Source: Synechococcus elongatus PCC 11801
GTDB lineage: Bacteria > Cyanobacteriota > Cyanobacteriia > Synechococcales > Synechococcaceae
NCBI RefSeq assembly: GCF_003846445.2
Contig: NZ_CP030139.2
Location: forward strand, 1-64,000
DNA length: 64,000 nucleotides
Direction of reading: 5' to 3'
Made by a program: the position numbers and the translations under genes. This document shows positions 1-64,000 of the stretch, one piece after another. Numbering within the stretch: the stretch's first letter is position 1; every line of letters begins with the position of its first letter. The notes under the pieces are model-generated. The model had not been told where the DNA came from, searched no databases, and saw only the letters and a list, made by a program, of their open reading frames with translations.

Positions 1-1446
1 ATGCAACGCTGCAAAAAAGTTGGGGTTATAGTATTGATTCCCTATTCAGCTGCGATCGCTGTGGAACAGTCCCTAGAACACATCTGGGAACAAATTCTGG
101 AACGCTTGCAGCACCAGCTGAGCCGGCCGACGTTTGAGACTTGGATCAAGACAGCAACGGCAGAGGCCTTCGATGGCAAGGTTCTTCGCCTCAGTACCCC
201 CAACCCGTTTGCGCGGAACTGGTTGCAGAAGTACTACCTGCGCACGATCGCGGATGTGGCTGCTGAAATCCTTGGACATACGATCGACCTGCAGATTGGC
301 GTTCAGAGTGACACCAGCACTGAGCCTGATTCTGGCGCTGAACTTTGGCCAGCCATCAGTCCACCACCGCCCGTCGAAGTCCCCAAAACCTCCACGACTG
401 CAGGTCGCCCACCCCTGCGCAGCAGTGACCTCAATCCTAAGTACGTCTTTAGCCGCTTTGTGGTTGGAGCCAACAACCGCATGGCCCATGCCGCGTCCCT
501 AGCGATCGCGGAGTACCCAGGTCGTGAATACAATCCGCTCTTTCTCTGTGGCGGGGTCGGTCTTGGTAAAACCCACTTGATGCAGGCGATTGGGCACTAT
601 CGCCTTGAAATTGACCCCGATGCCAAGATTTTCTACGTCTCGACCGAACAATTTACGAATGATTTAATCGCTGCAATTCGGCGCGATAGTATGCAGAGCT
701 TCCGCGAGCATTATCGTGCCGCTGATGTGATCATGGTCGATGATATTCAGTTCATCGAAGGCAAGGAATATACCCAAGAAGAATTCTTTTATACCTTTAA
801 TTCCTTGCATGAAGCGGGTAAGCAGATTGTGTTGGCTTCTGATCGCCCACCGAGTCAAATCCCACGTCTACAGGAGCGCTTAATTTCTCGTTTCTCAATG
901 GGATTGATTGCAGATATTCAGCCCCCTGACTTTGAAACGCGGGTTGCCATTCTCCAGAAAAAATCAGAATTTGAAAACATGCCGTTGCCACGGGATGTTA
1001 TTGAATATATTGCTGCTCGCTATACCTCCAATATTCGGGAACTGGAAGGCGCTTTGACACGTGCCGTAGCCTATGCGTCTATCTCGGGCCTCTCCCTGAC
1101 GCTTTCTAACATTGCGCCAGTGTTGACACCTCCGACGGAGAAAATGGAGCTTTCACCCGAGGTGATTCTCCAAACGGTTGCTGAAAGCTTTGGGGTTTCA
1201 GTGGATGATTTGCGGGGAAATTCGCGGCGTCGAGAAGTGAGTCTCGCTCGCCAAATTGGCATGTATCTAATGCGTCAGCATACCGATCTCAGTTTGCCGA
1301 AAATTGGTGAACAATTTGGCGGTAAAGATCACACAACAGTGATGTATAGCTGTGAAAAAATTGGTCAGCTTCGTCAATCTGATCCACAGATGGGCAAGCA
1401 GTTGCAAGAGATTAATGATCAACTGTTTGTCGCCAGCCGAGGTTAA
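1..1446 (+). CDS. dnaA: Chromosomal replication initiator protein DnaA
   Basis: DnaA binds DnaA boxes at the replication origin, oligomerises with ATP and opens the duplex. The AAA+ core has Walker A GGVGLGKT at residues 184-191 and Walker [10 protein letters not shown] at about 243-251. The C-terminal helix-turn-helix carries the family signature beginning KDHTTVMYS at residue 442. The frame opens at base 1 with ATG (481 aa), but residues 1-20 are hydrophobic and unlike the family. The usual DnaA start corresponds to the GTG at 61 (VEQSLEHIW), which would give 461 aa. Neither start has a visible ribosome binding site, and bases upstream of 1 are not available. The origin, if adjacent, would lie outside the window; I saw no DnaA-box cluster in the 140 bp downstream. 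Confidence 0.98.
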
Positions 1447-1589
1447 AGTCCTTTTTTCGGCGCAGAGCGTGAATCGTTCAAATTGCGATCGCACCTTGCG
1501 TGAGTTTCAAACTGTATCGCTACAGTCTCAAGGGTTTAGTGTCGTCCTCTCGCTGCGATAGGGTGAGGGACGGAGTGTGATGAACCCCC

Positions 1590-2291
1590 ATGAGTGTGCT
1601 GGCTCCTGATGCGGTCGAAGGATTGTTCGATCAGATTGCGCCAATCTATGACGATCTGAACGACCAGCTGAGTTTTGGGCTGCATCGCATTTGGAAGCGG
1701 ATGGCAGTGAAATGGTCCGGAGCCAAGGCTGGTGATCGCGTTTTGGATCTCTGCTGCGGGAGCGGCGATCTCGCTTTTTTGCTGGCGAAGGCGGTTGGCT
1801 CTAAGGGGAAAGTGATTGGTCTCGATCGCTCACAAGCTCTCTTAGCTGTCGCGGCCGATCGCACTCGTCACAGTGCCAGCGCACGGGTGATCGACTGGCA
1901 GCGCGACGATGCCCTCGACCTTCCCTTCCCAGCTGATTACTTTGATGCGGCGACTTTGGGCTACGGCCTGCGCAATGTGCCGGATATTTCTACAGTTTTG
2001 CAGCAGTTGCAACGGGTGTTGAAACCCGGTGCTAAGGCGGCGATCCTCGATATGCACCGCCCCTATGCACCTGTCCTACGACAGTTTCAGCAGTTCTACC
2101 TCGATCGCTGGGTCGTGCCTGCCGCTGCCGCCCGAGACTGTGCTGCTGAGTATGAATACATCGATGCCAGTCTGGAAGTGTTTCCCCAAGGGCATCAGCA
2201 AGTGGAATTGGCGATCGCGGCTGGTTTTCAGCAGGCCAAGCACTACGAACTGGCAGCAGGGCTGATGGGTGTGTTGGTGGTTGAGGCATAA
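1590..2291 (+). CDS. menG: Demethylphylloquinone/menaquinone methyltransferase (MenG/UbiE family)
   Basis: This SAM-dependent methyltransferase of 233 aa belongs to the UbiE/MenG family. In cyanobacteria the family does the last step of phylloquinone synthesis, methylating 2-phytyl-1,4-naphthoquinone for photosystem I. The SAM-binding motif I, VLDLCCGSGD, lies at residues 51-60, and the N-terminal FDQIAPIYDDLN stretch is the usual UbiE signature region. Its stop is followed after 2 bp by the DUF445 gene, so the two are probably cotranscribed. The substrate is inferred from the organism, since the family also methylates ubiquinone precursors in other bacteria. A DHNA-CoA hydrolase gene of the same pathway lies far off at 49.4 kb. 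Confidence 0.93.
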   Translation: MSVLAPDAVEGLFDQIAPIYDDLNDQLSFGLHRIWKRMAVKWSGAKAGDRVLDLCCGSGDLAFLLAKAVGSKGKVIGLDRSQALLAVAADRTRHSASARVIDWQRDDALDLPFPADYFDAATLGYGLRNVPDISTVLQQLQRVLKPGAKAAILDMHRPYAPVLRQFQQFYLDRWVVPAAAARDCAAEYEYIDASLEVFPQGHQQVELAIAAGFQQAKHYELAAGLMGVLVVEA

Positions 2292-2293
2292 GT

Positions 2294-3523
2294 TTGGACG
2301 GGCGCACTCTGGGGATGTGGCTTTTGCCGCCAGTGGTGGGCGGCATCATTGGCTACTTCACCAACGATCTCGCCATCCGCATGCTGTTTCGGCCCTATCA
2401 CCCAATCCTGATCGGGGGCTGGCGGCTACCATTCACGCCTGGACTGATTCCAGCGAACCAAGGGCGTTTGGCACGGCGGATTGCCGATGCCATTTTGGGA
2501 TCACTTCTGACACCTGATGCACTCCACGATCTGGCTCGACGTCTGCTCGAACTGCCGCGCTTGGAAGCGGCGATCGCTTGGCTGGTGGCGCTCCTGCTAG
2601 AGCGACTGCGTGAGATTCGTGACCCGCGCAGTATTGAGGTCGCCGCTGATGTTCTGCGCGACTTGGCAGGTAGTGCACTGCCACGCTGGTTACGGGCGAT
2701 CGTGCGTCAACGTCAAAGTTTGGATGCCCAGATTGATCGCTGGTTTGACACCCAGCTCCTCAGTCAAAAACTGGGGCCAAAACAAGCGCAACAGCTAGGC
2801 GATTGGCTTTTGGAAGGCGCGTTTCCCCCCGATCAAATTCGACGCGTTGCACTGGACTTCCTAACGGATCAAAACATTCGCAACCTCGATCGCATCGTGC
2901 GCGATCGCACCCGCGGCACCGACTGGGTGATCGCCAACCTGTTTGGGGTGCAGTCCAGCTTGCAGCGCTTGCGGCAGTTCCTGCGCGAGCAGCCCGAAGC
3001 AGGCGATGCGGTAATTGCTGAGCTCAGTCAACGCTTGGCCTTACGTCAGCAGCTCAGCCAAGCGCTACAGACGTTTCAACTGACCGACTTACCCCAAACC
3101 ACCCTCAACGATCTGCGGATTCAACTGCGTCAGGGACTGCGCCAGTGGCTCGATCAGGATGGTCTTGCCCTCCTAGAAGAAGCCTTGGAGGGACTGGATT
3201 GGACGGGTGCAGCGCGGGCCTTACTCGATCGCCTGCGGACCGCCGTGATCAGTGAAGCGGCGATCGCGGCTTTCAGTCATGAAGTGGCACTGATCCTCGA
3301 CCAGCGGCTGGAGCATGAATTGGAAGATTTAGTTGCTGCAGCGCTGCCCGTCCTCGCGTTGGATGACCTGATCATCAGTCGGGTCGAAGCCACACCCGCT
3401 GCCGATCTCGAAGCAGCGATTCAGGGCATTGTCCGCAGTGAGTTGCAGGCGATCGTCAATATCGGCGGGGTTTTAGGAGTGCTGCTGGGCTTTGTGCAAA
3501 GCCTGATCAACTACTGGTCTTGA
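2294..3523 (+). CDS. DUF445 family membrane-associated protein
   Basis: This 409-residue protein belongs to the DUF445 (YheB-like) family. The N-terminus has the family hallmark, a hydrophobic stretch followed by GYFTNDLAIRMLFRP at roughly residues 22-36. A second hydrophobic segment sits at the extreme C-terminus. Between them is a long Leu/Arg/Gln-rich helical region. The layout suggests a protein anchored at both ends with a large helical domain, but the function is not known and I do not assign one. The frame opens with TTG at 2294, 2 bp after the menG stop; an in-frame ATG at 2315 is an alternative. Confidence 0.85.
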   Translation: MDGRTLGMWLLPPVVGGIIGYFTNDLAIRMLFRPYHPILIGGWRLPFTPGLIPANQGRLARRIADAILGSLLTPDALHDLARRLLELPRLEAAIAWLVALLLERLREIRDPRSIEVAADVLRDLAGSALPRWLRAIVRQRQSLDAQIDRWFDTQLLSQKLGPKQAQQLGDWLLEGAFPPDQIRRVALDFLTDQNIRNLDRIVRDRTRGTDWVIANLFGVQSSLQRLRQFLREQPEAGDAVIAELSQRLALRQQLSQALQTFQLTDLPQTTLNDLRIQLRQGLRQWLDQDGLALLEEALEGLDWTGAARALLDRLRTAVISEAAIAAFSHEVALILDQRLEHELEDLVAAALPVLALDDLIISRVEATPAADLEAAIQGIVRSELQAIVNIGGVLGVLLGFVQSLINYWS

Positions 3524-3621
3524 GTGCCTGTTGTCAGCTGGTAACTCACCAGATCTCTCGTGATCCCGATCGCCAGCGGCAGCGGGACAGTCCCAGCCGT
3601 CAGCTAAGATTTGAGCAGGCT

Positions 3622-3696
3622 AGGGGTGCTCAACAGGGTTGGGCTGAGATCACACCCTTGGAACCTGGCACCGGGTAATACCGGCGGAGGGAAGCT
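3622..3696 (+). promoter_or_regulatory. TPP (THI-box) riboswitch upstream of thiC
   Basis: The conserved THI-box pieces occur in order: GGGGTGCTC (from 3623), CTGAGAT (3644-3650), ACCC then GAACCTG (from 3661), GGTAATACCGGCGGAGGGAAGC (through 3695). This is the canonical thiamine pyrophosphate aptamer and sits 130 nt before thiC, a typical target. No terminator with a T run lies between aptamer and gene. The thiC Shine-Dalgarno (3813-3818) can pair with ACTCCT at 3765-3770, so translational control is the more likely mode. Confidence 0.95.
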
Positions 3697-3772
3697 AGTC
3701 AGAATGATCCCATGGCGATCGCGTGGCAACAGGCGATCGAGGGTCTTCTCCTCGAAAATCGGGTACTCCTAG

Positions 3773-5197
<1,425 letters not shown>

Positions 5198-5233
5198 TTC
5201 ACGCGTCTGACGGTCTTACGTCGTAATTGAGCG

Positions 5234-5270
5234 ATCGCTCCTCTAGTAATGCTGGGGGAGCGATTTTCTT
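5234..5270 (+). terminator. Probable rho-independent terminator after thiC
   Basis: An inverted repeat ATCGCTCC (5234-5241) and GGAGCGAT (5257-5264) encloses a 15-nt loop and is followed by a short T-rich tail (TTTCTT). It starts 36 nt after the thiC stop. The stem includes part of a HIP1 octamer, so coincidence is possible. Confidence 0.55.
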
Positions 5271-5272
5271 GA

Positions 5273-5692
5273 TCAACGCGATCGCTGTGGTTGACGGCAC
5301 TGTTCCAGAATGCGTTGGTCGTTGTCGCTCAGGGTTTTTAGCTCGTAAAAACCGGCAAGCTGGGGCGGTTGTTTGGGGTCAGTTGCTGCGATCGGAATCG
5401 TGAAGCGATATTCTTGGCCATCAAAACTATCGGCAATTGTCAGCACCAATTGGCGATCGTGAATCGTTCCTTGGAAACAATCAAAAGAGGAATAGGGCAT
5501 GTAGATGGCTCCTTCCAAACGGTTCCCAGCGGCTGCGAAGACGAGATAGGTTTTGCCAATTTCATCCCGAGTGTTGGCTTCGCCATAGAGATAGGCGCCA
5601 TCTCCCCAAGCCACCTGTGACAGGCCAGCCGCAACCCAAATCCCCAAGCTGCCAAGGATGGCAGCACCAAGGCTATAGCTGAGGCGGCGCAT
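5273..5692 (-). CDS. Hypothetical secreted protein
   Basis: I do not recognise a family. From the preferred ATG at 5692, preceded by a GAGGAAG ribosome binding site, the product is 139 aa. It starts MRRLSYSLG, followed by a hydrophobic segment and an Ala-rich stretch typical of a signal peptide, so it is probably exported. The mature part is small and mostly beta-like, with two cysteines (FDCFQG near the middle and one near the C-terminus) that could form a disulphide. The frame can be extended 8 codons upstream to 5716, but that start has no better support. It converges on thiC. Confidence 0.7.
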   Translation of the reverse strand: MRRLSYSLGAAILGSLGIWVAAGLSQVAWGDGAYLYGEANTRDEIGKTYLVFAAAGNRLEGAIYMPYSSFDCFQGTIHDRQLVLTIADSFDGQEYRFTIPIAATDPKQPPQLAGFYELKTLSDNDQRILEQCRQPQRSR

Positions 5693-6157
5693 ATTACTTC
5701 CTCTCCCTCTTTCCAAGTTAGGCGGGGGATCAGTTCCGAAATCTAAAGAATGACTGATATTTTCTCATTGTGAATTCCACCAAGATAGGCCAATACTTTC
5801 TGCTAGATCTGCAAGGTCGACAATTGCCCTGAACTGCAGTAATTTTCAACAAATCATGTTGGTTTGCAATGATTTTTTGTTCTGAGAAAGTTGAAGGACG
5901 AATGATTGAACTTTTACTAAAAGCCAAGTGACTTCGCCGGCTGATTCAGCTTGCGCTGACTTGCCGGACTTCTCCGATCAAGTGTTCACTTTGTCAGCCT
6001 CAGGGGATTGAGACTGTGCCTGTTCGCATGAAGGTCAGTGAGTCAGGACGAGCATTCATGAATTGCGGTGATGGGCAACCGATCGCAGCGAACAGTCGTC
6101 ATGCTGAAAGGAGGGACTTTTGCCCCGATAGTTGCTCATGAGTTTGCAAGCGTGATC
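5693..6157. other. Gene-free AT-rich interval with a terminator-like hairpin
   Basis: I see no convincing coding frame in these 465 bp between two divergent genes; the short frames present overlap each other and lack ribosome binding sites. The AT content is visibly higher than that of the neighbours. One hairpin stands out: AAATCAT (5851-5857) pairs with ATGATTT (5869-5875) and runs into T6 on the plus strand, as a terminator or small-RNA 3' end would. Confidence 0.5.
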
Positions 6158-6685
6158 ATGCGTGCGTTCTGGAATCAGCATTGGCTGCAACGGCTAGCGA
6201 TCGCGGTTGTTCCGGTCTCGCTGTTGGGCTTGAGTTGCCGTGGACAAGCCGCAAGCGATCGCGCTCAGTATTTGCCCATTGGAGCTGAGGTCACGATTGA
6301 CGGCCAGCGGATTCAGCTAGAAGTCGCCATGACCCCCGCACAGCAAGCACGCGGCCTGATGTTTCGTCCCCGACTGCCTGACAATCGCGGCATGTTGTTT
6401 CCCTTCCCCCAAGCGCGGCCTGTCAGTTTCTGGATGTTCAACACCCCAGAACCCTTAGATATGGTCTTTCTCTACCAAGGCGAGATCCGCGCGATCGTTC
6501 AAGAAGCGCGTCCCTGTCTCAGTCTTCCTTGCCCTAGCTATGGCCCTGCTCTTGTTCCCATCGATACAGTGCTTGAGCTGCGGGCAGGGCGTAGCCGCGA
6601 ACTCGGCCTTCAAAAAGGCGATCGCCTAGAAGTGCGTTTCCTACAGCCATCCGATCCAGCGGTTCGTAATCCGGGCGCACTTTAG
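6158..6685 (+). CDS. DUF192 family lipoprotein
   Basis: This is a DUF192 family protein, 175 aa from the ATG at 6158. The frame is open upstream to 6068, but the start at 6158 places a hydrophobic segment and a lipobox-like LLGLSC at the N-terminus, so a lipid-anchored exported protein is likely. Family-type stretches follow: ARGLMFRPRLPDNRGMLFPF, then FWMFNTPEPLDMVFL, then the C-terminal VLELRAGRSRELGLQKGD. The biochemical role of DUF192 is not established. It stands alone on the plus strand between minus-strand genes. Confidence 0.85.
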   Translation: MRAFWNQHWLQRLAIAVVPVSLLGLSCRGQAASDRAQYLPIGAEVTIDGQRIQLEVAMTPAQQARGLMFRPRLPDNRGMLFPFPQARPVSFWMFNTPEPLDMVFLYQGEIRAIVQEARPCLSLPCPSYGPALVPIDTVLELRAGRSRELGLQKGDRLEVRFLQPSDPAVRNPGAL

Positions 6686-6768
6686 CGGTTCCATTTCGTC
6701 ACTCCCTTGGGGGTGATCGACAGACCTCGGACAGCCAGTGCTCTGCCGTAGTAGCGATCTCAAGACTG

Positions 6769-7002
6769 TTATACAGCGCTGGAGGGATTGGTATGCTGCA
6801 AGAATTGATGCCGCTGCAAAGTCACCTCACCGTGATCAGGCACCCAAGCAACCCACGCATCATTCCACGCTTCGCACATTAAGAGGGCTTGATCTGCGCT
6901 GTATTCAGAACAGCGATCGCGCAGTTGCACCCATTGGCGAGGCATCGGCACAAATGTTTCTGCACTTGTAATGCCCTGAGAAATCGGAATAATCGTACTC
7001 AT
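6769..7002 (-). CDS. Small hypothetical protein, Trp-rich
   Basis: This 77-residue product is of unknown function. It has five tryptophans and no membrane segment. The codon usage reads as a real gene (normal mix of GAT, CAG, GTG and GAA codons). A GAAGGTGG ribosome binding site lies 5 nt before the ATG at 7002. A competing frame on the plus strand over the same bases lacks these signs. It may be a small conserved cyanobacterial protein, but I cannot name it. Confidence 0.6.
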   Translation of the reverse strand: MSTIIPISQGITSAETFVPMPRQWVQLRDRCSEYSADQALLMCEAWNDAWVAWVPDHGEVTLQRHQFLQHTNPSSAV

Positions 7003-7194
7003 GGGCCACCTTCGGTAGCAACAGCTACAGAAATTCTAGTTTTGGCTAGAAGGCGATCGCGTAATTACGGGTCAAACTTAACCCCCTGCTCTTCCTAGGC
7101 ACTTGGGCTGGTTGGCTCAATTTGCTGCGATGCCTGTCAGCGCTAGAGTGCAGAGCCGTTTGAATCGTTCCGTTGTGATTTCGAGAAAGCTCAC

Positions 7195-7226
7195 CAAAAA
7201 GCCAGACCCCACTGAGAAGTCTGGCT
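7195..7226 (-). terminator. Rho-independent terminator after the DUF1517 gene
   Basis: Read on the minus strand, AGCCAGAC (7226-7219) pairs with GTCTGGCT (7207-7200) and runs into T5. It lies 34 nt beyond the stop of the gene ending at 7260. Confidence 0.85.
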
Positions 7227-7259
7227 CATAGGCTCTCAAGCAAGCGAGAGCAATTGCGA

Positions 7260-8192
7260 TTAGAGGACGCGCAAGTCGGGATAATTGGCCATCAAGTCTT
7301 CACGGGTCAGACTTTCAGTTTCTGAATCCGGACTCCAGAGCACTTCCACCGCTAGCAAATTGTCGCTACCGATCGCCCCAATCTGCCGCAGTGCGAGTTG
7401 CAGATCGGTGGTGCTATTCAGCGCTGGCAGATTGAGCTTGGTCGCTGCTGCGACCAGCAACGTCACCACGATGTATTCCGCTGGTGCTTGGCTGAGGGGA
7501 TCGATCGCGGTAGCCGTGCGGGTTGACCGTTGCACCTGACCATCAACGTTGGAGATGCCTTCGCCCGAAAACTTACTGCGCTCCATCAGCGTCAGCCGGT
7601 TGAAAGCATTCTCTGCGGTACCCCAGGTGACACGTTGCGCTTCGGCACTGCCGTAGGCCCAATATTCTGGGTGGCGGAGCAGAGCAAGTGTGGTCTCTTG
7701 CAGGACGTTAGCCAATCCCGTTTTGCTATTGGTGTTAGCCCGCATGGCGAGGGCTTCCAAATCGCTCTGCAGCGATCGCGCACCGGCCAGCAGACCCACT
7801 TGAACTTGGGCGATCGCCACCTGCGAATTGCTGACAGGCGCTAGACGAGCATTATTGCCGTCACCACCGCCAGCGTTTTGAAATGCTCGCAGCAGGAAAC
7901 CGGCGATCGCAATCATGACCAAGAAGCCGAACAGGCCCCCGCCCCCGCCGAAGAAAAAGGGCAAGACAAAGGGAAAGCCAAAGCCGCCGCCACCTCGGTA
8001 GTAGCCACCGCCACCCCCACTGAACGATCGCGACGGGCTACTGAAGCTACGCGAGGGAGCCGAGAAAGAACCACCGCCGATCCGCCCACCGCGGGCAGCC
8101 CAAGCAGATTGAGCAGCACTGAGGGTCAAACTGCCCACCAGTAAAACGACTACCAACAGTCGTCCAATCGATTTGAGGAATGGCTTGCGCAT
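7260..8192 (-). CDS. DUF1517 family membrane protein
   Basis: This 310-residue protein belongs to the DUF1517 family, whose plant member FLAP1 is a chloroplast protein involved in acclimation to fluctuating light. Residues 1-32 form a signal-peptide-like or membrane segment ending AQSAWA. A Gly/Ser/Phe-rich low-complexity stretch follows, then a hydrophobic segment (FGFLVMIAIAGFLLRAF) and a C-terminal soluble domain of about 190 residues. The role of the cyanobacterial protein is not known to me. A strong terminator follows, and thiS lies upstream in the same direction after 112 bp. Confidence 0.82.
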   Translation of the reverse strand: MRKPFLKSIGRLLVVVLLVGSLTLSAAQSAWAARGGRIGGGSFSAPSRSFSSPSRSFSGGGGGYYRGGGGFGFPFVLPFFFGGGGGLFGFLVMIAIAGFLLRAFQNAGGGDGNNARLAPVSNSQVAIAQVQVGLLAGARSLQSDLEALAMRANTNSKTGLANVLQETTLALLRHPEYWAYGSAEAQRVTWGTAENAFNRLTLMERSKFSGEGISNVDGQVQRSTRTATAIDPLSQAPAEYIVVTLLVAAATKLNLPALNSTTDLQLALRQIGAIGSDNLLAVEVLWSPDSETESLTREDLMANYPDLRVL

Positions 8193-8304
8193 AGTCTTGT
8201 GGAATGCAGCGCTGAGGCAGGGAGACTGCGCTCTTTCTTACTGTAGCGGCTGGCTCTTAGACATTTCTCTGACTAGAGGCTAACCCAGGGTGAGATTACC
8301 GTAT

Positions 8305-8517
8305 CTAACCACCCCCAACGATGGTGACGATCTCTAGGCGATCGCCTGTGGTGGGGGTGGTGCTTTCCCAAAATTGGCGGTGCAAAATCTCGCCGTTGTA
8401 CTCGACCGCCACAAGCCGAGGTTCTAGGCCTAGACTGCGCAGAAGTTCAGGCAAAGTCAGACCCGCAGGACAGTTGCGGAACTCCCCATTGATCTGGAGA
8501 GAGATGGGTTCAGACAT
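8305..8517 (-). CDS. thiS: Thiamine biosynthesis sulfur carrier protein ThiS
   Basis: ThiS is a ubiquitin-like sulfur carrier; its C-terminal glycine is adenylated and thiocarboxylated to deliver sulfur to the thiazole synthase. This 70-residue protein has the expected beta-grasp length and ends in GGG. It opens MSEPISLQINGE, the usual ThiS first strand. It lies 17 bp downstream of the thiE fusion gene in the same direction, so the two are likely one operon. Confidence 0.92.
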   Translation of the reverse strand: MSEPISLQINGEFRNCPAGLTLPELLRSLGLEPRLVAVEYNGEILHRQFWESTTPTTGDRLEIVTIVGGG

Positions 8518-8534
8518 GAACGATCGCTCAGACT

Positions 8535-9548
8535 CTAAAGCATTTGTAAAAGTTCAGCAGTAGCCGCTTTCGGGTCGGGTGCATCCATAATGGCGCGCAC
8601 AACCGCGAGGCGATCGGCACCGGCAGCAACCACCTCAGTAGCATTGCTGGCATCGATACCGCCGATCGCATAAAACGGCTGCTGAGCCTGCTGGCGGGCG
8701 TAGTCCAAATACTCAAAACCGGCGGCTGCTTTGCCCGGTTTGGTGGGGGTTGCAAAGATGGGACCTACGCCGATGTAGTCTGCCCCTTCGGCATTGGCGC
8801 GAGCCAGCTCTTCAGGACTGGTGGTCGATCGCCCGACAATGCGATCGGGACCGAGAATGCGTCGAGCCACTTCCATCGGTACATCCTGCTGACCGAGATG
8901 CACTCCGTCTGCACCGCAAGCTAGTGCCAGATCGACACGATCGTTGACGAGGAACAGGGCTCCGTAGCGCTGGCAGAGTTCCGCCAAGCGGCAGGCGGTT
9001 TCTAAGCGCGTCGCATCTTCCTGATTTTTGTCGCGGTACTGCACCAGCTTTAGACCTGCTGAGAGAGCAGCTTCGACAACTTCCAGCAGGCGAGGATGGG
9101 GCGACGTGACGAGATATAGTCGTGCCTGTTGTAAGCGACTGAGGCGATCGCGGCTCTGCAGCTGAGACTCCAAGACGTAGAGCTGATAGCGCATCGCTTT
9201 GGCGCGATCGCTGAGATCCCCCTCGATCAGCTTGCCGTACTCCTCAATCACCCGTAGCGCTTCTTGCACCCGCGCACAGTTGGCGAGTAAAACCGCATTG
9301 AGGTCAGCCCGTTGACGCTCTTGGGGATGGCTGAGGCTGGTTCCCGGATCATGGGTTGTGTCGCGGGCTTGGCGAAACTCTGGGCGATGCCAACTGCCGA
9401 CTTCTTGCCGTAGTGCCTTGCAGATGGCGCTCAAGTCGGCGCGTTCAAGTCCAAAACGGCACCACTCCTCAAGAATGCGCAGCCCTTCGCGGGCGCGATC
9501 GAGGTTGGCATCCAAAATGCGGTAGCAACGGGTCTCAACCCAATCCAT
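8535..9548 (-). CDS. thiE: ThiD2-ThiE fusion: HMP-P kinase-like domain plus thiamine-phosphate synthase
   Basis: The C-terminal half (about residue 140 to 337) is a complete ThiE, which joins HMP-PP and thiazole phosphate into thiamine phosphate. Motifs visible are LVQYRDKN, LVNDRVDLAL, GVHLGQQDVP, VGRSTTSPEE, IGVGPIFATPTKPG and YAIGGI. The first 130 residues, with the stretch ANLDRAREGLRILEEWCRF, match the ThiD2 domain. That domain was described as a strictly monofunctional HMP-P kinase and is often fused to ThiE. The protein would therefore do two consecutive steps. Its length of 337 aa is normal for cyanobacterial ThiE fusions. It is followed by thiS. Confidence 0.92.
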   Translation of the reverse strand: MDWVETRCYRILDANLDRAREGLRILEEWCRFGLERADLSAICKALRQEVGSWHRPEFRQARDTTHDPGTSLSHPQERQRADLNAVLLANCARVQEALRVIEEYGKLIEGDLSDRAKAMRYQLYVLESQLQSRDRLSRLQQARLYLVTSPHPRLLEVVEAALSAGLKLVQYRDKNQEDATRLETACRLAELCQRYGALFLVNDRVDLALACGADGVHLGQQDVPMEVARRILGPDRIVGRSTTSPEELARANAEGADYIGVGPIFATPTKPGKAAAGFEYLDYARQQAQQPFYAIGGIDASNATEVVAAGADRLAVVRAIMDAPDPKAATAELLQML

Positions 9549-9620
9549 GCTTCATGCAGACGACGTCTTTTCGACTCTAGCCTGAGGGCTGGATCAGGCG
9601 ATAGACCAGACGATGAGGCG

Positions 9621-10412
9621 CTAGCGGTCCGGATTAGTGCTGGTTGCTGTCGAAGGCTCAGCCTGAACGGGGATGCGATAAATTTGCACCTCACTAATTG
9701 TCCCGAGTGGCTGGGCCTCTTGACCGGCACGACTTAACCAGATCAGATCGGGGCGACCTGGATTGATGGCGACTTCCTGCTTCGGCGAAAATGATAGCTG
9801 CTGGCCTGCGCGGCCCGTTCCTGAAAACACCACTTTGCCATCCACGCTAATTTCAGCCCAAGCAGGTCCTCGGAAGGCGATCCCAACTGTGTTGGGTGCT
9901 GGTGCTGGTTCTAGAGGAGTGTTAGGCAATGCTGCTGCAGGTGGAGGCGGGGGTTCAGGAGCAGTCGGCGTTGGGGCGAGAGCCACCTGTTGTCGCCAGT
10001 TCCAGACAGCCAGTCCTGTGCCTGCCACTGCTGCCACAACAACAACAATGAGCCCCACCAGTCCCAGTGATGCTTTGGAGGGCAGGGCAATTTTGACTGG
10101 CGATCGCTGATCTGAAACGGATGATTTGGGCGTCGCTGGCGTTGGAGTCTTGACTTCTGCGAGGGAGAGATCGGCCAGCAGCGTGTCGGGATCGAGTCCC
10201 AGACTACGAGCATAGGTGCGAATAAACCCCTGGACAAAGACGGGTTCAGGCAAGCGCTGGACTTCTCCACTCTCGATGGCTTCGAGATAGCTGGCTCGCA
10301 CGCGACATTGAGCGGCCACTGCAGCGAGATCTAACCCTTGCGCTTCACGGGCTGCTCGCAGTTCCGCTCCAATTCGGTAAAGCTCTTCTGTGTAGACCAG
10401 CGACTCAGTCAT
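9621..10412 (-). CDS. RodZ-like protein: helix-turn-helix, single membrane segment, periplasmic domain
   Basis: The product of 263 aa starts at the ATG at 10412 (the frame is open 21 codons further). Residues about 8-75 form an XRE/HTH_25 domain (IGAELRAAREAQGLDL ... YLEAIESGEVQRLP). A linker, one transmembrane segment (GLVGLIVVVVAAVAGTGLAV), a Pro/Ala-rich spacer and a C-terminal DUF4115-like beta domain follow. This is the RodZ architecture; RodZ links MreB to the cell-wall elongation machinery. Sequence outside the HTH is too divergent to be sure it is the functional RodZ. It lies just downstream of cpcF (27 bp) in the same direction. Confidence 0.8.
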   Translation of the reverse strand: MTESLVYTEELYRIGAELRAAREAQGLDLAAVAAQCRVRASYLEAIESGEVQRLPEPVFVQGFIRTYARSLGLDPDTLLADLSLAEVKTPTPATPKSSVSDQRSPVKIALPSKASLGLVGLIVVVVAAVAGTGLAVWNWRQQVALAPTPTAPEPPPPPAAALPNTPLEPAPAPNTVGIAFRGPAWAEISVDGKVVFSGTGRAGQQLSFSPKQEVAINPGRPDLIWLSRAGQEAQPLGTISEVQIYRIPVQAEPSTATSTNPDR

Positions 10413-10438
10413 GAATCCTTGGGCGCAGAGATATCCTT

Positions 10439-11062
10439 TTATACACCAGTGGCTAACCGCTGCTCCGCTAACCACGATCGCGCCTGAACCGCTCGCTCTT
10501 CATCTATTTGTGCCTGCTGGCCCAGTAACTCACGAATCGCTGGCAGTAACTGGGGTGATGCTGGCCCTAGGGATTCGAGAGCAGCGGCTGCCGCGTAGCG
10601 GACCACCCATTCCGGATCATGCTGAAGGCAGAGTCGCAGGGTTTCATAGCACTGCTGTTGTTGGTTCTGGCGATCGCTCTCGGCTAAGTCTGCCCAGCGT
10701 AATCGTCCTAGGCCATAGGTGGCGGCCCTCCGCACGCTCAGGGAAAAGTCTTCGCGTGCCGCCGACAGGAGTAGTGGTAGTGCTGCAGGCTCGCCAATAC
10801 CGGCTAAAGCTCGCAGTGCCCAAGCTCGCGCCCCATAGTTATAGTCATCGAGATTATTGAGAATCGCTTGAGCAGCTGGGGGACCCAGTTGAATTAGGCC
10901 GTCAACTGCGACTACTGCGGCTCCTGGATTATTGAAAGCCAGAACTCCGATCAGGGTAGGAATGGCATCCGGCGTCTGTGCTGCTGCCAATGCAGCAACC
11001 GCTTTCACGAGTCCTTCTGCTGAATCAGCAGCTTCAACCGCCGCAATCAGTTCTGTCGTCAT
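10439..11062 (-). CDS. cpcF: Phycocyanobilin lyase subunit CpcF
   Basis: CpcF is the partner of CpcE in the heterodimeric lyase that attaches phycocyanobilin to Cys84 of the phycocyanin alpha subunit. The 207-residue protein is built of HEAT-like helical repeats (for example GARAWALRALAGIGEPAALPLLL and SVRRAATYGLGRL). It is shorter than CpcE, as usual. It starts 6 bp after the cpcE stop, and order and spacing match cpcEF operons. Confidence 0.95.
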   Translation of the reverse strand: MTTELIAAVEAADSAEGLVKAVAALAAAQTPDAIPTLIGVLAFNNPGAAVVAVDGLIQLGPPAAQAILNNLDDYNYGARAWALRALAGIGEPAALPLLLSAAREDFSLSVRRAATYGLGRLRWADLAESDRQNQQQQCYETLRLCLQHDPEWVVRYAAAAALESLGPASPQLLPAIRELLGQQAQIDEERAVQARSWLAEQRLATGV

Positions 11063-11068
11063 AAGCCT

Positions 11069-11890
11069 TTACAGCAGACCATCCATTAAATCCATGAGCT
11101 CGATTGCAGACTCATCGAATTCAGCGATTGCATCGAGAGACTGTCGCTGCAGATGGGCATCCAGTAACCCTTTGAGCGAGATCAGCTTGAGACTGTTTTC
11201 GGCGAGAGTTTGAGCAATTTGAGGGGCGGCTGGCAGGTAACCGATCGCTCCTAAATCCATCAGAGCCGATCGCCGCCGTTGCAATTTGGGGTCGCGCAAT
11301 CCCTGCACCACTTGTTCAGCATACTGATCGTCGCCAGTGAGCTGATAGAGCGATCGCGCCGCAGCCAAGCGAATTTTATCGAGGGGGTGATCGAGAAAGG
11401 CCTGGATGACAGGGATAGCGATCGTAGCTCGCAGCTGCCCCAAGGTTTCCATAACCGCGTCCGCTGGCTGAGTGAGATGGGGCTTGCCGGGAATCGCTGC
11501 GATTGCCTCGGGCCCACCCTCCAATAGCTTCAGCAGATCTGGAATTGCAACCGTTGCCTGCAGCTCGCCCAGGGATTGGGTGGCAGCCTCGCGGACGTAA
11601 TAGTCCTCACACTCCAAACAAGTGATTAACGGAGCGATCGCCTCGGTACTCTCCAACTTGCCCAAAGCTCGCGCCGCATTGCGTCGCAATGGATAGCCGC
11701 CATCAGGAGCTCGATCGAGGGTATCGTCCAAGGCTTCGATCAACAGCGCGATCGCCTCGGGTTGCTTCATCCGAAAGCGACCCAGCCACCAAGCTGCGTA
11801 GTAGCGATCGCCGGTATCCGCCGTCTGCCGGAGATTGGCGATCGCTTGCTCGTAGGTCAGTGCTTCTGCTGGCGTTACCGCTTCACTCAT
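11069..11890 (-). CDS. cpcE: Phycocyanobilin lyase subunit CpcE
   Basis: CpcE forms the alpha-phycocyanin phycocyanobilin lyase with CpcF. The 273-residue product has HEAT-like repeats (YYAAWWLGRFRMKQPEAI, RRNAARALGKLESTEAIAPL, YVREAATQSLGELQAT). The N-terminal EALTYEQAIANL region is typical of CpcE. It lies 91 bp downstream of cpcA2, separated by a hairpin terminator, so lyase genes are probably expressed by read-through at a lower level than the subunits. Confidence 0.96.
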   Translation of the reverse strand: MSEAVTPAEALTYEQAIANLRQTADTGDRYYAAWWLGRFRMKQPEAIALLIEALDDTLDRAPDGGYPLRRNAARALGKLESTEAIAPLITCLECEDYYVREAATQSLGELQATVAIPDLLKLLEGGPEAIAAIPGKPHLTQPADAVMETLGQLRATIAIPVIQAFLDHPLDKIRLAAARSLYQLTGDDQYAEQVVQGLRDPKLQRRRSALMDLGAIGYLPAAPQIAQTLAENSLKLISLKGLLDAHLQRQSLDAIAEFDESAIELMDLMDGLL

Positions 11891-11920
11891 CTCAGACGCA
11901 GACTCTTAAAATCATTCACT

Positions 11921-11960
11921 TAAAAAAGGGAAGCCCAGCTCCCCTGAGAGACCTGGGCTT
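11921..11960 (-). terminator. Terminator/attenuator between cpcA2 and cpcE
   Basis: On the minus strand AAGCCCAG (11960-11953) pairs with CTGGGCTT (11938-11931) and is followed, 3 nt later, by T6. It lies 22 nt after the cpcA2 stop and before cpcE. Confidence 0.85.
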
Positions 11961-11981
11961 GCACAATGCAGCAACTATTGA

Positions 11982-12473
11982 CTAGCTGAGGGCATTGATG
12001 AGGTAGTCGATGTAGGAGTTGGCTTCATCGCGGGAGTCACCGCTGAGGCCATGGTTGGCTTTGATGTACTTCAGCGCTTCGACGTACCAGCTGGGGGCCA
12101 GGTCGAAGGTCTTGTTGATTTCATCAAGACCGGCGAGGAGGTACTCATCAATGGGGCCAGTGCCACCAGCGACCAACGCATAGGTCACAATCCGGAGATA
12201 GTAACCGATGTCACGAGCACACTTAGCTTTGCCTTCGGGGGTGGAGGCGAAGTTGTTGCCAGGGGTGCTGGTGGTGTAGGGGAACTTGCTGTAGACAGCA
12301 TTTGCAGCACCGTTGACCAAGCTGTCAGCATTGTTAGCCAACGCTTTCGCTGCAGCCAGACCGGAAGCAGCTTGACGGAAGCGACCAAAAGCGACTTGCA
12401 GTTCAGTGCTGCTCAGGAAACGGCCTTGCGAATCAGCAGCAGCGACAGCTTCGGTCAGAGGAGTTTTGGACAT
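11982..12473 (-). CDS. cpcA2: C-phycocyanin alpha subunit (second copy)
   Basis: This is the phycocyanin alpha subunit of phycobilisome rods, 163 aa. The bilin-binding cysteine is Cys84 in conventional numbering (Cys85 counting Met), in KCARDIGYY. The globin-like fold residues and length are standard. The protein is identical to the copy at 15750. It follows cpcB2 after 50 bp and is followed by a terminator and cpcE-cpcF, whose product attaches its chromophore. Confidence 0.98.
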
Positions 12474-12523
12474 GATTCCCTATTTCTCTGAAAAAGGTCT
12501 GTTGTTAAAAACCGAGGCGTTGA

Positions 12524-13045
12524 CTAGGCAACAGCAGCAGCAGCTTTATCGAAGTAGCTGCCGAGCTCAGAGATGATGGCGGAGCAATCACCTTGGGTGA
12601 TGCCGTTGCGGTCGCTAACGATGGCGACAGCAGCGTCTTTCATTTTGCGAACGCCTTCAGCCACCGAAGCACCGGGCACGCCCAGAGCCAGGTAGGTTTC
12701 ACGCAGACCGTTCAAGCAGCGGTCGTCGAGGATGGACGCATCGCCGGTGAAGACCGCGTAGGTCACGTAGCGGAGGATGATTTCCATGTCGCGTAGGCAA
12801 GCAGCCATGCGACGGTTGGTGTAAGCGTTGCCGCCGGGAGCGATCAGCGAGGGTTGCTCAGCGAAGAGAGCGCGAGCAGCGTTAGCGACGATCGCCGAAG
12901 CGTTGCCGGTGATGCGGTTGACCGTATCGATCCGTTTGTTGCCTTCTGCGACCAAGCGGCTCAGCGCGTCCAGTTGTGCGTCGCTGAGGAATTCGCCACG
13001 GGCATCGGCTTGAGCCACCACCTTGGTGAAAGCATCAAAAGTCAT
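12524..13045 (-). CDS. cpcB2: C-phycocyanin beta subunit (second copy)
   Basis: This is the phycocyanin beta subunit, 173 aa, carrying two phycocyanobilins. Cys82 (in MAACLRDME, residue 83 counting Met) and Cys153 (in GDCSAII, residue 154) are present. So is Asn72 (GGNAYTNRR), the usual methylated asparagine. An AGGAG ribosome binding site lies 11 nt before the ATG. The protein is identical to the copy at 16292. The leader upstream of base 13068 differs completely from that of copy 1, so the two copies can be regulated separately. Confidence 0.98.
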
Positions 13046-13068
13046 TCAACCAGTCTCCTGTTCTCGAC

Positions 13069-13453
13069 GTTTTAGTCGTGTTTTTGTGAAAGCGGGTCGT
13101 AACCGACAGCGAACGGCTGGAATCTGGTAGTACCAACCCGTGGTGGCATGACACCTAGAAACCTAGGCAGCCAACCAGACCAACCAAGAAATATTTTTAG
13201 AGAAAAGCGGAACGTCAGGCACTTTTTTAATAATGGTTAATCATCGGCGCACAGCAAACCTATCTGCAGGGCCTCTAGGTACCAAAGAGGAACAACCCAG
13301 CAAGTCATCAAAGCCTGATGGCTGCTGAGAATATGCCCCCAGCCTGAGCATGGCAGTCGCCTTCGATACAAATGCTGACAGAGGCGATCGCTCGCCTCCT
13401 ATTCAGTAGGACTGCCATCCCTTCCATCTGCGACAGTACTGACTGCTCGCCAA
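13069..13453 (-). promoter_or_regulatory. Gene-free control region of cpcB2
   Basis: This interval lies between the cpcD terminator and cpcB2 and should hold the cpcB2 promoter. Small hairpins are visible: TGGTA-G-TACCA (13125-13135), CCTAG-aaac-CTAGG (13154-13167) and CCTCT/AGAGG (13272-13290). A minus-strand TATTAA, in the AT-rich block around 13230, could be a -10 element. I see no HLR1 site like those upstream of cpcB1. A short frame on the minus strand here overlaps the terminator and looks non-coding. Confidence 0.5.
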
Positions 13454-13454
13454 C

Positions 13455-13496
13455 AAAAAGCATCCTCCCCTTCAAAAACTCGAGAAAGGGAGGATG
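13455..13496 (-). terminator. Terminator after cpcD
   Basis: On the minus strand CATCCTCCC (13496-13488) pairs with GGGAGGATG (13469-13461), and then CTTTTT follows. It begins 68 nt beyond the cpcD stop and separates the first cpc unit from cpcB2. Confidence 0.85.
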
Positions 13497-13563
13497 ACTA
13501 CGTTTGCTCAATCGCCTAGTCCTCGACAATCGAGAACTGACAATCACTCATCTAAGGCTCAAT

Positions 13564-13815
13564 CTAGGCGTCAGCATCTGCATCATCAGTCAGCGGCTTG
13601 ATGCTGACAATACGTGCACCCAGCCGATTGAGGCGGCGTAGCTCTTCGTTCATGCGGGCATAGGGTACTTTGAATTGCACCGTGCCACTCTGACGAACGG
13701 GATAGCGATTCAGATCAGTCTGATTGCTCTGATGCAGCCCTTCAACTTCGTAGATGAAGACTCGGTTGGCTACGGCACCGCTGCGTGCGCCGACCAAAGC
13801 GGATTGACCCAACAT
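13564..13815 (-). CDS. cpcD: Phycobilisome rod-capping linker CpcD
   Basis: CpcD is the small linker that caps the distal end of phycocyanin rods. The 83-residue product is a single CpcD domain (NRVFIYEVEGL ... FKVPYARMNEELRRLNRLGARIVSI). The same domain forms the C-termini of the two linkers upstream. Its length is standard for the 9-kDa linker. It lies 90 bp after cpcI, in the same direction, and is followed by a terminator. Confidence 0.96.
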   Translation of the reverse strand: MLGQSALVGARSGAVANRVFIYEVEGLHQSNQTDLNRYPVRQSGTVQFKVPYARMNEELRRLNRLGARIVSIKPLTDDADADA

Positions 13816-13905
13816 GAGTGCAGAACCTCTGGAGAGACGGAAAAGACAGGAGCAGAAGTGAAAGCCGCAACGCTCGCCCGAACAGCAGCTCTCACTTCCA
13901 ATGGG

Positions 13906-14775
13906 CTAGAGACTAGCCGGAGCAACGCTGACCACGCGGCCGCCACTGCGATTGACTTGTTGCAACGTGTTGTTCAGTTGCTCGTAGGGTACTAGCAGTG
14001 AGCGATTGCTGCGCCGCACGCTCGGGAAGCCCGGTTTGCTAATGGCAGCAATTTCAACTCGGAAGACACGGCTGGCAGTTTGGCCGAAGGGCGTCGTGCC
14101 ACCGAGGGCCCGCTTTGGCGCTTCGCCTTTCGTGGAAGCAACGTAGTTGGTGCCAACACTGGGCGCCACCACTGGTGCGACCGACTTAGCTGCAAGGTCT
14201 GCAGCCAAGCGGGGATTGTTGCCACCCAAGGAAGTGCGATCGCTGGTGGCATAGCCGCGGTAGAGCGAGAACAGGCGTGGTAGACCAACGCTTTGCTGCC
14301 CCACGTGGTACTCGATATCGCGGTAGTAGGGAACGATGCTTTCGCCGAAGGTTTCGAGGTATTCAGCGGAGTCGATGTAGGAATCGACATCAGCATCATA
14401 GCCTTGGGTTTCGTAGCGATCGAGGTGTTCGATCACTTCGGCTTCGCTGTAGGGAGCACGACCTAGCAAATGCTTGCAGTGCAGCTCGATCACGCGGGTT
14501 TGGAAGTTGTTGTAGAAGAACTTGGTCTTGTACAACTCAGACTTAGCGACGGCGCGGACAAAGTCACGCACCGAAATCGAGCCATTGACCAGCAGTGACT
14601 CAGCAGCGGTCAAACGCTCTGACTTCATGACGTAGTCATTGCCGAGTACTTGACGGTAAACAGCGCGGATCACCGCTTGCACTTGGTCGCGATCGCCGTC
14701 GGGACGGAGTTCGACTGGGGAAGCATTGCTGAATGGCGCAGTGCCTAAACGAGAAGATGCGACAGTAATTGCCAT
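13906..14775 (-). CDS. cpcI: Phycocyanin-associated rod linker polypeptide CpcI
   Basis: This rod linker of 289 aa joins phycocyanin hexamers. The N-terminal phycobilisome linker domain (about residues 15-160) includes [17 protein letters not shown], and the C-terminal CpcD domain (about 235-289) ends [12 protein letters not shown]. An Ala/Gly-rich spacer joins them. The name follows the known S. elongatus order cpcH-cpcI-cpcD; the two linkers are paralogues, so H and I rest on position. The ATG at 14775 follows a GAGGT ribosome binding site. Confidence 0.93.
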
Positions 14776-14821
14776 CGAGAGCAGACCTCAAAAAAGGAGG
14801 AACGAGGAGCTGAGCGAATCA

Positions 14822-15643
14822 CTAGGCTGGGGTGATGCTGACGATGCGGCCGCCTTGGGCATGAACCCGTTGCAGAGTCGCATTCAGCTTTTCGTAGGTC
14901 ACAAAGTAGGTGGCATTGCTGCGGCGAATCCGATTGGAGGTGCGCGCAGTAACTCCCTGTTGTTGCACTTGAACGCGGAACAGTTGATCGCGGCTACCAC
15001 CGCAAGTTCCCACCAGGGCACTACCGGTCGAGCCGATCAAGACTGGAGAGGCGGCGTTGCGCGCCACTTCTTGATCGAGCCGCGATCGCTGACTGCTAGC
15101 TGAGCGATCACTCGTGGCATAGCCCCGATAGAGCTGAAAAATGCGGCTAAAGCCAACTGTTTTTTGTGCCCGAATCGTTGCAAATCCCCGGAAGTAAGGG
15201 ACGATATTGTCCCCAAAACTTTCGGTGTATTCAGCAGAATCAATATAGGAATTGATGTCTGCGTCATAGCCGTGGCTATGGTAAGTCGCAGCATGGGAAG
15301 CAACTTCAGCTTGATCGTAGGGTGCACGACCGAGCAGATGCTTAAAGTTCAGCTCAATGAATCGATTGTGAGCATTGTTATGGAAGAACTTTTCGCGATA
15401 CAGTTCGGAAAGAGCGACTGCCCGAACAAAGTCGCGAACAGAAATTTCACCACCGCGCAGCAAAGATTCAGCACTGATTAAGCGCTCGGTACTCATGACG
15501 TAATCATTGCCCAGCACTTGTCGATAGACAGCGCGAATGATGGCGTTGATGTCATCCGAAGATGCACCGGCACGCCATTCTAAAGGAGCTGACTCACTAT
15601 AGGCCGAGAATCCGAGACGACGTGCTGCTTCAAGACTCGTCAT
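14822..15643 (-). CDS. cpcH: Phycocyanin-associated rod linker polypeptide CpcH
   Basis: This is the second rod linker, 273 aa from the ATG at 15643, which has a GGAG ribosome binding site 8 nt upstream. The frame continues 21 codons further, but that extension would lie inside the attenuator hairpin and does not resemble linkers. The N-terminal linker domain contains [17 protein letters not shown], nearly identical to CpcI, and the C-terminal CpcD domain ends [10 protein letters not shown]. It follows cpcA1 after a strong hairpin, so expression is likely a fraction of that of cpcB1A1. Confidence 0.93.
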
Positions 15644-15663
15644 ACTCAACTCCAAAAGCTTTT

Positions 15664-15727
15664 TAAAAAAAGACCCGGAAAGGAGCAGATAAACTCTGTA
15701 TGACAACAGAATCTGCTCTTTCCGGGT
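15664..15727 (-). terminator. Strong terminator/attenuator between cpcA1 and cpcH
   Basis: On the minus strand a stem of about 15 bp is formed by CCCGGAAAGAGCAGA (15726-15712) and TCTGCTCCTTTCCGGG (15689-15674), with one bulged base, followed by a T7 run. The loop carries a further small stem (CTGT/ACAG). It starts 23 nt after the cpcA1 stop. Confidence 0.9.
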
Positions 15728-15749
15728 TGATCATGATGTCAACTATTGA

Positions 15750-16241
15750 CTAGCTGAGGGCATTGATGAGGTAGTCGATGTAGGAGTTGGCTTCATCGCG
15801 GGAGTCACCGCTGAGGCCATGGTTGGCTTTGATGTACTTCAGCGCTTCGACGTACCAGCTGGGGGCCAGGTCGAAGGTCTTGTTGATTTCATCAAGACCG
15901 GCGAGGAGGTACTCATCAATGGGGCCAGTGCCACCAGCGACCAACGCATAGGTCACAATCCGGAGATAGTAACCGATGTCACGAGCACACTTAGCTTTGC
16001 CTTCGGGGGTGGAGGCGAAGTTGTTGCCAGGGGTGCTGGTGGTGTAGGGGAACTTGCTGTAGACAGCATTTGCAGCACCGTTGACCAAGCTGTCAGCATT
16101 GTTAGCCAACGCTTTCGCTGCAGCCAGACCGGAAGCAGCTTGACGGAAGCGACCAAAAGCGACTTGCAGTTCAGTGCTGCTCAGGAAACGGCCTTGCGAA
16201 TCAGCAGCAGCGACAGCTTCGGTCAGAGGAGTTTTGGACAT
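15750..16241 (-). CDS. cpcA1: C-phycocyanin alpha subunit (first copy)
   Basis: This is the promoter-proximal copy of the phycocyanin alpha subunit, identical in protein sequence to cpcA2 (163 aa, bilin cysteine in KCARDIGYY). It pairs with CpcB in the alpha-beta monomer that builds rod hexamers. It follows cpcB1 after 50 bp. A strong hairpin terminator comes right after the stop and probably gives the excess of subunit message over linker message. Confidence 0.98.
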
Positions 16242-16291
16242 GATTCCCTATTTCTCTGAAAAAGGTCTGTTGTTAAAAACCGAGGCGTTGA

Positions 16292-16813
16292 CTAGGCAAC
16301 AGCAGCAGCAGCTTTATCGAAGTAGCTGCCGAGCTCAGAGATGATGGCGGAGCAATCACCTTGGGTGATGCCGTTGCGGTCGCTAACGATGGCGACAGCA
16401 GCGTCTTTCATTTTGCGAACGCCTTCAGCCACCGAAGCACCGGGCACGCCCAGAGCCAGGTAGGTTTCACGCAGACCGTTCAAGCAGCGGTCGTCGAGGA
16501 TGGACGCATCGCCGGTGAAGACCGCGTAGGTCACGTAGCGGAGGATGATTTCCATGTCGCGTAGGCAAGCAGCCATGCGACGGTTGGTGTAAGCGTTGCC
16601 GCCGGGAGCGATCAGCGAGGGTTGCTCAGCGAAGAGAGCGCGAGCAGCGTTAGCGACGATCGCCGAAGCGTTGCCGGTGATGCGGTTGACCGTATCGATC
16701 CGTTTGTTGCCTTCTGCGACCAAGCGGCTCAGCGCGTCCAGTTGTGCGTCGCTGAGGAATTCGCCACGGGCATCGGCTTGAGCCACCACCTTGGTGAAAG
16801 CATCAAAAGTCAT
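16292..16813 (-). CDS. cpcB1: C-phycocyanin beta subunit (first copy)
   Basis: This is the first gene of the cpc locus, identical in protein sequence to cpcB2 (173 aa, bilin cysteines 82 and 153, Asn72). The AGGAG ribosome binding site is within the repeated segment. The leader upstream of 16836 is unique to this copy. It has two perfect tandem hairpins, an HLR1-type direct repeat and a long dyad, so light-responsive control probably acts mainly here. Confidence 0.98.
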
Positions 16814-16867
16814 TCAACCAGTCTCCTGTTCTCGACTTTTATTGACTCTCGATTCCTAAAACGAGAA

Positions 16868-16904
16868 TGCGGATTTTCCGCAATCTCTGCAGGGAAACCC
16901 TGCA
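16868..16904 (-). promoter_or_regulatory. Tandem hairpins in the cpcB1 leader
   Basis: Two perfect hairpins with 3-nt loops lie side by side: TGCGGA-ttt-TCCGCA (16868-16882) and TGCAGGG-aaa-CCCTGCA (16888-16904). They are 55-91 nt upstream of the cpcB1 ATG. No T run follows on the minus strand, so they look like mRNA-stabilising or regulatory leader structures rather than terminators. The transcription start is not visible from sequence, so leader position is an inference. Confidence 0.6.
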
Positions 16905-16956
16905 CCTGAACCGTCCCCATCATTCTTCAAGAAAACTCTTGATTGTGAGAGACTCA

Positions 16957-16974
16957 TTAACAATGATTTACATT
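16957..16974 (+). promoter_or_regulatory. HLR1-type RpaB binding site upstream of cpcB1
   Basis: TTAACAAT-ga-TTTACATT matches the HLR1 consensus (G/T)TTACA(T/A)(T/A)-N2-(G/T)TTACA(T/A)(T/A) at 15 of 16 defined positions. HLR1 is bound by the response regulator RpaB, which controls high-light-responsive genes. The site overlaps a longer AT-rich dyad (16957-16988). It is 144 nt upstream of the cpcB1 start codon and written on the strand opposite to transcription. Confidence 0.6.
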
Positions 16975-17017
16975 AAATCGTTTGTTAAACGAGAGGGGTA
17001 AGCGAGCAATGTAATCA

Positions 17018-17048
17018 GTTCACTGTTGTCAGATGACAATAAGTGAAC
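17018..17048. promoter_or_regulatory. 31-bp dyad upstream of cpcB1
   Basis: Nested inverted repeats GTTCACT-g-TTGTCA-ga-TGACAA-ta-AGTGAAC span 17018-17048. There are 13 complementary pairs around a 2-bp centre. No T run follows on either strand, so an operator is more likely than a terminator. The interval 16837-17390 otherwise holds no gene. Confidence 0.5.
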
Positions 17049-17335
17049 CTTATCCAGCTGCCTAGGCATTCTTATACAACGATCGCGCCTCAGAAGTTCG
17101 CTAAAAATTGTGAAGCTTTAGCCAGTAGGGGTTTGAAAGGCTTGTGAACGCTGGCGGCAGCGTAGCGGTTACTCGGAGTCTTGGCTTTTGACTCGCGTTA
17201 GGGCTCTCTTCGTAAAGAGACTTTAAGCAAAAAAATTAGCGATCGCAGTCCAAGCTAAAGAAAAGCTTATGACCACTGGAATGAGCAGCTTTTTATAGTG
17301 GAAAGCCAGGGCGATCGCCGCTTGAGTGAAAGCTT

Positions 17336-17353
17336 GTAACATTCATTTACATG
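17336..17353 (+). promoter_or_regulatory. Second, weaker HLR1-like repeat
   Basis: GTAACATT-ca-TTTACATG matches the HLR1 consensus at 14 of 16 defined positions. It lies at the far end of the cpcB1 upstream region, 523 nt from the start codon and 38 nt beyond the stop of the next gene. Confidence 0.35.
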
Positions 17354-17390
17354 TTGGTAATGGGCCAGCGTTAGAGAGCAGGGCTAAGCC

Positions 17391-17819
17391 TCAGCGCAAG
17401 CCACCCAATCGCCAGCATAGAAAAGCTGCGATCGCGACGACTAGCGACACGATAAAGGCATTCTCAGTGGAGGGTTGCACCGTAGCATCACTGCGTTCCT
17501 CGTCGTTGGTTGCTTGCTGGAAGCGCAGCTCCTTGATGCGGAAGTAAACGAGCTGTGAGAGGACAAGCAGAGCCAAGGGAATCAAGACCCATTGGGTACT
17601 GATGAGTAAGCCAGCGCCACTGAAGAGAGTCAGCAAAGATCCAATCAGGAGAAAACAGCTGGTGAGCCGGTCTTCTTTTTCGTTGCTGAGTGCTTCGAGA
17701 AAGTTGTCTATCAAATAGGCTTGGCGCGCCTTTTGAAGCGCCAGCAGTCCGCCAACTAGCCAAAAGCCACCAAAGAGCCGTAGCCCCCAAGTCAGTAGGG
17801 TTGAGAATGTCGTCAGCAT
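17391..17819 (-). CDS. Hypothetical membrane protein
   Basis: I do not recognise a family. From the ATG at 17819 the product is 142 aa; the frame is open to an ATG at 17846 (151 aa) and neither start has a clear ribosome binding site. Four hydrophobic segments are visible: near the N-terminus (WGLRLFGGFWLVGGLLAL), two close together in the middle, and one near the C-terminus (FIVSLVVAIAAFLCW). A charged loop precedes the second and third. It is upstream of the cpc locus on the same strand but separated by over 500 bp, so a separate unit is likely. Confidence 0.7.
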   Translation of the reverse strand: MLTTFSTLLTWGLRLFGGFWLVGGLLALQKARQAYLIDNFLEALSNEKEDRLTSCFLLIGSLLTLFSGAGLLISTQWVLIPLALLVLSQLVYFRIKELRFQQATNDEERSDATVQPSTENAFIVSLVVAIAAFLCWRLGGLR

Positions 17820-17970
17820 GGCATCTTGCAGCGCAACCCAGAACAAGGCTGGAGCCCAGCATCTTGAACCCTGTGCTGCAGTCTAGCGGGCAAGACCATG
17901 AATCGCCTGAGGACCCTGTCACACTGAATGAAGCTCTGTTCGAGCATTTTGCAGTTGTCTGTCTGAATCC

Positions 17971-19542
17971 ATGCTGAAATTTTGGGCTGTTCCCTTGGCA
18001 ATCGGTCTGGGACTGTTGCCATCGGCACCAGTTACGCAGGCCCAAGCCCCTCTCAATCCAACGTTACGAGTCGGCATTGTCCAGCGCTTTGGTCAGCAGC
18101 CCAGCGATCGCCTACAAATTGTGGCCGGTGGGCAGCGATCGCTAATTGTGCGTTTTACGGCTGCAGGCGAGCCCCGTCAGTTCCGAGTGCAGCGCCTGAC
18201 GGTCGCAATTGCGCCTGAACTGCTGGCAGTGCCAGAGCAGCGATCGCGCCTAGTGATCAGTCAGCACCGCAGCTTTGAGAGTGCTGAAGCCAGTGCCGAG
18301 CAATGGCGAGCCAAGGGCTTTGATGTCGAAATTGCCCAGCCTCAGGGCTGGGAAGTCTGGCTCAAGCCCGTACCCGATCTTCCCGATGCAGCTTTGCCTA
18401 GTCTGCTGCAACGCCTCCGCAGTGAAGGGGCTGAAGCTGCAGTGTTGCGCAGCGAAACCCGCACGACAAGGCCACAGTTAGTCTGGCAGCTGGGTGAACA
18501 ACGCTTTCAGGGCGATCGCCTAGAAATTGAGAGCAATGGGCCAATCACGGTCGCTGGCGTTCCCTATCCCGGTCGGCTGACACTGCAGCCCAATGCCTAC
18601 GGTGATTTCACGCTCGTTAATACAGTAGCGATCGAAGACTATCTCAGCGGCGTGGTTCCCCATGAAATCGGAGCGGGAGCCCCCGCCCAAGCGATCGCCG
18701 CTCAAGCGATTCTGGCGCGGACCTATGCCTTGCGCAATGTGCGGCGCTTTCGGGTCGATAACTATGAACTTTGCGCCGATGTGCAATGTCAGGTCTATCG
18801 TGGCTGGGAAAGTCGGGTACCCACTGTCGAGCAAGCCATTCGCCAAACCCGAGGCTTGGTGCTCAGCTACGACAATCAGCTGATTGATGCAGTCTATTCA
18901 TCAACGACAGGTGGCGTGACTGCCGCCTTTGAAGATGCTTGGCTCGGGCAGGAGCGCACTTACTTACAACCTCGGTTGGACGCGGTGCGCCCACTCTGGA
19001 ATTTACAAGCGCGTCCCCTTAACCAAGAAGCCAACCTCAAATCGTTTCTGCAACTGCGCGAGGGATTTAACGAAACGGGGCAACCGCGCTTCCGCTGGCA
19101 GCGCCGTCGCAGCTTGGCAGAAATTCAAGCCGACCTGAAAACCTATCTCCGCGATCGCCGTGACTCCAGAGCTGAGTTTCAGCAGATTCAATCAGTCACG
19201 ATCAGTCAGCGATCGCCCAGTGGTCGTGTTTTGGAAGTGACAGTACAGAGCGATCGCGGGCCGATTGTCATTGGTCGCGATGAAGTCCGCCGCGCTTTCG
19301 CAGGGCTGTTCAGCACCCTGTTTTATTTGGAGCCCGAGCGGGATAGTAGCGGTCGTCTGCTGGCCTATCGCTTTGTCGGCGGCGGTTTTGGCCATGGTGT
19401 CGGCCTCAGCCAAACGGGGGCAATGGGGCTTGCGCGCCAGGGTTGGAACTACGATCGCATCCTGAAGTTCTACTATCCCCAGACTCAGCTGGAGCCATTA
19501 CACCCCACTATGTTGCAGTCCACCAATCAGCCAGCACCATGA
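17971..19542 (+). CDS. SpoIID/LytB domain protein, exported
   Basis: This 523-residue protein has an N-terminal signal peptide (hydrophobic core, then APVTQAQA) and a central SpoIID domain. The domain runs from about residue 190, with YLSGVVPHEIGAGAPAQAIA, AQAILARTYAL and YSSTTGGVTAAFEDAW. A C-terminal GGGFGHGVGLSQTGAMGLA motif follows. SpoIID proteins are lytic transglycosylases that cut denuded glycan strands of peptidoglycan. Cyanobacteria do not sporulate, so a general role in wall remodelling is inferred. It is divergent from the membrane-protein gene upstream, with 151 bp between them. Confidence 0.9.
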   Translation: MLKFWAVPLAIGLGLLPSAPVTQAQAPLNPTLRVGIVQRFGQQPSDRLQIVAGGQRSLIVRFTAAGEPRQFRVQRLTVAIAPELLAVPEQRSRLVISQHRSFESAEASAEQWRAKGFDVEIAQPQGWEVWLKPVPDLPDAALPSLLQRLRSEGAEAAVLRSETRTTRPQLVWQLGEQRFQGDRLEIESNGPITVAGVPYPGRLTLQPNAYGDFTLVNTVAIEDYLSGVVPHEIGAGAPAQAIAAQAILARTYALRNVRRFRVDNYELCADVQCQVYRGWESRVPTVEQAIRQTRGLVLSYDNQLIDAVYSSTTGGVTAAFEDAWLGQERTYLQPRLDAVRPLWNLQARPLNQEANLKSFLQLREGFNETGQPRFRWQRRRSLAEIQADLKTYLRDRRDSRAEFQQIQSVTISQRSPSGRVLEVTVQSDRGPIVIGRDEVRRAFAGLFSTLFYLEPERDSSGRLLAYRFVGGGFGHGVGLSQTGAMGLARQGWNYDRILKFYYPQTQLEPLHPTMLQSTNQPAP

Positions 19543-19651
19543 CCTGATGACTGTTAGTCGTCTCCCTTAATTAATTGGCTTACCTGAGTGGTAGGCAATG
19601 CTTCGGTCGCAGCCGCATAAGCTAGTAGAACTTGTCCTGTCGATTGCTGTT

Positions 19652-20374
19652 ATGAATCGCTTCCGTGTTGAGGTCATCAGCCGCACCCCCAATCCTCAGC
19701 AGACCATCTATGCGGCGATGCACCAAGACTACAGCGAGTCATTTGTCATTGAAGAACGCGATTCCTGGCCCACGGAAGACAAAGCCGGTGAGGTCGTTAT
19801 TAAGCGACTGCTCGCAGGTGAGCGGGGCCACTATGGTCCCTTAGAGCACGCCATGATTGTCTTCAATGTGGGTTATTTCCCTCATAGCGTCATGCAGCAG
19901 GCTCGGACTCATCGCATCGGTGTCAGCTTCGATGTTCAGTCGATGCGGTACACCGGGCAGCGTGTTGCAGATGCAGCAGCGGGCAAGATTGACCTCGAAG
20001 ACATCTTTTACTTGCGCCCGGTGGGGCAGTACCTCGATCGCCAAGGCAAGAAGTATACCTACACCGAGGAAGAACGCGCTAAAGATCTCGAGTTGTGCCG
20101 ACAGGCAGCCTTGCGCTACCAAGAACTGCTGGAAGCTGGCTATGCCGAAGAACATGCTCGTGGCATTTTGCCCTTTGACTATCGCCAGCATTTTGTCGTT
20201 AGCTTCACCCTGCGATCGCTGATGCACTTTCTCGACTTGCGCAGCAAGAAGGATGCACAAATTGAAATTCAGCAGCTCTGCGATCTGATCTGGCCGCACT
20301 TTCAAGATTGGGCACCGGCGATCGCGCAATGGTATGCCAGTACCCGTTTAGGGAAAGCCCGGCTTGCTCCCTAG
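19652..20374 (+). CDS. thyX: Flavin-dependent thymidylate synthase ThyX
   Basis: ThyX makes dTMP from dUMP using FAD, NADPH and methylene-tetrahydrofolate. The product from the ATG at 19652 is 240 aa, a normal length; an upstream extension to 19598 does not resemble ThyX. The signature region reads RTHRIGVSFDVQSMRYTG, a variant of the RHRxxSxNxxSxR motif common in cyanobacteria. The region before it (GHYGPLEHAMIVFNV) and the C-terminal SLMHFLDLR stretch are also typical. No classical thyA is seen in the window. Confidence 0.93.
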   Translation: MNRFRVEVISRTPNPQQTIYAAMHQDYSESFVIEERDSWPTEDKAGEVVIKRLLAGERGHYGPLEHAMIVFNVGYFPHSVMQQARTHRIGVSFDVQSMRYTGQRVADAAAGKIDLEDIFYLRPVGQYLDRQGKKYTYTEEERAKDLELCRQAALRYQELLEAGYAEEHARGILPFDYRQHFVVSFTLRSLMHFLDLRSKKDAQIEIQQLCDLIWPHFQDWAPAIAQWYASTRLGKARLAP

Positions 20375-20473
20375 TCGATCGCTGATTCGTGGTAACTGAT
20401 GAAATCAGGATTTCCTCGGCAAGTCCGGTTAGCGAGAGCGATAGGCTAGAACGCGAGATGTGGGCAGGCGCGT

Positions 20474-21127
20474 GTGAGCGGCATTTTAGCGGTCGTGGCG
20501 TGGTTAGGCTTGGTGGGCTTGCTGGCTTGGTGGGCTAGTCGTCACCCCCAAGTCCCCAATGAGTGGGTGCGCAAAATCGTCCACATCGGGACCGGCAACG
20601 TGATTTTGATTGCTTGGGCCTTTCAAATTCCAGCTGCGATCGGGATTGCAGCAGCGGTGCTGTTCTCCGGTGTGGCACTGCTCTCCTTCTGGCTACCGAT
20701 TCTGCCCGGAATTCAAAATGTGGGCCGCCACAGCCTCGGCACCTTTTTTTACGCCGTCAGTATTGGACTCTTGATCGCTGGCTTTTGGCATTGGGCTCCT
20801 CGCTATGCAGCCCTAGGGATTTTAGTGATGACTTACGGCGACGGACTGGCCGCTTTGGTGGGCCAGCAGTGGGGACGTCATCGCTTTCACCTTCAAGGAA
20901 TTGGCCAGAAAAGCTGGGAAGGGAGTTTAACGATGATGGCGGTCAGCTTTCTGGTGGCTGTGACGTTGCTGGGGCTAGCCCAAACCCCCGGTGCGATCGC
21001 GATCAGTCTGGCCGTGGCGATCGCAGCTCCTCTGCTGGAGTTGTGGTCATGGTATGGCATCGACAACCTCAGCGTGCCGCTGGGCTGTGCCGTGCTAGCC
21101 GCTGGGGTAGGCCACCTATTCAGCTAA
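20474..21127 (+). CDS. Phytol kinase-like integral membrane protein
   Basis: This 217-residue multi-pass membrane protein belongs to the CDP-alcohol/dolichol kinase-like family that includes phytol kinase VTE5. VTE5 recycles phytol from chlorophyll breakdown into tocopherol and chlorophyll synthesis. Family motifs seen are VRKIVHIGTGN, TYGDGLAALVGQQWG and KSWEGSLTM. The start is GTG at 20474. Substrate specificity cannot be read from sequence. Its last 12 bp overlap the end of the convergent gene at 21116. Confidence 0.8.
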   Translation: MSGILAVVAWLGLVGLLAWWASRHPQVPNEWVRKIVHIGTGNVILIAWAFQIPAAIGIAAAVLFSGVALLSFWLPILPGIQNVGRHSLGTFFYAVSIGLLIAGFWHWAPRYAALGILVMTYGDGLAALVGQQWGRHRFHLQGIGQKSWEGSLTMMAVSFLVAVTLLGLAQTPGAIAISLAVAIAAPLLELWSWYGIDNLSVPLGCAVLAAGVGHLFS

Positions 21128-21451
21128 CAGAGCATTGAGGTCGTTGCGGTAGGCCTGCTCATCGCCCAACCGTGCCACTAACAGGCATTCCCGACCAGAT
21201 TCCAGTAAGCGCTGCTGCCAGTGATGAACCGCCTCGGCATTGCGCAGCCAGTAGCGAATCACGCTATCAACGGCTTGATCGACATTCCAGCCGTGATCGG
21301 GCGAGACTTGGCGGGCAGACTCCAAGAATGGATCCAAGGGAGCCTCTGGAGCGCTTAAATAGGCTAACCCTTGGGGATGCTGACGGAAGGTTTGGTGCTG
21401 AAAGACATCCAAGATGGGTGAAACGCCCAGTAATTCAAAGACAAAGCCCAT
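21116..21451 (-). CDS. Conserved-looking hypothetical protein
   Basis: The product is 111 aa, soluble, with no family I recognise. It starts MGFVFELLGVSP and has a helical, Trp/His-containing C-terminal half (IRYWLRNAEAVHHWQQRLLES). The frame ends 12 bp inside the convergent phytol-kinase-like gene. Codon use matches the neighbours. The function is unknown. Confidence 0.7.
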   Translation of the reverse strand: MGFVFELLGVSPILDVFQHQTFRQHPQGLAYLSAPEAPLDPFLESARQVSPDHGWNVDQAVDSVIRYWLRNAEAVHHWQQRLLESGRECLLVARLGDEQAYRNDLNALLAE

Positions 21452-21551
21452 AGTGACTGCGATGTAACCGAGAATTGGCAGCCAGTGTAGGCAGCGAAAT
21501 TTTTAGCGGCCAGAAATTATTACATTTCGCAAAATAATTGCTGTCTTGCAG

Positions 21552-21698
21552 TTATTGGGTTTGCTCTAGGGTGACGTCAACCGGAGGCTCCTCCGTTTGC
21601 GGACGGCTCTGCCAGCTCCAAACGCTAATGGCGACCAATGCCAAACTGGTCACGACCATCGTCCAACAGCGATCGCGCAATTGATCGGGAGGCTGCAT
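21552..21698 (-). CDS. Small single-span membrane protein (48 aa)
   Basis: A frame from ATG at 21698 to TAA at 21552 encodes 48 residues: a charged N-terminus (MQPPDQLRDRCW), one hydrophobic helix (TMVVTSLALVAISVWSW), then a Pro/Glu-rich tail ending VTLEQTQ. This topology is that of many cyanobacterial small membrane proteins. It is the only sensible frame in a 400-bp gap. No clear ribosome binding site is visible, so the call is tentative. Confidence 0.45.
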   Translation of the reverse strand: MQPPDQLRDRCWTMVVTSLALVAISVWSWQSRPQTEEPPVDVTLEQTQ

Positions 21699-21850
21699 CC
21701 AGACAGGTTCTCGACTAAACGATAGTGACAGCCTAGCGGCTCTGGGGATCGGCTCGATAGCTATCCCACATCGATCTCTGTTCGTCGCGCTGGATACTGT
21801 AGTTCAGCAGCTGACTACACCCATGGTCTTCCCAAGTTTATGGGGAGTGC

Positions 21851-22591
21851 TCAGCCGGCCAGGTTTTGAGAAAAGTAGGCAGACTCCGCCCAAGCCAGAA
21901 TGTCAGGGTCAAGCGGCGCACCGAGCTCGGCCATTCTAGTCACAAGCTGCTGCCCCGACCAATGAATCACCATCAGCTCCTGATCTGCTTGTGGGGCAAC
22001 AGTAAGCGTGTTGAGTAGGGTTGTGGCAGCGGATTTGTCAGGGTCCTCTGTCCAGGACTCAGCATCCCAAGCGACTTCAATCAACAGTCCCCGCAGCGAT
22101 CGCCAACGCTCTTGCGCGATTGCCAGACTTTTTTGAAGCTGGGGCTGACCTGTTTTGAGCCCACGACCTTGCTGTGTAACGGACTTGATTTCCACGAAGA
22201 ATTGCGGATTGCGGCGATCGCCTACCACAGCATCTAGTTCTCGATAGCGGCGCTGATATCCCCAGGCATTGCGCTGTTCATAACTGAGGATGCGATGGGG
22301 CGAAAGTGAGCCAAAGTGCAGCAACAAACAGTGGCGGACAGCCAACTCTACTTCCTCGGCCAGCACAACAGTCGGGTCGATAGTCGCTGGGGTGCCAATT
22401 TTTTGATTGATCAACTTATGGTCACGGCAAAAGCGACGGTAGCCCAAATCTTGGGGATCGATGAGGGACTGCTGACGATAGTGCATCACGAGCCTCAGGG
22501 CAGACGGTTCCTTGATTAAAGGAACAGTGTCATCGACTTGCTTGGATTGTGTGCGAATGACTAAAAGAGCCTCTTTAATCGCTCTCAGCAA
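21851..22591 (-). CDS. Hypothetical protein with a PD-(D/E)XK-like motif
   Basis: This protein of up to 246 aa has no family I can name. Around residues 118-139 it reads RELDAVVGD, then a turn with NPQ, then FFVEIKSV. That is an acidic residue on one strand and E-x-K on the next, the pattern of the PD-(D/E)XK nuclease fold; this is inference from a short motif. The frame starts at TTG (22591) without a strong ribosome binding site; GTG/ATG codons 34-35 residues in are alternatives. The stop of the b561-like gene upstream is 6 bp away, so the two are probably cotranscribed. Confidence 0.65.
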   Translation of the reverse strand: MLRAIKEALLVIRTQSKQVDDTVPLIKEPSALRLVMHYRQQSLIDPQDLGYRRFCRDHKLINQKIGTPATIDPTVVLAEEVELAVRHCLLLHFGSLSPHRILSYEQRNAWGYQRRYRELDAVVGDRRNPQFFVEIKSVTQQGRGLKTGQPQLQKSLAIAQERWRSLRGLLIEVAWDAESWTEDPDKSAATTLLNTLTVAPQADQELMVIHWSGQQLVTRMAELGAPLDPDILAWAESAYFSQNLAG

Positions 22592-22597
22592 TGATTC

Positions 22598-23317
22598 TCA
22601 GCGGTCTTTTAACAGAGGCAGAATCCACGCGATCGCAAGGCTAGCCAGAATTCCGAGTTCCAACACCATTAAGCCTGACAAGGGTTGAAACCAGCGAAGC
22701 CAAGTTCCCTGACGCAGGGCAACCCAACCTTGAGCAATCTGACTTGGCCAAAAGTAGGGACTTTCCGAGCGCTGATAGCGCCAGTGCCACATTGACACTA
22801 AGAATGGTACGCCTCCGACTTTGAAATTGACCGCAATGTGCAGCACAATTGCCACAACCATGAGTACCCAAGAGAGGAGATGGGCGAGATACCACGCGTG
22901 ATCAAGTTCACCTTGCGGCAGCCATTGTTCACCCATCATCTTGCCGCTGAACAGGGCAAAAGTCAGCAGAACTAACGCACTGGTGTTAATCCAGCGATTG
23001 AGGGTATACCACCAGCTTGGATGTCCAATTCGGGTCAGTTGTCGCAGTGAGTTGGCTTGAATTAAGCGCTTCTGACCTCGATGAACTGCATAGATCAAAA
23101 AAGCTGGAAAGATGAGCAATGTTAGTAGCCCAAAGGTGCCGTGAATCCCTTCCATTGCCTCAACTTTTGGCAAGGGAATACGTCCCCAACGCCCATCGTA
23201 GGTGTCATAGGTCCAATAGGCTGTCAGAATCGCTGCAATGAGTAGGACTCCTGTGATGCCATGCAGGACTCGGAGCAGAAACGGTTGAGCGATACGAGGC
23301 GTTCGGGGTGATGTCAT
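22598..23317 (-). CDS. Cytochrome b561-like membrane protein
   Basis: The product is 239 aa from the ATG at 23317 (open upstream to 23359). Four to five hydrophobic spans carry histidines positioned as in di-heme cytochrome b561-type proteins: RVLHGITG, EGIHGTFG, LAHLLSW and VLHIAVNF. An electron-transfer role in the membrane is likely; the donor and acceptor are not apparent. The region between 23317 and 23508 has several GAATTG/CAATTC repeats and is AT-rich, as a promoter would be. Confidence 0.75.
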   Translation of the reverse strand: MTSPRTPRIAQPFLLRVLHGITGVLLIAAILTAYWTYDTYDGRWGRIPLPKVEAMEGIHGTFGLLTLLIFPAFLIYAVHRGQKRLIQANSLRQLTRIGHPSWWYTLNRWINTSALVLLTFALFSGKMMGEQWLPQGELDHAWYLAHLLSWVLMVVAIVLHIAVNFKVGGVPFLVSMWHWRYQRSESPYFWPSQIAQGWVALRQGTWLRWFQPLSGLMVLELGILASLAIAWILPLLKDR

Positions 23318-23508
23318 CGTTTGGAGTGATCGCGAAACTTGAGCGCTGACAAGCACCAATAAGCGATCGCGCAGAGAGGTGAGTCCTGTTGATCCTAAAA
23401 GAGCTTAAGAATAAAAGTCAAACTATGAAATAAAAATGACCAAATATTCAATTGATTGTGAATTGTATAGATGACTGATTCAATTCGGGAAATTGATAGA
23501 ATTCATAC

Positions 23509-24684
23509 TCATGATTGTGAGCGATCGCTACTATTCCGTTGACTCCAGAGCAGTTTTTGCCGGCGAGGCTGACAAGTACTAGGTGTGCAGCTTATTTCCA
23601 GGGTTGTCACTGATTGCAACTTAAGCTGTTGTTGATCCGGCTGGTAAGACCAACGACTGGAGAGCATAAGGTTATAGGGCTGAGCCATCAGACTGGGATG
23701 AATGAAGTTGCCAAGACTGGATGCATAAATTCCAGGCCCGCGCGGTGTTGAAACAATCTCAACCCGCTCAGCAATATGTGGCCCCGAACCAATCCCAACA
23801 TCAATTAAGCCCTGCTGGAGCGATCGCTGTAGGATGCGCTTGAGTTGTGCGTGGCTGGCAGGATTCCAGCTATGAAGCGCTAAAATTCTGAGCCCACGAT
23901 GCTGCTTGAGCAAAGCTTGATAGCGATTCAGCTGACTAGCACAAATGACTTTTTGACAATAGTTGCGATCGCCCCCCACATAGGCACTGATCATGAGCAC
24001 AGGAATTTGACCATTAGGTAGTGAGAATTGCTGAGCTTTTGGTTGAACCTGACTTGACTGACGAACTCCACTGAAAACCAGTGGCTGAGATGCTTTCTCC
24101 TGAATATCTTGTAAATGTTTTAGGGTTTGATTAACTCCCTGCCCTTCTGGTGATCGTAGGCAGTCAAAGGAATGATTATTGGCAAGGCCAATGAGGTTAA
24201 AGCCGAGATCAATCGCATCGCGTAACTCTTGCGGATGGGTCACAAAGGCAAAGGTTTTGTCAGTTGGTAGTGCCCAAAATTGATCGCATTGAATTCCTAC
24301 GGAGGTCTCCCAGTTGAGATAGTTGAGATCCCCGAGATATTGGCGCTTGGGATCAAATTGGAAATACGCTCGCCGGAAGCCTTGCTGATAACGATTGATT
24401 CGCTGATGCGATCGCGTCCAGCCAGAATCACCGACTGCTGTCAACATGAATTCAAAGGCAGCGGGTGGTGGTGCGGGATTAGCAGGGAGTTCATCCGCGA
24501 CGGCTGGTGATATTGGTGGCGACGGTGCGATCGCCCACTGCAGAGGAGACCAGCGCAACAGTGCCATCGTCCCGCTAAAAGCAGTGGCAAAGCTTGCAGC
24601 GATCGCCAGACCTTGACCCAGCCAGACGGCGCTCCGTTCCTGCCAAGCTGGCACCAGTTTTTCTTGCGATCGCGACAGCAGCCT
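23509..24684 (-). CDS. CapA family (poly-gamma-glutamate synthesis-like) protein
   Basis: This 391-residue protein starts at the ATG at 24684. It has an N-terminal membrane segment (GLAIAASFATAFSGTMALL), a Pro/Ala-rich linker, and a metallophosphatase-like CapA domain. Visible motifs are MLTAVGDSG, LNWETSVG, LANNHSFD, LALHSWN and the late GIYASSLGNFI. CapA-type proteins act in capsule polyglutamate synthesis in Bacillus, but the family is broad and most members are of unknown role. No capBC genes are nearby, so the substrate is unknown. Confidence 0.82.
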   Translation of the reverse strand, partial: RLLSRSQEKLVPAWQERSAVWLGQGLAIAASFATAFSGTMALLRWSPLQWAIAPSPPISPAVADELPANPAPPPAAFEFMLTAVGDSGWTRSHQRINRYQQGFRRAYFQFDPKRQYLGDLNYLNWETSVGIQCDQFWALPTDKTFAFVTHPQELRDAIDLGFNLIGLANNHSFDCLRSPEGQGVNQTLKHLQDIQEKASQPLVFSGVRQSSQVQPKAQQFSLPNGQIPVLMISAYVGGDRNYCQKVICASQLNRYQALLKQHRGLRILALHSWNPASHAQLKRILQRSLQQGLIDVGIGSGPHIAERVEIVSTPRGPGIYASSLGNFIHPSLMAQPYNLMLSSRWSYQPDQQQLKLQSVTTLEISCTPSTCQPRRQKLLWSQRNSSDRSQS

Positions 24685-24892
24685 CATGAGGGAGCAGCTC
24701 ACACTGAAAGTCGGGAAATCTAGACTCAGTTTTTAGAATTTATCAATTCGAATTTTAGTATTGTTCATCGAGAGCAGAATAACTAGAGCTTGAGGGGTTG
24801 TGCTAGGAAGTTGCCATTCCAGTTTGCTGTTCACAACAAAGCCTGACACTGGCCTGAGTCGATAAACTAGGAGCGATCGCACTCGGTATTGG

Positions 24893-26182
24893 ATGGAGTC
24901 CATACAGCCTCTTGTTCAGGCGATCGAGCACTTGGGGTATCGCGTCACCGTCGGTGATGTCGCTGCCCAGGCAGGAATGCGTGTGGCTTTGGTTGAGCAT
25001 CAATTGCTGCAGCTAGCCGCAGCTAGCCAAGCCAGCTTGCAAGTCAGCGATCGCGGCGATCTTGTTTTTCAATTCCCTCACAACTTGCAGCAGCGTCTGC
25101 GGCGACAGTCCTGGCAACAACAGCTGCAATTGTTGGGGCAGCAGCTTTGGCGGATTCTCTTCTACTTAGTCCGTATTTCATTTGGACTCGGGCTGCTGTT
25201 ATCGATTGGTTTGTTTATTGTTGCGATCATCGCGATTTTGCTGGCTCTTAGCGACAGTGACATCAGCGTTGGTGGTGGCGGTGATGCTGGCAGCAGTGAT
25301 GTTGGCTCGACAGGGGACCGTTGGGGGGGGGACTGGTGGTTGTGGCTCACCTTCGATGGACCGAGCGGATCACAGACTGAGCCTCACTCCCTGAGTTTTC
25401 TCGAAGCTATTTTTTCGTTTTTGTTTGGTGATGGCGACCCCAATCGCGATCGCGAACAACAGCGTTGGCAATTGATGGGAGCCTGCATTCGGCGTCAGCA
25501 AGGCGCAGTTATTGCAGAACAACTCCAGCCCTATCTCGATCGCCCCTTGGATTCCAGCGAGTCGGATCTGCTACCGGTGCTAGTGCGCTTTGACGGCCAT
25601 CCCCGGGTCAGCGACAGTGGCCAGCTGGTCTACCAGTTTCCTGCTCTCCAGGTCACTGCGGCAGAGTCCGACGGGCGATCGCGGGTGGTCCGCAGCTTGC
25701 AAGAGCGACTGTGGTCATTTAGTCAGGCTAGTCGTGGACAAATTATCGGGGTGATTGCTCTCGGTGGCGTGAACCTCCTGCTCGCGGCCCTGTTTGGTGG
25801 GCTGCTGTTGCTACCCAGTGTGGCTAGCCTCGGCGGGGTGGTTGCCTTGGTGGCTGGGCTGTATGACTTTCTGCTGATTTATGCAATTGGCTTCTTGGCC
25901 GTACCAGCAGTGCGCTGGTTTTGGATTCAACGCCAAAATCAGGCAATCCGATGCCGCAACCGCGATCGCCAACGTTGGGCCGATAGCCTCCGCAAGCCTT
26001 CTGCGGCGCTGCGAAAGAAACTTGAACAACTGGCACCTTGGCAAGCCCAAGCCAAAATTGAGGCCGATAACTTGATCTACAGCAGCGATCGAGACTTATT
26101 AGAGCAGGAGTTGGCGCAAGACTCCGCGATCGCCGCCGAATGGCAACAGCGTCTGATGCAGACTGATCCCGAGGACTCCTAA
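24893..26182 (+). CDS. Hypothetical membrane protein with an internally repeated domain
   Basis: The product is 429 aa. An N-terminal winged-helix-like domain (about residues 1-70) ends in SLQVSDRGDLVFQFP. A transmembrane segment and a Gly/Asp/Ser-rich loop follow. A second copy of the domain then ends PRVSDSGQLVYQFP near residue 250. Two further membrane segments and a basic, Gln-rich coiled tail complete it. The layout resembles a family shared by cyanobacteria and plant plastids, but I cannot name it safely. It is followed 3 bp later by the small secreted-protein gene. Confidence 0.75.
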   Translation: MESIQPLVQAIEHLGYRVTVGDVAAQAGMRVALVEHQLLQLAAASQASLQVSDRGDLVFQFPHNLQQRLRRQSWQQQLQLLGQQLWRILFYLVRISFGLGLLLSIGLFIVAIIAILLALSDSDISVGGGGDAGSSDVGSTGDRWGGDWWLWLTFDGPSGSQTEPHSLSFLEAIFSFLFGDGDPNRDREQQRWQLMGACIRRQQGAVIAEQLQPYLDRPLDSSESDLLPVLVRFDGHPRVSDSGQLVYQFPALQVTAAESDGRSRVVRSLQERLWSFSQASRGQIIGVIALGGVNLLLAALFGGLLLLPSVASLGGVVALVAGLYDFLLIYAIGFLAVPAVRWFWIQRQNQAIRCRNRDRQRWADSLRKPSAALRKKLEQLAPWQAQAKIEADNLIYSSDRDLLEQELAQDSAIAAEWQQRLMQTDPEDS

Positions 26183-26185
26183 ACC

Positions 26186-26665
26186 ATGTCTCTGGCTTTA
26201 CTCGTTGCGGCTCAACTCACTTGTGCTGCGCCTAGCTTGATGGCTCAAGCGCCCACCACGAGCCCGACTGCCGTAGACGCTCTCAATCCGGTGGCACCGC
26301 CGGATAACACGCCTCGTAATCAGGCCTTTTTCCTAGCCCTCAATCGAGCCAAGAACTTAGCGCGAGCGGCAGCAGAACAAGCCAATGGGGGACTCAATCG
26401 CTATGTTGCTGAGAGCAAAATGTATGGCAGTGGTAGCGGCACAGATTACACCTATACCAATGGCTTCTTCACGTTTCGGTTTGTCGGGGGTGTCCCAGGC
26501 TGGCAACCTCAAGGACTACCGCCGACTGTGGAGTCGAAGATCAGCGTCTCCTTCGATGGCAAAACGGTGCGGATAGACTACAACGGCCCAATCCGTAGTG
26601 GAACGCCGACGGCTCAGCCAACTTGCACCTGTCCGCCGACACCTGAGTCCAATCTTCAGAAGTAG
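26186..26665 (+). CDS. Hypothetical exported protein
   Basis: The product is 159 aa with an N-terminal signal peptide ending near SLMAQA. An Ala-rich helical stretch (FFLALNRAKNLARAAAEQANGG) and a beta-rich part containing YTYTNGFFTFRF follow. The C-terminus contains CTCPPT. The family is unknown to me. It starts 3 bp after the preceding gene, with GAGGA 10 nt before the ATG inside that gene, so the two form an operon and may work together at the membrane. Confidence 0.7.
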   Translation: MSLALLVAAQLTCAAPSLMAQAPTTSPTAVDALNPVAPPDNTPRNQAFFLALNRAKNLARAAAEQANGGLNRYVAESKMYGSGSGTDYTYTNGFFTFRFVGGVPGWQPQGLPPTVESKISVSFDGKTVRIDYNGPIRSGTPTAQPTCTCPPTPESNLQK

Positions 26666-26987
26666 TGAGAACGGGCTGTGGGTGTGTGAAGCGGGATGTG
26701 AACCAGCTCACTCACCCGAGTCAACAGCCTGAATCCGCTGAGCAGTTTGGTTTTGATATTGAGAGGGGTAGCTTGATTCTGCTGGCTTTTGTGGAAGTCG
26801 GCATCTATCTGGACCGAGGGTTAGCTAGCAGCAGAATTGCGACCCCAAGACGCTGTGCTCTGCCTCTGAATCCGCGAAAATCTGCAGCGATCGCCACCAG
26901 TCCGGACCACGGCTCGCGATAAGATCGGCTGTTGATTGAACCGCCAGTTGGCGGACGTTTGCTGCGCTACCCCTTCGGAACTCGCTC
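26666..26987. other. Gene-free interval upstream of the E2 gene
   Basis: I see no convincing coding frame here; the plus-strand frame starting at 26665 has unusual composition and no ribosome binding site. A perfect hairpin CCGCCA-gt-TGGCGG (26941-26954) lies 34 nt before the E2 start codon. The interval presumably carries the E2 promoter. Confidence 0.5.
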
Positions 26988-28286
26988 ATGATCCACGAAG
27001 TCTTCATGCCCGCCCTTAGCTCCACCATGACCGAGGGCAAGATCGTCGAGTGGGTGAAGGCTCCGGGCGATCGCGTTGAGAAGGGTGAAACGGTCTTGAT
27101 CGTCGAGTCTGACAAGGCCGATATGGACGTGGAATCCTTCTATGAAGGCTACCTAGCCACAATCATTGTGCCGGCAGGCGGCAATGCCCCAGTCGGTGAA
27201 GCAATCGCTCTGATTGCAGAAACTGAAGCGGAAATTGAAGTTGCCAAGCAAAAAGCTGCTGGTAACGGTGCGCCTACGGCGACTGCTGCAACACCTGCTA
27301 CCCCAGCTGCGCCTGAACCCGTAGCTGCCAGTGCTGAACCTGTTGCTGCTCCAGCCGCGACCCGGAGCGATCGCCTTGTTGCATCGCCACGTGCCAAAAA
27401 ACTGGCGAAGAGCTTGGGCGTTGACCTCGCAACCCTGACCGGTAGTGGTCCTCATGGCCGGATTGTGGCGGCTGATGTCGAAGCTGCAGCAGGGGTCACT
27501 TCAAAGCCGGCGATCGCAGCGGCTCCTGTGACTCCGGTTGCTGCGCCTGCCCCTGTCGCAACGACTGTTGCCACTGCTCCTGCTGCACCAGCGCCTACCC
27601 CTGCGATCGCGCCTGGCCAGTTCGTGCCCTACAGCACCTTCCAACAGGCTGTCGTGCGCAACATGGAAGCGAGCCTGAACGTGCCGGTCTTCCGGGTAGG
27701 CTACACAATCACCACCGACGCGATCGACCGTCTGGCCAAACAGCTCAAGCCCAAGGGTGTGACGATCACGGTGCTGCTTGCTAAAGCAGTAGCTGCAACC
27801 TTGGCGAAGCACCCGCTGCTCAATGCTCGCGCTACGGAAAGTGGCGTCCAGTACAACGAAGCGATCAATGTGGCGATCGCGGTGGCCATGGATGACGGTG
27901 GCTTGCTGACGCCGGTACTAGGTCGCGCCGATCAAACCGATCTCTACAGCTTGGCCCGCAACTGGAAAGATCTGGTCGCGCGATCGCGCACCAAGCAACT
28001 GAAGCCTGAAGAGTACACCACCGGTACCTTTACTCTCTCCAACCTCGGGATGTTTGGCGTCGATCGCTTTGATGCGATCCTGCCGCCAGGCACCGGTGCA
28101 ATTCTGGCGATCGGAGCTTCGAAACCAACTTTGGTGGCAACAGCCGACGGTCTGTTTGGTGTGAAGCGGCAAATGCAAGTCAACCTGACCTGCGATCACC
28201 GCCATATCTACGGTGCTCATGCAGCGGCCTTCCTCAAAGACCTAGCAGACCTGATCGAAAACCAACCGGAAAGCCTAACGCTCTAA
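26988..28286 (+). CDS. pdhC: Pyruvate dehydrogenase E2, dihydrolipoamide acetyltransferase
   Basis: E2 transfers the acetyl group from lipoyl-lysine to CoA and forms the core of the pyruvate dehydrogenase complex. The 432-residue product has one N-terminal lipoyl domain with Lys43 in ESDKADMD. An Ala/Pro-rich linker, a peripheral-subunit-binding domain (ASPRAKKLAKSLGVDL ... GSGPHGRIVAADV) and a second Ala/Pro linker follow. The catalytic domain has CDHRHIYG (His404). A single lipoyl domain and the plastid-like linkers are usual in cyanobacteria. No E1 or E3 gene is adjacent. A terminator follows. Confidence 0.95.
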   Translation: MIHEVFMPALSSTMTEGKIVEWVKAPGDRVEKGETVLIVESDKADMDVESFYEGYLATIIVPAGGNAPVGEAIALIAETEAEIEVAKQKAAGNGAPTATAATPATPAAPEPVAASAEPVAAPAATRSDRLVASPRAKKLAKSLGVDLATLTGSGPHGRIVAADVEAAAGVTSKPAIAAAPVTPVAAPAPVATTVATAPAAPAPTPAIAPGQFVPYSTFQQAVVRNMEASLNVPVFRVGYTITTDAIDRLAKQLKPKGVTITVLLAKAVAATLAKHPLLNARATESGVQYNEAINVAIAVAMDDGGLLTPVLGRADQTDLYSLARNWKDLVARSRTKQLKPEEYTTGTFTLSNLGMFGVDRFDAILPPGTGAILAIGASKPTLVATADGLFGVKRQMQVNLTCDHRHIYGAHAAAFLKDLADLIENQPESLTL

Positions 28287-28307
28287 AGCCTTGCTGAATG
28301 GCAAGAG

Positions 28308-28342
28308 ACGGATCTGGGTTCATCACTCAGATCCGTTTTTTT
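28308..28342 (+). terminator. Rho-independent terminator after pdhC
   Basis: ACGGATCTG (28308-28316) pairs with CAGATCCGT (28328-28336) and continues into a T7 run. It lies 22 nt after the E2 stop. Confidence 0.92.
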
Positions 28343-28374
28343 ATCTCGCAGTGGTTCAGACTCGGTGCCTGCTG

Positions 28375-28905
28375 CTAACCACGGGTGCCGGGGGTTGTGA
28401 GATTGACAACGCAACCCACAGGATCGGGCTGATACCAGCAGGTGTAGCTCCCCAAACGCTGGCCAGCTCGGTTAAAAATGCGCAGGTTATAGCCCGCAAC
28501 ACTGCTGACCCGACCGAAGATCATCAAAAAGCGATAGCGACCAAAATAGCTGCGATTACTCCACTCAGCAGTGCGAACGACCAAGTCCACCCGGCCCGGT
28601 TGCCCGGGTTGAGGTAACTGCACGAGCCACTGGGGATCGAGGTCGCGGGCATAGAGATCTCGGGTTAGCCAGAGGTCGGGCTGCATGATTCCCAGCGGGC
28701 AAATCGTGCGATTCGTGATGGTCGTACCCGGTGGTAGCGAAGCCTCTGAACCAGTGCAAACCAGGGGCTGGTCAGTATCGAGTAGCGCAAAATCCAGTGG
28801 GGTTGGGTCTGGACGGGGGGGCGTTGTCCAGGGATCAATGCCGGCAGGGGTTGAGGCCAGCAGACTGACGCTGAGTAGACTGGCGAGCATAGCTAATCTC
28901 CCCAC
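28375..28905 (-). CDS. Hypothetical exported protein
   Basis: The product is 176 aa with a signal peptide (MGRLAMLASLLSVSLLAST). The mature part has several Cys residues (CTGSEA, TICPLG, YTCWYQPDPVGC) and aromatic strands, suggesting a small disulphide-bonded extracytoplasmic domain. I recognise no family. Its start overlaps the end of the upstream aldo/keto reductase gene by 13 bp, so it is translated from the same message. Confidence 0.68.
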   Translation of the reverse strand: MGRLAMLASLLSVSLLASTPAGIDPWTTPPRPDPTPLDFALLDTDQPLVCTGSEASLPPGTTITNRTICPLGIMQPDLWLTRDLYARDLDPQWLVQLPQPGQPGRVDLVVRTAEWSNRSYFGRYRFLMIFGRVSSVAGYNLRIFNRAGQRLGSYTCWYQPDPVGCVVNLTTPGTRG

Positions 28906-30014
28906 AGACGCCGCCGAGGCGCGCCTGCTAATCGCTGATCAGCATCGCGCACCAAATCCGCGATCGGCAAGTGGTGAGGGCAGCGGGGTAAGCAATCGCC
29001 GCAGTCCGTACAACGGCTCCCTCGCTGCCCCGGAAACCAGTGCCCAGCATTTTCGAACATGCGGTAGCGGTATTGCCCATAGGCTTGCATGTCGTGGGCG
29101 ATCGCGAGATTTCTGAGCCGCAGAACCTCGGGGATATTGATGGCCTCGGGACAGGGTAGGCAGGCGTAACACTGCTGACAGTAGTCTGTGCCTAGCCGTT
29201 GCTGGCGAACCTGTTCCAGTCGTGCGATCGCATCCGTCTCTTCTGGGCTGAGCGGCTGATCCGCATCCACAAAATCCTGAAGAACCGCTAACTCCTCTGG
29301 CTTGGCTGCCCCAAAACTCAGAGTGGTAATGCGGCGATCGCTGAGCAAAAAGCGATAGTTAAGCGCCAAAGGACTGAAGGGGTGACAGTCCGCAATCAAC
29401 TGTTGCGAAGGTTGGTGGAGTAGCCCGCCTTTATCCACTGGCGAAATGATGAAAATGCCGAGATTACGTGCTGCTGCAGCTTCGATGACTGGCGCGTGAC
29501 GCTGAAACAGTAAGTAGTAGTGCAGGCTGACAAAGTCGAAGGCATCGGTGGCGATCGCCTGCAGGATCAACTCGCGATCGCCGTGACTGGAAAAGCCTAA
29601 ATGCTGGAAGACCCCGTCCGCTTGCAAGGCTTGGAGCACAGGCAACGCCGCGATCGCCTGCTGCAAATGCTCGGGCTGATTCAGACCATGCAGGGCGAGG
29701 CAATCAATCCGGTCGATCCCCAAGCGATCGCGCGATCGCAACACAGCATCCACCATCTGCTGAGGATCGCGATCGGGCAGAATTTTGGTTGTGATCACAA
29801 CTTGATCGCGGGGCAATTGTAGCGATCGCAGGGCTGTAGCGAGATAGGCTTCGCTGGGGCCGTAGGACTGAGCGGTCTCAAAATGATTGATTCCCAGTTG
29901 CCAAGCCGCGGCAATCACTGCCTCGAGTTGCGCTGCAGAGTCTAGACAGCGCATCAACCCCAACGAAAACCGTGAGATCGATCGCCCGGTTCGACCGTAT
30001 TTGCGATAATGCAT
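28893..30014 (-). CDS. Aldo/keto reductase with C-terminal ferredoxin-like domain
   Basis: This protein is 373 aa from the ATG at 30014 (MHYRKYGRTG). Residues 1 to about 270 form an aldo/keto reductase barrel, with catalytic-type residues in AQSYGPSEAYL (Tyr), TTKILPD (Lys) and LALHGLN (His). The C-terminal 100 residues hold cysteine groups CQQCYACLPC and CTDCGDCLPRCPHH, which look like ligands of iron-sulfur clusters. Such fusions form a known group of predicted oxidoreductases, but the substrate is unknown. The frame is open 6 codons upstream. It is cotranscribed with the exported-protein gene downstream. Confidence 0.88.
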   Translation of the reverse strand: MHYRKYGRTGRSISRFSLGLMRCLDSAAQLEAVIAAAWQLGINHFETAQSYGPSEAYLATALRSLQLPRDQVVITTKILPDRDPQQMVDAVLRSRDRLGIDRIDCLALHGLNQPEHLQQAIAALPVLQALQADGVFQHLGFSSHGDRELILQAIATDAFDFVSLHYYLLFQRHAPVIEAAAARNLGIFIISPVDKGGLLHQPSQQLIADCHPFSPLALNYRFLLSDRRITTLSFGAAKPEELAVLQDFVDADQPLSPEETDAIARLEQVRQQRLGTDYCQQCYACLPCPEAINIPEVLRLRNLAIAHDMQAYGQYRYRMFENAGHWFPGQRGSRCTDCGDCLPRCPHHLPIADLVRDADQRLAGAPRRRLWGD

Positions 30015-30051
30015 GGCTGGCATCAGACCCACAGATCTGCGATCGCGGCTT

Positions 30052-30552
30052 CTAGTTTCCCCGCTGGCTGCGATGGTGCTGAATCAGATCGGCGGGATTG
30101 ATCTCGGAGAGGAAATCTCGGAAGGCTTCTTGCTCCGCTTCATCGGCTTCCTGATCCACAGGAATCGAAGCCTCAGCAATCACTTCTTCCATCACCCAAA
30201 TGGCGGCTTGAGTCCGCAAAGCTAGGGCGATCGCATCGCTGGGCCGTGCATCAATTTCTTTGACCACCTCACCCTGCCGGACGCGTAGGCTGGCGTAAAA
30301 CGTATTGTGCTGCAGCGAGTGGATGATGATGCTTTCGAGCGTTAATTCCCACTGCTGTAAGAGTTCAGCCATCAAGTCATGGGTCAGCGGCCGCGGTGGG
30401 GTCTGGTCTTCTAGGACAGCCAAGATGGCCTTAGCCTGATCCTGACTAATCCAAATCGGGAGAGCGCGCCGCTCGCTGGAATCGCGCAGCAGCACAATCG
30501 GACTGCGGGTGGCAGCCTCAAGGGCAATTCCAGCCACTTTCATTTCAATCAC
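30052..30552 (-). CDS. BFN-domain (DUF151) protein
   Basis: This belongs to the bifunctional nuclease (BFN, DUF151) family, seen in cyanobacteria and plants; some members show DNase/RNase activity. The preferred start is the GTG at 30552, preceded by AGGAG, giving the family N-terminus (M)IEMKVAGIAL and 166 aa; the frame opens at 30576. The core motif stretches are LPIWISQDQAKAI and EIDARPSDAIALALR. The acidic tail is unremarkable. The cellular role in this organism is not established. Confidence 0.88.
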   Translation of the reverse strand: MIEMKVAGIALEAATRSPIVLLRDSSERRALPIWISQDQAKAILAVLEDQTPPRPLTHDLMAELLQQWELTLESIIIHSLQHNTFYASLRVRQGEVVKEIDARPSDAIALALRTQAAIWVMEEVIAEASIPVDQEADEAEQEAFRDFLSEINPADLIQHHRSQRGN

Positions 30553-30673
30553 TTGGCGGCTCCTGCTTGCTCGCAACAGCAGCGATCGCCCCTGAGAGCG
30601 ACAACGCTTAGACCCATTATGGGCAGGGTCGGCCCTCAGTCAGCAGGAACCAAGCGCGATCGCTCCGGTTCAG

Positions 30674-31237
30674 TTAATAACGACTTCCCCGACGGAGTTC
30701 AGTAATTTGATCCGCGATCGCGAGCAGCGCTTCCGAGACACGCGGCCCAGTCAGGATCACATCGACATGGCGGGGGCGATCGCTCAGGAGCTGAACCACC
30801 TCAGCCTCGGGAATCAGGCCAAAGTCCACCGCTAGCGTTAGCTCATCTAAGACCACCAGCTCATGGTAGCCACTGTGAATCGCCTCAACCGTAAAGGCCC
30901 AGAGCTGTTTGAGGGCAATCGCTTCGTCGTCAGTAATGTCGGGCGTATCCACACAACCTGGCACCCCTAGACGTACCCACTCTAGGTTTTGACCCAAGCG
31001 AATCGGTTGATCCGGTCCCTGCTGGCAACCGCCTTTCAAGAACTGCACCACCAACGCCGTGTTGCCTTGCCCCGCCGATCGCAGGGCTTGCGACATGACG
31101 CTCGTGAAAAATCCACGCTGGCTCGCCGTGAAGATTTGCACCAGTCCCTCAACCATCGGCAAAGGCTGTCTAGGCTTTTCTTGGGGAACCACAGACAGCA
31201 GAGATGGCTTGAGCTGAGAGACCATGGAGCAGGCCAC
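30674..31237 (-). CDS. CobO-like protein with a degraded P-loop
   Basis: This 187-residue protein aligns by eye with corrinoid adenosyltransferases of the CobO/CobA family: a first strand, VVQFLKGG, then a strand with ELVVLDELTLAVDFGLI, then a VDVILTGPRVSEALLAIADQITELR ending. The family P-loop (normally GxGKGKTT) is replaced by FTASQRGFFTS, lacking the Gly and Lys residues that bind ATP. It may therefore not be an active adenosyltransferase. The start is GTG at 31237 or ATG at 31225. It sits about 3 kb from metH and 7 kb from the cobalamin-riboswitch hupE gene. Confidence 0.75.
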   Translation of the reverse strand: MACSMVSQLKPSLLSVVPQEKPRQPLPMVEGLVQIFTASQRGFFTSVMSQALRSAGQGNTALVVQFLKGGCQQGPDQPIRLGQNLEWVRLGVPGCVDTPDITDDEAIALKQLWAFTVEAIHSGYHELVVLDELTLAVDFGLIPEAEVVQLLSDRPRHVDVILTGPRVSEALLAIADQITELRRGSRY

Positions 31238-31353
31238 ACCGAGGAACTGGATTCTAAATATAGCGCTGAAATTCTGTTTGAGAAAAACTTGGCACTATTT
31301 GTAGTGCTAACTTCCTTGATAGGCTAAGGCTAACCCTCAGCCCCTTGGCCTGC

Positions 31354-32079
31354 ATGCCCTGGATTCGTCCCGATGGTCGCCGCCCTGATCAGCTGCGTGC
31401 GATCGCCTTTCAGCGACGGTTTACCCAGTTTCCTGCAGGCTCAGTCCTAGCTCAGTTTGGCCAAACGCAGGTGCTCTGCACCGTGACAATCCAGTCGGGC
31501 GTGCCTCGCTGGTTGATGGGAAAAGGACAGGGCTGGCTGACGGCAGAGTATCGCATGTTGCCCGGTGCCACGCCCGATCGCCAATCGCGGGAATGGCTGA
31601 AGTTGTCGGGGCGTACCCAAGAAATCCAGCGATTGATTGGACGGAGCTTGCGAGCTGCGATCGACCTCGAAAAGTTAGGCGAGCGAACTCTCTTGATCGA
31701 TGCAGATGTTTTGCAGGCGGATGCCGGAACCCGCACGACGGCGATCAATGGCAGCTGGGTCGCGCTACAGGATGCGATCGCGCAGTTGATCGATCAAGGG
31801 GAGTTGATGGAGTCTCCAATTCAACGATCGGTGGCGGCGGTTTCCGTAGCCTTGATTGAGGGCGAAGCTTTCCTCGACCCTAACTATCCCGAGGATGTCA
31901 AAGCTGATGTCGATTGCAATGTGGTGATGGGCGATCGCGGTGAGTTGATCGAAATTCAAGGCACGGCTGAGGCCAATCACTTCACGCGAGCGCAGCTCAA
32001 CCGCATCTTGGATTTGGCTGAACAGGGCATCATCGAAATTCAAGCTGCTCAGCAGGCAGCTCTACGTGCACCGTCTTGA
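31354..32079 (+). CDS. rph: Ribonuclease PH
   Basis: RNase PH is a phosphate-dependent 3'-to-5' exoribonuclease that trims tRNA precursors. The product from the ATG at 31354 is 241 aa, the standard length; the frame is open to a TTG at 31345. Family stretches are [60 protein letters not shown] and [22 protein letters not shown]. It is divergent from the CobO-like gene, with about 115 bp between them. Confidence 0.97.
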
Positions 32080-32153
32080 TCCTGAGGTATTCCAGTTCTG
32101 TCTGACTGGGACTCAGCGAAACTCCCCATAGCGATCAACCGAAGAGAGTCTGC

Positions 32154-32810
32154 ATGCGAGTTGTCGCGGTGCTCGCCACCAGTTTGGATGGACGGATTGC
32201 TGAAGCGGCAGCAATTCCAGCCCGCTTTGGCTCAAAACAGGATCAACAGCGACTCGAAGCGATCGTGGCGCAATCGGATGCGGTGCTGATGGGTGCAGCC
32301 ACCCTGCGAGCCTATGGCAGCTGCCGATCGGTAACGGATCCTCAGTTGCAACAGCAACGCCGCGATCGCGATCAGCCTTTGCAGCCAGTGCAAATCATCT
32401 GTTCGGCTTCGGGACAGATCGATCAGGCCTGCCGCTTTTTTCAGCAGCCGGTGCCGCGCTGGTTATTGACCACAGAGCAAGGACGCGATCGTTGGGGCAG
32501 TCAGTCCGGCTTCGATCGCATTCTGACGGCAGGTCGGGCTGAGTTGGATTGGGAAGATGCCTTTACGCAATTCGATCTGGCTTGGCAGCAGCTTGCTGTT
32601 TTAGGGGGTGGGCAACTGCTAGGCAGCCTCTTGGCGGCAGACCGGATTGAGGAGCTGTATCTGACGCTTTGCCCCTTATTGCTGGGCGCTCGCCCAGCTT
32701 CTCCTTTGGTGGCAGGTTTGCACTTTTCAGTCGCGGATGCGCCCCGCTGGAAGCTTCTTAGTGCAGAACCCGTAGGCGATGAGCTGTTCTTGCATTACCG
32801 CCGTCGCTAG
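32154..32810 (+). CDS. RibD C-terminal (reductase) domain protein
   Basis: This 218-residue protein consists of a single RibD-C/dihydrofolate-reductase-like domain: VVAVLATSLDGRIAE at the N-terminus, AVLMGAATLRAYG, and GGGQLLGSLLAADRIEELYLTL toward the end. In full-length RibD this domain reduces the ribosyl side chain of a riboflavin precursor. The deaminase domain is absent here, so the protein is a stand-alone reductase of uncertain substrate. It lies between rph and the acyltransferase gene, with short gaps and all on the plus strand. Confidence 0.85.
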   Translation: MRVVAVLATSLDGRIAEAAAIPARFGSKQDQQRLEAIVAQSDAVLMGAATLRAYGSCRSVTDPQLQQQRRDRDQPLQPVQIICSASGQIDQACRFFQQPVPRWLLTTEQGRDRWGSQSGFDRILTAGRAELDWEDAFTQFDLAWQQLAVLGGGQLLGSLLAADRIEELYLTLCPLLLGARPASPLVAGLHFSVADAPRWKLLSAEPVGDELFLHYRRR

Positions 32811-32857
32811 AGAGACACGATAGGCTCAAAAGCGTTTACCTTTGCCCCCAGCCCATC

Positions 32858-34033
32858 GTGACGGATCAGCTCAAACTCCAATGGTGCGATCGCCTCGGGG
32901 ATCTGCCGCGAGAGGATTGGAATGCGATCGCGCAGCCCTTGGCCACGCCATTTCTGGAATGGGATTGGCTGCACGATTTAGAAGCTTCGGGCAGTGTTGT
33001 GGCGAAGGCCGGCTGGCAGGCTTGTCATCTCGTCGTTTGGCGGGGCGATCGCCTGATTGCTGCTGCGCCGCTTTATTTGAAAGGCCACAGCTACGGCGAA
33101 TTTGTGTTTGACCAACAGTGGGCTGATCTCGCCGGTCGCTTGGGATTGCGCTACTACCCCAAGCTGCTGGGCATGACGCCGTTGACGCCAGCGGTGGGCT
33201 ATCGCTTCTTGATTGTGCCTTCAGAAGATGAGGCAACGCTGACAGGCTTGATGCTGCGGGAAATTGATCGCTTCTGCGAGAACAATCAGATCCTCAGCTG
33301 CAATTTTCTCTACGTCGATCCTGACTGGCAGCCTTTAGTAGAAGCCGCAGGCTACAGCGCTTGGCAGCATCACAATTCGGTCTGGCAAAACCACGGCTTT
33401 CGAACGTTCGACGACTACCTCGGCATGTTCAATGCCAATCAGCGGCGCAATATCAAACGCGAAGTTAAATCGATGGAGCGGGCGGGGCTGGAGCTGACCT
33501 GTCTGAGTGGCGACCAAATTCCCCGCGATTACTTTCCGCTGATGTATCGCTTCTACAGCGACCACTGCGACAAGTTCGGCTGGTGGGGCAGCAAGTACCT
33601 CACGCGGGACTTCTTCGATCGCGCCATGCACAATTCACGGGATCGCCTGCTGTTTGTGGCGGCGACTCCTGAAGGCAGCGATCGCCCGATCGCCATGTCC
33701 TTCTGTGTGCATAAAGGCGATCGCCTCTACGGTCGCTACTGGGGCTGCGATCGCGAAATCGACAACCTCCACTTCAACGTCTGTTACTACAAACCGATTG
33801 AGTGGGCGATCGCCAACGGCATTCAAAGTTTCGATCCGGGGGCGGGCGGCAGCCACAAGAAACGACGCGGTTTCCCCGCTACGCCAAATTGGAGCTTGCA
33901 TCGCTGGTATCAGCCCCGTTTCGGCCAAATCCTCGGCAGTTGGCTGCGACAGGTCAATGACCTCGAAAGTCAAGAAATTGAGGCCATTAACGCCGAATTG
34001 CCCTTCAGTCGCCCTGATGTTCCCCTCAGTTAA
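32858..34033 (+). CDS. Predicted N-acyltransferase, COG3146 (DUF482) type
   Basis: This 391-residue protein belongs to the FemAB-like predicted N-acyltransferases of COG3146. Family motifs seen are EFVFDQQWADL, PKLLGMTPLTPAVGYRFL, FNANQRRNIKREVKSM and the late FDPGAGGSHKKRRGF. The substrate is not known; older annotation links the group to peptidoglycan by distant similarity to FemAB. The frame starts at GTG 32858. It is followed by metH after 85 bp. Confidence 0.85.
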   Translation: MTDQLKLQWCDRLGDLPREDWNAIAQPLATPFLEWDWLHDLEASGSVVAKAGWQACHLVVWRGDRLIAAAPLYLKGHSYGEFVFDQQWADLAGRLGLRYYPKLLGMTPLTPAVGYRFLIVPSEDEATLTGLMLREIDRFCENNQILSCNFLYVDPDWQPLVEAAGYSAWQHHNSVWQNHGFRTFDDYLGMFNANQRRNIKREVKSMERAGLELTCLSGDQIPRDYFPLMYRFYSDHCDKFGWWGSKYLTRDFFDRAMHNSRDRLLFVAATPEGSDRPIAMSFCVHKGDRLYGRYWGCDREIDNLHFNVCYYKPIEWAIANGIQSFDPGAGGSHKKRRGFPATPNWSLHRWYQPRFGQILGSWLRQVNDLESQEIEAINAELPFSRPDVPLS

Positions 34034-34118
34034 CCGTTGCCAAGCGATCGCTCCAACCGGAAGCAGACCGACAATCCTCCGTACACTGGAAAAGATTGCT
34101 TGCTGATGCACTGTAACC

Positions 34119-37100
34119 ATGCAAAGCCTGTTCCTCGACCGTCTGCATAGCCCTGAGCGGCCCGTGCTGGTTTTTGATGGCGGCATGGGAACCACCCTGC
34201 AGTTTCAAAACCTGACAGCTGAGGATTTTGGTGGGCCTGAAACAGAAGGCTGTAATGAGTGGTTGATTCGCACCAAGCCTGAGGCGATCGCGATAGTGCA
34301 TCGCCAGTTTCTAGAAGCGGGCGCGGATGTAATCGAGACAGACACCTTTGGGGCGACCTCGATCGTGCTGGCGGAGTATGGCCTCGAAGCGCATGCCTAT
34401 GCTCTGAATGTGGAGGCGGCTAAGCTTGCGAAGGCGATCGCGACGGAGTTTTCGACGCCAGAGAAACCGCGCTTTGTTGCTGGGTCAATGGGACCAACTA
34501 CAAAGCTACCGTCCCTAGGGCATATCGGCTATGACGAGATGAAGGCGTCGTTTGCTGAGCAGGCGCGGGGTCTGTGGGATGGCGGCGTTGACCTCTTCAT
34601 TGTCGAAACCTGTCAGGACGTGCTGCAGATCAAAGCGGCACTGAACGGCATTGAAGAAGTCTTTGCAGAAAAAGGCGATCGCCGGCCGCTGATGGTCTCA
34701 GTGACTATGGAAACCACCGGCACGATGCTGGTTGGTTCGGATGTGGCAGCGATGCTGGCGATTCTAGAGCCTTATCCGATCGATATCCTCGGGTTGAACT
34801 GTGCCACCGGCCCCGATCGCATGGTCGAGCACATTAAATATCTGAGCGAGCATTCCCCGTTTGTAATCAGCTGTATTCCCAATGCCGGGATTCCGGAGAA
34901 TGTCGGTGGCCATGCGCACTATCGCCTGACGCCGATGGAATTACGGATGGCGCTGCATCGCTTTGTCGAAGATCTGGGCGTGCAAGTGATTGGTGGCTGC
35001 TGCGGCACGAAGCCTGAGCACATCGCCCAACTAGCAGAGGTGGCAACTCAACTTCAAGCCAAAGACCGTCCCGTGCGACGCGATCGCGACCATCAGCAAC
35101 GGCAGCCGTTTAACTACATTCCCTCTGCGGCTTCGATCTACGGCACTACGCCCTACATTCAAGACAACTCTTTCCTGATCATTGGCGAGCGACTCAACGC
35201 TAGCGGCTCCAAAAAAGTACGGGAACTGCTGAATGAAGAGGACTGGGATGGACTAGTTGCGATCGCCCGCAGCCAAGTCAAAGAGGGAGCGCACGTTCTC
35301 GATGTCAACGTGGACTATGTCGGTCGCGATGGCGAACGTGACATGAGTGAACTGGTGTCGCGGCTCGTTACCAATGTCAATTTGCCGCTGATGCTCGACT
35401 CGACCGAGTGGCAAAAAATGGAAGCCGGCCTCAAGAAAGCAGGCGGTAAATGCATCCTCAACTCTACAAACTACGAGGATGGGGATGAGCGCTTTTTCAA
35501 AGTACTCGAGCTAGCTAAACAGTATGGGGCTGGCATTGTCGTTGGCACCATCGATGAAGAAGGGATGGCGCGAACGGCTGAGAAAAAGTTTGCGATCGCT
35601 CAGCGGGCCTATCGGGATGCTGTGGAATTTGGCATTCCCGCACACGAAATCTTCTACGATCCACTCGCTTTGCCAATCTCAACAGGGATTGAAGAGGATC
35701 GCGGCAATGGTCGCGAGACGATTGAAGCGATTCGCTTGATTCGGGAGAATCTTCCCGGTGTTCACATCCTGCTGGGTGTTTCTAATATCAGCTTTGGCCT
35801 CAATCCTGCAGCTCGAATTGTCCTCAATTCAGTCTTTCTTCACGATGCCTGTGAAGCAGGAATGGATGGCGCGATCGTTAGTGCTGCTAAAATTCTGCCC
35901 CTCAGCAAAATTGATGAGAAACCTCTGCAGGTTTGCCGTGACTTGATTGGCGATCGCCGTCGCTTTGAGAATGGAATCTGTGTTTACGACCCCCTGACGG
36001 AACTGACAACCCTGTTCGAAGGCGTCAGCGCGAAGGAAGCCCGAGCGAGTGGTCCTTCGCTAGCTGATTTGCCATTAGAAGAACGCCTCAAACAACACAT
36101 CATCGACGGCGAACGGATTGGCTTAGATCAGGCATTAGCGACTGCGCTTGAGCAGTACCCACCGCTAGAAATTATCAACACCTTTTTGCTGGATGGCATG
36201 AAGGTGGTTGGCGATCTCTTTGGTAGCGGCCAAATGCAGTTGCCCTTCGTGCTGCAATCAGCTGAAACCATGAAGTCTGCTGTGGCTTACCTTGAGCCCT
36301 TCATGGATAAAGAGGAAACCAATGACTCGGGCAAAGGGACATTCTTAATCGCAACTGTTAAAGGGGATGTCCATGATATTGGCAAAAACTTAGTCGATAT
36401 TATTCTGACGAACAACGGCTACAAAGTCGTCAATATTGGTATTAAACAACCGGTTGAAAATATTATTCAAGCCTATCGTGACTGCAATGCAGACTGTATT
36501 GCCATGAGTGGGCTGTTAGTGAAGTCCACCGCTTTTATGAAGGAAAACTTAGCTACCTTCAACGAGGAAGGTATTTCAGTTCCAGTCATTTTGGGCGGCG
36601 CGGCACTAACGCCAAAGTTTGTTTATGAGGATTGCCAACAGACCTATAAAGGTCGAGTCATCTATGGCAAAGATGCTTTCGCTGATCTTCATTTCATGGA
36701 TCAGCTAATGGCAGCAAAGTCCAAGGAGCAATGGGATGACCAGTTGGGTTTCTTGGATGAACAGGGACAGCCTTTGCAGGTTGCCGCGATCGCTGCTGAA
36801 GACTCTGAGCCTGCTGAGCCAGCAGAGACTAAATCAGAAGTTGTGATCGATTTACAGCGATCGGAAGCTGTTGCAGTTGATATCGTTCGCCCCACACCAC
36901 CGTTTTGGGGATCCAAAATCCTCGGTCCTCAAGAAATTCCCTTTGCAGAAGTCTTCAGCTACCTTGATCGCCAAGCTCTCTTTGTCGGTCAGTGGCAATT
37001 CCGTAAGCCCAAGGAGCAAAGTCGCGAGGACTACGATGCCTTTATTTCAGAAAAAGTCGAGCCGATTCTCCAGCAGTGGACGACGCGAATTCTTGAAGAA

Positions 37101-37691
37101 GATCTGCTAGAGCCGCAAGTGGTTTATGGTTACTTCCCTTGTGTTGCAGTCGGGAATAGCCTACAGATTTTTGACCCAAGCGATCGCGATCGTCCCGTGG
37201 CCCGTTTTGATTTTCCCCGTCAACGCAGTTTGCGGCGACTGTGCATTTCGGACTTCTTTGCACCGGAAGAGTCAGGTATTCGTGATGTCTTCCCGATGCA
37301 AGCAGTGACAGTTGGGCACAAGGCAACGGAGTTCGCAGCGAAGTTATTTGCCGGCGATCAATACAGTGACTATCTCTACTTCCATGGTTTGGCTGTGCAA
37401 CTAGCTGAAGCCTTGGCGGAGTGGACCCATGCTCGTATTCGGCGCGAACTGGGTTATGGTTCGCTGGAGCCAGATAACCTGCGCGATATTTTGGCACAAC
37501 GTTACCAAGGAAGTCGCTATAGTTTTGGCTATCCGGCTTGCCCAAATGTGGCAGATTCTCGGATTCAACTCGATCTTTTGGGTGCCGATCGCATTGGTAT
37601 GAGCATGGATGAGAGTGAGCAACTCTATCCAGAACAATCGACCACAGCGATTATTGCCTATCACCCTGTTGCTAAATACTTCAGCGCCTAA
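34119..37691 (+). CDS. metH: Cobalamin-dependent methionine synthase MetH
   Basis: MetH transfers a methyl group from methyltetrahydrofolate via cobalamin to homocysteine. The 1,190-residue product has all modules. The homocysteine domain has zinc ligands in GGCCGT (Cys294, Cys295), and the pterin domain begins near [12 protein letters not shown]. The cobalamin cap and binding domain has DVHDIG (His752 as lower ligand). A Glu/Pro-rich linker precedes the C-terminal AdoMet reactivation domain with RRELGYG and [11 protein letters not shown]. It requires a cobalamin cofactor, in keeping with the cobalamin riboswitch on the convergent hupE gene. No riboswitch is visible in the 85 bp upstream. Confidence 0.98.
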
Positions 37692-37724
37692 CTTGAGAGC
37701 TTAGTTACAGTCTGAGCAGCGATC

Positions 37725-37753
37725 AAAAAAGGGGAAATTATTTCCCCTTTTTC
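37725..37753. terminator. Bidirectional terminator between metH and hupE
   Basis: AAAAGGGGAAAT (37727-37738) pairs with ATTTCCCCTTTT around a single T. A-rich and T-rich flanks make it work in both directions. It lies between the convergent stops of metH and hupE. Confidence 0.92.
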
Positions 37754-37782
37754 TATGATCCCTCAAATGTGTTTGAGAGCGT

Positions 37783-38475
37783 TTAAGCTACTTGGGGCAG
37801 CACAAGATTAATGAGCTCAGACGCTAGGAAAGAAAGTCCAACACCTACCAAAATGAGCCCTGTTGTTTTCAAGGGCGACGTCGTTATTGCTGTTTCAGAG
37901 GACTGATTGATCAAAGCGCGACCCACAGACCAAGCAGCAACTGCAATGACAAGCTGAGTCAGACTGAAGCCAATCAAATAGGAAAACAAGGGAGCCATAC
38001 CGGCACCAATAATGGCCTCACCATAGGCATAACCATGGAAAATACCCGCGATCGCTGCCAAACCTACGATCGCCCAAGTGGGAAGCATAGATTTGCGAGC
38101 TAGTAACCAGCCAAACAGTAGAACTGAAGCGGAGATCAAGAGTTCTACGCCGGGTAGATTAAGACTGGCAAGATGAAGCATAGTACCCAATAAAGCAGCA
38201 ACAATAAAGGCAGCAATGCTTAACACCCCTTGGCGGGTCACTGACGCGAGCAAACCAACTGCAATCACAAAGGCAAAATGATCGATACCAATAACGGGGT
38301 GGGCTAAGCCAGCCAGCAATCCTTCAAAAACAGTTGTGGGTGTTTCGCCACCAATCGCATGATGAGCAAATGCGGGCGATGCTGACAGAACTAAAAGGAT
38401 GGGCACACTCAAAAGGCTGAATCTTTGGAGCGATCGCTGAATAGAATACAATGGTTGCCCAGATTGAATTTGCAT
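37783..38475 (-). CDS. hupE: HupE/UreJ family transporter, probably for cobalt
   Basis: This HupE/UreJ family membrane protein has 230 aa. An N-terminal hydrophobic signal segment ends AFAHH. Motifs HPVIGIDHFAF and GIFHGYAYGEA, with conserved metal-type His and Asp residues, follow, and about six to seven membrane spans are visible. HupE/UreJ members carry nickel or cobalt. The cobalamin riboswitch directly upstream argues for cobalt here. The ATG at 38475 lies about 30 nt after the aptamer. Confidence 0.93.
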   Translation of the reverse strand: MQIQSGQPLYSIQRSLQRFSLLSVPILLVLSASPAFAHHAIGGETPTTVFEGLLAGLAHPVIGIDHFAFVIAVGLLASVTRQGVLSIAAFIVAALLGTMLHLASLNLPGVELLISASVLLFGWLLARKSMLPTWAIVGLAAIAGIFHGYAYGEAIIGAGMAPLFSYLIGFSLTQLVIAVAAWSVGRALINQSSETAITTSPLKTTGLILVGVGLSFLASELINLVLPQVA

Positions 38476-38504
38476 GTGCCTGTACCTCGCAGACAGTATT
38501 TTAG

Positions 38505-38632
38505 GAGCTGTACGGCGGGCATTCTGACTCAGAGATGGATACTCTCATTACAGTTGCGGGACAGTGGCAGACTTACACTGCACTTTCCCCATTGCTTCTA
38601 GTGGCTGATCCCCACTAGAACCGTCAGCCTAA
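38505..38632 (-). promoter_or_regulatory. Cobalamin riboswitch upstream of hupE
   Basis: Read on the minus strand, the interval contains GGGGAAAGTGCAGTGTAAGTC-like and GCCACTGTCCCGCAACTGTAA-like core elements (38584-38544). The B12-box-like GAGTCAGAATGCCCGCC (38529-38513) follows, in the order of the cobalamin aptamer. A 9-bp stem TTCTAGTGG/CCACTAGAA (38620-38597) leads into the core. The aptamer ends about 30 nt before the hupE start codon, so control is likely at translation; no terminator is seen. Confidence 0.9.
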
Positions 38633-38634
38633 AA

Positions 38635-38640
38635 ATTATA
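38635..38640 (-). promoter_or_regulatory. -10 element of the hupE riboswitch transcript
   Basis: TATAAT on the minus strand, at 38640-38635, would place the transcription start near 38628, at the first stem of the cobalamin riboswitch. A matching -35 is not obvious. Upstream lies a perfect 13-bp palindrome, TAATCA-t-TGATTA (38695-38707), which may be an operator. Confidence 0.5.
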
Positions 38641-38775
38641 CACCCTTCAATGTTCAGTTTTAGATAGAAATAACGATAAGTTTTGTGCTGATATTAATCA
38701 TTGATTACTCAGTCTGGTCAGTCACTTTCAATCTTTTGATGATTTGAATGTTGTGATTATTTTGCTGAATTTTGC

Positions 38776-40407
38776 TTAAAAAGGGGTTGGACTTTCAAGC
38801 TCAATCCAACCGAGTTGGCTGGGGTGTTGGAAGCGGATTGATCGCGCATGTAGGTAGAGGCGGTCGCTACTATGACCGTACAGATCATCGCCCACAATCG
38901 GTTTTCCTAATCCCTCAGGGTGAGCCATATGCAGCCGCAATTGATGGGTACGCCCCGTAATCGGCTGCAGTTCGATGCGACAGCGATCACCCATTTGACC
39001 GATACAGCGATAGTGGGTAAGGGCGGCGCGCCCGCAATCGCGATCGACGAGTTGGTAGGGGCGTCGGCTCCAGTCGGGTCGCAGGGGTAGGTCGATCATG
39101 CCCTCGTTGCGATTGGGGCGCCCTTCCAAGAGTGCTTCGTAGACTTTGTGAACCTGCCGCCGTCGAAATTGCTCAAACAGAGCGGCTTGCGTGGGACGAT
39201 TGCGAGCAACCAAGAGAACACCGGAAGTCGCTTGATCAAGCCGATGCACAACGCAGTAGGTCGGCAAATCAGGAAACTGTTGCCGTAGCAGTTGAATCGC
39301 ACTGGCTTGTTGAAGTCCTCGCGTGCCAGGAACTGACAGCAGGCCAGCCGGTTTGACAATCGCCAGGAGATCGGCATCTTCATAGAGAATCGGCAGCTCC
39401 GTGGGTTCCTCTGAAGCTGGCGGGAGGCCTGCGAGTAAATGCCCCAGAATCGGCTGACAGCGATCGCGACAAGGGCCATAAAACTGTCCTGCTTGGCGAT
39501 CGCCGAGGGGTGGCCCCCACCAAAACTCTGCGATCGAGAGGGGCGTGAGGCCAGCGACACCTGCCCAGTGCAAAAGTTTTGGCAGACAACAATCACCGGT
39601 GCCCGTTGGCAGACGCCCCAAACTGGCGATCGCCTGTTCCACCCCGTCAAAACTGCGTAGGGTAGCGCTTTGATGCATCGCCGTTTGCAGGGCTCGCGAG
39701 ATAGCGCGACGACGACGGCGAAGGCGCTGCCACTCTGCATCCAGTGCAGCAACTTCTTCCTGTAAGTCTGCTAAGGCTTGGCGACGGGCTTGCTTGAGGC
39801 GCGATCGCGCAAACCCATCATCGGCACCCGCCTGTTCGAGTTCCCAAAGGCGTTGGTCGAGAGCCTCACCACTGAGCTGGGCGATCGCTTGGTCACGCGC
39901 TTGCTGGCGCTGGAGGCGGTGTTGCTGCTGTTCCACTTTGAGCTGATCCAGTCGGTCTTGCCACACTTGCTCAGCCTTCTGGAGTGCTGCACGGCTGGGA
40001 TGCTGCTGATTCTCCTGCAGAGTCCTGCGAATATCCTGCAGCTCCAGTAGGGTCAATTCCTCTTGTAACCTGGTGCGTTCACGCCCAGGAATCGGGGGTA
40101 CCCAACCTGGCCATTCGGCCTTGCCCTGAAGCGAGCCAGAAAAAGCCTGTAAGACAAAGCGATCGCCCTGATGATTTTCAGCAATCAGCAGGCCAAACAT
40201 CTTGCCTTCAAATGGCACGAGCCGTTGCGCTTCAATCTGCTGCATCAGTTGCTGGGCCAACTGTTCTGCCAGCGTAGTTCGAGGCAGTCGCAGCCAACGC
40301 CGACTCCGAGGACAGGCCGCTTCATACCAGTAGTGAGCTGGCCCCAAATCAGTGGAGGCTGCAGTTTCTAGCCAAGCAACCAGGGGCGTCATCGGGATTG
40401 CAGTCAT
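38776..40407 (-). CDS. RluA-family pseudouridine synthase with long N-terminal extension
   Basis: This 543-residue protein has a C-terminal RluA-type catalytic domain from about residue 330. It contains AIVKPAGLLSVPG, the catalytic VHRLDQATSGVLLVAR (Asp is the catalytic residue), and late GRTHQLRLHMAHPEGLG. The N-terminal 330 residues are extra: a possible globular part of about 130 residues, then a long Gln/Leu/Arg coiled-coil stretch. Typical RluA enzymes are about 220-330 aa. This larger form resembles a subgroup acting on structured RNA, but the RNA target is unknown. Confidence 0.88.
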   Translation of the reverse strand: MTAIPMTPLVAWLETAASTDLGPAHYWYEAACPRSRRWLRLPRTTLAEQLAQQLMQQIEAQRLVPFEGKMFGLLIAENHQGDRFVLQAFSGSLQGKAEWPGWVPPIPGRERTRLQEELTLLELQDIRRTLQENQQHPSRAALQKAEQVWQDRLDQLKVEQQQHRLQRQQARDQAIAQLSGEALDQRLWELEQAGADDGFARSRLKQARRQALADLQEEVAALDAEWQRLRRRRRAISRALQTAMHQSATLRSFDGVEQAIASLGRLPTGTGDCCLPKLLHWAGVAGLTPLSIAEFWWGPPLGDRQAGQFYGPCRDRCQPILGHLLAGLPPASEEPTELPILYEDADLLAIVKPAGLLSVPGTRGLQQASAIQLLRQQFPDLPTYCVVHRLDQATSGVLLVARNRPTQAALFEQFRRRQVHKVYEALLEGRPNRNEGMIDLPLRPDWSRRPYQLVDRDCGRAALTHYRCIGQMGDRCRIELQPITGRTHQLRLHMAHPEGLGKPIVGDDLYGHSSDRLYLHARSIRFQHPSQLGWIELESPTPF

Positions 40408-40620
40408 ATTTTTAGCTTACGGTGACAGCCTGCCCTGTTTGTGCTCCTGTCACCAAGAGAATGCCGTTTGGCGGAGTTGCATAACTAAATCAGCCCTTAG
40501 ATTGAATCCAGAAATTGAAAGGATTGTGCTTGCAGATAAAAATTGAATTGTAATAGCTACCTCGATCCCTGCATCATCACCGATAATCTTCAGATATTCA
40601 TTTCTGATATCACCTGCCCC

Positions 40621-41307
40621 ATGCCAATACCCTTGCTGAGTCAGCTGCTTGCGATCGCCTCAGATCAAGCAACCGTTTGGAATTTACAGGTGGTGTTGCG
40701 TGATGCTTTAGCCACGATTCATGATCTCGGTTCGCTCGGTGCGATCGCTTTTATTGGACTCTACATAGTAGCCACAGTTGCTTTCTTCCCTGGTATTCTC
40801 CTCACGCTTGGTGCAGGTGTCCTGTTTGGCGTTGTCTGGGGATCACTTTATGTTTTTATCGGTGCAACTCTAGGAGCGATCGTTGCTTTTTTAGTGGGGC
40901 GCTATCTTACTCGTCGTTGGGTCTATCGGCAGCTTACGAGTCATCCAAAGTTTCAGGCAATCGATCGAGCGATGGGAAAATCTGGCCTCAAAATTGTTTT
41001 GCTTACACGACTTTCACCTCTCTTCCCATTTAACTTTTTGAATTATGCTTATGGCGTGACTAGTGTTACTTTGAAAGACTATGCTATAGCATCAATTGGC
41101 ATGCTTCCGGGAACAGTTTTATATGTCTATATGGGTTCTCTCGCAGGTGACTTGGCTAGTCTAAGTGTGGGTGACTTGTCGAAACCCAAAGTCGCAGATT
41201 GGGCTTTTCATGGCCTAGGATTTTTTGCCACTGTTGCGGTTACTCTCTACGTTACGCGAATTGCTCGACAAGCATTGCAAACAGTGGTGAGTTCTGCAGG
41301 AGAGTGA
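40621..41307 (+). CDS. TVP38/TMEM64 (DedA-like) family membrane protein
   Basis: The product from the ATG at 40621 is 228 aa; the frame is open upstream to 40543 but that part is not family-like. Features are typical of TVP38/TMEM64 (SNARE-associated) proteins: VATVAFFPGILLTLGAGVLFG, ATLGAIVAFLVGRYLTRRWV and LTRLSPLFPFNFLNYAYG. These proteins are thought to act in lipid movement across membranes; the bacterial role is poorly known. The gene overlaps the start of the flavoprotein gene (TGATG), a pairing often seen in cyanobacteria. Confidence 0.88.
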   Translation: MPIPLLSQLLAIASDQATVWNLQVVLRDALATIHDLGSLGAIAFIGLYIVATVAFFPGILLTLGAGVLFGVVWGSLYVFIGATLGAIVAFLVGRYLTRRWVYRQLTSHPKFQAIDRAMGKSGLKIVLLTRLSPLFPFNFLNYAYGVTSVTLKDYAIASIGMLPGTVLYVYMGSLAGDLASLSVGDLSKPKVADWAFHGLGFFATVAVTLYVTRIARQALQTVVSSAGE

Positions 41308-42860
41308 TGATGTCAGGTCCTCAATCGGTTACGGATCTCATCAGTCCCTCAGATGCGCAAAATCAATTCCTGATTGACCAAGTCAGTCCTCAGAATTGGA
41401 CGAATCCGATCCCTCCAAAATCCTACGATCTGGTAGTGATTGGTGCTGGACCTGCGGGGCTAGTCGTAGCAGCAGGGGCGGCAGGGTTAGGGATAGGACT
41501 CAAGATTGCGTTGATTGAAAAGCACTTGATGGGTGGTGATTGCCTCAACTTTGGTTGTGTACCCTCCAAGACTTTCATTCGTGCCGCTCGGGTAATTGGA
41601 GAACTACGAAAATCGAAAAAGCTAGGGATTCAGATTCCTGAAGATGCGATCGCAATTGACTTTGCTGCTGTAATGGAGCGAGTCCGGCAAGTCAGAGCAG
41701 CAATGAGTATTCATGACTCAGCCGAGCGCTTCAAAGATCTTGGCGTTGATGTCTTCTTCGGTCAGGCTCAGTTTAGCGATTGCCAAACAGTTCAAGTTGG
41801 TGATTCAGCTCTGAGCTTTCGTAAAGCGGTAATTGCCACAGGGGCACACGCAAAGCACCCAGCGATTAGTGGGCTGCAGTCTGTTGGCTTCTTGACTAAC
41901 GAAACAGTCTTTTCCTTGACTGATTGTCCTCGGCGTTTAGCAGTGATCGGTGGTGGGCCAATCGGTTGTGAATTAGCGCAAGCTTTTCAGCGTTTGGGCA
42001 GTCAGGTAACACTCTTCCATCGAGGACCACAACTCTTAAAAAAAGAAGATCCGGAAGTTGCTGTGGTTATTCAGCAGCAATTGACTACAGAAGAGGTTCG
42101 ACTGATTCTTGCTGCTCAGATTGATCGCGCTGAAAAAGATGGACAAGAGAAAATAATCTACTACCGTCAAGATGGTCAAGACTCATTCATTCAAGTTGAT
42201 GAAATTTTAGTAGGAACAGGGCGATCGCCCAATGTTCAAGGTCTCAATCTTGAAGCGGCAGGTGTTGATTATGAAGTGAATCATGGTGTCTTTGTCAATG
42301 ACTATCTGCAAACGAGTAATCCTAAGATTTATGCAGCGGGAGATATCTGTTTAGATTGGAAGTTTACCCATGCTGCTGATGCTGCAGCTCGAATTGTTCT
42401 GAAGAATGCGCTCTTTTCACCCTTGGGCCTAGGGCGATCAAAAGTGAGTAACTTAATTGTTCCGCGAGTAACTTTTACGGATCCAGAAGTGGCTCATGTT
42501 GGTCTTTCGGTGCGTTCTGCCCAGCAACAGGGCATCGCGATCGCAACAATTACGATCCCATTCAGCCAAGTCGATCGCGCGATCGTGGATGGAGAGACTG
42601 AAGGATTCATCAAAATCCATCACCAACCTAATTCAGACAGGATTCTTGGCGCAACGATTGTCGCTCCCCATGCCGGTGAAATTATTTCTGAGATCTCGAC
42701 TGCGATCGCTCATGGCTTAGGTCTGAGTGCTTTGAGTGGCGTGATTCATCCCTATCCAACTCAAGCAGAAAGTATCAAAAAAGCAGCAGACACTTACCGA
42801 CGAACCCTCCTCACGCCAATGACCAAACGACTACTTCACTTTCTACAATGGTTTTCCTAA
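41307..42860 (+). CDS. MerA-like flavoprotein disulfide reductase
   Basis: This class I pyridine nucleotide-disulfide oxidoreductase is 517 aa from the ATG at 41307 (or 41310), after an AGGAGA ribosome binding site. The FAD-binding VVIGAGPAGLV near residue 45, the redox pair in GGDCLNFGCVPSK, the NAD(P) site VIGGGPIGCELA, the AAGDI motif and a C-terminal HPYPTQAES are all visible. It resembles mercuric reductase but lacks the N-terminal metal-binding domain and the C-terminal cysteine pair, ending LLHFLQWFS. The substrate is therefore unclear. It is translationally coupled to the TVP38-like gene. Confidence 0.88.
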   Translation: MMSGPQSVTDLISPSDAQNQFLIDQVSPQNWTNPIPPKSYDLVVIGAGPAGLVVAAGAAGLGIGLKIALIEKHLMGGDCLNFGCVPSKTFIRAARVIGELRKSKKLGIQIPEDAIAIDFAAVMERVRQVRAAMSIHDSAERFKDLGVDVFFGQAQFSDCQTVQVGDSALSFRKAVIATGAHAKHPAISGLQSVGFLTNETVFSLTDCPRRLAVIGGGPIGCELAQAFQRLGSQVTLFHRGPQLLKKEDPEVAVVIQQQLTTEEVRLILAAQIDRAEKDGQEKIIYYRQDGQDSFIQVDEILVGTGRSPNVQGLNLEAAGVDYEVNHGVFVNDYLQTSNPKIYAAGDICLDWKFTHAADAAARIVLKNALFSPLGLGRSKVSNLIVPRVTFTDPEVAHVGLSVRSAQQQGIAIATITIPFSQVDRAIVDGETEGFIKIHHQPNSDRILGATIVAPHAGEIISEISTAIAHGLGLSALSGVIHPYPTQAESIKKAADTYRRTLLTPMTKRLLHFLQWFS

Positions 42861-43054
42861 GTCACTCTAAGTACATAGTTGTCGGTCAATTAAGAATTGG
42901 CGAAGGCGATTGCTCATCTCTAAATCCATTTCTTAACTTCTCAAGTGATTCGATTAAGAAGTTTCTGGATCAATGCCGCTATAAGCAAAGGCTGGTAGAC
43001 CATCGCGCCTTGTTCGGTGATTGCTAAAATTCAGGCGACTTCCTAAAAGTGCTT

Positions 43055-43768
43055 ATGTATGTATTGATTGGTGGTGCTGGTTTAATCGGACAGCAGCTAG
43101 CTCGGCAACTGCTGGATCAAGGGCATACTGTTGCGGTGATTGATGACAATCCGCAGGTCTGCCGGATGGTACGCGATCGCCTGGGAGCGATGGCTTTTGA
43201 GGGGAGCGCTGTCAGTACGGATGTGTTGGTGGAGGCTGGGATCTGTCGAGCCGATGCGGTTGCGGCGGTTCTCCGTCAAGATGCCCTAAATTTGGCGCTC
43301 GTGACTTTGGCTCGTCACTACGGTGTGTCGCGAATTATCAGCCGGATCAGTCAACGGGACTTTATTGAGCCGATGCGCCTTGCGGGTGCCCATCACATCA
43401 TCAGCACGGTTGATCTGGTGGTATCGACGATGGTCAATGCGATCAAATGCCCGCAGGTTGAGTCGATGCTGCATTTTGAACAGGGGCAAATTGAAGTCTT
43501 TAAACTGACGCTGGATCGTCAATCGCCAGTGATTGGCCGCAGTGTGGCTGCGATCGCCCAAGATATCGACTTTCCGAGTTCTTCTTTGATCATTGGCTAC
43601 CAGCCCCATCCCCAAGCTGATCTGGTGATTCCCAGTGGCAACACCGTGCTGGAAGCGGATGCGACTGTTTTGCTCGCGACTAAGCCTGGATTGGTGCAAG
43701 CGCTGGTGAATTTTTTGATGCCCAGTCTGTTCAGTCCACTTCAGCCTGCAGGAGTGCTGCATCAATAA
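43055..43768 (+). CDS. TrkA-like potassium channel/transport regulator
   Basis: This 237-residue protein has an N-terminal TrkA-N Rossmann domain (YVLIGGAGLIGQQLARQLL, then VAVIDDNP with the acidic NAD-contact). A C-terminal TrkA-C domain (about 150-225) follows, with SPVIGRSVAAIA and GNTVLEADATVLLATKP. It would gate a K+ channel or transporter in response to nucleotides. The ATG at 43055 is preferred over a GTG at 43049. Its last 38 bp overlap the convergent Na+/H+ antiporter gene. No membrane K+ subunit is in the window. Confidence 0.9.
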   Translation: MYVLIGGAGLIGQQLARQLLDQGHTVAVIDDNPQVCRMVRDRLGAMAFEGSAVSTDVLVEAGICRADAVAAVLRQDALNLALVTLARHYGVSRIISRISQRDFIEPMRLAGAHHIISTVDLVVSTMVNAIKCPQVESMLHFEQGQIEVFKLTLDRQSPVIGRSVAAIAQDIDFPSSSLIIGYQPHPQADLVIPSGNTVLEADATVLLATKPGLVQALVNFLMPSLFSPLQPAGVLHQ

Positions 43769-45512
43769 CCTGTAGGCGATCGCTGATCGATTCGTCCGTC
43801 AGGATGCCCTTGCGCACGGATTCCAGCAGCGCATTCTTCTCGACTAAGAGCAGTCGGCGCTGCAACATTGAGGATGGGGGTGCAGCACTGCTGCGGAGAT
43901 CGGTCGACCGCCGGTTGTAGAGTCCGCGCAGCGATTGCTCCGCTCCGGCGATCGCCAGTTGATAGCGAGCTCGCAGTTCCTCGTGGATGGCCTTGGGCAA
44001 GACACCAGCATCGTAAAGACTGGAGAGTTCAGCCTGCACCGCCTTGCCAGCGATCAGTTGGGCTTGGAGTTGTTCAGCTTCCTGCGATCGCGTGGAACGG
44101 GTTGCCACTTTCAGTCGTTTTACCAGCCAAGGCAAACTCAGCCCTTGTCCCACTAAAGACAGCAACACGACCCCAAAGACAAGATTGACCAGCTCGCTGC
44201 GACCGCTGAGGGTTGCGGGCAAGCTAAGGGCTAAGACCATCGAGAGTGAGCCTTTGATATTGCCCAAGAACAGCACATGTTGCCAGCGCACAGGAACGGG
44301 GCGATCGAAGCGATTGACCAGCGCCATCAAAGGGTAGACCGTGACTAGGCGGGCGAGCTGGTAGGCCACGATCGCTAGCAGCACTGCTGGCAGGGTTTGC
44401 AGGAGCGATTTCGGGTCAACCTCCACCCCGATAAACAAAAAAATGAAGGTGTTGACGCAGAAGGCTGCGTATTCCCAGAAGTTCAGGAGTGTGAGTCGAC
44501 TCGAGGGTGACTGGGCGCGATCGAGTGCTAAGGCACCCACCGTCAAGCCTGCAACGACCACCGCCACAACACCGGAAACATCAAGCGCTTCGCCTAGTTG
44601 AAAGGTGCCAAAAGCCACCGCCACAGTCAGGAGAACGCCACTGAGCGAGTCATCGGCCAAAGCCCGAAACAGTCCTGAGGCGAGGTAGCCCGTGGCTAAC
44701 CCCAGCAGTCCGCCTCCCAAAATCACGACAAAAAAGGACTGAACAGCACCAAGAACCGTGACTTGTTCACCTGCTTGCAGCTCCACAACCAAACCAAAAA
44801 TGACCAGCGCAACCCCGTCATTGAAGAGGCTTTCACCCTCAACGATGGTTGCTAGCCGTGAGGGAACTGTGACCTCTCGGAAAACCGCAATCACCGAAAC
44901 TGTGTCGGTAATCGCCAAAATGCTGCCCACGAGCAGCGCCGCAATCCAGTTCAGCCCTAAGCCAAATTTGAGGATAGTGGCCGTCACCGCCGTGGCAATG
45001 AGAATGCCGGGTCCAGCCAATACGCTAATGGGGGGCCAAGAACTCCTGAGACGGCTGATATCTGTATTGATCGCGGCTTGAAAGACCAGAATTGGCAGAA
45101 ACAAATTCAGGATGAGACCAGAGTCGATGCCCAGTTTTTGGGGTAGGACATCGGTGATCGCCAGCCCCGCTAGAACCAAGCCCGTGACATAGGGAATGCG
45201 ACAGCGCCGGGAGATCAGGGCAACAATTGTGGCCCCAAGCAAACAGATCGTCAGCGTGGTTGCCAAGTTTGCACTCGGCTCTGAAATGGCACTGCTGGAA
45301 TTGGGTGGCAGGTTGGCCAGTAAGAGAGTCAGCACAGTTGGAGCAGGTGGCAATCGCCCTCTAGTGTGCGGCAAAACTGGATGAAGGCTAGGGCTCGCGA
45401 TCGCATTCAATGCCGGACTGCGGTCGCCACCAAAGCGCCTTGCTAGGATCAAAGACTGTCCTCTTTCGTGACGGTTCAGGACAGCAGTCCTCCATGGTTT
45501 CCTTCCCGTCAT
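43731..45512 (-). CDS. CPA1-family Na+/H+ antiporter
   Basis: This sodium/proton antiporter of the CPA1 (NhaP-like) family has about 12 hydrophobic spans. Motifs include DTVSVIAVFREV and EGESLFNDGVALV, which carry the conserved ion-site acidic residues. A cytoplasmic tail of about 100 residues follows. The frame opens at 45512, overlapping the ATG of the divergent methyltransferase gene. The first 58 residues are Arg/Pro-rich and unlike the family, so the real start may be the GTG at 45335. It converges on the TrkA-like gene. Confidence 0.9.
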   Translation of the reverse strand: MTGRKPWRTAVLNRHERGQSLILARRFGGDRSPALNAIASPSLHPVLPHTRGRLPPAPTVLTLLLANLPPNSSSAISEPSANLATTLTICLLGATIVALISRRCRIPYVTGLVLAGLAITDVLPQKLGIDSGLILNLFLPILVFQAAINTDISRLRSSWPPISVLAGPGILIATAVTATILKFGLGLNWIAALLVGSILAITDTVSVIAVFREVTVPSRLATIVEGESLFNDGVALVIFGLVVELQAGEQVTVLGAVQSFFVVILGGGLLGLATGYLASGLFRALADDSLSGVLLTVAVAFGTFQLGEALDVSGVVAVVVAGLTVGALALDRAQSPSSRLTLLNFWEYAAFCVNTFIFLFIGVEVDPKSLLQTLPAVLLAIVAYQLARLVTVYPLMALVNRFDRPVPVRWQHVLFLGNIKGSLSMVLALSLPATLSGRSELVNLVFGVVLLSLVGQGLSLPWLVKRLKVATRSTRSQEAEQLQAQLIAGKAVQAELSSLYDAGVLPKAIHEELRARYQLAIAGAEQSLRGLYNRRSTDLRSSAAPPSSMLQRRLLLVEKNALLESVRKGILTDESISDRLQVIDAALLQAEVD

Positions 45513-46635
45513 GAATCAGTACTTTGCCACCGTTGGTCGTGGTCTCGAGGCGATCGCAGCGCAAGAGTTGGAGCAGCTCGGCGCGGCAGCGGTCGAACCC
45601 CAGTTCTGTGGTGTTGCTTTCCAAGGCGATCGCGCCCTGCTCTACAAGGTCAATTTGTGGGCGCGGATTCCGTTTCGGATTCTTTGGGAGATCGATCAAT
45701 TTCCCTGCTGGGATGCCACCGATCTCTACGAAGGCATTCGCGACATTGATTGGTCTTACTTTTTGACGCCCGATCGCAGTTTTGCAGTCAGTGCCACCGG
45801 CAAAACCGATCGCCTCAACCACAGCCACTTCACCGCCCTGCAGGTCAAAAACGCGATCGTCGATCAGCAGTGGGATCAGTTCGGTGAGCGATCGCCCATC
45901 GACACGGAACGACCGGATCTGCTGGTGCGGGTTCACCTTGCCCAAGAACGTTGCAGTCTCAGCTTGGATAGCTCGGGTAGCAGCTTGCACCGGCGCGGCT
46001 ATCGTCCGGCGGTTGGTTTGGCCCCCCTGAAAGAGTCGCTGGCCGCTGCTCTCTTACAAATCTCGGGCTGGGATCCGTCTCAGATGCTCTATGACCCGCT
46101 CTGTGGCTCTGGCACGCTGCCCTTAGAAGCGGGGTTGATGGCGCTGCAAGTGGCCCCGGGTCTGTTTCGCGATCGCTTTGGCTTTGAAAGCTGGTGCGAT
46201 TTCGATGCGCAGTTGTTCGATGACTTACGTCAGCAAGCTCAAGCCAGTCGTCGCAAGGCTCTACCGGCTCCCATTTGGGGCAGCGATCGCGAGCTGGAAG
46301 TGGTGGATCAGGCGATCGCCAATGCTGAAAATTCCGGATTGGCTGAGCAGGTTTACTTTTCCCAACTCGATCTCTCGGAAGTTGTTGCTCCTGCTGATAG
46401 TGGCGTGGTGATTTGTAACCCGCCCTACGGCGAACGCTTAGGGAGCGATAGCGATCTGGGAGCGTTCTACAAACAGTTGGGCGATGTACTCAAGCAACAG
46501 TTCAAGGGCTGGACGGCCTTTGTCCTCAGTGGCAACAAAGAGCTAGCACGGGCGATCGGGCTGAAATCGGCTCAGCGAACGCCTGTTTATAATGGGGGAT
46601 TGCTTTGCCAATTGATGAAGTACGAGCTGTATTAA
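45511..46635 (+). CDS. THUMP-domain 23S rRNA (guanine-N2) methyltransferase, RlmL-like
   Basis: This 374-residue protein has an N-terminal THUMP-type RNA-binding region and a C-terminal Rossmann methyltransferase domain. The SAM-site region is YDPLCGSGTLPLEA (residues about 190-205) and the catalytic motif is CNPPYGERLG. It matches the single-module RlmL/YcbY N-terminal half, which makes m2G2445 in E. coli 23S rRNA. RlmK-like sequences are absent. The ATG at 45511 shares bases with the divergent antiporter frame. Confidence 0.9.
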   Translation: MNQYFATVGRGLEAIAAQELEQLGAAAVEPQFCGVAFQGDRALLYKVNLWARIPFRILWEIDQFPCWDATDLYEGIRDIDWSYFLTPDRSFAVSATGKTDRLNHSHFTALQVKNAIVDQQWDQFGERSPIDTERPDLLVRVHLAQERCSLSLDSSGSSLHRRGYRPAVGLAPLKESLAAALLQISGWDPSQMLYDPLCGSGTLPLEAGLMALQVAPGLFRDRFGFESWCDFDAQLFDDLRQQAQASRRKALPAPIWGSDRELEVVDQAIANAENSGLAEQVYFSQLDLSEVVAPADSGVVICNPPYGERLGSDSDLGAFYKQLGDVLKQQFKGWTAFVLSGNKELARAIGLKSAQRTPVYNGGLLCQLMKYELY

Positions 46636-46699
46636 CCGCTCGGATGCTCCGGCTCATCGTTGGCGATCGCACTTTCATTTTTGTTAGCTGAACGCTCCT

Positions 46700-48319
46700 A
46701 TGCTGCGCCTCTCCGAAATCAAATTGCCGCTCGATCATCCCCCTGAGGCGATCGTCACTGCAATTCTGCAAAAACTGAAAATTCAGGCGGGTGATTTGAT
46801 TCGCTATGAGATTTTCAAGCGCAGCTATGATGCCCGTAAAAAAGATGCGATCGTTTGGGTTTATATCTTCGATCTTGAAGTCAAGAATGAGGCTCAGCTC
46901 CTCCAGCGCTTCCAAAAAGATCCTCACGTCAATCCCACGCCCAATATGTCCTATCGGGTAGTTGCTCAAGCACCGGAAGGGTTGATGGAGCGACCCGTGG
47001 TGATTGGTGCAGGTCCCTGCGGCATGTTTGCTGCCTTGACCTTGGCTCAGATGGGCTTCCGACCCATTTTGTTTGAGCGGGGTAAAACCGTCCGCGATCG
47101 CACTACCGATACCTTTGCCTTTTGGAAAAAACGGGGCGAGTTTAACCCGGAATCCAATGCCCAATTTGGCGAGGGCGGTGCTGGGACTTTCTCAGATGGC
47201 AAGCTCTACAGCCAAGTTCGTGACCCGCAGCACTATGGCCGTAAGGTCTTAACAGAACTGGTCAACTCCGGAGCTAATCCCGAAATCCTCTACGTTAATA
47301 AACCCCACATTGGCACCTTCAAACTTGTGGGCGTGGTTCAGCAAATGCGGGCTCGTATCGAAGCACTGGGTGGTGAAATTCACTTTCAAAGTCGAGTTGA
47401 ATCAATCCACATTGAAGACCGGCAAGTGAAAGGGGTGCGGCTAACGAATGGCGACTATATCCCAGCCCGCCATGTTGTCTTAGCGATCGGTCATAGCGCT
47501 CGAGACACCTTCCAGATGCTGTTTGATCAGGGTGTTTACATCGAGGCTAAACCCTTCTCAATTGGCTTTCGAATTGAACATCCGCAACCGCTCATCGATC
47601 GCGCTCGTTTCGGACCTTTTGCAGGCCATAAATCCCTAGGTGCTGCCGACTATAAATTGGTGCACCATTGCCAAAATGGGCGAACGGTTTATAGCTTCTG
47701 CATGTGTCCGGGTGGACTGGTCGTTGCAGCGACTTCCGAGCCGGGGCGGGTAGTCACCAACGGTATGAGCCAGTACTCCCGTAACGAACGTAATGCCAAC
47801 AGTGGCATCGTTGTCGGCATCACACCAGAGGATTATCCTGGCCATCCCCTCGCGGGCATTGATCTACAGCGTCGCCTCGAAGCCAAAGCCTTTGAACTCG
47901 GCGGTGGCACCTACGAAGCCCCAGGTCAGCTCGTCGGGGATTTTCTAGCCGGTCGTCCTTCCCAGCAATTAGGAAGCGTGCGCCCCTCCTATGCACCTGG
48001 GGTGCATCTCACCGATCTCAGCCAGAGTCTGCCTGACTATGCGATCGCAGCCATTCGTGAAGCCCTACCCGCCTTCAATCGACAGATCCAAGGCTTTGCC
48101 CTACCCGATGCCATGTTGACGGGGGTGGAAACGCGCACCTCGTCTCCCGTGCGGATTAAGCGCGGTGAGGATTTCCAAAGCATCAATACCACTGGCCTCT
48201 TTCCCGCTGGCGAGGGTGCAGGCTATGCCGGTGGTATTCTCTCAGCCGGCATTGATGGGATTAAAGTCGCTGAAGCAGTAGCGCTTAACATGTTGCGATC
48301 GCAACCTCAGCCGGCCTGA
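46700..48319 (+). CDS. COG2509-type FAD-dependent oxidoreductase
   Basis: This 539-residue flavoprotein is of the COG2509 family. A small N-terminal domain of about 90 residues ([16 protein letters not shown]) precedes an FAD domain starting [15 protein letters not shown]. Other family parts are [31 protein letters not shown] and the late [20 protein letters not shown]. The reaction is unknown. It lies between the methyltransferase gene and tpiA on the plus strand. Confidence 0.88.
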
Positions 48320-48395
48320 CGCTGGCCTCAATTTGGGAGAAGTCCGGCGACATCATAAACTGGTGAACGGTCTTGCAAGGAGCGAACAGTCAGCC

Positions 48396-49124
48396 GTGCG
48401 TCGGATCATCATTGCCGGGAACTGGAAAATGTACAAAACCCAGGCCGAAGCCCTGGAGTTCTTGCAAGCGTTTCTACCGCAGCTCAGCGAGACACCCGAA
48501 GCTCGCAAGGTTGTCCTCTGCGCACCGTTCACGACGCTGCCAAGCCTCAGTAAAACGCTCCATGGCAGTCGCGTGCGCGTCGGGGCTCAAAATGTCCACT
48601 GGGCTAAGGAAGGGGCCTTCACAGGAGAAATTTCTGGGGCGATGCTGACCGAGATTGGCGTTCGCTATGTGGTGATTGGCCACAGTGAACGACGCCAGTA
48701 CTTTGGTGAAACGGATGAAACTGTGAACCAACGCTTGCTGGCGGCACAGTCCTATGGTCTGCTCGCCATTCTTTGTGTGGGTGAATCGAAGCAACAGCGT
48801 GATGCAGGCGAAACAGAAGCCGTAATTAGCCGCCAGCTCGAACAGGGTTTGGTTGGTGTTGATCAATCGAACTTGGTCATTGCTTATGAACCGATCTGGG
48901 CGATCGGCACGGGAGATACCTGTGCTGCTGAGGAAGCGAATCGCGTCATTGGTTTGATCCGTAGCCAACTCAAGGATGCCGATGTGCCGATTCAGTACGG
49001 TGGTTCCGTCAAACCCGAAAACATCGACGAAATCATGGCACAGCCTGAAATTGATGGAGCGCTTGTGGGTGGAGCTAGTCTAGATGCTGAGAGCTTTGCT
49101 CGGATTGTTAACTATCAGGCCTAA
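48396..49124 (+). CDS. tpiA: Triosephosphate isomerase
   Basis: TpiA interconverts dihydroxyacetone phosphate and glyceraldehyde 3-phosphate in glycolysis and the Calvin cycle. Catalytic elements seen are AGNWKMYK (Lys), [13 protein letters not shown] (His), [11 protein letters not shown] (Glu) and [10 protein letters not shown]. The preferred start is the GTG at 48396 ([12 protein letters not shown]), which gives the usual 242 aa; an AAGGAG at 48376-48381 lies 14 nt upstream. The frame is open to a TTG at 48333. Confidence 0.97.
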
Positions 49125-49239
49125 CGGTAGAGCAGTCTGTCATCTCAGTCAGTCGATGTCGATGCCGGTGTCAGCAAAAAATTGACGAGCTCAAAGTCGC
49201 TGTCTGTTAGAACCAGTGTGACAGAGCTGTTTGTTCGTC

Positions 49240-49271
49240 AAAAACGAGTCGATGGCGCTAGTCATCGACTC
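49240..49271 (-). terminator. Terminator after the DHNA-CoA hydrolase gene
   Basis: GAGTCGATG (49246-49254) pairs perfectly with CATCGACTC (49263-49271) around an 8-nt loop. On the minus strand the stem is followed by GTTTTTG. It also faces the end of tpiA, but the plus-strand side lacks a T run. Confidence 0.8.
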
Positions 49272-49360
49272 TGATTAATTCGTACCTGACCATCATGAAC
49301 AGAACAGTTCAACTGCTTTGGCTCAAGGTAATTACTGGGATTGATTACACAGCGCCGTGT

Positions 49361-49762
49361 CTAGGACTGCAGCCAAGTCTGTAAGCGATCGGGTAACGGC
49401 GATCGCTTGCGAGTTTGGCTGGTTAAGCAGCGGTGAACCGTCTGTGCCTGCGCAACAGCTTGCCCCTCGCAACTAACCTGATAGTCAATTTGAAAGCGAT
49501 CGCTGCTCAAGGCTGTGGCCTGCAGATCAATCGTCAGGCGATCGCCGCAGTGAACTGGTCGACGGTAGTCGATCCCCGCATGCACAATCGGCAGGATCAA
49601 CGTCCCGCGATCGCTGAAGAAGGATCGAACGTCAAACCCGAGATCTGCGATCGCGGCTTCGTAGGCTTCATGACAGATTGACAGAAGTTGCGCAAAGTAG
49701 ACAACTCCTGCCGCATCCGTATCTGCAAAGCGAACTACTCGTTGAAACTGATAGTCAGCCAT
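49361..49762 (-). CDS. 1,4-dihydroxy-2-naphthoyl-CoA hydrolase
   Basis: This hotdog-fold thioesterase, 133 aa, acts in phylloquinone synthesis: DHNA-CoA is hydrolysed to DHNA. The N-terminal VVRFADTDAAGVVYFAQLLSI contains the catalytic Asp region shared with 4-hydroxybenzoyl-CoA thioesterases and the Synechocystis DHNA-CoA hydrolase. The specificity is inferred from that resemblance and from the pathway. It lies alone, downstream of ndhH in the same direction, after a terminator. Confidence 0.85.
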   Translation of the reverse strand: MADYQFQRVVRFADTDAAGVVYFAQLLSICHEAYEAAIADLGFDVRSFFSDRGTLILPIVHAGIDYRRPVHCGDRLTIDLQATALSSDRFQIDYQVSCEGQAVAQAQTVHRCLTSQTRKRSPLPDRLQTWLQS

Positions 49763-49833
49763 GACTCCAGCCTTTTCAGCTCGTTCCAGTCTCGCCGCTT
49801 GGGCCGCATCCCTGTCCTTCAGCCCCTACCACT

Positions 49834-49875
49834 TAAAAAGCTATCTACTTCGCAGCTGACTCTGATCAGATAGCT
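49834..49875 (-). terminator. Terminator after ndhH
   Basis: On the minus strand AGCTATCT (49875-49868) pairs with AGATAGCT (49846-49839) and runs into TTTTT. The loop is 21 nt. It lies 33 nt after the ndhH stop. Confidence 0.75.
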
Positions 49876-49907
49876 GGAAATTGATAGCTTCTCAAGCTGA
49901 TGTATGG

Positions 49908-51092
49908 CTAGCGGTCGACGGAACCCATGATCACGTCGATGCTGCCCAGAATCGCCATGATGTCGGCGACCTTCACCCCTTGCAGCAGCTGGGGCAGAAT
50001 CTGCAGGTTATTGAAGTCAGGAGCACGGATTTTGAAGCGCCAGGGGCAGATATCGTCCGCACCTTGGATGAAGACGCCTAGTTCCCCTTTGCCACTTTCC
50101 AGACGGACATAGTGTTCACCCGCCGGAATCTTGAAGGTGGGAGCTACTTTCTTGCTGATGTACTGGTAGTCGGGGCCGTACCACTCCGACTTTTTACCTT
50201 CCGCTATCCGCCGCGCTTCGAGATTTTCGTAGGGGCCGCCCGGAATGCTAGCGCAGGCCTGACGAATGATCTTCAGCGATTCGCGCATCTCTTGGACGCG
50301 AACGCGATAGCGGGCAAAGCAATCACCTTCCTCCGCCGTGATTACGTCCCAATCAAAGTCGTCGTAGCACTCGTAATGATCGACGCGGCGCAGATCCCAC
50401 TTAACGCCAGACCCCCGCAGCATCGGCCCTGAGAGGCTCCAGTTGAGGGCTTCTTCACGGGTGATCAAGCCAATCCCTTCGACACGGCGCCGGAAGATCG
50501 GGTTATCGGTAATCAGCCGTTCGTACTCATCGACCTTGGCTTCGAAGTAGTCGCAGAAGTCGATACACTTCTCGAGCCAGCCGTAGGGCAGATCGGCTGC
50601 AACACCGCCAATGCGGAAATAGTTGTTATTGATCAGGCGTTGCCCTGTCGCCGCTTCCCAAAGATCGTAGATTAGCTCCCGCTCGCGGAAGATGTAGAAG
50701 AAGGGTGTTTGAGCGCCCACATCTGCCAAGAAAGGGCCAAGCCAGAGCAGGTGGTTCGCAATCCGGTTCAACTCCAGCATGATCACCCGGATGTAGCTGG
50801 CCCGCTTAGGCACCGGGATATTGGCAAGCTTCTCAGGAGCGTTGACGGTGATCGCTTCGTTGAACATGCCCGCCGCGTAATCCCAGCGGCTGACGTAGGG
50901 CACGAACATTACATTGGAGCGATTCTCGGCAATTTTCTCCATGCCGCGATGAAGATAGCCGATCACGGGTTCACAGTCGATGACGTTTTCGCCGTCGAGG
51001 GTGACAATCAAGCGCAAAACCCCGTGCATTGACGGGTGATGCGGGCCCATGTTGAGCACCATTGGCTCGGTGCGGGTCTCCAGCAAAGCCAT
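49908..51092 (-). CDS. ndhH: NAD(P)H-quinone oxidoreductase subunit H (NDH-1 49-kDa-type)
   Basis: NdhH is the 49-kDa-type hydrophilic subunit of the thylakoid NDH-1 complex, near the plastoquinone site. The start at ATG 51092, with AGGAG 10 nt upstream, gives [11 protein letters not shown], the normal cyanobacterial N-terminus, and 394 aa; the frame is open 45 codons further with no similarity. Typical stretches are [27 protein letters not shown] and the C-terminal [12 protein letters not shown]. It is not adjacent to other ndh genes here, as is usual for cyanobacterial ndhH. Confidence 0.98.
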
Positions 51093-51487
51093 GCGGCGAT
51101 CGCTCCTAATCATCACTTCTGTAAATTTTGACATCTCTCTCGGCCAATCCAAGTTCTGTGGCCGAATTCCTAGATTGAGATCGCGGGAGACAGAGCATTG
51201 AGCGCTGTCATTTTGGCGCGATCGCACGGCGACTGTATCTGTGTTCAGGCTGGGAGGTCAAGGAAGACTGCGATCGTCAACAGACTGAACTAGGGGTGAA
51301 CCTAAGCAACTTCACTCCTGACCCAGATAGAAATAGCAGTTGAAGAGTCCCGGCCTCGCTCTGCCAACGAATCCAAGGGATCAAAAGCAGAATCATGTTT
51401 TCAGCCTTCGTTTGACAGGCGAAAAGAATCTCAAATGCCGCCTTAGCACTGGAGGCATTCAATCAGTAAATGCTGCTGAACGAAGAA
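51093..51487. other. Gene-free interval between ndhH and gap
   Basis: I see no convincing gene in this stretch. A 61-residue minus-strand frame (51277-51462) lacks a ribosome binding site and any recognisable feature. The part next to ndhH should carry its promoter, and the far end meets the gap terminator. Confidence 0.5.
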
Positions 51488-51515
51488 ACAAAAAGCCCCC
51501 TGACATCAGGAGGCT
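51488..51515 (-). terminator. Rho-independent terminator after gap
   Basis: On the minus strand AGCCTCCTGA pairs with TCAGGGGGCT (one G-T pair) around a 2-nt loop and ends in TTTTTG. It lies 36 nt beyond the gap stop. Confidence 0.88.
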
Positions 51516-51551
51516 ACCGACACTTAAACCTTAAGAGGGATCAGACAACCC

Positions 51552-52571
51552 TTAAGCTACCCACTTGCGTGCGGCAAGTTCCGCCAAGTCCACAACCCGT
51601 TGGCTGTAGCCCCACTCGTTGTCGTACCAAGCAATCACTTTGACCATGTCGCCATCGAGCACGAGGGTCAAGCTGGCATCCACGATCGAAGATTCGTCCG
51701 TGCCGCGAAAGTCGGAAGACACCAAGGGTAGATCAGAGTATTTGATGATGCCCTTCATCGTGGTTTGTGCAGCTTTTTGCAAGACTTCATTGACCTGCTC
51801 GGTGATTGTCCGCTTCTCCACTTGAACCACGAGGTCAACCACGGAGACGTTCGGGGTGGGGACACGCAGCGCAATGCCGTTCAGTTTGCCTTTCAGTTCA
51901 GGAATGACCAAGGCAACGGCTTTGGCAGCGCCCGTTGTGGTCGGGACGATGTTGACTGCAGCAGCCCGTGCCCGACGCAGATCGCGGTGGCTGGCATCCA
52001 AGATGCGTTGGTCCAACGTGTAGCTGTGGGTGGTGGTCATCGTGCCTTTGATGATCCCAAAGTTCTCGTGCAGAACTTTGGCAACTGGCGCCAAGCAGTT
52101 GGTGGTGCAGCTGGCGTTGCTGATGACGGCGTAGTCTTCGTGGCGATATTCAGAGTCGTTGACACCGATCACATAGGTGCCGACGTCTTCGCCTTTGCCA
52201 GGAGCGGTGATCAGGACTTTCTTAGCGCCGGCTTGGATGTGCTTAGATGCGCCTTCAGCCGTGACAAATACGCCTGTCGATTCGATGACGAGGTCGATGT
52301 CCCATTCTTTCCAAGGCAGATTGAGGGGGTTGCGATCGCAGACGATTTTCAGCGTCTTGCCGTTGATGGTGATGGAGTTCTCGTCGTAGCTGATGTCAGC
52401 GTTGAAGCGGCCGAGAACTGAGTCATATTCCAGCAGGTGAGCAGCCGTCCGTGCATCCGAGGTGTTGTTAATGGCCACAACCTCTAGATCGGTGTTCTGC
52501 CGTCCAAACCAGCAACGCAGAAAATTCCGGCCAATGCGGCCAAAGCCATTGATCGCGACTCGAATCGTCAC
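51552..52571 (-). CDS. gap2: Glyceraldehyde-3-phosphate dehydrogenase, photosynthetic (Gap2 type)
   Basis: This enzyme interconverts 1,3-bisphosphoglycerate and glyceraldehyde 3-phosphate; the Gap2 type uses NADPH in the Calvin cycle. The 339-residue product has the Rossmann start [14 protein letters not shown] and the catalytic Cys155 in [13 protein letters not shown]. The residues after the second strand (AINNTSD) lack the acidic position of NAD-specific enzymes, in keeping with NADP use. It starts at a GTG codon. It is divergent from murC, with 280 bp between. A terminator follows the gene. Confidence 0.97.
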
Positions 52572-52851
52572 TGCCCTATACCCTCGTACGTGCGTTCAGG
52601 TGTAAATACCTATTAAGCTTTCTGATCATACTGCATTAAGACTCGCTCTTTCTGCTGAATCGCAGGACAAGATGCTAAGCTAAGCCGCTGCTTTGTATGC
52701 AGTGTCGAGGGTGAGTAGTCACTGGGCTAAATAGTCCTCGATTGACTTGGGGATCACGGTAAAAGCTAGACAGCAATGACAGCTTGTTTGTCAGAGCTTG
52801 CTATGATATCGCCGGATTTGAGTCCCTTAGTGTGGACGTGAGGGTTGACGG

Positions 52852-54288
52852 ATGACGATCGCGGTAGACCTAGAGGGGCGCCCTTTTCACTTCATTGGCA
52901 TTGGCGGCATTGGTATGTCAGCTCTTGCTCAAGTGGTGACTGAACGGCAGTTGCCAGTCTCGGGTTCCGATATCCGCCGCAGCCACATTACCGATCGCCT
53001 TGCGGATCTGGGGGCCCAGATTTTCGATCGCCAAGATGCTGCCAATCTGGCATTTTTTCAGGAAGCGGTCTCTGCTGGTCAATCCCCACAAGTCATTTGC
53101 TCTACCGCGATCCACGCTCATAACGAGGAATACCAGGCGGCTATTGATCTAGGTTGTCCGGTCTTTCATCGCTCCGATTTGCTGGCGGCACTGCTGCGGG
53201 TTTATGAAGGTATTGCAGTTGCTGGAACCCACGGTAAAACGACAACGAGTGGGCTGATTGCCTATCTGCTCTACCAAGCAGGTCTGGATCCAACCGTCGT
53301 GATTGGCGGCGAGGTCAATGCCCTAGGCGGTAACGCCCGCCTAGGACAAGGCCGTCACCTCGTGGCAGAAGCGGATGAGTCCGATGGCTCGCTGGTCAAA
53401 CTGCAAGCAGCGATTGGCATCATCACCAACATTGAGCTGGATCACCCCGATCACTACTGCGACTTGGAAGCAGTGATCGCAACCTTCGAGACGTTTTCCA
53501 ACAACTGCACCCAATTGGTCGCGAACTGGGACTGTCCCACGGTGCGCGATCGCATTCCGGGCACGATCAGCTACAGCCTTGATCCGACGCGGGGTGCAGA
53601 TTACACCGTCGATCAAATCAGTTTCCGCGGTAGTGGGACCCAAGCTCGGGTCTGGGAGCGCGGTGAAATTCTCGGGCTCATTCACTTACCTCTCCTCGAA
53701 GCCCATAACCTCAGCAATGCGCTGGCGGCGATCGCTGCTTGCCGTCATTTAGGGATGGACTTTGCCAGCATTCGTGAAGGGTTGGCTGGTTTTGAAGGGG
53801 CTCGGCGTCGCTTTGAATTTCGGGGCTCTGCCCAAGGGATTCAATTCGTCGATGACTACGCGCACCATCCCAGTGAATTAGCAGCCACTTTGGCGGCAGC
53901 CCGGCTACAAATTGATTCGGGCTGCAGCCGTTTACCGGAAGTACCGAAGCGTTTGGTCGCGATTTTTCAACCCCATCGCTACAGTCGTACCCAAGCTTTC
54001 TTGGCCGAATTTGCCCAGAGTTTTGGCCCGGCTGATCTGGTCTTGATCAGTGATATCTATGCTGCGGGTGAACGCAATCCGGGACAGCTGAGTGGGCAGA
54101 CCTTGGCTGATGCGATCGCCCAGCATCAAGACAACGTCCACTATGCTCCTGATTTGGAGGCGATTGAATCAGCTCTCCATCAGCTCTTGCAACCGGGTGA
54201 TCTAGCGCTCTTCCTGGGCGCCGGTAATCTCAATCAAGTGATTCCCCGATTGTTGGCGTACTACGCCTGCGATCGCTCCGCAGCCTAG
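52852..54288 (+). CDS. murC: UDP-N-acetylmuramate--L-alanine ligase MurC
   Basis: MurC adds the first L-alanine to UDP-MurNAc in the cytoplasmic part of peptidoglycan synthesis. The 478-residue protein has the Mur ligase N-domain GIGGIGMSALAQV and the ATP-binding AGTHGKTTTSGLIAYLL. The acidic EADESDGS, DDYAHHPSE, and IFQPHRYSRTQ stretches follow. It precedes murB by 13 bp, so the two form an operon, matching successive pathway steps (MurB, then MurC). Confidence 0.98.
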   Translation: MTIAVDLEGRPFHFIGIGGIGMSALAQVVTERQLPVSGSDIRRSHITDRLADLGAQIFDRQDAANLAFFQEAVSAGQSPQVICSTAIHAHNEEYQAAIDLGCPVFHRSDLLAALLRVYEGIAVAGTHGKTTTSGLIAYLLYQAGLDPTVVIGGEVNALGGNARLGQGRHLVAEADESDGSLVKLQAAIGIITNIELDHPDHYCDLEAVIATFETFSNNCTQLVANWDCPTVRDRIPGTISYSLDPTRGADYTVDQISFRGSGTQARVWERGEILGLIHLPLLEAHNLSNALAAIAACRHLGMDFASIREGLAGFEGARRRFEFRGSAQGIQFVDDYAHHPSELAATLAAARLQIDSGCSRLPEVPKRLVAIFQPHRYSRTQAFLAEFAQSFGPADLVLISDIYAAGERNPGQLSGQTLADAIAQHQDNVHYAPDLEAIESALHQLLQPGDLALFLGAGNLNQVIPRLLAYYACDRSAA

Positions 54289-54301
54289 AATTTCAGGGCT
54301 G

Positions 54302-55195
54302 ATGGAAGTTGTGATGTCACTCGAAGGACTGCGATCGGCTGTCTCACTGGCGCCACTGACGACGTTTCGGGTGGGTGGCACGGCGGAATTTTATTTGGAG
54401 CCGCAGTCTTCGGAAGCGATCGCTGCGGCTTGGCAGTGGGCTCAGTCTGAAAGTCTGCCGATCACGTTTTTAGGTGCCGGTTCTAACCTGTTGATCAGCG
54501 ATCGCGGCTTGGATGGCTTGGTGATCAATTTGCGGCAACTCCAAGGTGCCCGATTTGATCCAGCAGCAGGTTTGATCCAAGTCGCTGCTGGTGAACCGAT
54601 CCCACGACTCGCTTGGGCAGCTGCTCGGCAGGGTTGGCGTGGTTTGGAATGGGCGGTGGGCATTCCGGGCACGATCGGCGGAGCTGCAGTCATGAATGCT
54701 GGAGCTCAAGGCGGTTGCATGGCTGATAGTTTGCAATCGGTTCAAGTGATTACGCCGCGCGGTCTAGAAACCTGGTCACAGGCTGACTTGCAATATGATT
54801 ACCGCCACTCAATCCTGCAATCGGGTCAGGCTTGTGTTGTCTCAGTGAACTTGCAGCTCCAGCCTGGATTTGAGCGATCGCAGGTCTTAGCGGATACCAG
54901 TGCCAATTTCCGACAGCGCAAACGTACCCAACCGTATCATCTGCCGAATTGTGGCAGCGTCTTTCGTAACCCCGAGCCGCAAAAAGCCGGGCAACTGATT
55001 GAAGCATGCAACTTAAAGGGCTATCAAATTGGTGATGCCCAGGTGTCTGAAATGCATGCCAATTTCATTTTGAACTGTGGCTCTGCCCGCGCCCAAGACA
55101 TTCTTGATGTGATTCAGCACGTCCAAGGAACTGTACGCGATCGCTTTGGCGTCAGCCTTCATCCAGAAGTAAAAATGCTAGGCGAGTTTCAGTAG
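54302..55195 (+). CDS. murB: UDP-N-acetylenolpyruvoylglucosamine reductase MurB
   Basis: MurB reduces enolpyruvyl-UDP-GlcNAc to UDP-MurNAc using FAD and NADPH. The 297-residue product has TTFRVGGTAEFYLEP at the N-terminus and ITFLGAGSNLLISD for FAD. GLEWAVGIPGTIGGAAVMNAGA, NCGSVFRNPE with the catalytic Ser, and a C-terminal LHPEVKMLGEF follow. It is the type I form by length. Its end is 15 bp from the convergent MerR-family gene. Confidence 0.98.
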   Translation: MEVVMSLEGLRSAVSLAPLTTFRVGGTAEFYLEPQSSEAIAAAWQWAQSESLPITFLGAGSNLLISDRGLDGLVINLRQLQGARFDPAAGLIQVAAGEPIPRLAWAAARQGWRGLEWAVGIPGTIGGAAVMNAGAQGGCMADSLQSVQVITPRGLETWSQADLQYDYRHSILQSGQACVVSVNLQLQPGFERSQVLADTSANFRQRKRTQPYHLPNCGSVFRNPEPQKAGQLIEACNLKGYQIGDAQVSEMHANFILNCGSARAQDILDVIQHVQGTVRDRFGVSLHPEVKMLGEFQ

Positions 55196-55210
55196 CGAAG
55201 TTTGGGCGTA

Positions 55211-55636
55211 TTACGTCTGAGGAATTGTGGCAATTAGCGGACAGATCTCTGATTCTGCCAAGGTCTGAGGCTGAGGTGTTTGTTGCCAGCGATCGCGGTA
55301 GGACTCTAGCTGCGCTTTGAAGGTTTGAATCTGCTGGAGTTTCTCTTCTAAAGCTTCAATTTTTTGATTGAGTAGAGTCTGCACTAATCCGCAAGGGGGT
55401 GTGCCTTCGGCATAGACCGTCAGAATTTGTCGGATTTCCTCCAGTGAAAATCCTAAAGTCTGTGCCTGCCGGATGAATTGCAGGTGCTGAATCGTTTGGT
55501 GAGTGTAGTAGCGATAGCCATTTTCCCCCCGCGTACTGGGTTGAATCAGTTGCAGGGTTTCGTAATAGCGAATCGTGCCGACGGCGACCCCAACTTGTTT
55601 GGCGATTTCACCAATTTTGAGTAGTGCAGCGGTCAA
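55211..55636 (-). CDS. MerR-family transcriptional regulator
   Basis: This MerR-family regulator of 141 aa has an N-terminal winged helix (KIGEIAKQVGVAVGTIRYYE), then RYYTHQTIQHLQFIRQAQTLGFSLEEIRQIL, and a coiled-coil dimerisation helix. Cysteines lie in PPCGLV at the loop position of metal sensors and near the end in EICPLI. That spacing resembles heavy-metal MerR proteins, but the ligand is unknown. It is 42 bp downstream of sufS in the same direction, so it may be read through from the suf operon. Confidence 0.88.
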   Translation of the reverse strand: MTAALLKIGEIAKQVGVAVGTIRYYETLQLIQPSTRGENGYRYYTHQTIQHLQFIRQAQTLGFSLEEIRQILTVYAEGTPPCGLVQTLLNQKIEALEEKLQQIQTFKAQLESYRDRWQQTPQPQTLAESEICPLIATIPQT

Positions 55637-55678
55637 TGCGGGTAGTCCTTGAGCAACAGCACAAGTGATCGCGATCGC

Positions 55679-56938
55679 CTAAGCGAAAATTGCGCCAAAG
55701 AACTCAACGGCTTCTTTGAGCGAATCAATGAAGCGATCGATCTCTTCGGTCGTGTTGTAGAAATAGCAACTCGCACGCGCGGTTGATTGAATCTTTAATT
55801 CTTGATGCAAGGGTTGGGTGCAGTGATGGCCTGCCCGAATCGCAATCCCTGACTGATCAAGGATGGTTGAGAGATCGTGGGGATGCACGTCGCCAGCCGT
55901 AAAAGCAGCGAGGGCAGCGCGATGCGGATCCTGTTCCGGGGTTGGCCCGTAAACTTGTATTTCCGGAATTTCGGTCAGCCGCTGGAACAGATGTTGCGTC
56001 AGTTGCTGTTCGTAAGCGTGGATGCGGTCCATGCCGATCGCAGTGAGATAGTCGATCGCAGCACCGAGGGCGATCGCTTCTCCAATCGCGGGGGTTCCTG
56101 CCTCAAATTTGTGGGGCAAATCTGCATAAGTTGCGTGATCGAGGAAGACATCCGCGATCATTTCGCCGCCACCTAGGAAAGGCGGCATTTGACGCAATAG
56201 GTCGAGCTTGCCGTAGAGGAAACCAATGCCGGTTGGGGCACACATTTTGTGACCAGAACCGACGAGCCAATCACAATCGATCGCCTGCACATCGATCGCC
56301 TGATGGGGCAGACTTTGGCAGGCATCAATCAGTACTCGCGCACCCTTGGCATGGGCGAGCTGACAGATTTCCGTGACGGGATTGCAGCAGCCCAGTGTGT
56401 TGGACACGTGGACAACTGACACCAGTTTGGTGCGACCGCTGAGGAGGCTGCGGAACTGCTCGAGGTCGAACTGTCCTGTCTCAGTCACGCCGACGAATTT
56501 CAGCACCGCTCCCGTTTTGGCCGCTACAAATTGCCAAGGGATGAGGTTGCTGTGGTGCTCCATGGCCGAGAGGATGATCTCGTCACCGGCTTGGAGAAAA
56601 TTCATGCCGAAGCTGTAGGCGACGAGGTTGATCGCTTCGCTGGCATTACGGGTGTAGACGATCTCCTGTTCGCTGCGAGCATTGACAAACCGCGCCACCT
56701 TTTGCCGCGCTGCTTCGTAGGCATCAGTTGCCTTGCCGCTGAGGGTGTGAACGCCGCGATGGACGTTGCTGTTGTAGCCCTCGTAGTAATCGACGAGGGA
56801 CTGGATCACCGCTCTCGGCTTTTGCGAGGTTGCCGCGTTGTCGAGATAGACCAATGGGTTGCCGTTGACCTGCTGATGCAGGATCGGGAAGTCGGCACGA
56901 ACCTCAGTCGCAAGATTGGTCAGGGCGATCGCAGTCAT
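55679..56938 (-). CDS. sufS: Cysteine desulfurase SufS
   Basis: SufS is a PLP enzyme that takes sulfur from cysteine for Fe-S cluster assembly. The 419-residue product has the PLP region [11 protein letters not shown] and the Schiff-base lysine in [11 protein letters not shown]. The persulfide Cys373 lies in the short loop [11 protein letters not shown], as in group II desulfurases. It starts 9 bp after the sufD stop and is the last suf gene of the operon. Confidence 0.97.
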
Positions 56939-56947
56939 GGTTCAGCT

Positions 56948-58285
56948 CTAGGAGGCAGGAGAGGATTCCGGACGTTCGGCACGGCAGCTGACGCAGCGGC
57001 TAAGAGCCTCACGCAACTGTGCAGACGGTAGTTTTTGCAGGATTTCGCCAGCGAAAGCTTCAATCAGCAAATGGGTGGCGGCTGCCTGATCCAAGCCACG
57101 GCTTTGCAGATAGAAGATCTCGTCTTCGCTGAGCTGGCTGACGGTAGCGCCGTGGCTGCACTTGACGTCATCGGCAACGATTTCCAGTTGTGGCTTGGCG
57201 TCAATCCGTGCCCGCGGAGAGAGCAGAAGATTCCGGCTCAATTGCGCCGCATCGGTCTGCTGGGCAATTTGCGGCACCACCACGCGACCGCTGAACACTG
57301 CCCGACCACGATCGCTGGCAATGCACTTGTGCAGTTGCTGGCTGCGGCCATGGGGCTGGTTGAAGAAAATGCCGCTGTGAGTATCGACGAGGCGATCGCC
57401 ATCGGCCAGACTCAAACCATCCAGAATCGTTTCGGCCTGCGAACCATTCTGAGCCGCCAGGTAATTGTGGCGCGACAGTTGAGCGCCGGTGCTGATCGCG
57501 ATGCCGTGGTAGCGACTATCCCGTTCTTGCTGCACCGTCGTTGTACCGATGTGAACAGCACGATCGCCGTCCCGTTGAACGCGGCTGTGTTGCAGCTGAG
57601 CATTGGCACCCAGCTGAATTTCCGTGACGGCATTGACGAAGTAATCCGCCGTGCAGTCGTTGCCGAGTGGCGCAAAATCTTCGATCACCGTCAGGGCACT
57701 ATTCGCGCCCAGTTCAATCAAGGCCCGGGGCTGACTAAACGCTGTATCGCTGGTGCTGCTGCTAATCCAGAGCAGATGCAGGGGTTGCGCGATCGCAGCT
57801 CCGGCAGCCACCCGAATCACAGCTGCTTGACTAAAGCCCGCCGTATTCAGCGTGGCAAACAGGTCGTCGGCCAGTAAGTTTTGGGCGATCGCAGCATCAA
57901 AGCCAACCGTCAGACTCAGTCCTTCTGGCCATTCCGTACTGGAAAGCGCCGGCTGAAATTGACCATCAACAAAGACGGCTCGCAGCGGCACGTCCGCCAG
58001 CAAAAGCGGTTCGACGAAATCTGCCTCTGCTGTCGCCGGTGCTGCCAAAAAAGATCGCTTCAGCAGCAAGGAAAGATCGGTGAACCGCCAGTCTTCAACT
58101 TTCGTCGAAGGGATTGCCAAATCAGCAAGGCGATCGCGAGCTTGGGCTTGCAACGACTCAGCCCCGGCTGCGGACTGCCCTAAATTCAGCAGTTGCTGGA
58201 GAACGGTTTGCCGTTGCTCGACGGCGGAAACCGGCGCAGCATCGGAGTTGACTTGCTCCAGAGGAGAAACCACAGAAAGCGTCAT
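56948..58285 (-). CDS. sufD: Fe-S cluster assembly protein SufD
   Basis: SufD is the SufB paralogue of the SufBC2D scaffold. The 445-residue product starts at the ATG at 58285, which overlaps the sufC stop by one base (TAATG); the frame is open 12 codons further. The C-terminal beta-helix part includes GRVVVPQIAQQTDAAQLSRNLLLS and KCSHGATVSQLSEDEIFYLQSRG, the family signature. Translational coupling to sufC suggests equal synthesis of the two. Confidence 0.96.
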   Translation of the reverse strand: MTLSVVSPLEQVNSDAAPVSAVEQRQTVLQQLLNLGQSAAGAESLQAQARDRLADLAIPSTKVEDWRFTDLSLLLKRSFLAAPATAEADFVEPLLLADVPLRAVFVDGQFQPALSSTEWPEGLSLTVGFDAAIAQNLLADDLFATLNTAGFSQAAVIRVAAGAAIAQPLHLLWISSSTSDTAFSQPRALIELGANSALTVIEDFAPLGNDCTADYFVNAVTEIQLGANAQLQHSRVQRDGDRAVHIGTTTVQQERDSRYHGIAISTGAQLSRHNYLAAQNGSQAETILDGLSLADGDRLVDTHSGIFFNQPHGRSQQLHKCIASDRGRAVFSGRVVVPQIAQQTDAAQLSRNLLLSPRARIDAKPQLEIVADDVKCSHGATVSQLSEDEIFYLQSRGLDQAAATHLLIEAFAGEILQKLPSAQLREALSRCVSCRAERPESSPAS

Positions 58286-59070
58286 TAGACTACCGCTCCT
58301 GCCAAAGCTTGGTCGACCCATTCGTAGCCGGTTTCTTCCAGCTCCAGCGCCAATTCGGGGCCACCGGTGCGAATGATCCGGCCTTCCGCCATCACATGCA
58401 CAAAGTCGGGTTTGATGTAGTCGAGCAGGCGCTGATAGTGCGTGATCAAAATTGTGGCGTTGTCAGCATTGGCTAACTGATTGACGCCGTCGGAAACGAT
58501 CTTGAGTGCGTCAATATCTAGGCCAGAATCAGTTTCGTCTAGGATTGCGAGACTCGGTTCTAGCAGCGCCATCTGCAGGATTTCGTTACGCTTTTTCTCG
58601 CCGCCCGAGAAGCCTTCGTTGACGCCACGGCCGAGAAAATCGGGATTCATTTTGACCACATCCAAGCGGGTTTCCACCAGCTCTTGGAAGTCAAAGGCAT
58701 CCAATTCTTCTTGGCCTGCAGCCTTGCGACGGGCATTGACTGCGACGCGTAAGAAATCGAGGTTGCTGACGCCAGGAATTTCTAGCGGATATTGGAAGGC
58801 CAAAAAGACCCCAGCGCGCGATCGCTCTTCCGGTTCGAGTGCCAGCAGATCCTGCCCTTTGTAGGTGACGCTGCCACCGGTGACGCGGTAGGCCGGATGC
58901 CCTGCTAAGACTTTGGACAGGGTGCTTTTGCCAGAGCCATTGCGGCCCATAATTGCGTGGATTTCACCGGCGCGTACTTCGAGATTGACGCCCTTGAGAA
59001 TGGCAGCGTCTTCAACCTCAGCTGTCAGATCCTGAATCGACAGGATCACATCACTGTTTTCGATAATCAC
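58285..59070 (-). CDS. sufC: Fe-S cluster assembly ATPase SufC
   Basis: SufC is the ABC-type ATPase that drives SufBCD conformational change. The 261-residue product has Walker [10 protein letters not shown] at residues 42-50, the signature-region [14 protein letters not shown], and [12 protein letters not shown] with Walker B. It has no membrane span. The gene is 48 bp downstream of sufB and overlaps the sufD start by one base. Confidence 0.97.
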
Positions 59071-59118
59071 GAGTCGTTCCTGCGGACAAAACGATGGGTC
59101 AATGGTGAAGAAATGGGG

Positions 59119-60558
<1,440 letters not shown>

Positions 60559-60602
60559 GAATGGCGGTTCTCTCTCAGGGCAGCGGCAGACAGGCGATCG
60601 CG

Positions 60603-60965
60603 TTAAGCAGGGTGAGTCAGACTGCGAATTTGTTCCAGACTGATCTCTTGATTCGGCCCAGCGAATTCGTTTTCCGGCGTCAGGAACAGCATGCAGTGGC
60701 ATTCCTTGCGTTCGCGCATGGGCACGCATGGGCAATTCCAAAACGCCGCTTCCACTTCGGCTTGCTTGTCTTCGTAGTGACGACAAGGGCAGAGAGCAGC
60801 CCCCAGATCTTCCTTGTGCTTAGCCAAGCCTTCCAGCACCACGGCTGTCACCCCGGGGTCGACACAAAAATAGGTGCCGCTCCGTTTGGCGTAGGTTTCA
60901 GCAAACTTCCGCATGGTCTCCAAGCTTTTGTCGGAGGCTGAAGCGGGGCTGGTCGTCTGGGTCAT
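60603..60965 (-). CDS. ftrC: Ferredoxin-thioredoxin reductase catalytic chain
   Basis: This is the catalytic subunit of ferredoxin-thioredoxin reductase, which uses photosynthetic electrons from ferredoxin to reduce thioredoxin through a [4Fe-4S] cluster and an adjacent disulfide. The 120-residue product has the full cysteine set: [27 protein letters not shown] and ECHCMLF. It is the first gene of the minus-strand run ftrC-sufB-sufC-sufD-sufS, with 44 bp to sufB. Its promoter region contains two SufR-type operators. The variable-chain gene ftrV is not in the window. Confidence 0.96.
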
Positions 60966-60993
60966 GGGAAGAAGAGGGGAATGACGAAGTCGG

Positions 60994-60999
60994 TATAAT
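60994..60999 (+). promoter_or_regulatory. Probable -10 element of sufR
   Basis: TATAAT on the plus strand would start the sufR transcript near 61006, so that both SufR operators fall in its leader. No good -35 is visible at the usual distance. Confidence 0.4.
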
Positions 61000-61009
61000 C
61001 TGGGTTGAA

Positions 61010-61023
61010 CAACACAGACGTTG
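61010..61023. promoter_or_regulatory. SufR operator, site 1
   Basis: CAAC-acagac-GTTG is an exact match to the CAAC-N6-GTTG palindrome reported for SufR in Synechocystis. It lies downstream of the predicted ftrC/suf -10 region on the minus strand and within the predicted sufR leader. Confidence 0.8.
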
Positions 61024-61035
61024 CTTAACTACCTT

Positions 61036-61065
61036 AGGTTATTTGAACAACATCAATGTTGTCAA
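61036..61065 (-). promoter_or_regulatory. Predicted ftrC-sufBCDS promoter
   Basis: On the minus strand a consensus -35 TTGACA (61065-61060) stands 17-18 nt from ATAACC or TAACCT (61042-61036) as a weak -10. SufR site 2 lies within the spacer, so bound repressor would block RNA polymerase. Confidence 0.55.
61048..61061. promoter_or_regulatory. SufR operator, site 2
   Basis: CAAC-atcaat-GTTG is an exact CAAC-N6-GTTG palindrome, extended one pair on each side to ACAAC/GTTGT (61047-61062). It is 38 bp from site 1, centre to centre, and lies inside the predicted suf promoter. Confidence 0.85.
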
Positions 61066-61140
61066 AGTCTTGGGTTCAAGTGCGTCCGCTGCGATCGCTG
61101 CCAAGTCCATCCAGATTCCCTCTTGCATTGTAGAAAGCGA

Positions 61141-61785
61141 ATGCCCCCCGCTCACAGCCCTACAACGAAAGAAGCGATTCTCAGTCTTTTGCTAGAGCAA
61201 GGGCAAGCAACGTCTGCGGCGATCGCGGAAGCCCTCGCAATTAGTCTCCAAGCGGTGCGGCGGCATCTCAAGGATTTAGCCACAGAAGGTCTGATTGAAC
61301 AGGAAGCGGTTGTGGCTGGCATGGGACGGCCGCAATATCATTTCCGGCTGAGCCGCCAAGGGCGATCGCAGTTTCCCAGTAGCCACGATCGCTTTGCGGT
61401 GGATTTGCTGGACAGTCTCTCCGAAATGTTGCCGCCCCAAGAGTTTGAAGCAGTTTTGGCTCACCAATGGCGTCGCAAGGCCGAGGTCTATCGGCAACAG
61501 TTGGGGCAGGGCAGTCTGGCCGATCGTTTGCAACAGTTGGCTGCCTTACGGCAGGCCGAAGGCTTCATGGCCGAAGTCCATCCGGCACCCGATCGCAGCC
61601 CGCCCGCTTTTGTGATCACGGAATATAACTGTGCGATCGCCAGTGTCGCCGAGTCCTTCCCCCGCGTCTGTGACCACGAGCTGGCCTTGTTTGCCGAAAC
61701 CCTGCCCGACTGCCATGTGGAGCGCACTCACTGGCTGATCGATGGTGAACATCGCTGTGGCTACTTGATTCAACCTCAACCATGA
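61141..61785 (+). CDS. sufR: Iron-sulfur cluster biosynthesis regulator SufR
   Basis: SufR is the DeoR-type [4Fe-4S] repressor of the cyanobacterial suf operon. The product from the ATG at 61141 is 214 aa; the open frame begins at 61021, but that part holds the operators. An N-terminal helix-turn-helix (TSAAIAEALAISLQAVRRHLKDL) is followed by GMGRPQYHFRLS. The C-terminal cysteines are at 164, 177, 191 and 206, which is the C-X12-C-X13-C-X14-C arrangement of SufR. It is divergent from the ftrC-suf operon and overlaps the next gene by 4 bp (ATGA). Confidence 0.96.
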   Translation: MPPAHSPTTKEAILSLLLEQGQATSAAIAEALAISLQAVRRHLKDLATEGLIEQEAVVAGMGRPQYHFRLSRQGRSQFPSSHDRFAVDLLDSLSEMLPPQEFEAVLAHQWRRKAEVYRQQLGQGSLADRLQQLAALRQAEGFMAEVHPAPDRSPPAFVITEYNCAIASVAESFPRVCDHELALFAETLPDCHVERTHWLIDGEHRCGYLIQPQP

Positions 61786-62192
61786 CTGCTGATCCCTTTG
61801 CCAACTTGCTCAGCCTTGAGGAAGTGTCTGCGATTGAAGCGACCTTACTCCCTGCCCGCGATCGCTTTTCCCTGCGGCTGGCGGCTTATTCCCTGCGCCT
61901 CCTGCAAGCATTAGCTGCTGATCAGCAATTAGCGATCGCCGCGATCGAAGCGCCGCAACTACAGGCTTGGTTGCAACAGTCTCCCCAACTTGCTGAGGCC
62001 CTGAAGCAACAAGGTTTGACGGTCGATCAATCGTTTCTCAATTTTTGGACAAGGCTGTTGCTTTCGGCCAAGCAGCCGCTCAGTCAAGCGGCGACTGCTG
62101 CATCGATTTCACTAGAGCAACTCGATTTAACAACGGTGATCGACTGGTATCGCCAGCAATTCCAGCCTGATGCTGGGCTGCCAACGGCATGA
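61782..62192 (+). CDS. Hypothetical helical protein coupled to sufR
   Basis: The product is 136 aa, almost wholly helical and rich in Gln, Ala and Leu, with no membrane span and no cysteines. I recognise no family. Its ATG overlaps the sufR stop (ATGA) and its stop overlaps the next start (ATGA), so the three genes are translationally coupled. Any link to Fe-S regulation is inference from that coupling. Confidence 0.75.
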   Translation: MTADPFANLLSLEEVSAIEATLLPARDRFSLRLAAYSLRLLQALAADQQLAIAAIEAPQLQAWLQQSPQLAEALKQQGLTVDQSFLNFWTRLLLSAKQPLSQAATAASISLEQLDLTTVIDWYRQQFQPDAGLPTA

Positions 62193-62686
62193 CGGCGGTT
62201 TTGCAGGTCGATTGGCTGGCCTATCAGACCCTAATTGAGCAAGTCGCGATCGCGATTCAGCAATCAGATTGGCGGCCGCAACAGGTTCTTGCGATCGCGC
62301 GGGGCGGTCTTTATTTAGGCGATGCCCTCTCGCGCATCTTGCAAGTGCCGCTGGCAGTGATGGCGGTGCAATCCTACGGTGGTGAAGCAGGTCGCGATCG
62401 CGGTGCCGTTCAGATTGGTGCCAACATCGCCATGACCAGCGATCGCCTACTCAGTCCGCTACTGCTGGTCGATGACCTCGTGGATTCCGGCGAAACCCTG
62501 CAGCAAACCAGGGTCTGGCTGCAACAAACCCAAAAGGTTATGGAGCTGCGCACAGCTGTCCTTTGGCAGAAACCCAGTAGCCAGTTTCAGCCGGATTTTG
62601 TGGCACAAGTCCTGACTGATAATCCTTGGATTGAACAGCCCTTTGAAACCTATGATCGCTGGGGTCGTCGGCCAGGACACCCCTAA
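62189..62686 (+). CDS. Phosphoribosyltransferase-fold protein
   Basis: This 165-residue protein has a type I phosphoribosyltransferase fold. The PRPP-binding motif is LLLVDDLVDSGET, with VLAIARGGLYLGDAL earlier as the pyrophosphate loop and a WIEQPFE-like end. It resembles purine (hypoxanthine, xanthine) phosphoribosyltransferases, but the base specificity cannot be read. It is the third gene of the coupled sufR run and its ATG overlaps the previous stop by 4 bp. Confidence 0.85.
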   Translation: MTAVLQVDWLAYQTLIEQVAIAIQQSDWRPQQVLAIARGGLYLGDALSRILQVPLAVMAVQSYGGEAGRDRGAVQIGANIAMTSDRLLSPLLLVDDLVDSGETLQQTRVWLQQTQKVMELRTAVLWQKPSSQFQPDFVAQVLTDNPWIEQPFETYDRWGRRPGHP

Positions 62687-62736
62687 AATGACCTATCGGT
62701 CTACTGGCAAGTTCAAGCAACTCAACCTCCTCCAAC

Positions 62737-62770
62737 GAAAAATCTCCTCCCTCGCAATGAGAGAGGAGAT
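62737..62770 (-). terminator. Rho-independent terminator after ndhD
   Basis: On the minus strand ATCTCCTC (62770-62763) pairs with GAGGAGAT (62749-62742) and continues into TTTTT. It begins 49 nt after the ndhD stop. Confidence 0.82.
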
Positions 62771-62819
62771 GCAGTGCAGCAAGTGCTCCTGCTGATCAAT
62801 CAAGTGCTTCAGTGAGGAC

Positions 62820-64000
62820 TTAATCGATCACAGGGGCGGAGACCATGGAGACTGCCGTCGTTTCTTCACCCGTTGGCATCTGCGAGTAGAGACTTCCTTG
62901 CTGAGTCAAGGCAACGGTAGGTAGATTCGCCTGCACTTGAGCGGCTAAAGCAGTGGTCGTGGCGTCATAGACCTGAGTGGTCAGCTTCGGATAGAAACCG
63001 ATCGCCAAGGTGGGAATGAGCAAGCAGAAGGTGATGAACAGCTCACGGGGCTTAGCATCTGCCAGCACTTGGCCCAGTTGCAGGTTGTAGTTGCCGTAAA
63101 AGATCCGGCGCAGCATCGAAAGCAGATACATGGGCGTCAGGATCAAGCCCACGGCGGCCAGCAGGATAGTTACGGTGCGGAAGCCACTGCTGTAGACACT
63201 GTCGGTGAAGCCGAGGAAAACCGTGAGTTCACTGACAAAACCACTCATACCCGGCAGCGCCAAGGAAGCCATCGCCGTCGCCGTGAACAGTGCAAAGGTG
63301 ACGGGCATTTGCTTGGCAAGACCGCTGATTTGCGGAATTTGCAGCGTGTGGGTGCGTTCATAGGCAACGCCTGCCAAGAAGAACAGTGCTGCTGCAATCA
63401 AGCCGTGGGAGAGCATCTGCAACAGGGCGCCATTCAGACCCAAGCTGTTGTAGGCCGCAATTCCCAGCAGGACAAAGCCCATGTGCGAGATCGAAGAGTA
63501 GGCGATCTTGCGCTTGAGGTTGTCTTGGGCAAAGGCGTTGAACGCACCGTAAATGATGTTGACGATGCCCAGAACGGCAAGAACAGGCGCAAAGTGGATG
63601 TGCGCTTCCGGCAGCAGTTGTACGTTGAAGCGAATCAGCGCATAGCCCCCCATCTTCAAGAGGATGCCAGCCAGCAGCATTGATCCGGGTGCATTGGCTT
63701 CGCCGTGAGCGTCCGGCAGCCAAGTATGGAGCGGGAAGACTGAGAGTTTGACGCCAAAAGCGATCAAGAAGCCAGCGTAGGCTAGCAGTTCCAGCCAGAA
63801 ACTATAGTTCTTGAGGCCGAGTTCAGTCAGGTCAAAGCTAAAGCTATCACCGCTGAAGGCCAGAGCCAGACCCGCCACCAAGATGAACAGTGAGGCAAGG
63901 GCGGTGTAAAGGATGAATTTAGTGGCGGCGTACTGCCGTTTGGGGCCACCCCAAATCGAGATCAGCAGGTAGACCGGCACCAGCTCCAATTCCCAGACGA
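62820..64000 (-). CDS. ndhD: NAD(P)H-quinone oxidoreductase subunit 4 (NdhD), C-terminal part
   Basis: NdhD is a proton-pumping membrane subunit of NDH-1 related to MrpD antiporters. Only the C-terminal 393 codons of a protein of about 520-530 aa are present; the frame continues past the window end, where [17 protein letters not shown] is visible. Further family parts are [32 protein letters not shown], with the conserved Lys, and [17 protein letters not shown]. The last residues are APVID. Which ndhD paralogue (D1 or D2) it is depends on sequence and neighbours outside the window. Confidence 0.96.

Follow-up and report, generated by a model that had tools for sequence, protein, structure and literature searches.

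In Synechococcus elongatus PCC 11801, ftrC, the gene for the catalytic subunit of the light-driven, thiol-reducing enzyme ferredoxin-thioredoxin reductase (FTR), very probably forms a single transcription unit with sufBCDS that is under ordinary repression by SufR, the product of the divergent gene sufR. This operon layout and the control of ftrC by SufR are well supported by the sequence together with published statements. The evidence from sequence consists of the gene order, the operators, conservation of the promoter, and an association across cyanobacteria between linkage of ftrC to suf and the presence of an operator. Coordinates refer to the window, that is, the whole 64-kb stretch of DNA that was analyzed.

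ftrC is the first gene of the suf gene run

The genes and the spacer at this locus are as follows.

55679-56938, minus strand: sufS (TIGR01979, 602 bits)
56948-58321, minus strand: sufD (TIGR01981, 292 bits)
58285-59070, minus strand: sufC (TIGR01978, 370 bits)
59119-60558, minus strand: sufB (NF008773, 921 bits; TIGR01980, 675 bits)
60559-60602, minus strand: ftrC-sufB spacer, 44 nt, with no terminator or SufR site found
60603-60965, minus strand: ftrC, FTR catalytic (beta) subunit of 120 amino acids (Pfam PF02943 and Cys motif)
61141-61785, plus strand, divergent from ftrC: sufR, Fe-S sensing repressor (TIGR02702, SufR_cyano, 360 bits)
61782-62192, plus strand: uncharacterized open reading frame downstream of sufR

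The sequence-only reading of this DNA had placed ftrC at the head of a same-strand run with sufBCDS, 44 nt before sufB, and the open reading frames and family profiles bear this out: the order is ftrC-sufB-sufC-sufD-sufS, all on the minus strand. SufB, SufC and SufD pass the curated NCBIfam cut-offs and SufS passes its subfamily cut-off, and the true start of sufD is probably a few codons within the open reading frame listed. SufR scores well above its cut-off (360 bits versus 178.8), and its four C-terminal cysteines, the cluster ligands, are aligned across linked loci in every row listed.

FtrC scores 147 bits with FeThRed_B (PF02943), for which the cut-off is 22. The motif CPC-X16-CPC-X8-CHC provides the [4Fe-4S] cluster and the active-site disulfide of FtrC. 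All six of its cysteines (C59-C61, C78-C80 and C89-C91) are invariant in an alignment of eight sequences.

Neither Pfam nor NCBIfam gave a match for the open reading frame at 61782-62192. A similar open reading frame also lies 3' of sufR in picocyanobacterial loci, and that of the window is probably the ENOG5032TZB neighbor named in a recent review (PMC13421787).

A SufR operator overlaps the one promoter conserved 5' of ftrC

The window contains exactly two perfect CAAC-N6-GTTG sites, and both are in the 175-nt intergenic region between sufR and ftrC. Genome-wide, this motif occurs at background frequency (87 sites versus 89 for a reversed control), so two sites in the sufR-ftrC gap are unexpected (P ~1e-5). 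The regulatory features of the gap are listed below.

61048-61061: distal SufR operator, CAACATTGATGTTG in minus-strand reading, exact match to CAAC-N6-GTTG
61010-61023: proximal SufR operator, CAACGTCTGTGTTG in minus-strand reading, exact match to CAAC-N6-GTTG
61036-61065, minus strand: putative ftrC-suf promoter, TTGACA (61065-61060), 18 nt, TAACCT (61041-61036)
60994-60999, plus strand: putative sufR -10 box, TATAAT

In the ftrC-suf promoter, the distal operator shares nucleotides with the -35 box and occupies the spacer between this box and the -10 box. The proximal operator is just 3' of the putative sufR -10 box and within the ftrC leader. A generic scan for the sigma-70 consensus called no promoter here; the promoter emerged from comparison across loci. 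TTGACA-N18-TAnnnT is found upstream of ftrC in 18 of 19 linked loci with the CAAC-type operator (including the window), and in the one exception (L034) the -35 box reads TTAACA. The TATAAT box probably serves sufR, and in most loci of the CAAC type a box of the ATTATA type accompanies the proximal operator.

The sequence-only reading had named the region with SufR sites as the only evident promoter region, and the sole promoter found to be conserved upstream of ftrC does overlap an operator. A separate promoter and terminator between ftrC and sufB had been named beforehand as an observation that would speak against the operon; a scan of the minus strand at the junction found no terminator, and the predicted folding of the junction RNA was no better than that of shuffled sequences (z = 0.99). 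One might still suppose that ftrC is transcribed mostly from a constitutive promoter of its own, and that SufR matters for sufBCDS only. The suf operon of Synechocystis does have two promoters, only one of which is SufR-dependent (PMC7058544), and by analogy there may be a further promoter inside ftrC. However, the overlap of the sole conserved upstream promoter with a SufR operator, and the lack of any SufR site found in the ftrC-sufB gap, make a SufR-independent ftrC improbable.

A comparative screen in 2009 predicted two stem-loops in the region between sufR and ftrC (cluster 80 of PMC2662882), and the repeats there could accordingly be read as a structured RNA element and not as operators. 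We consider this very improbable, because both inverted repeats fall on known SufR operators and on promoter boxes, and one of them is upstream of the likely transcription start. The RNA-element reading was dropped in favor of operators.

Linkage of ftrC to suf is accompanied by a SufR site

The sequence-only reading had called for a search for ftrC next to sufB in other cyanobacteria, and the arrangement proved to be common. Whole-genome searches for FtrC, SufR and SufB covered 386 genomes of the phylum. By reading of the tables, ten families have ftrC in the interval from sufR to sufB; in many others, including family f7 (Nostocaceae, by the named rows of the tree), it is located elsewhere. 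Of 80 named FtrC loci, 49 are linked to suf and 31 are not. A SufR site is present within 170 nt upstream of ftrC in 49/49 linked loci and in 0/31 unlinked loci, for which 400 nt upstream, or as far as the contig reached, was searched (Fisher 7e-23, for related genomes that are not independent). Another 49 unlinked ftrC loci from the search of the phylum contained neither type of operator in the stretch fetched. Among linked loci of the CAAC type, all 19 (window included) have at least one SufR site in the sufR-ftrC gap, and as a positive control, a SufR site was present in 19/20 sufR-sufB gaps where ftrC is unlinked.

The order ftrC-sufB persists across many families, with gaps of 8 to 250 nt and an operator always present. 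On a tree of 165 FtrC rows, which rests on a short alignment and has many weak forks, the linked state requires 2 changes, compared to 55 in shuffles. The simplest reading of this tree would be one gain of linkage and one loss, the latter in the Acaryochloris-Thermosynechococcus group. One genome (G027) has two copies of ftrC (L021/L050 and L049): the copy in the suf operon has a SufR site, and the copy elsewhere has none. No FtrC was found in phage records.

An apparently different operator in picocyanobacteria

In one family (f19), the 20 linked loci (L051-L070) each contain exactly one GAAAC-N6-GTTTC in the sufR-ftrC gap, and CAAC-N6-GTTG is found in none of these gaps. Conversely, no GAAAC-N6-GTTTC was found in the CAAC-type loci. 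The motif retains the AAC-N6-GTT core and its spacing. SufR of this family is ~41-47% identical to SufR of the window and keeps the four C-terminal cysteines. Allowing at most one mismatch, the extended motif was present in 23/23 f19 genomes with SufR and 0/10 without, a hand count from tables over the f19 genomes in both searches, in which related genomes are not independent. From these patterns we infer that SufR binds the GAAAC-N6-GTTTC sites. The family appears to comprise marine-type picocyanobacteria (marine Synechococcus, Cyanobium and relatives of Prochlorococcus), an assignment based in part on loss of FTR, which is known for Prochlorococcus (PMC9025218).

A second GAAAC-N6-GTTTC is located beside the gene for a group-2 sigma factor (TIGR02997) in nine loci (L112-L117, L119, L120 and L122), and in 8/9 of these a gene for an RluB-like pseudouridine synthase flanks the site on its opposite side. 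We tentatively propose, with slightly less than even confidence, that in this family SufR and its operator co-evolved to ACGAAAC-N6-GTTTCGT in place of CAAC-N6-GTTG, and that SufR gained the group-2 sigma-factor gene as a second target. If so, Fe-S status in these organisms would influence both ftrC-suf and transcription globally. A search of the literature, with RegPrecise and bioRxiv outside its scope, found nothing relevant to a GAAAC-N6-GTTTC operator, and the change is apparently undescribed. Because the operator differs, a search based on the classical motif CAAC-N6-GTTG would overlook SufR targets in this family.

The motif also occurs in other contexts. In four f19 genomes (L124, L125, L126 and L130) it lies in a sufR-sufB gap in which no ftrC open reading frame was seen, as would be expected if the operon had lost ftrC. 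Other copies, near an open reading frame resembling a response regulator (L128) or inside open reading frames (L129 and L131), are possibly chance matches.

A model for co-production of FtrC and its loading machinery, and its reach

We propose that SufR carrying its [4Fe-4S] cluster would occupy the two CAAC-N6-GTTG operators in the sufR-ftrC gap. Since one operator takes in part of the ftrC-suf -35 box and the other lies in the ftrC leader, close to the -10 box of sufR, binding would silence transcription in both directions. When the cluster is reduced, damaged or unassembled, SufR would leave the operators, and expression of ftrC, sufBCDS and sufR would all increase. FtrC, a client for a [4Fe-4S] cluster, would then be made alongside the machinery that loads it. 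A physiological benefit of this co-production is our inference, and control of FtrC by SufR may be adaptive, in that apo-FtrC is made with its loading machinery, or may be a passenger effect.

Under the latter alternative, ftrC came to lie between the suf operators and sufB a single time and has since been inherited in place; it is co-transcribed, but its control by SufR serves no specific purpose. This explanation accepts the operon mechanism and disagrees only on purpose. It is favored by the history of about one gain and one loss, by the failure of any unlinked ftrC to retain a SufR site, and by ftrV, which in the same genome (PF02941, 119 bits; G000:C1:1042498) is unlinked, ~1 Mb from ftrC, and has no SufR site found near it. 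On the other hand, the gene order has been kept across many families despite variable gaps, always with an operator, even where the operator sequence changed. This persistence suggests some constraint, although suf by itself would be reason enough for the operators to be kept. We consider a functionless passenger a serious possibility, if a little short of an even chance.

SufR repression of the ftrC-suf unit, whatever its purpose, has limited reach. We rejected a universal SufR-ftrC regulon, as 0/80 unlinked ftrC loci have a SufR-type site; for the same reason, FTR function does not in general require wiring to SufR. Because ftrC is under suf operators only beside suf, and ftrV is free of sites, the wiring is lineage-specific and concerns only the catalytic subunit, and more FtrC alone may not increase FTR activity. 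The earlier suggestion that redox signaling from photosystem I is tied to Fe-S status is supported only in part: ftrC does stand behind SufR operators, but ftrV and the unlinked ftrC genes do not. A link between SufR and FTR is to be expected only where ftrC stands behind suf operators. In Trichodesmium, addition of iron increases expression of FTR genes and decreases that of suf (PMC12090762), a response that, by analogy, would be consistent with such dependence on lineage.

Comparison with known systems

The ftrC-suf arrangement and the proposed link to SufR were already known and are common to many cyanobacteria, and the sequence-only reading was mistaken in treating the link as new. Insertion of ftrC between sufR and sufB was described in 2009 for Synechococcus PCC 6301 (PMC2662882), and a 2026 FEMS review notes that ftrC commonly neighbors sufBCDS in cyanobacteria (PMC13421787). 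The same review describes ftrC of PCC 7942 as co-transcribed with suf and, with reference to RegPrecise and a 2025 preprint (doi 10.1101/2025.07.21.665879), names SufR as implicated in its regulation. The chemistry of SufR has been published elsewhere. Our results confirm that Fe-S cluster supply is linked to the ferredoxin-thioredoxin relay, a connection that had been published but only lightly tested.

The closest systems are those of S. elongatus PCC 6301 and PCC 7942 (PMC2662882, PMC13421787), which have the same sufR / ftrC-sufB order and from which we found no difference of substance. In Synechocystis PCC 6803 (Wang 2004 and Shen 2007, as cited in PMC13421787), the SufR-sufBCDS regulon shares the divergent sufR, the CAAC-N6-GTTG operators in the gap that separates sufR from the operon, and the order sufBCDS. 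It differs in that the window has ftrC inserted as the first gene; no ftrC is at this position in Synechocystis or Microcystis (PMC2662882). Lastly, FtrC of the window resembles other FTR catalytic subunits (PF02943) in its Cys motif and length but differs in the location of its gene in the suf operon, which is specific to certain lineages.
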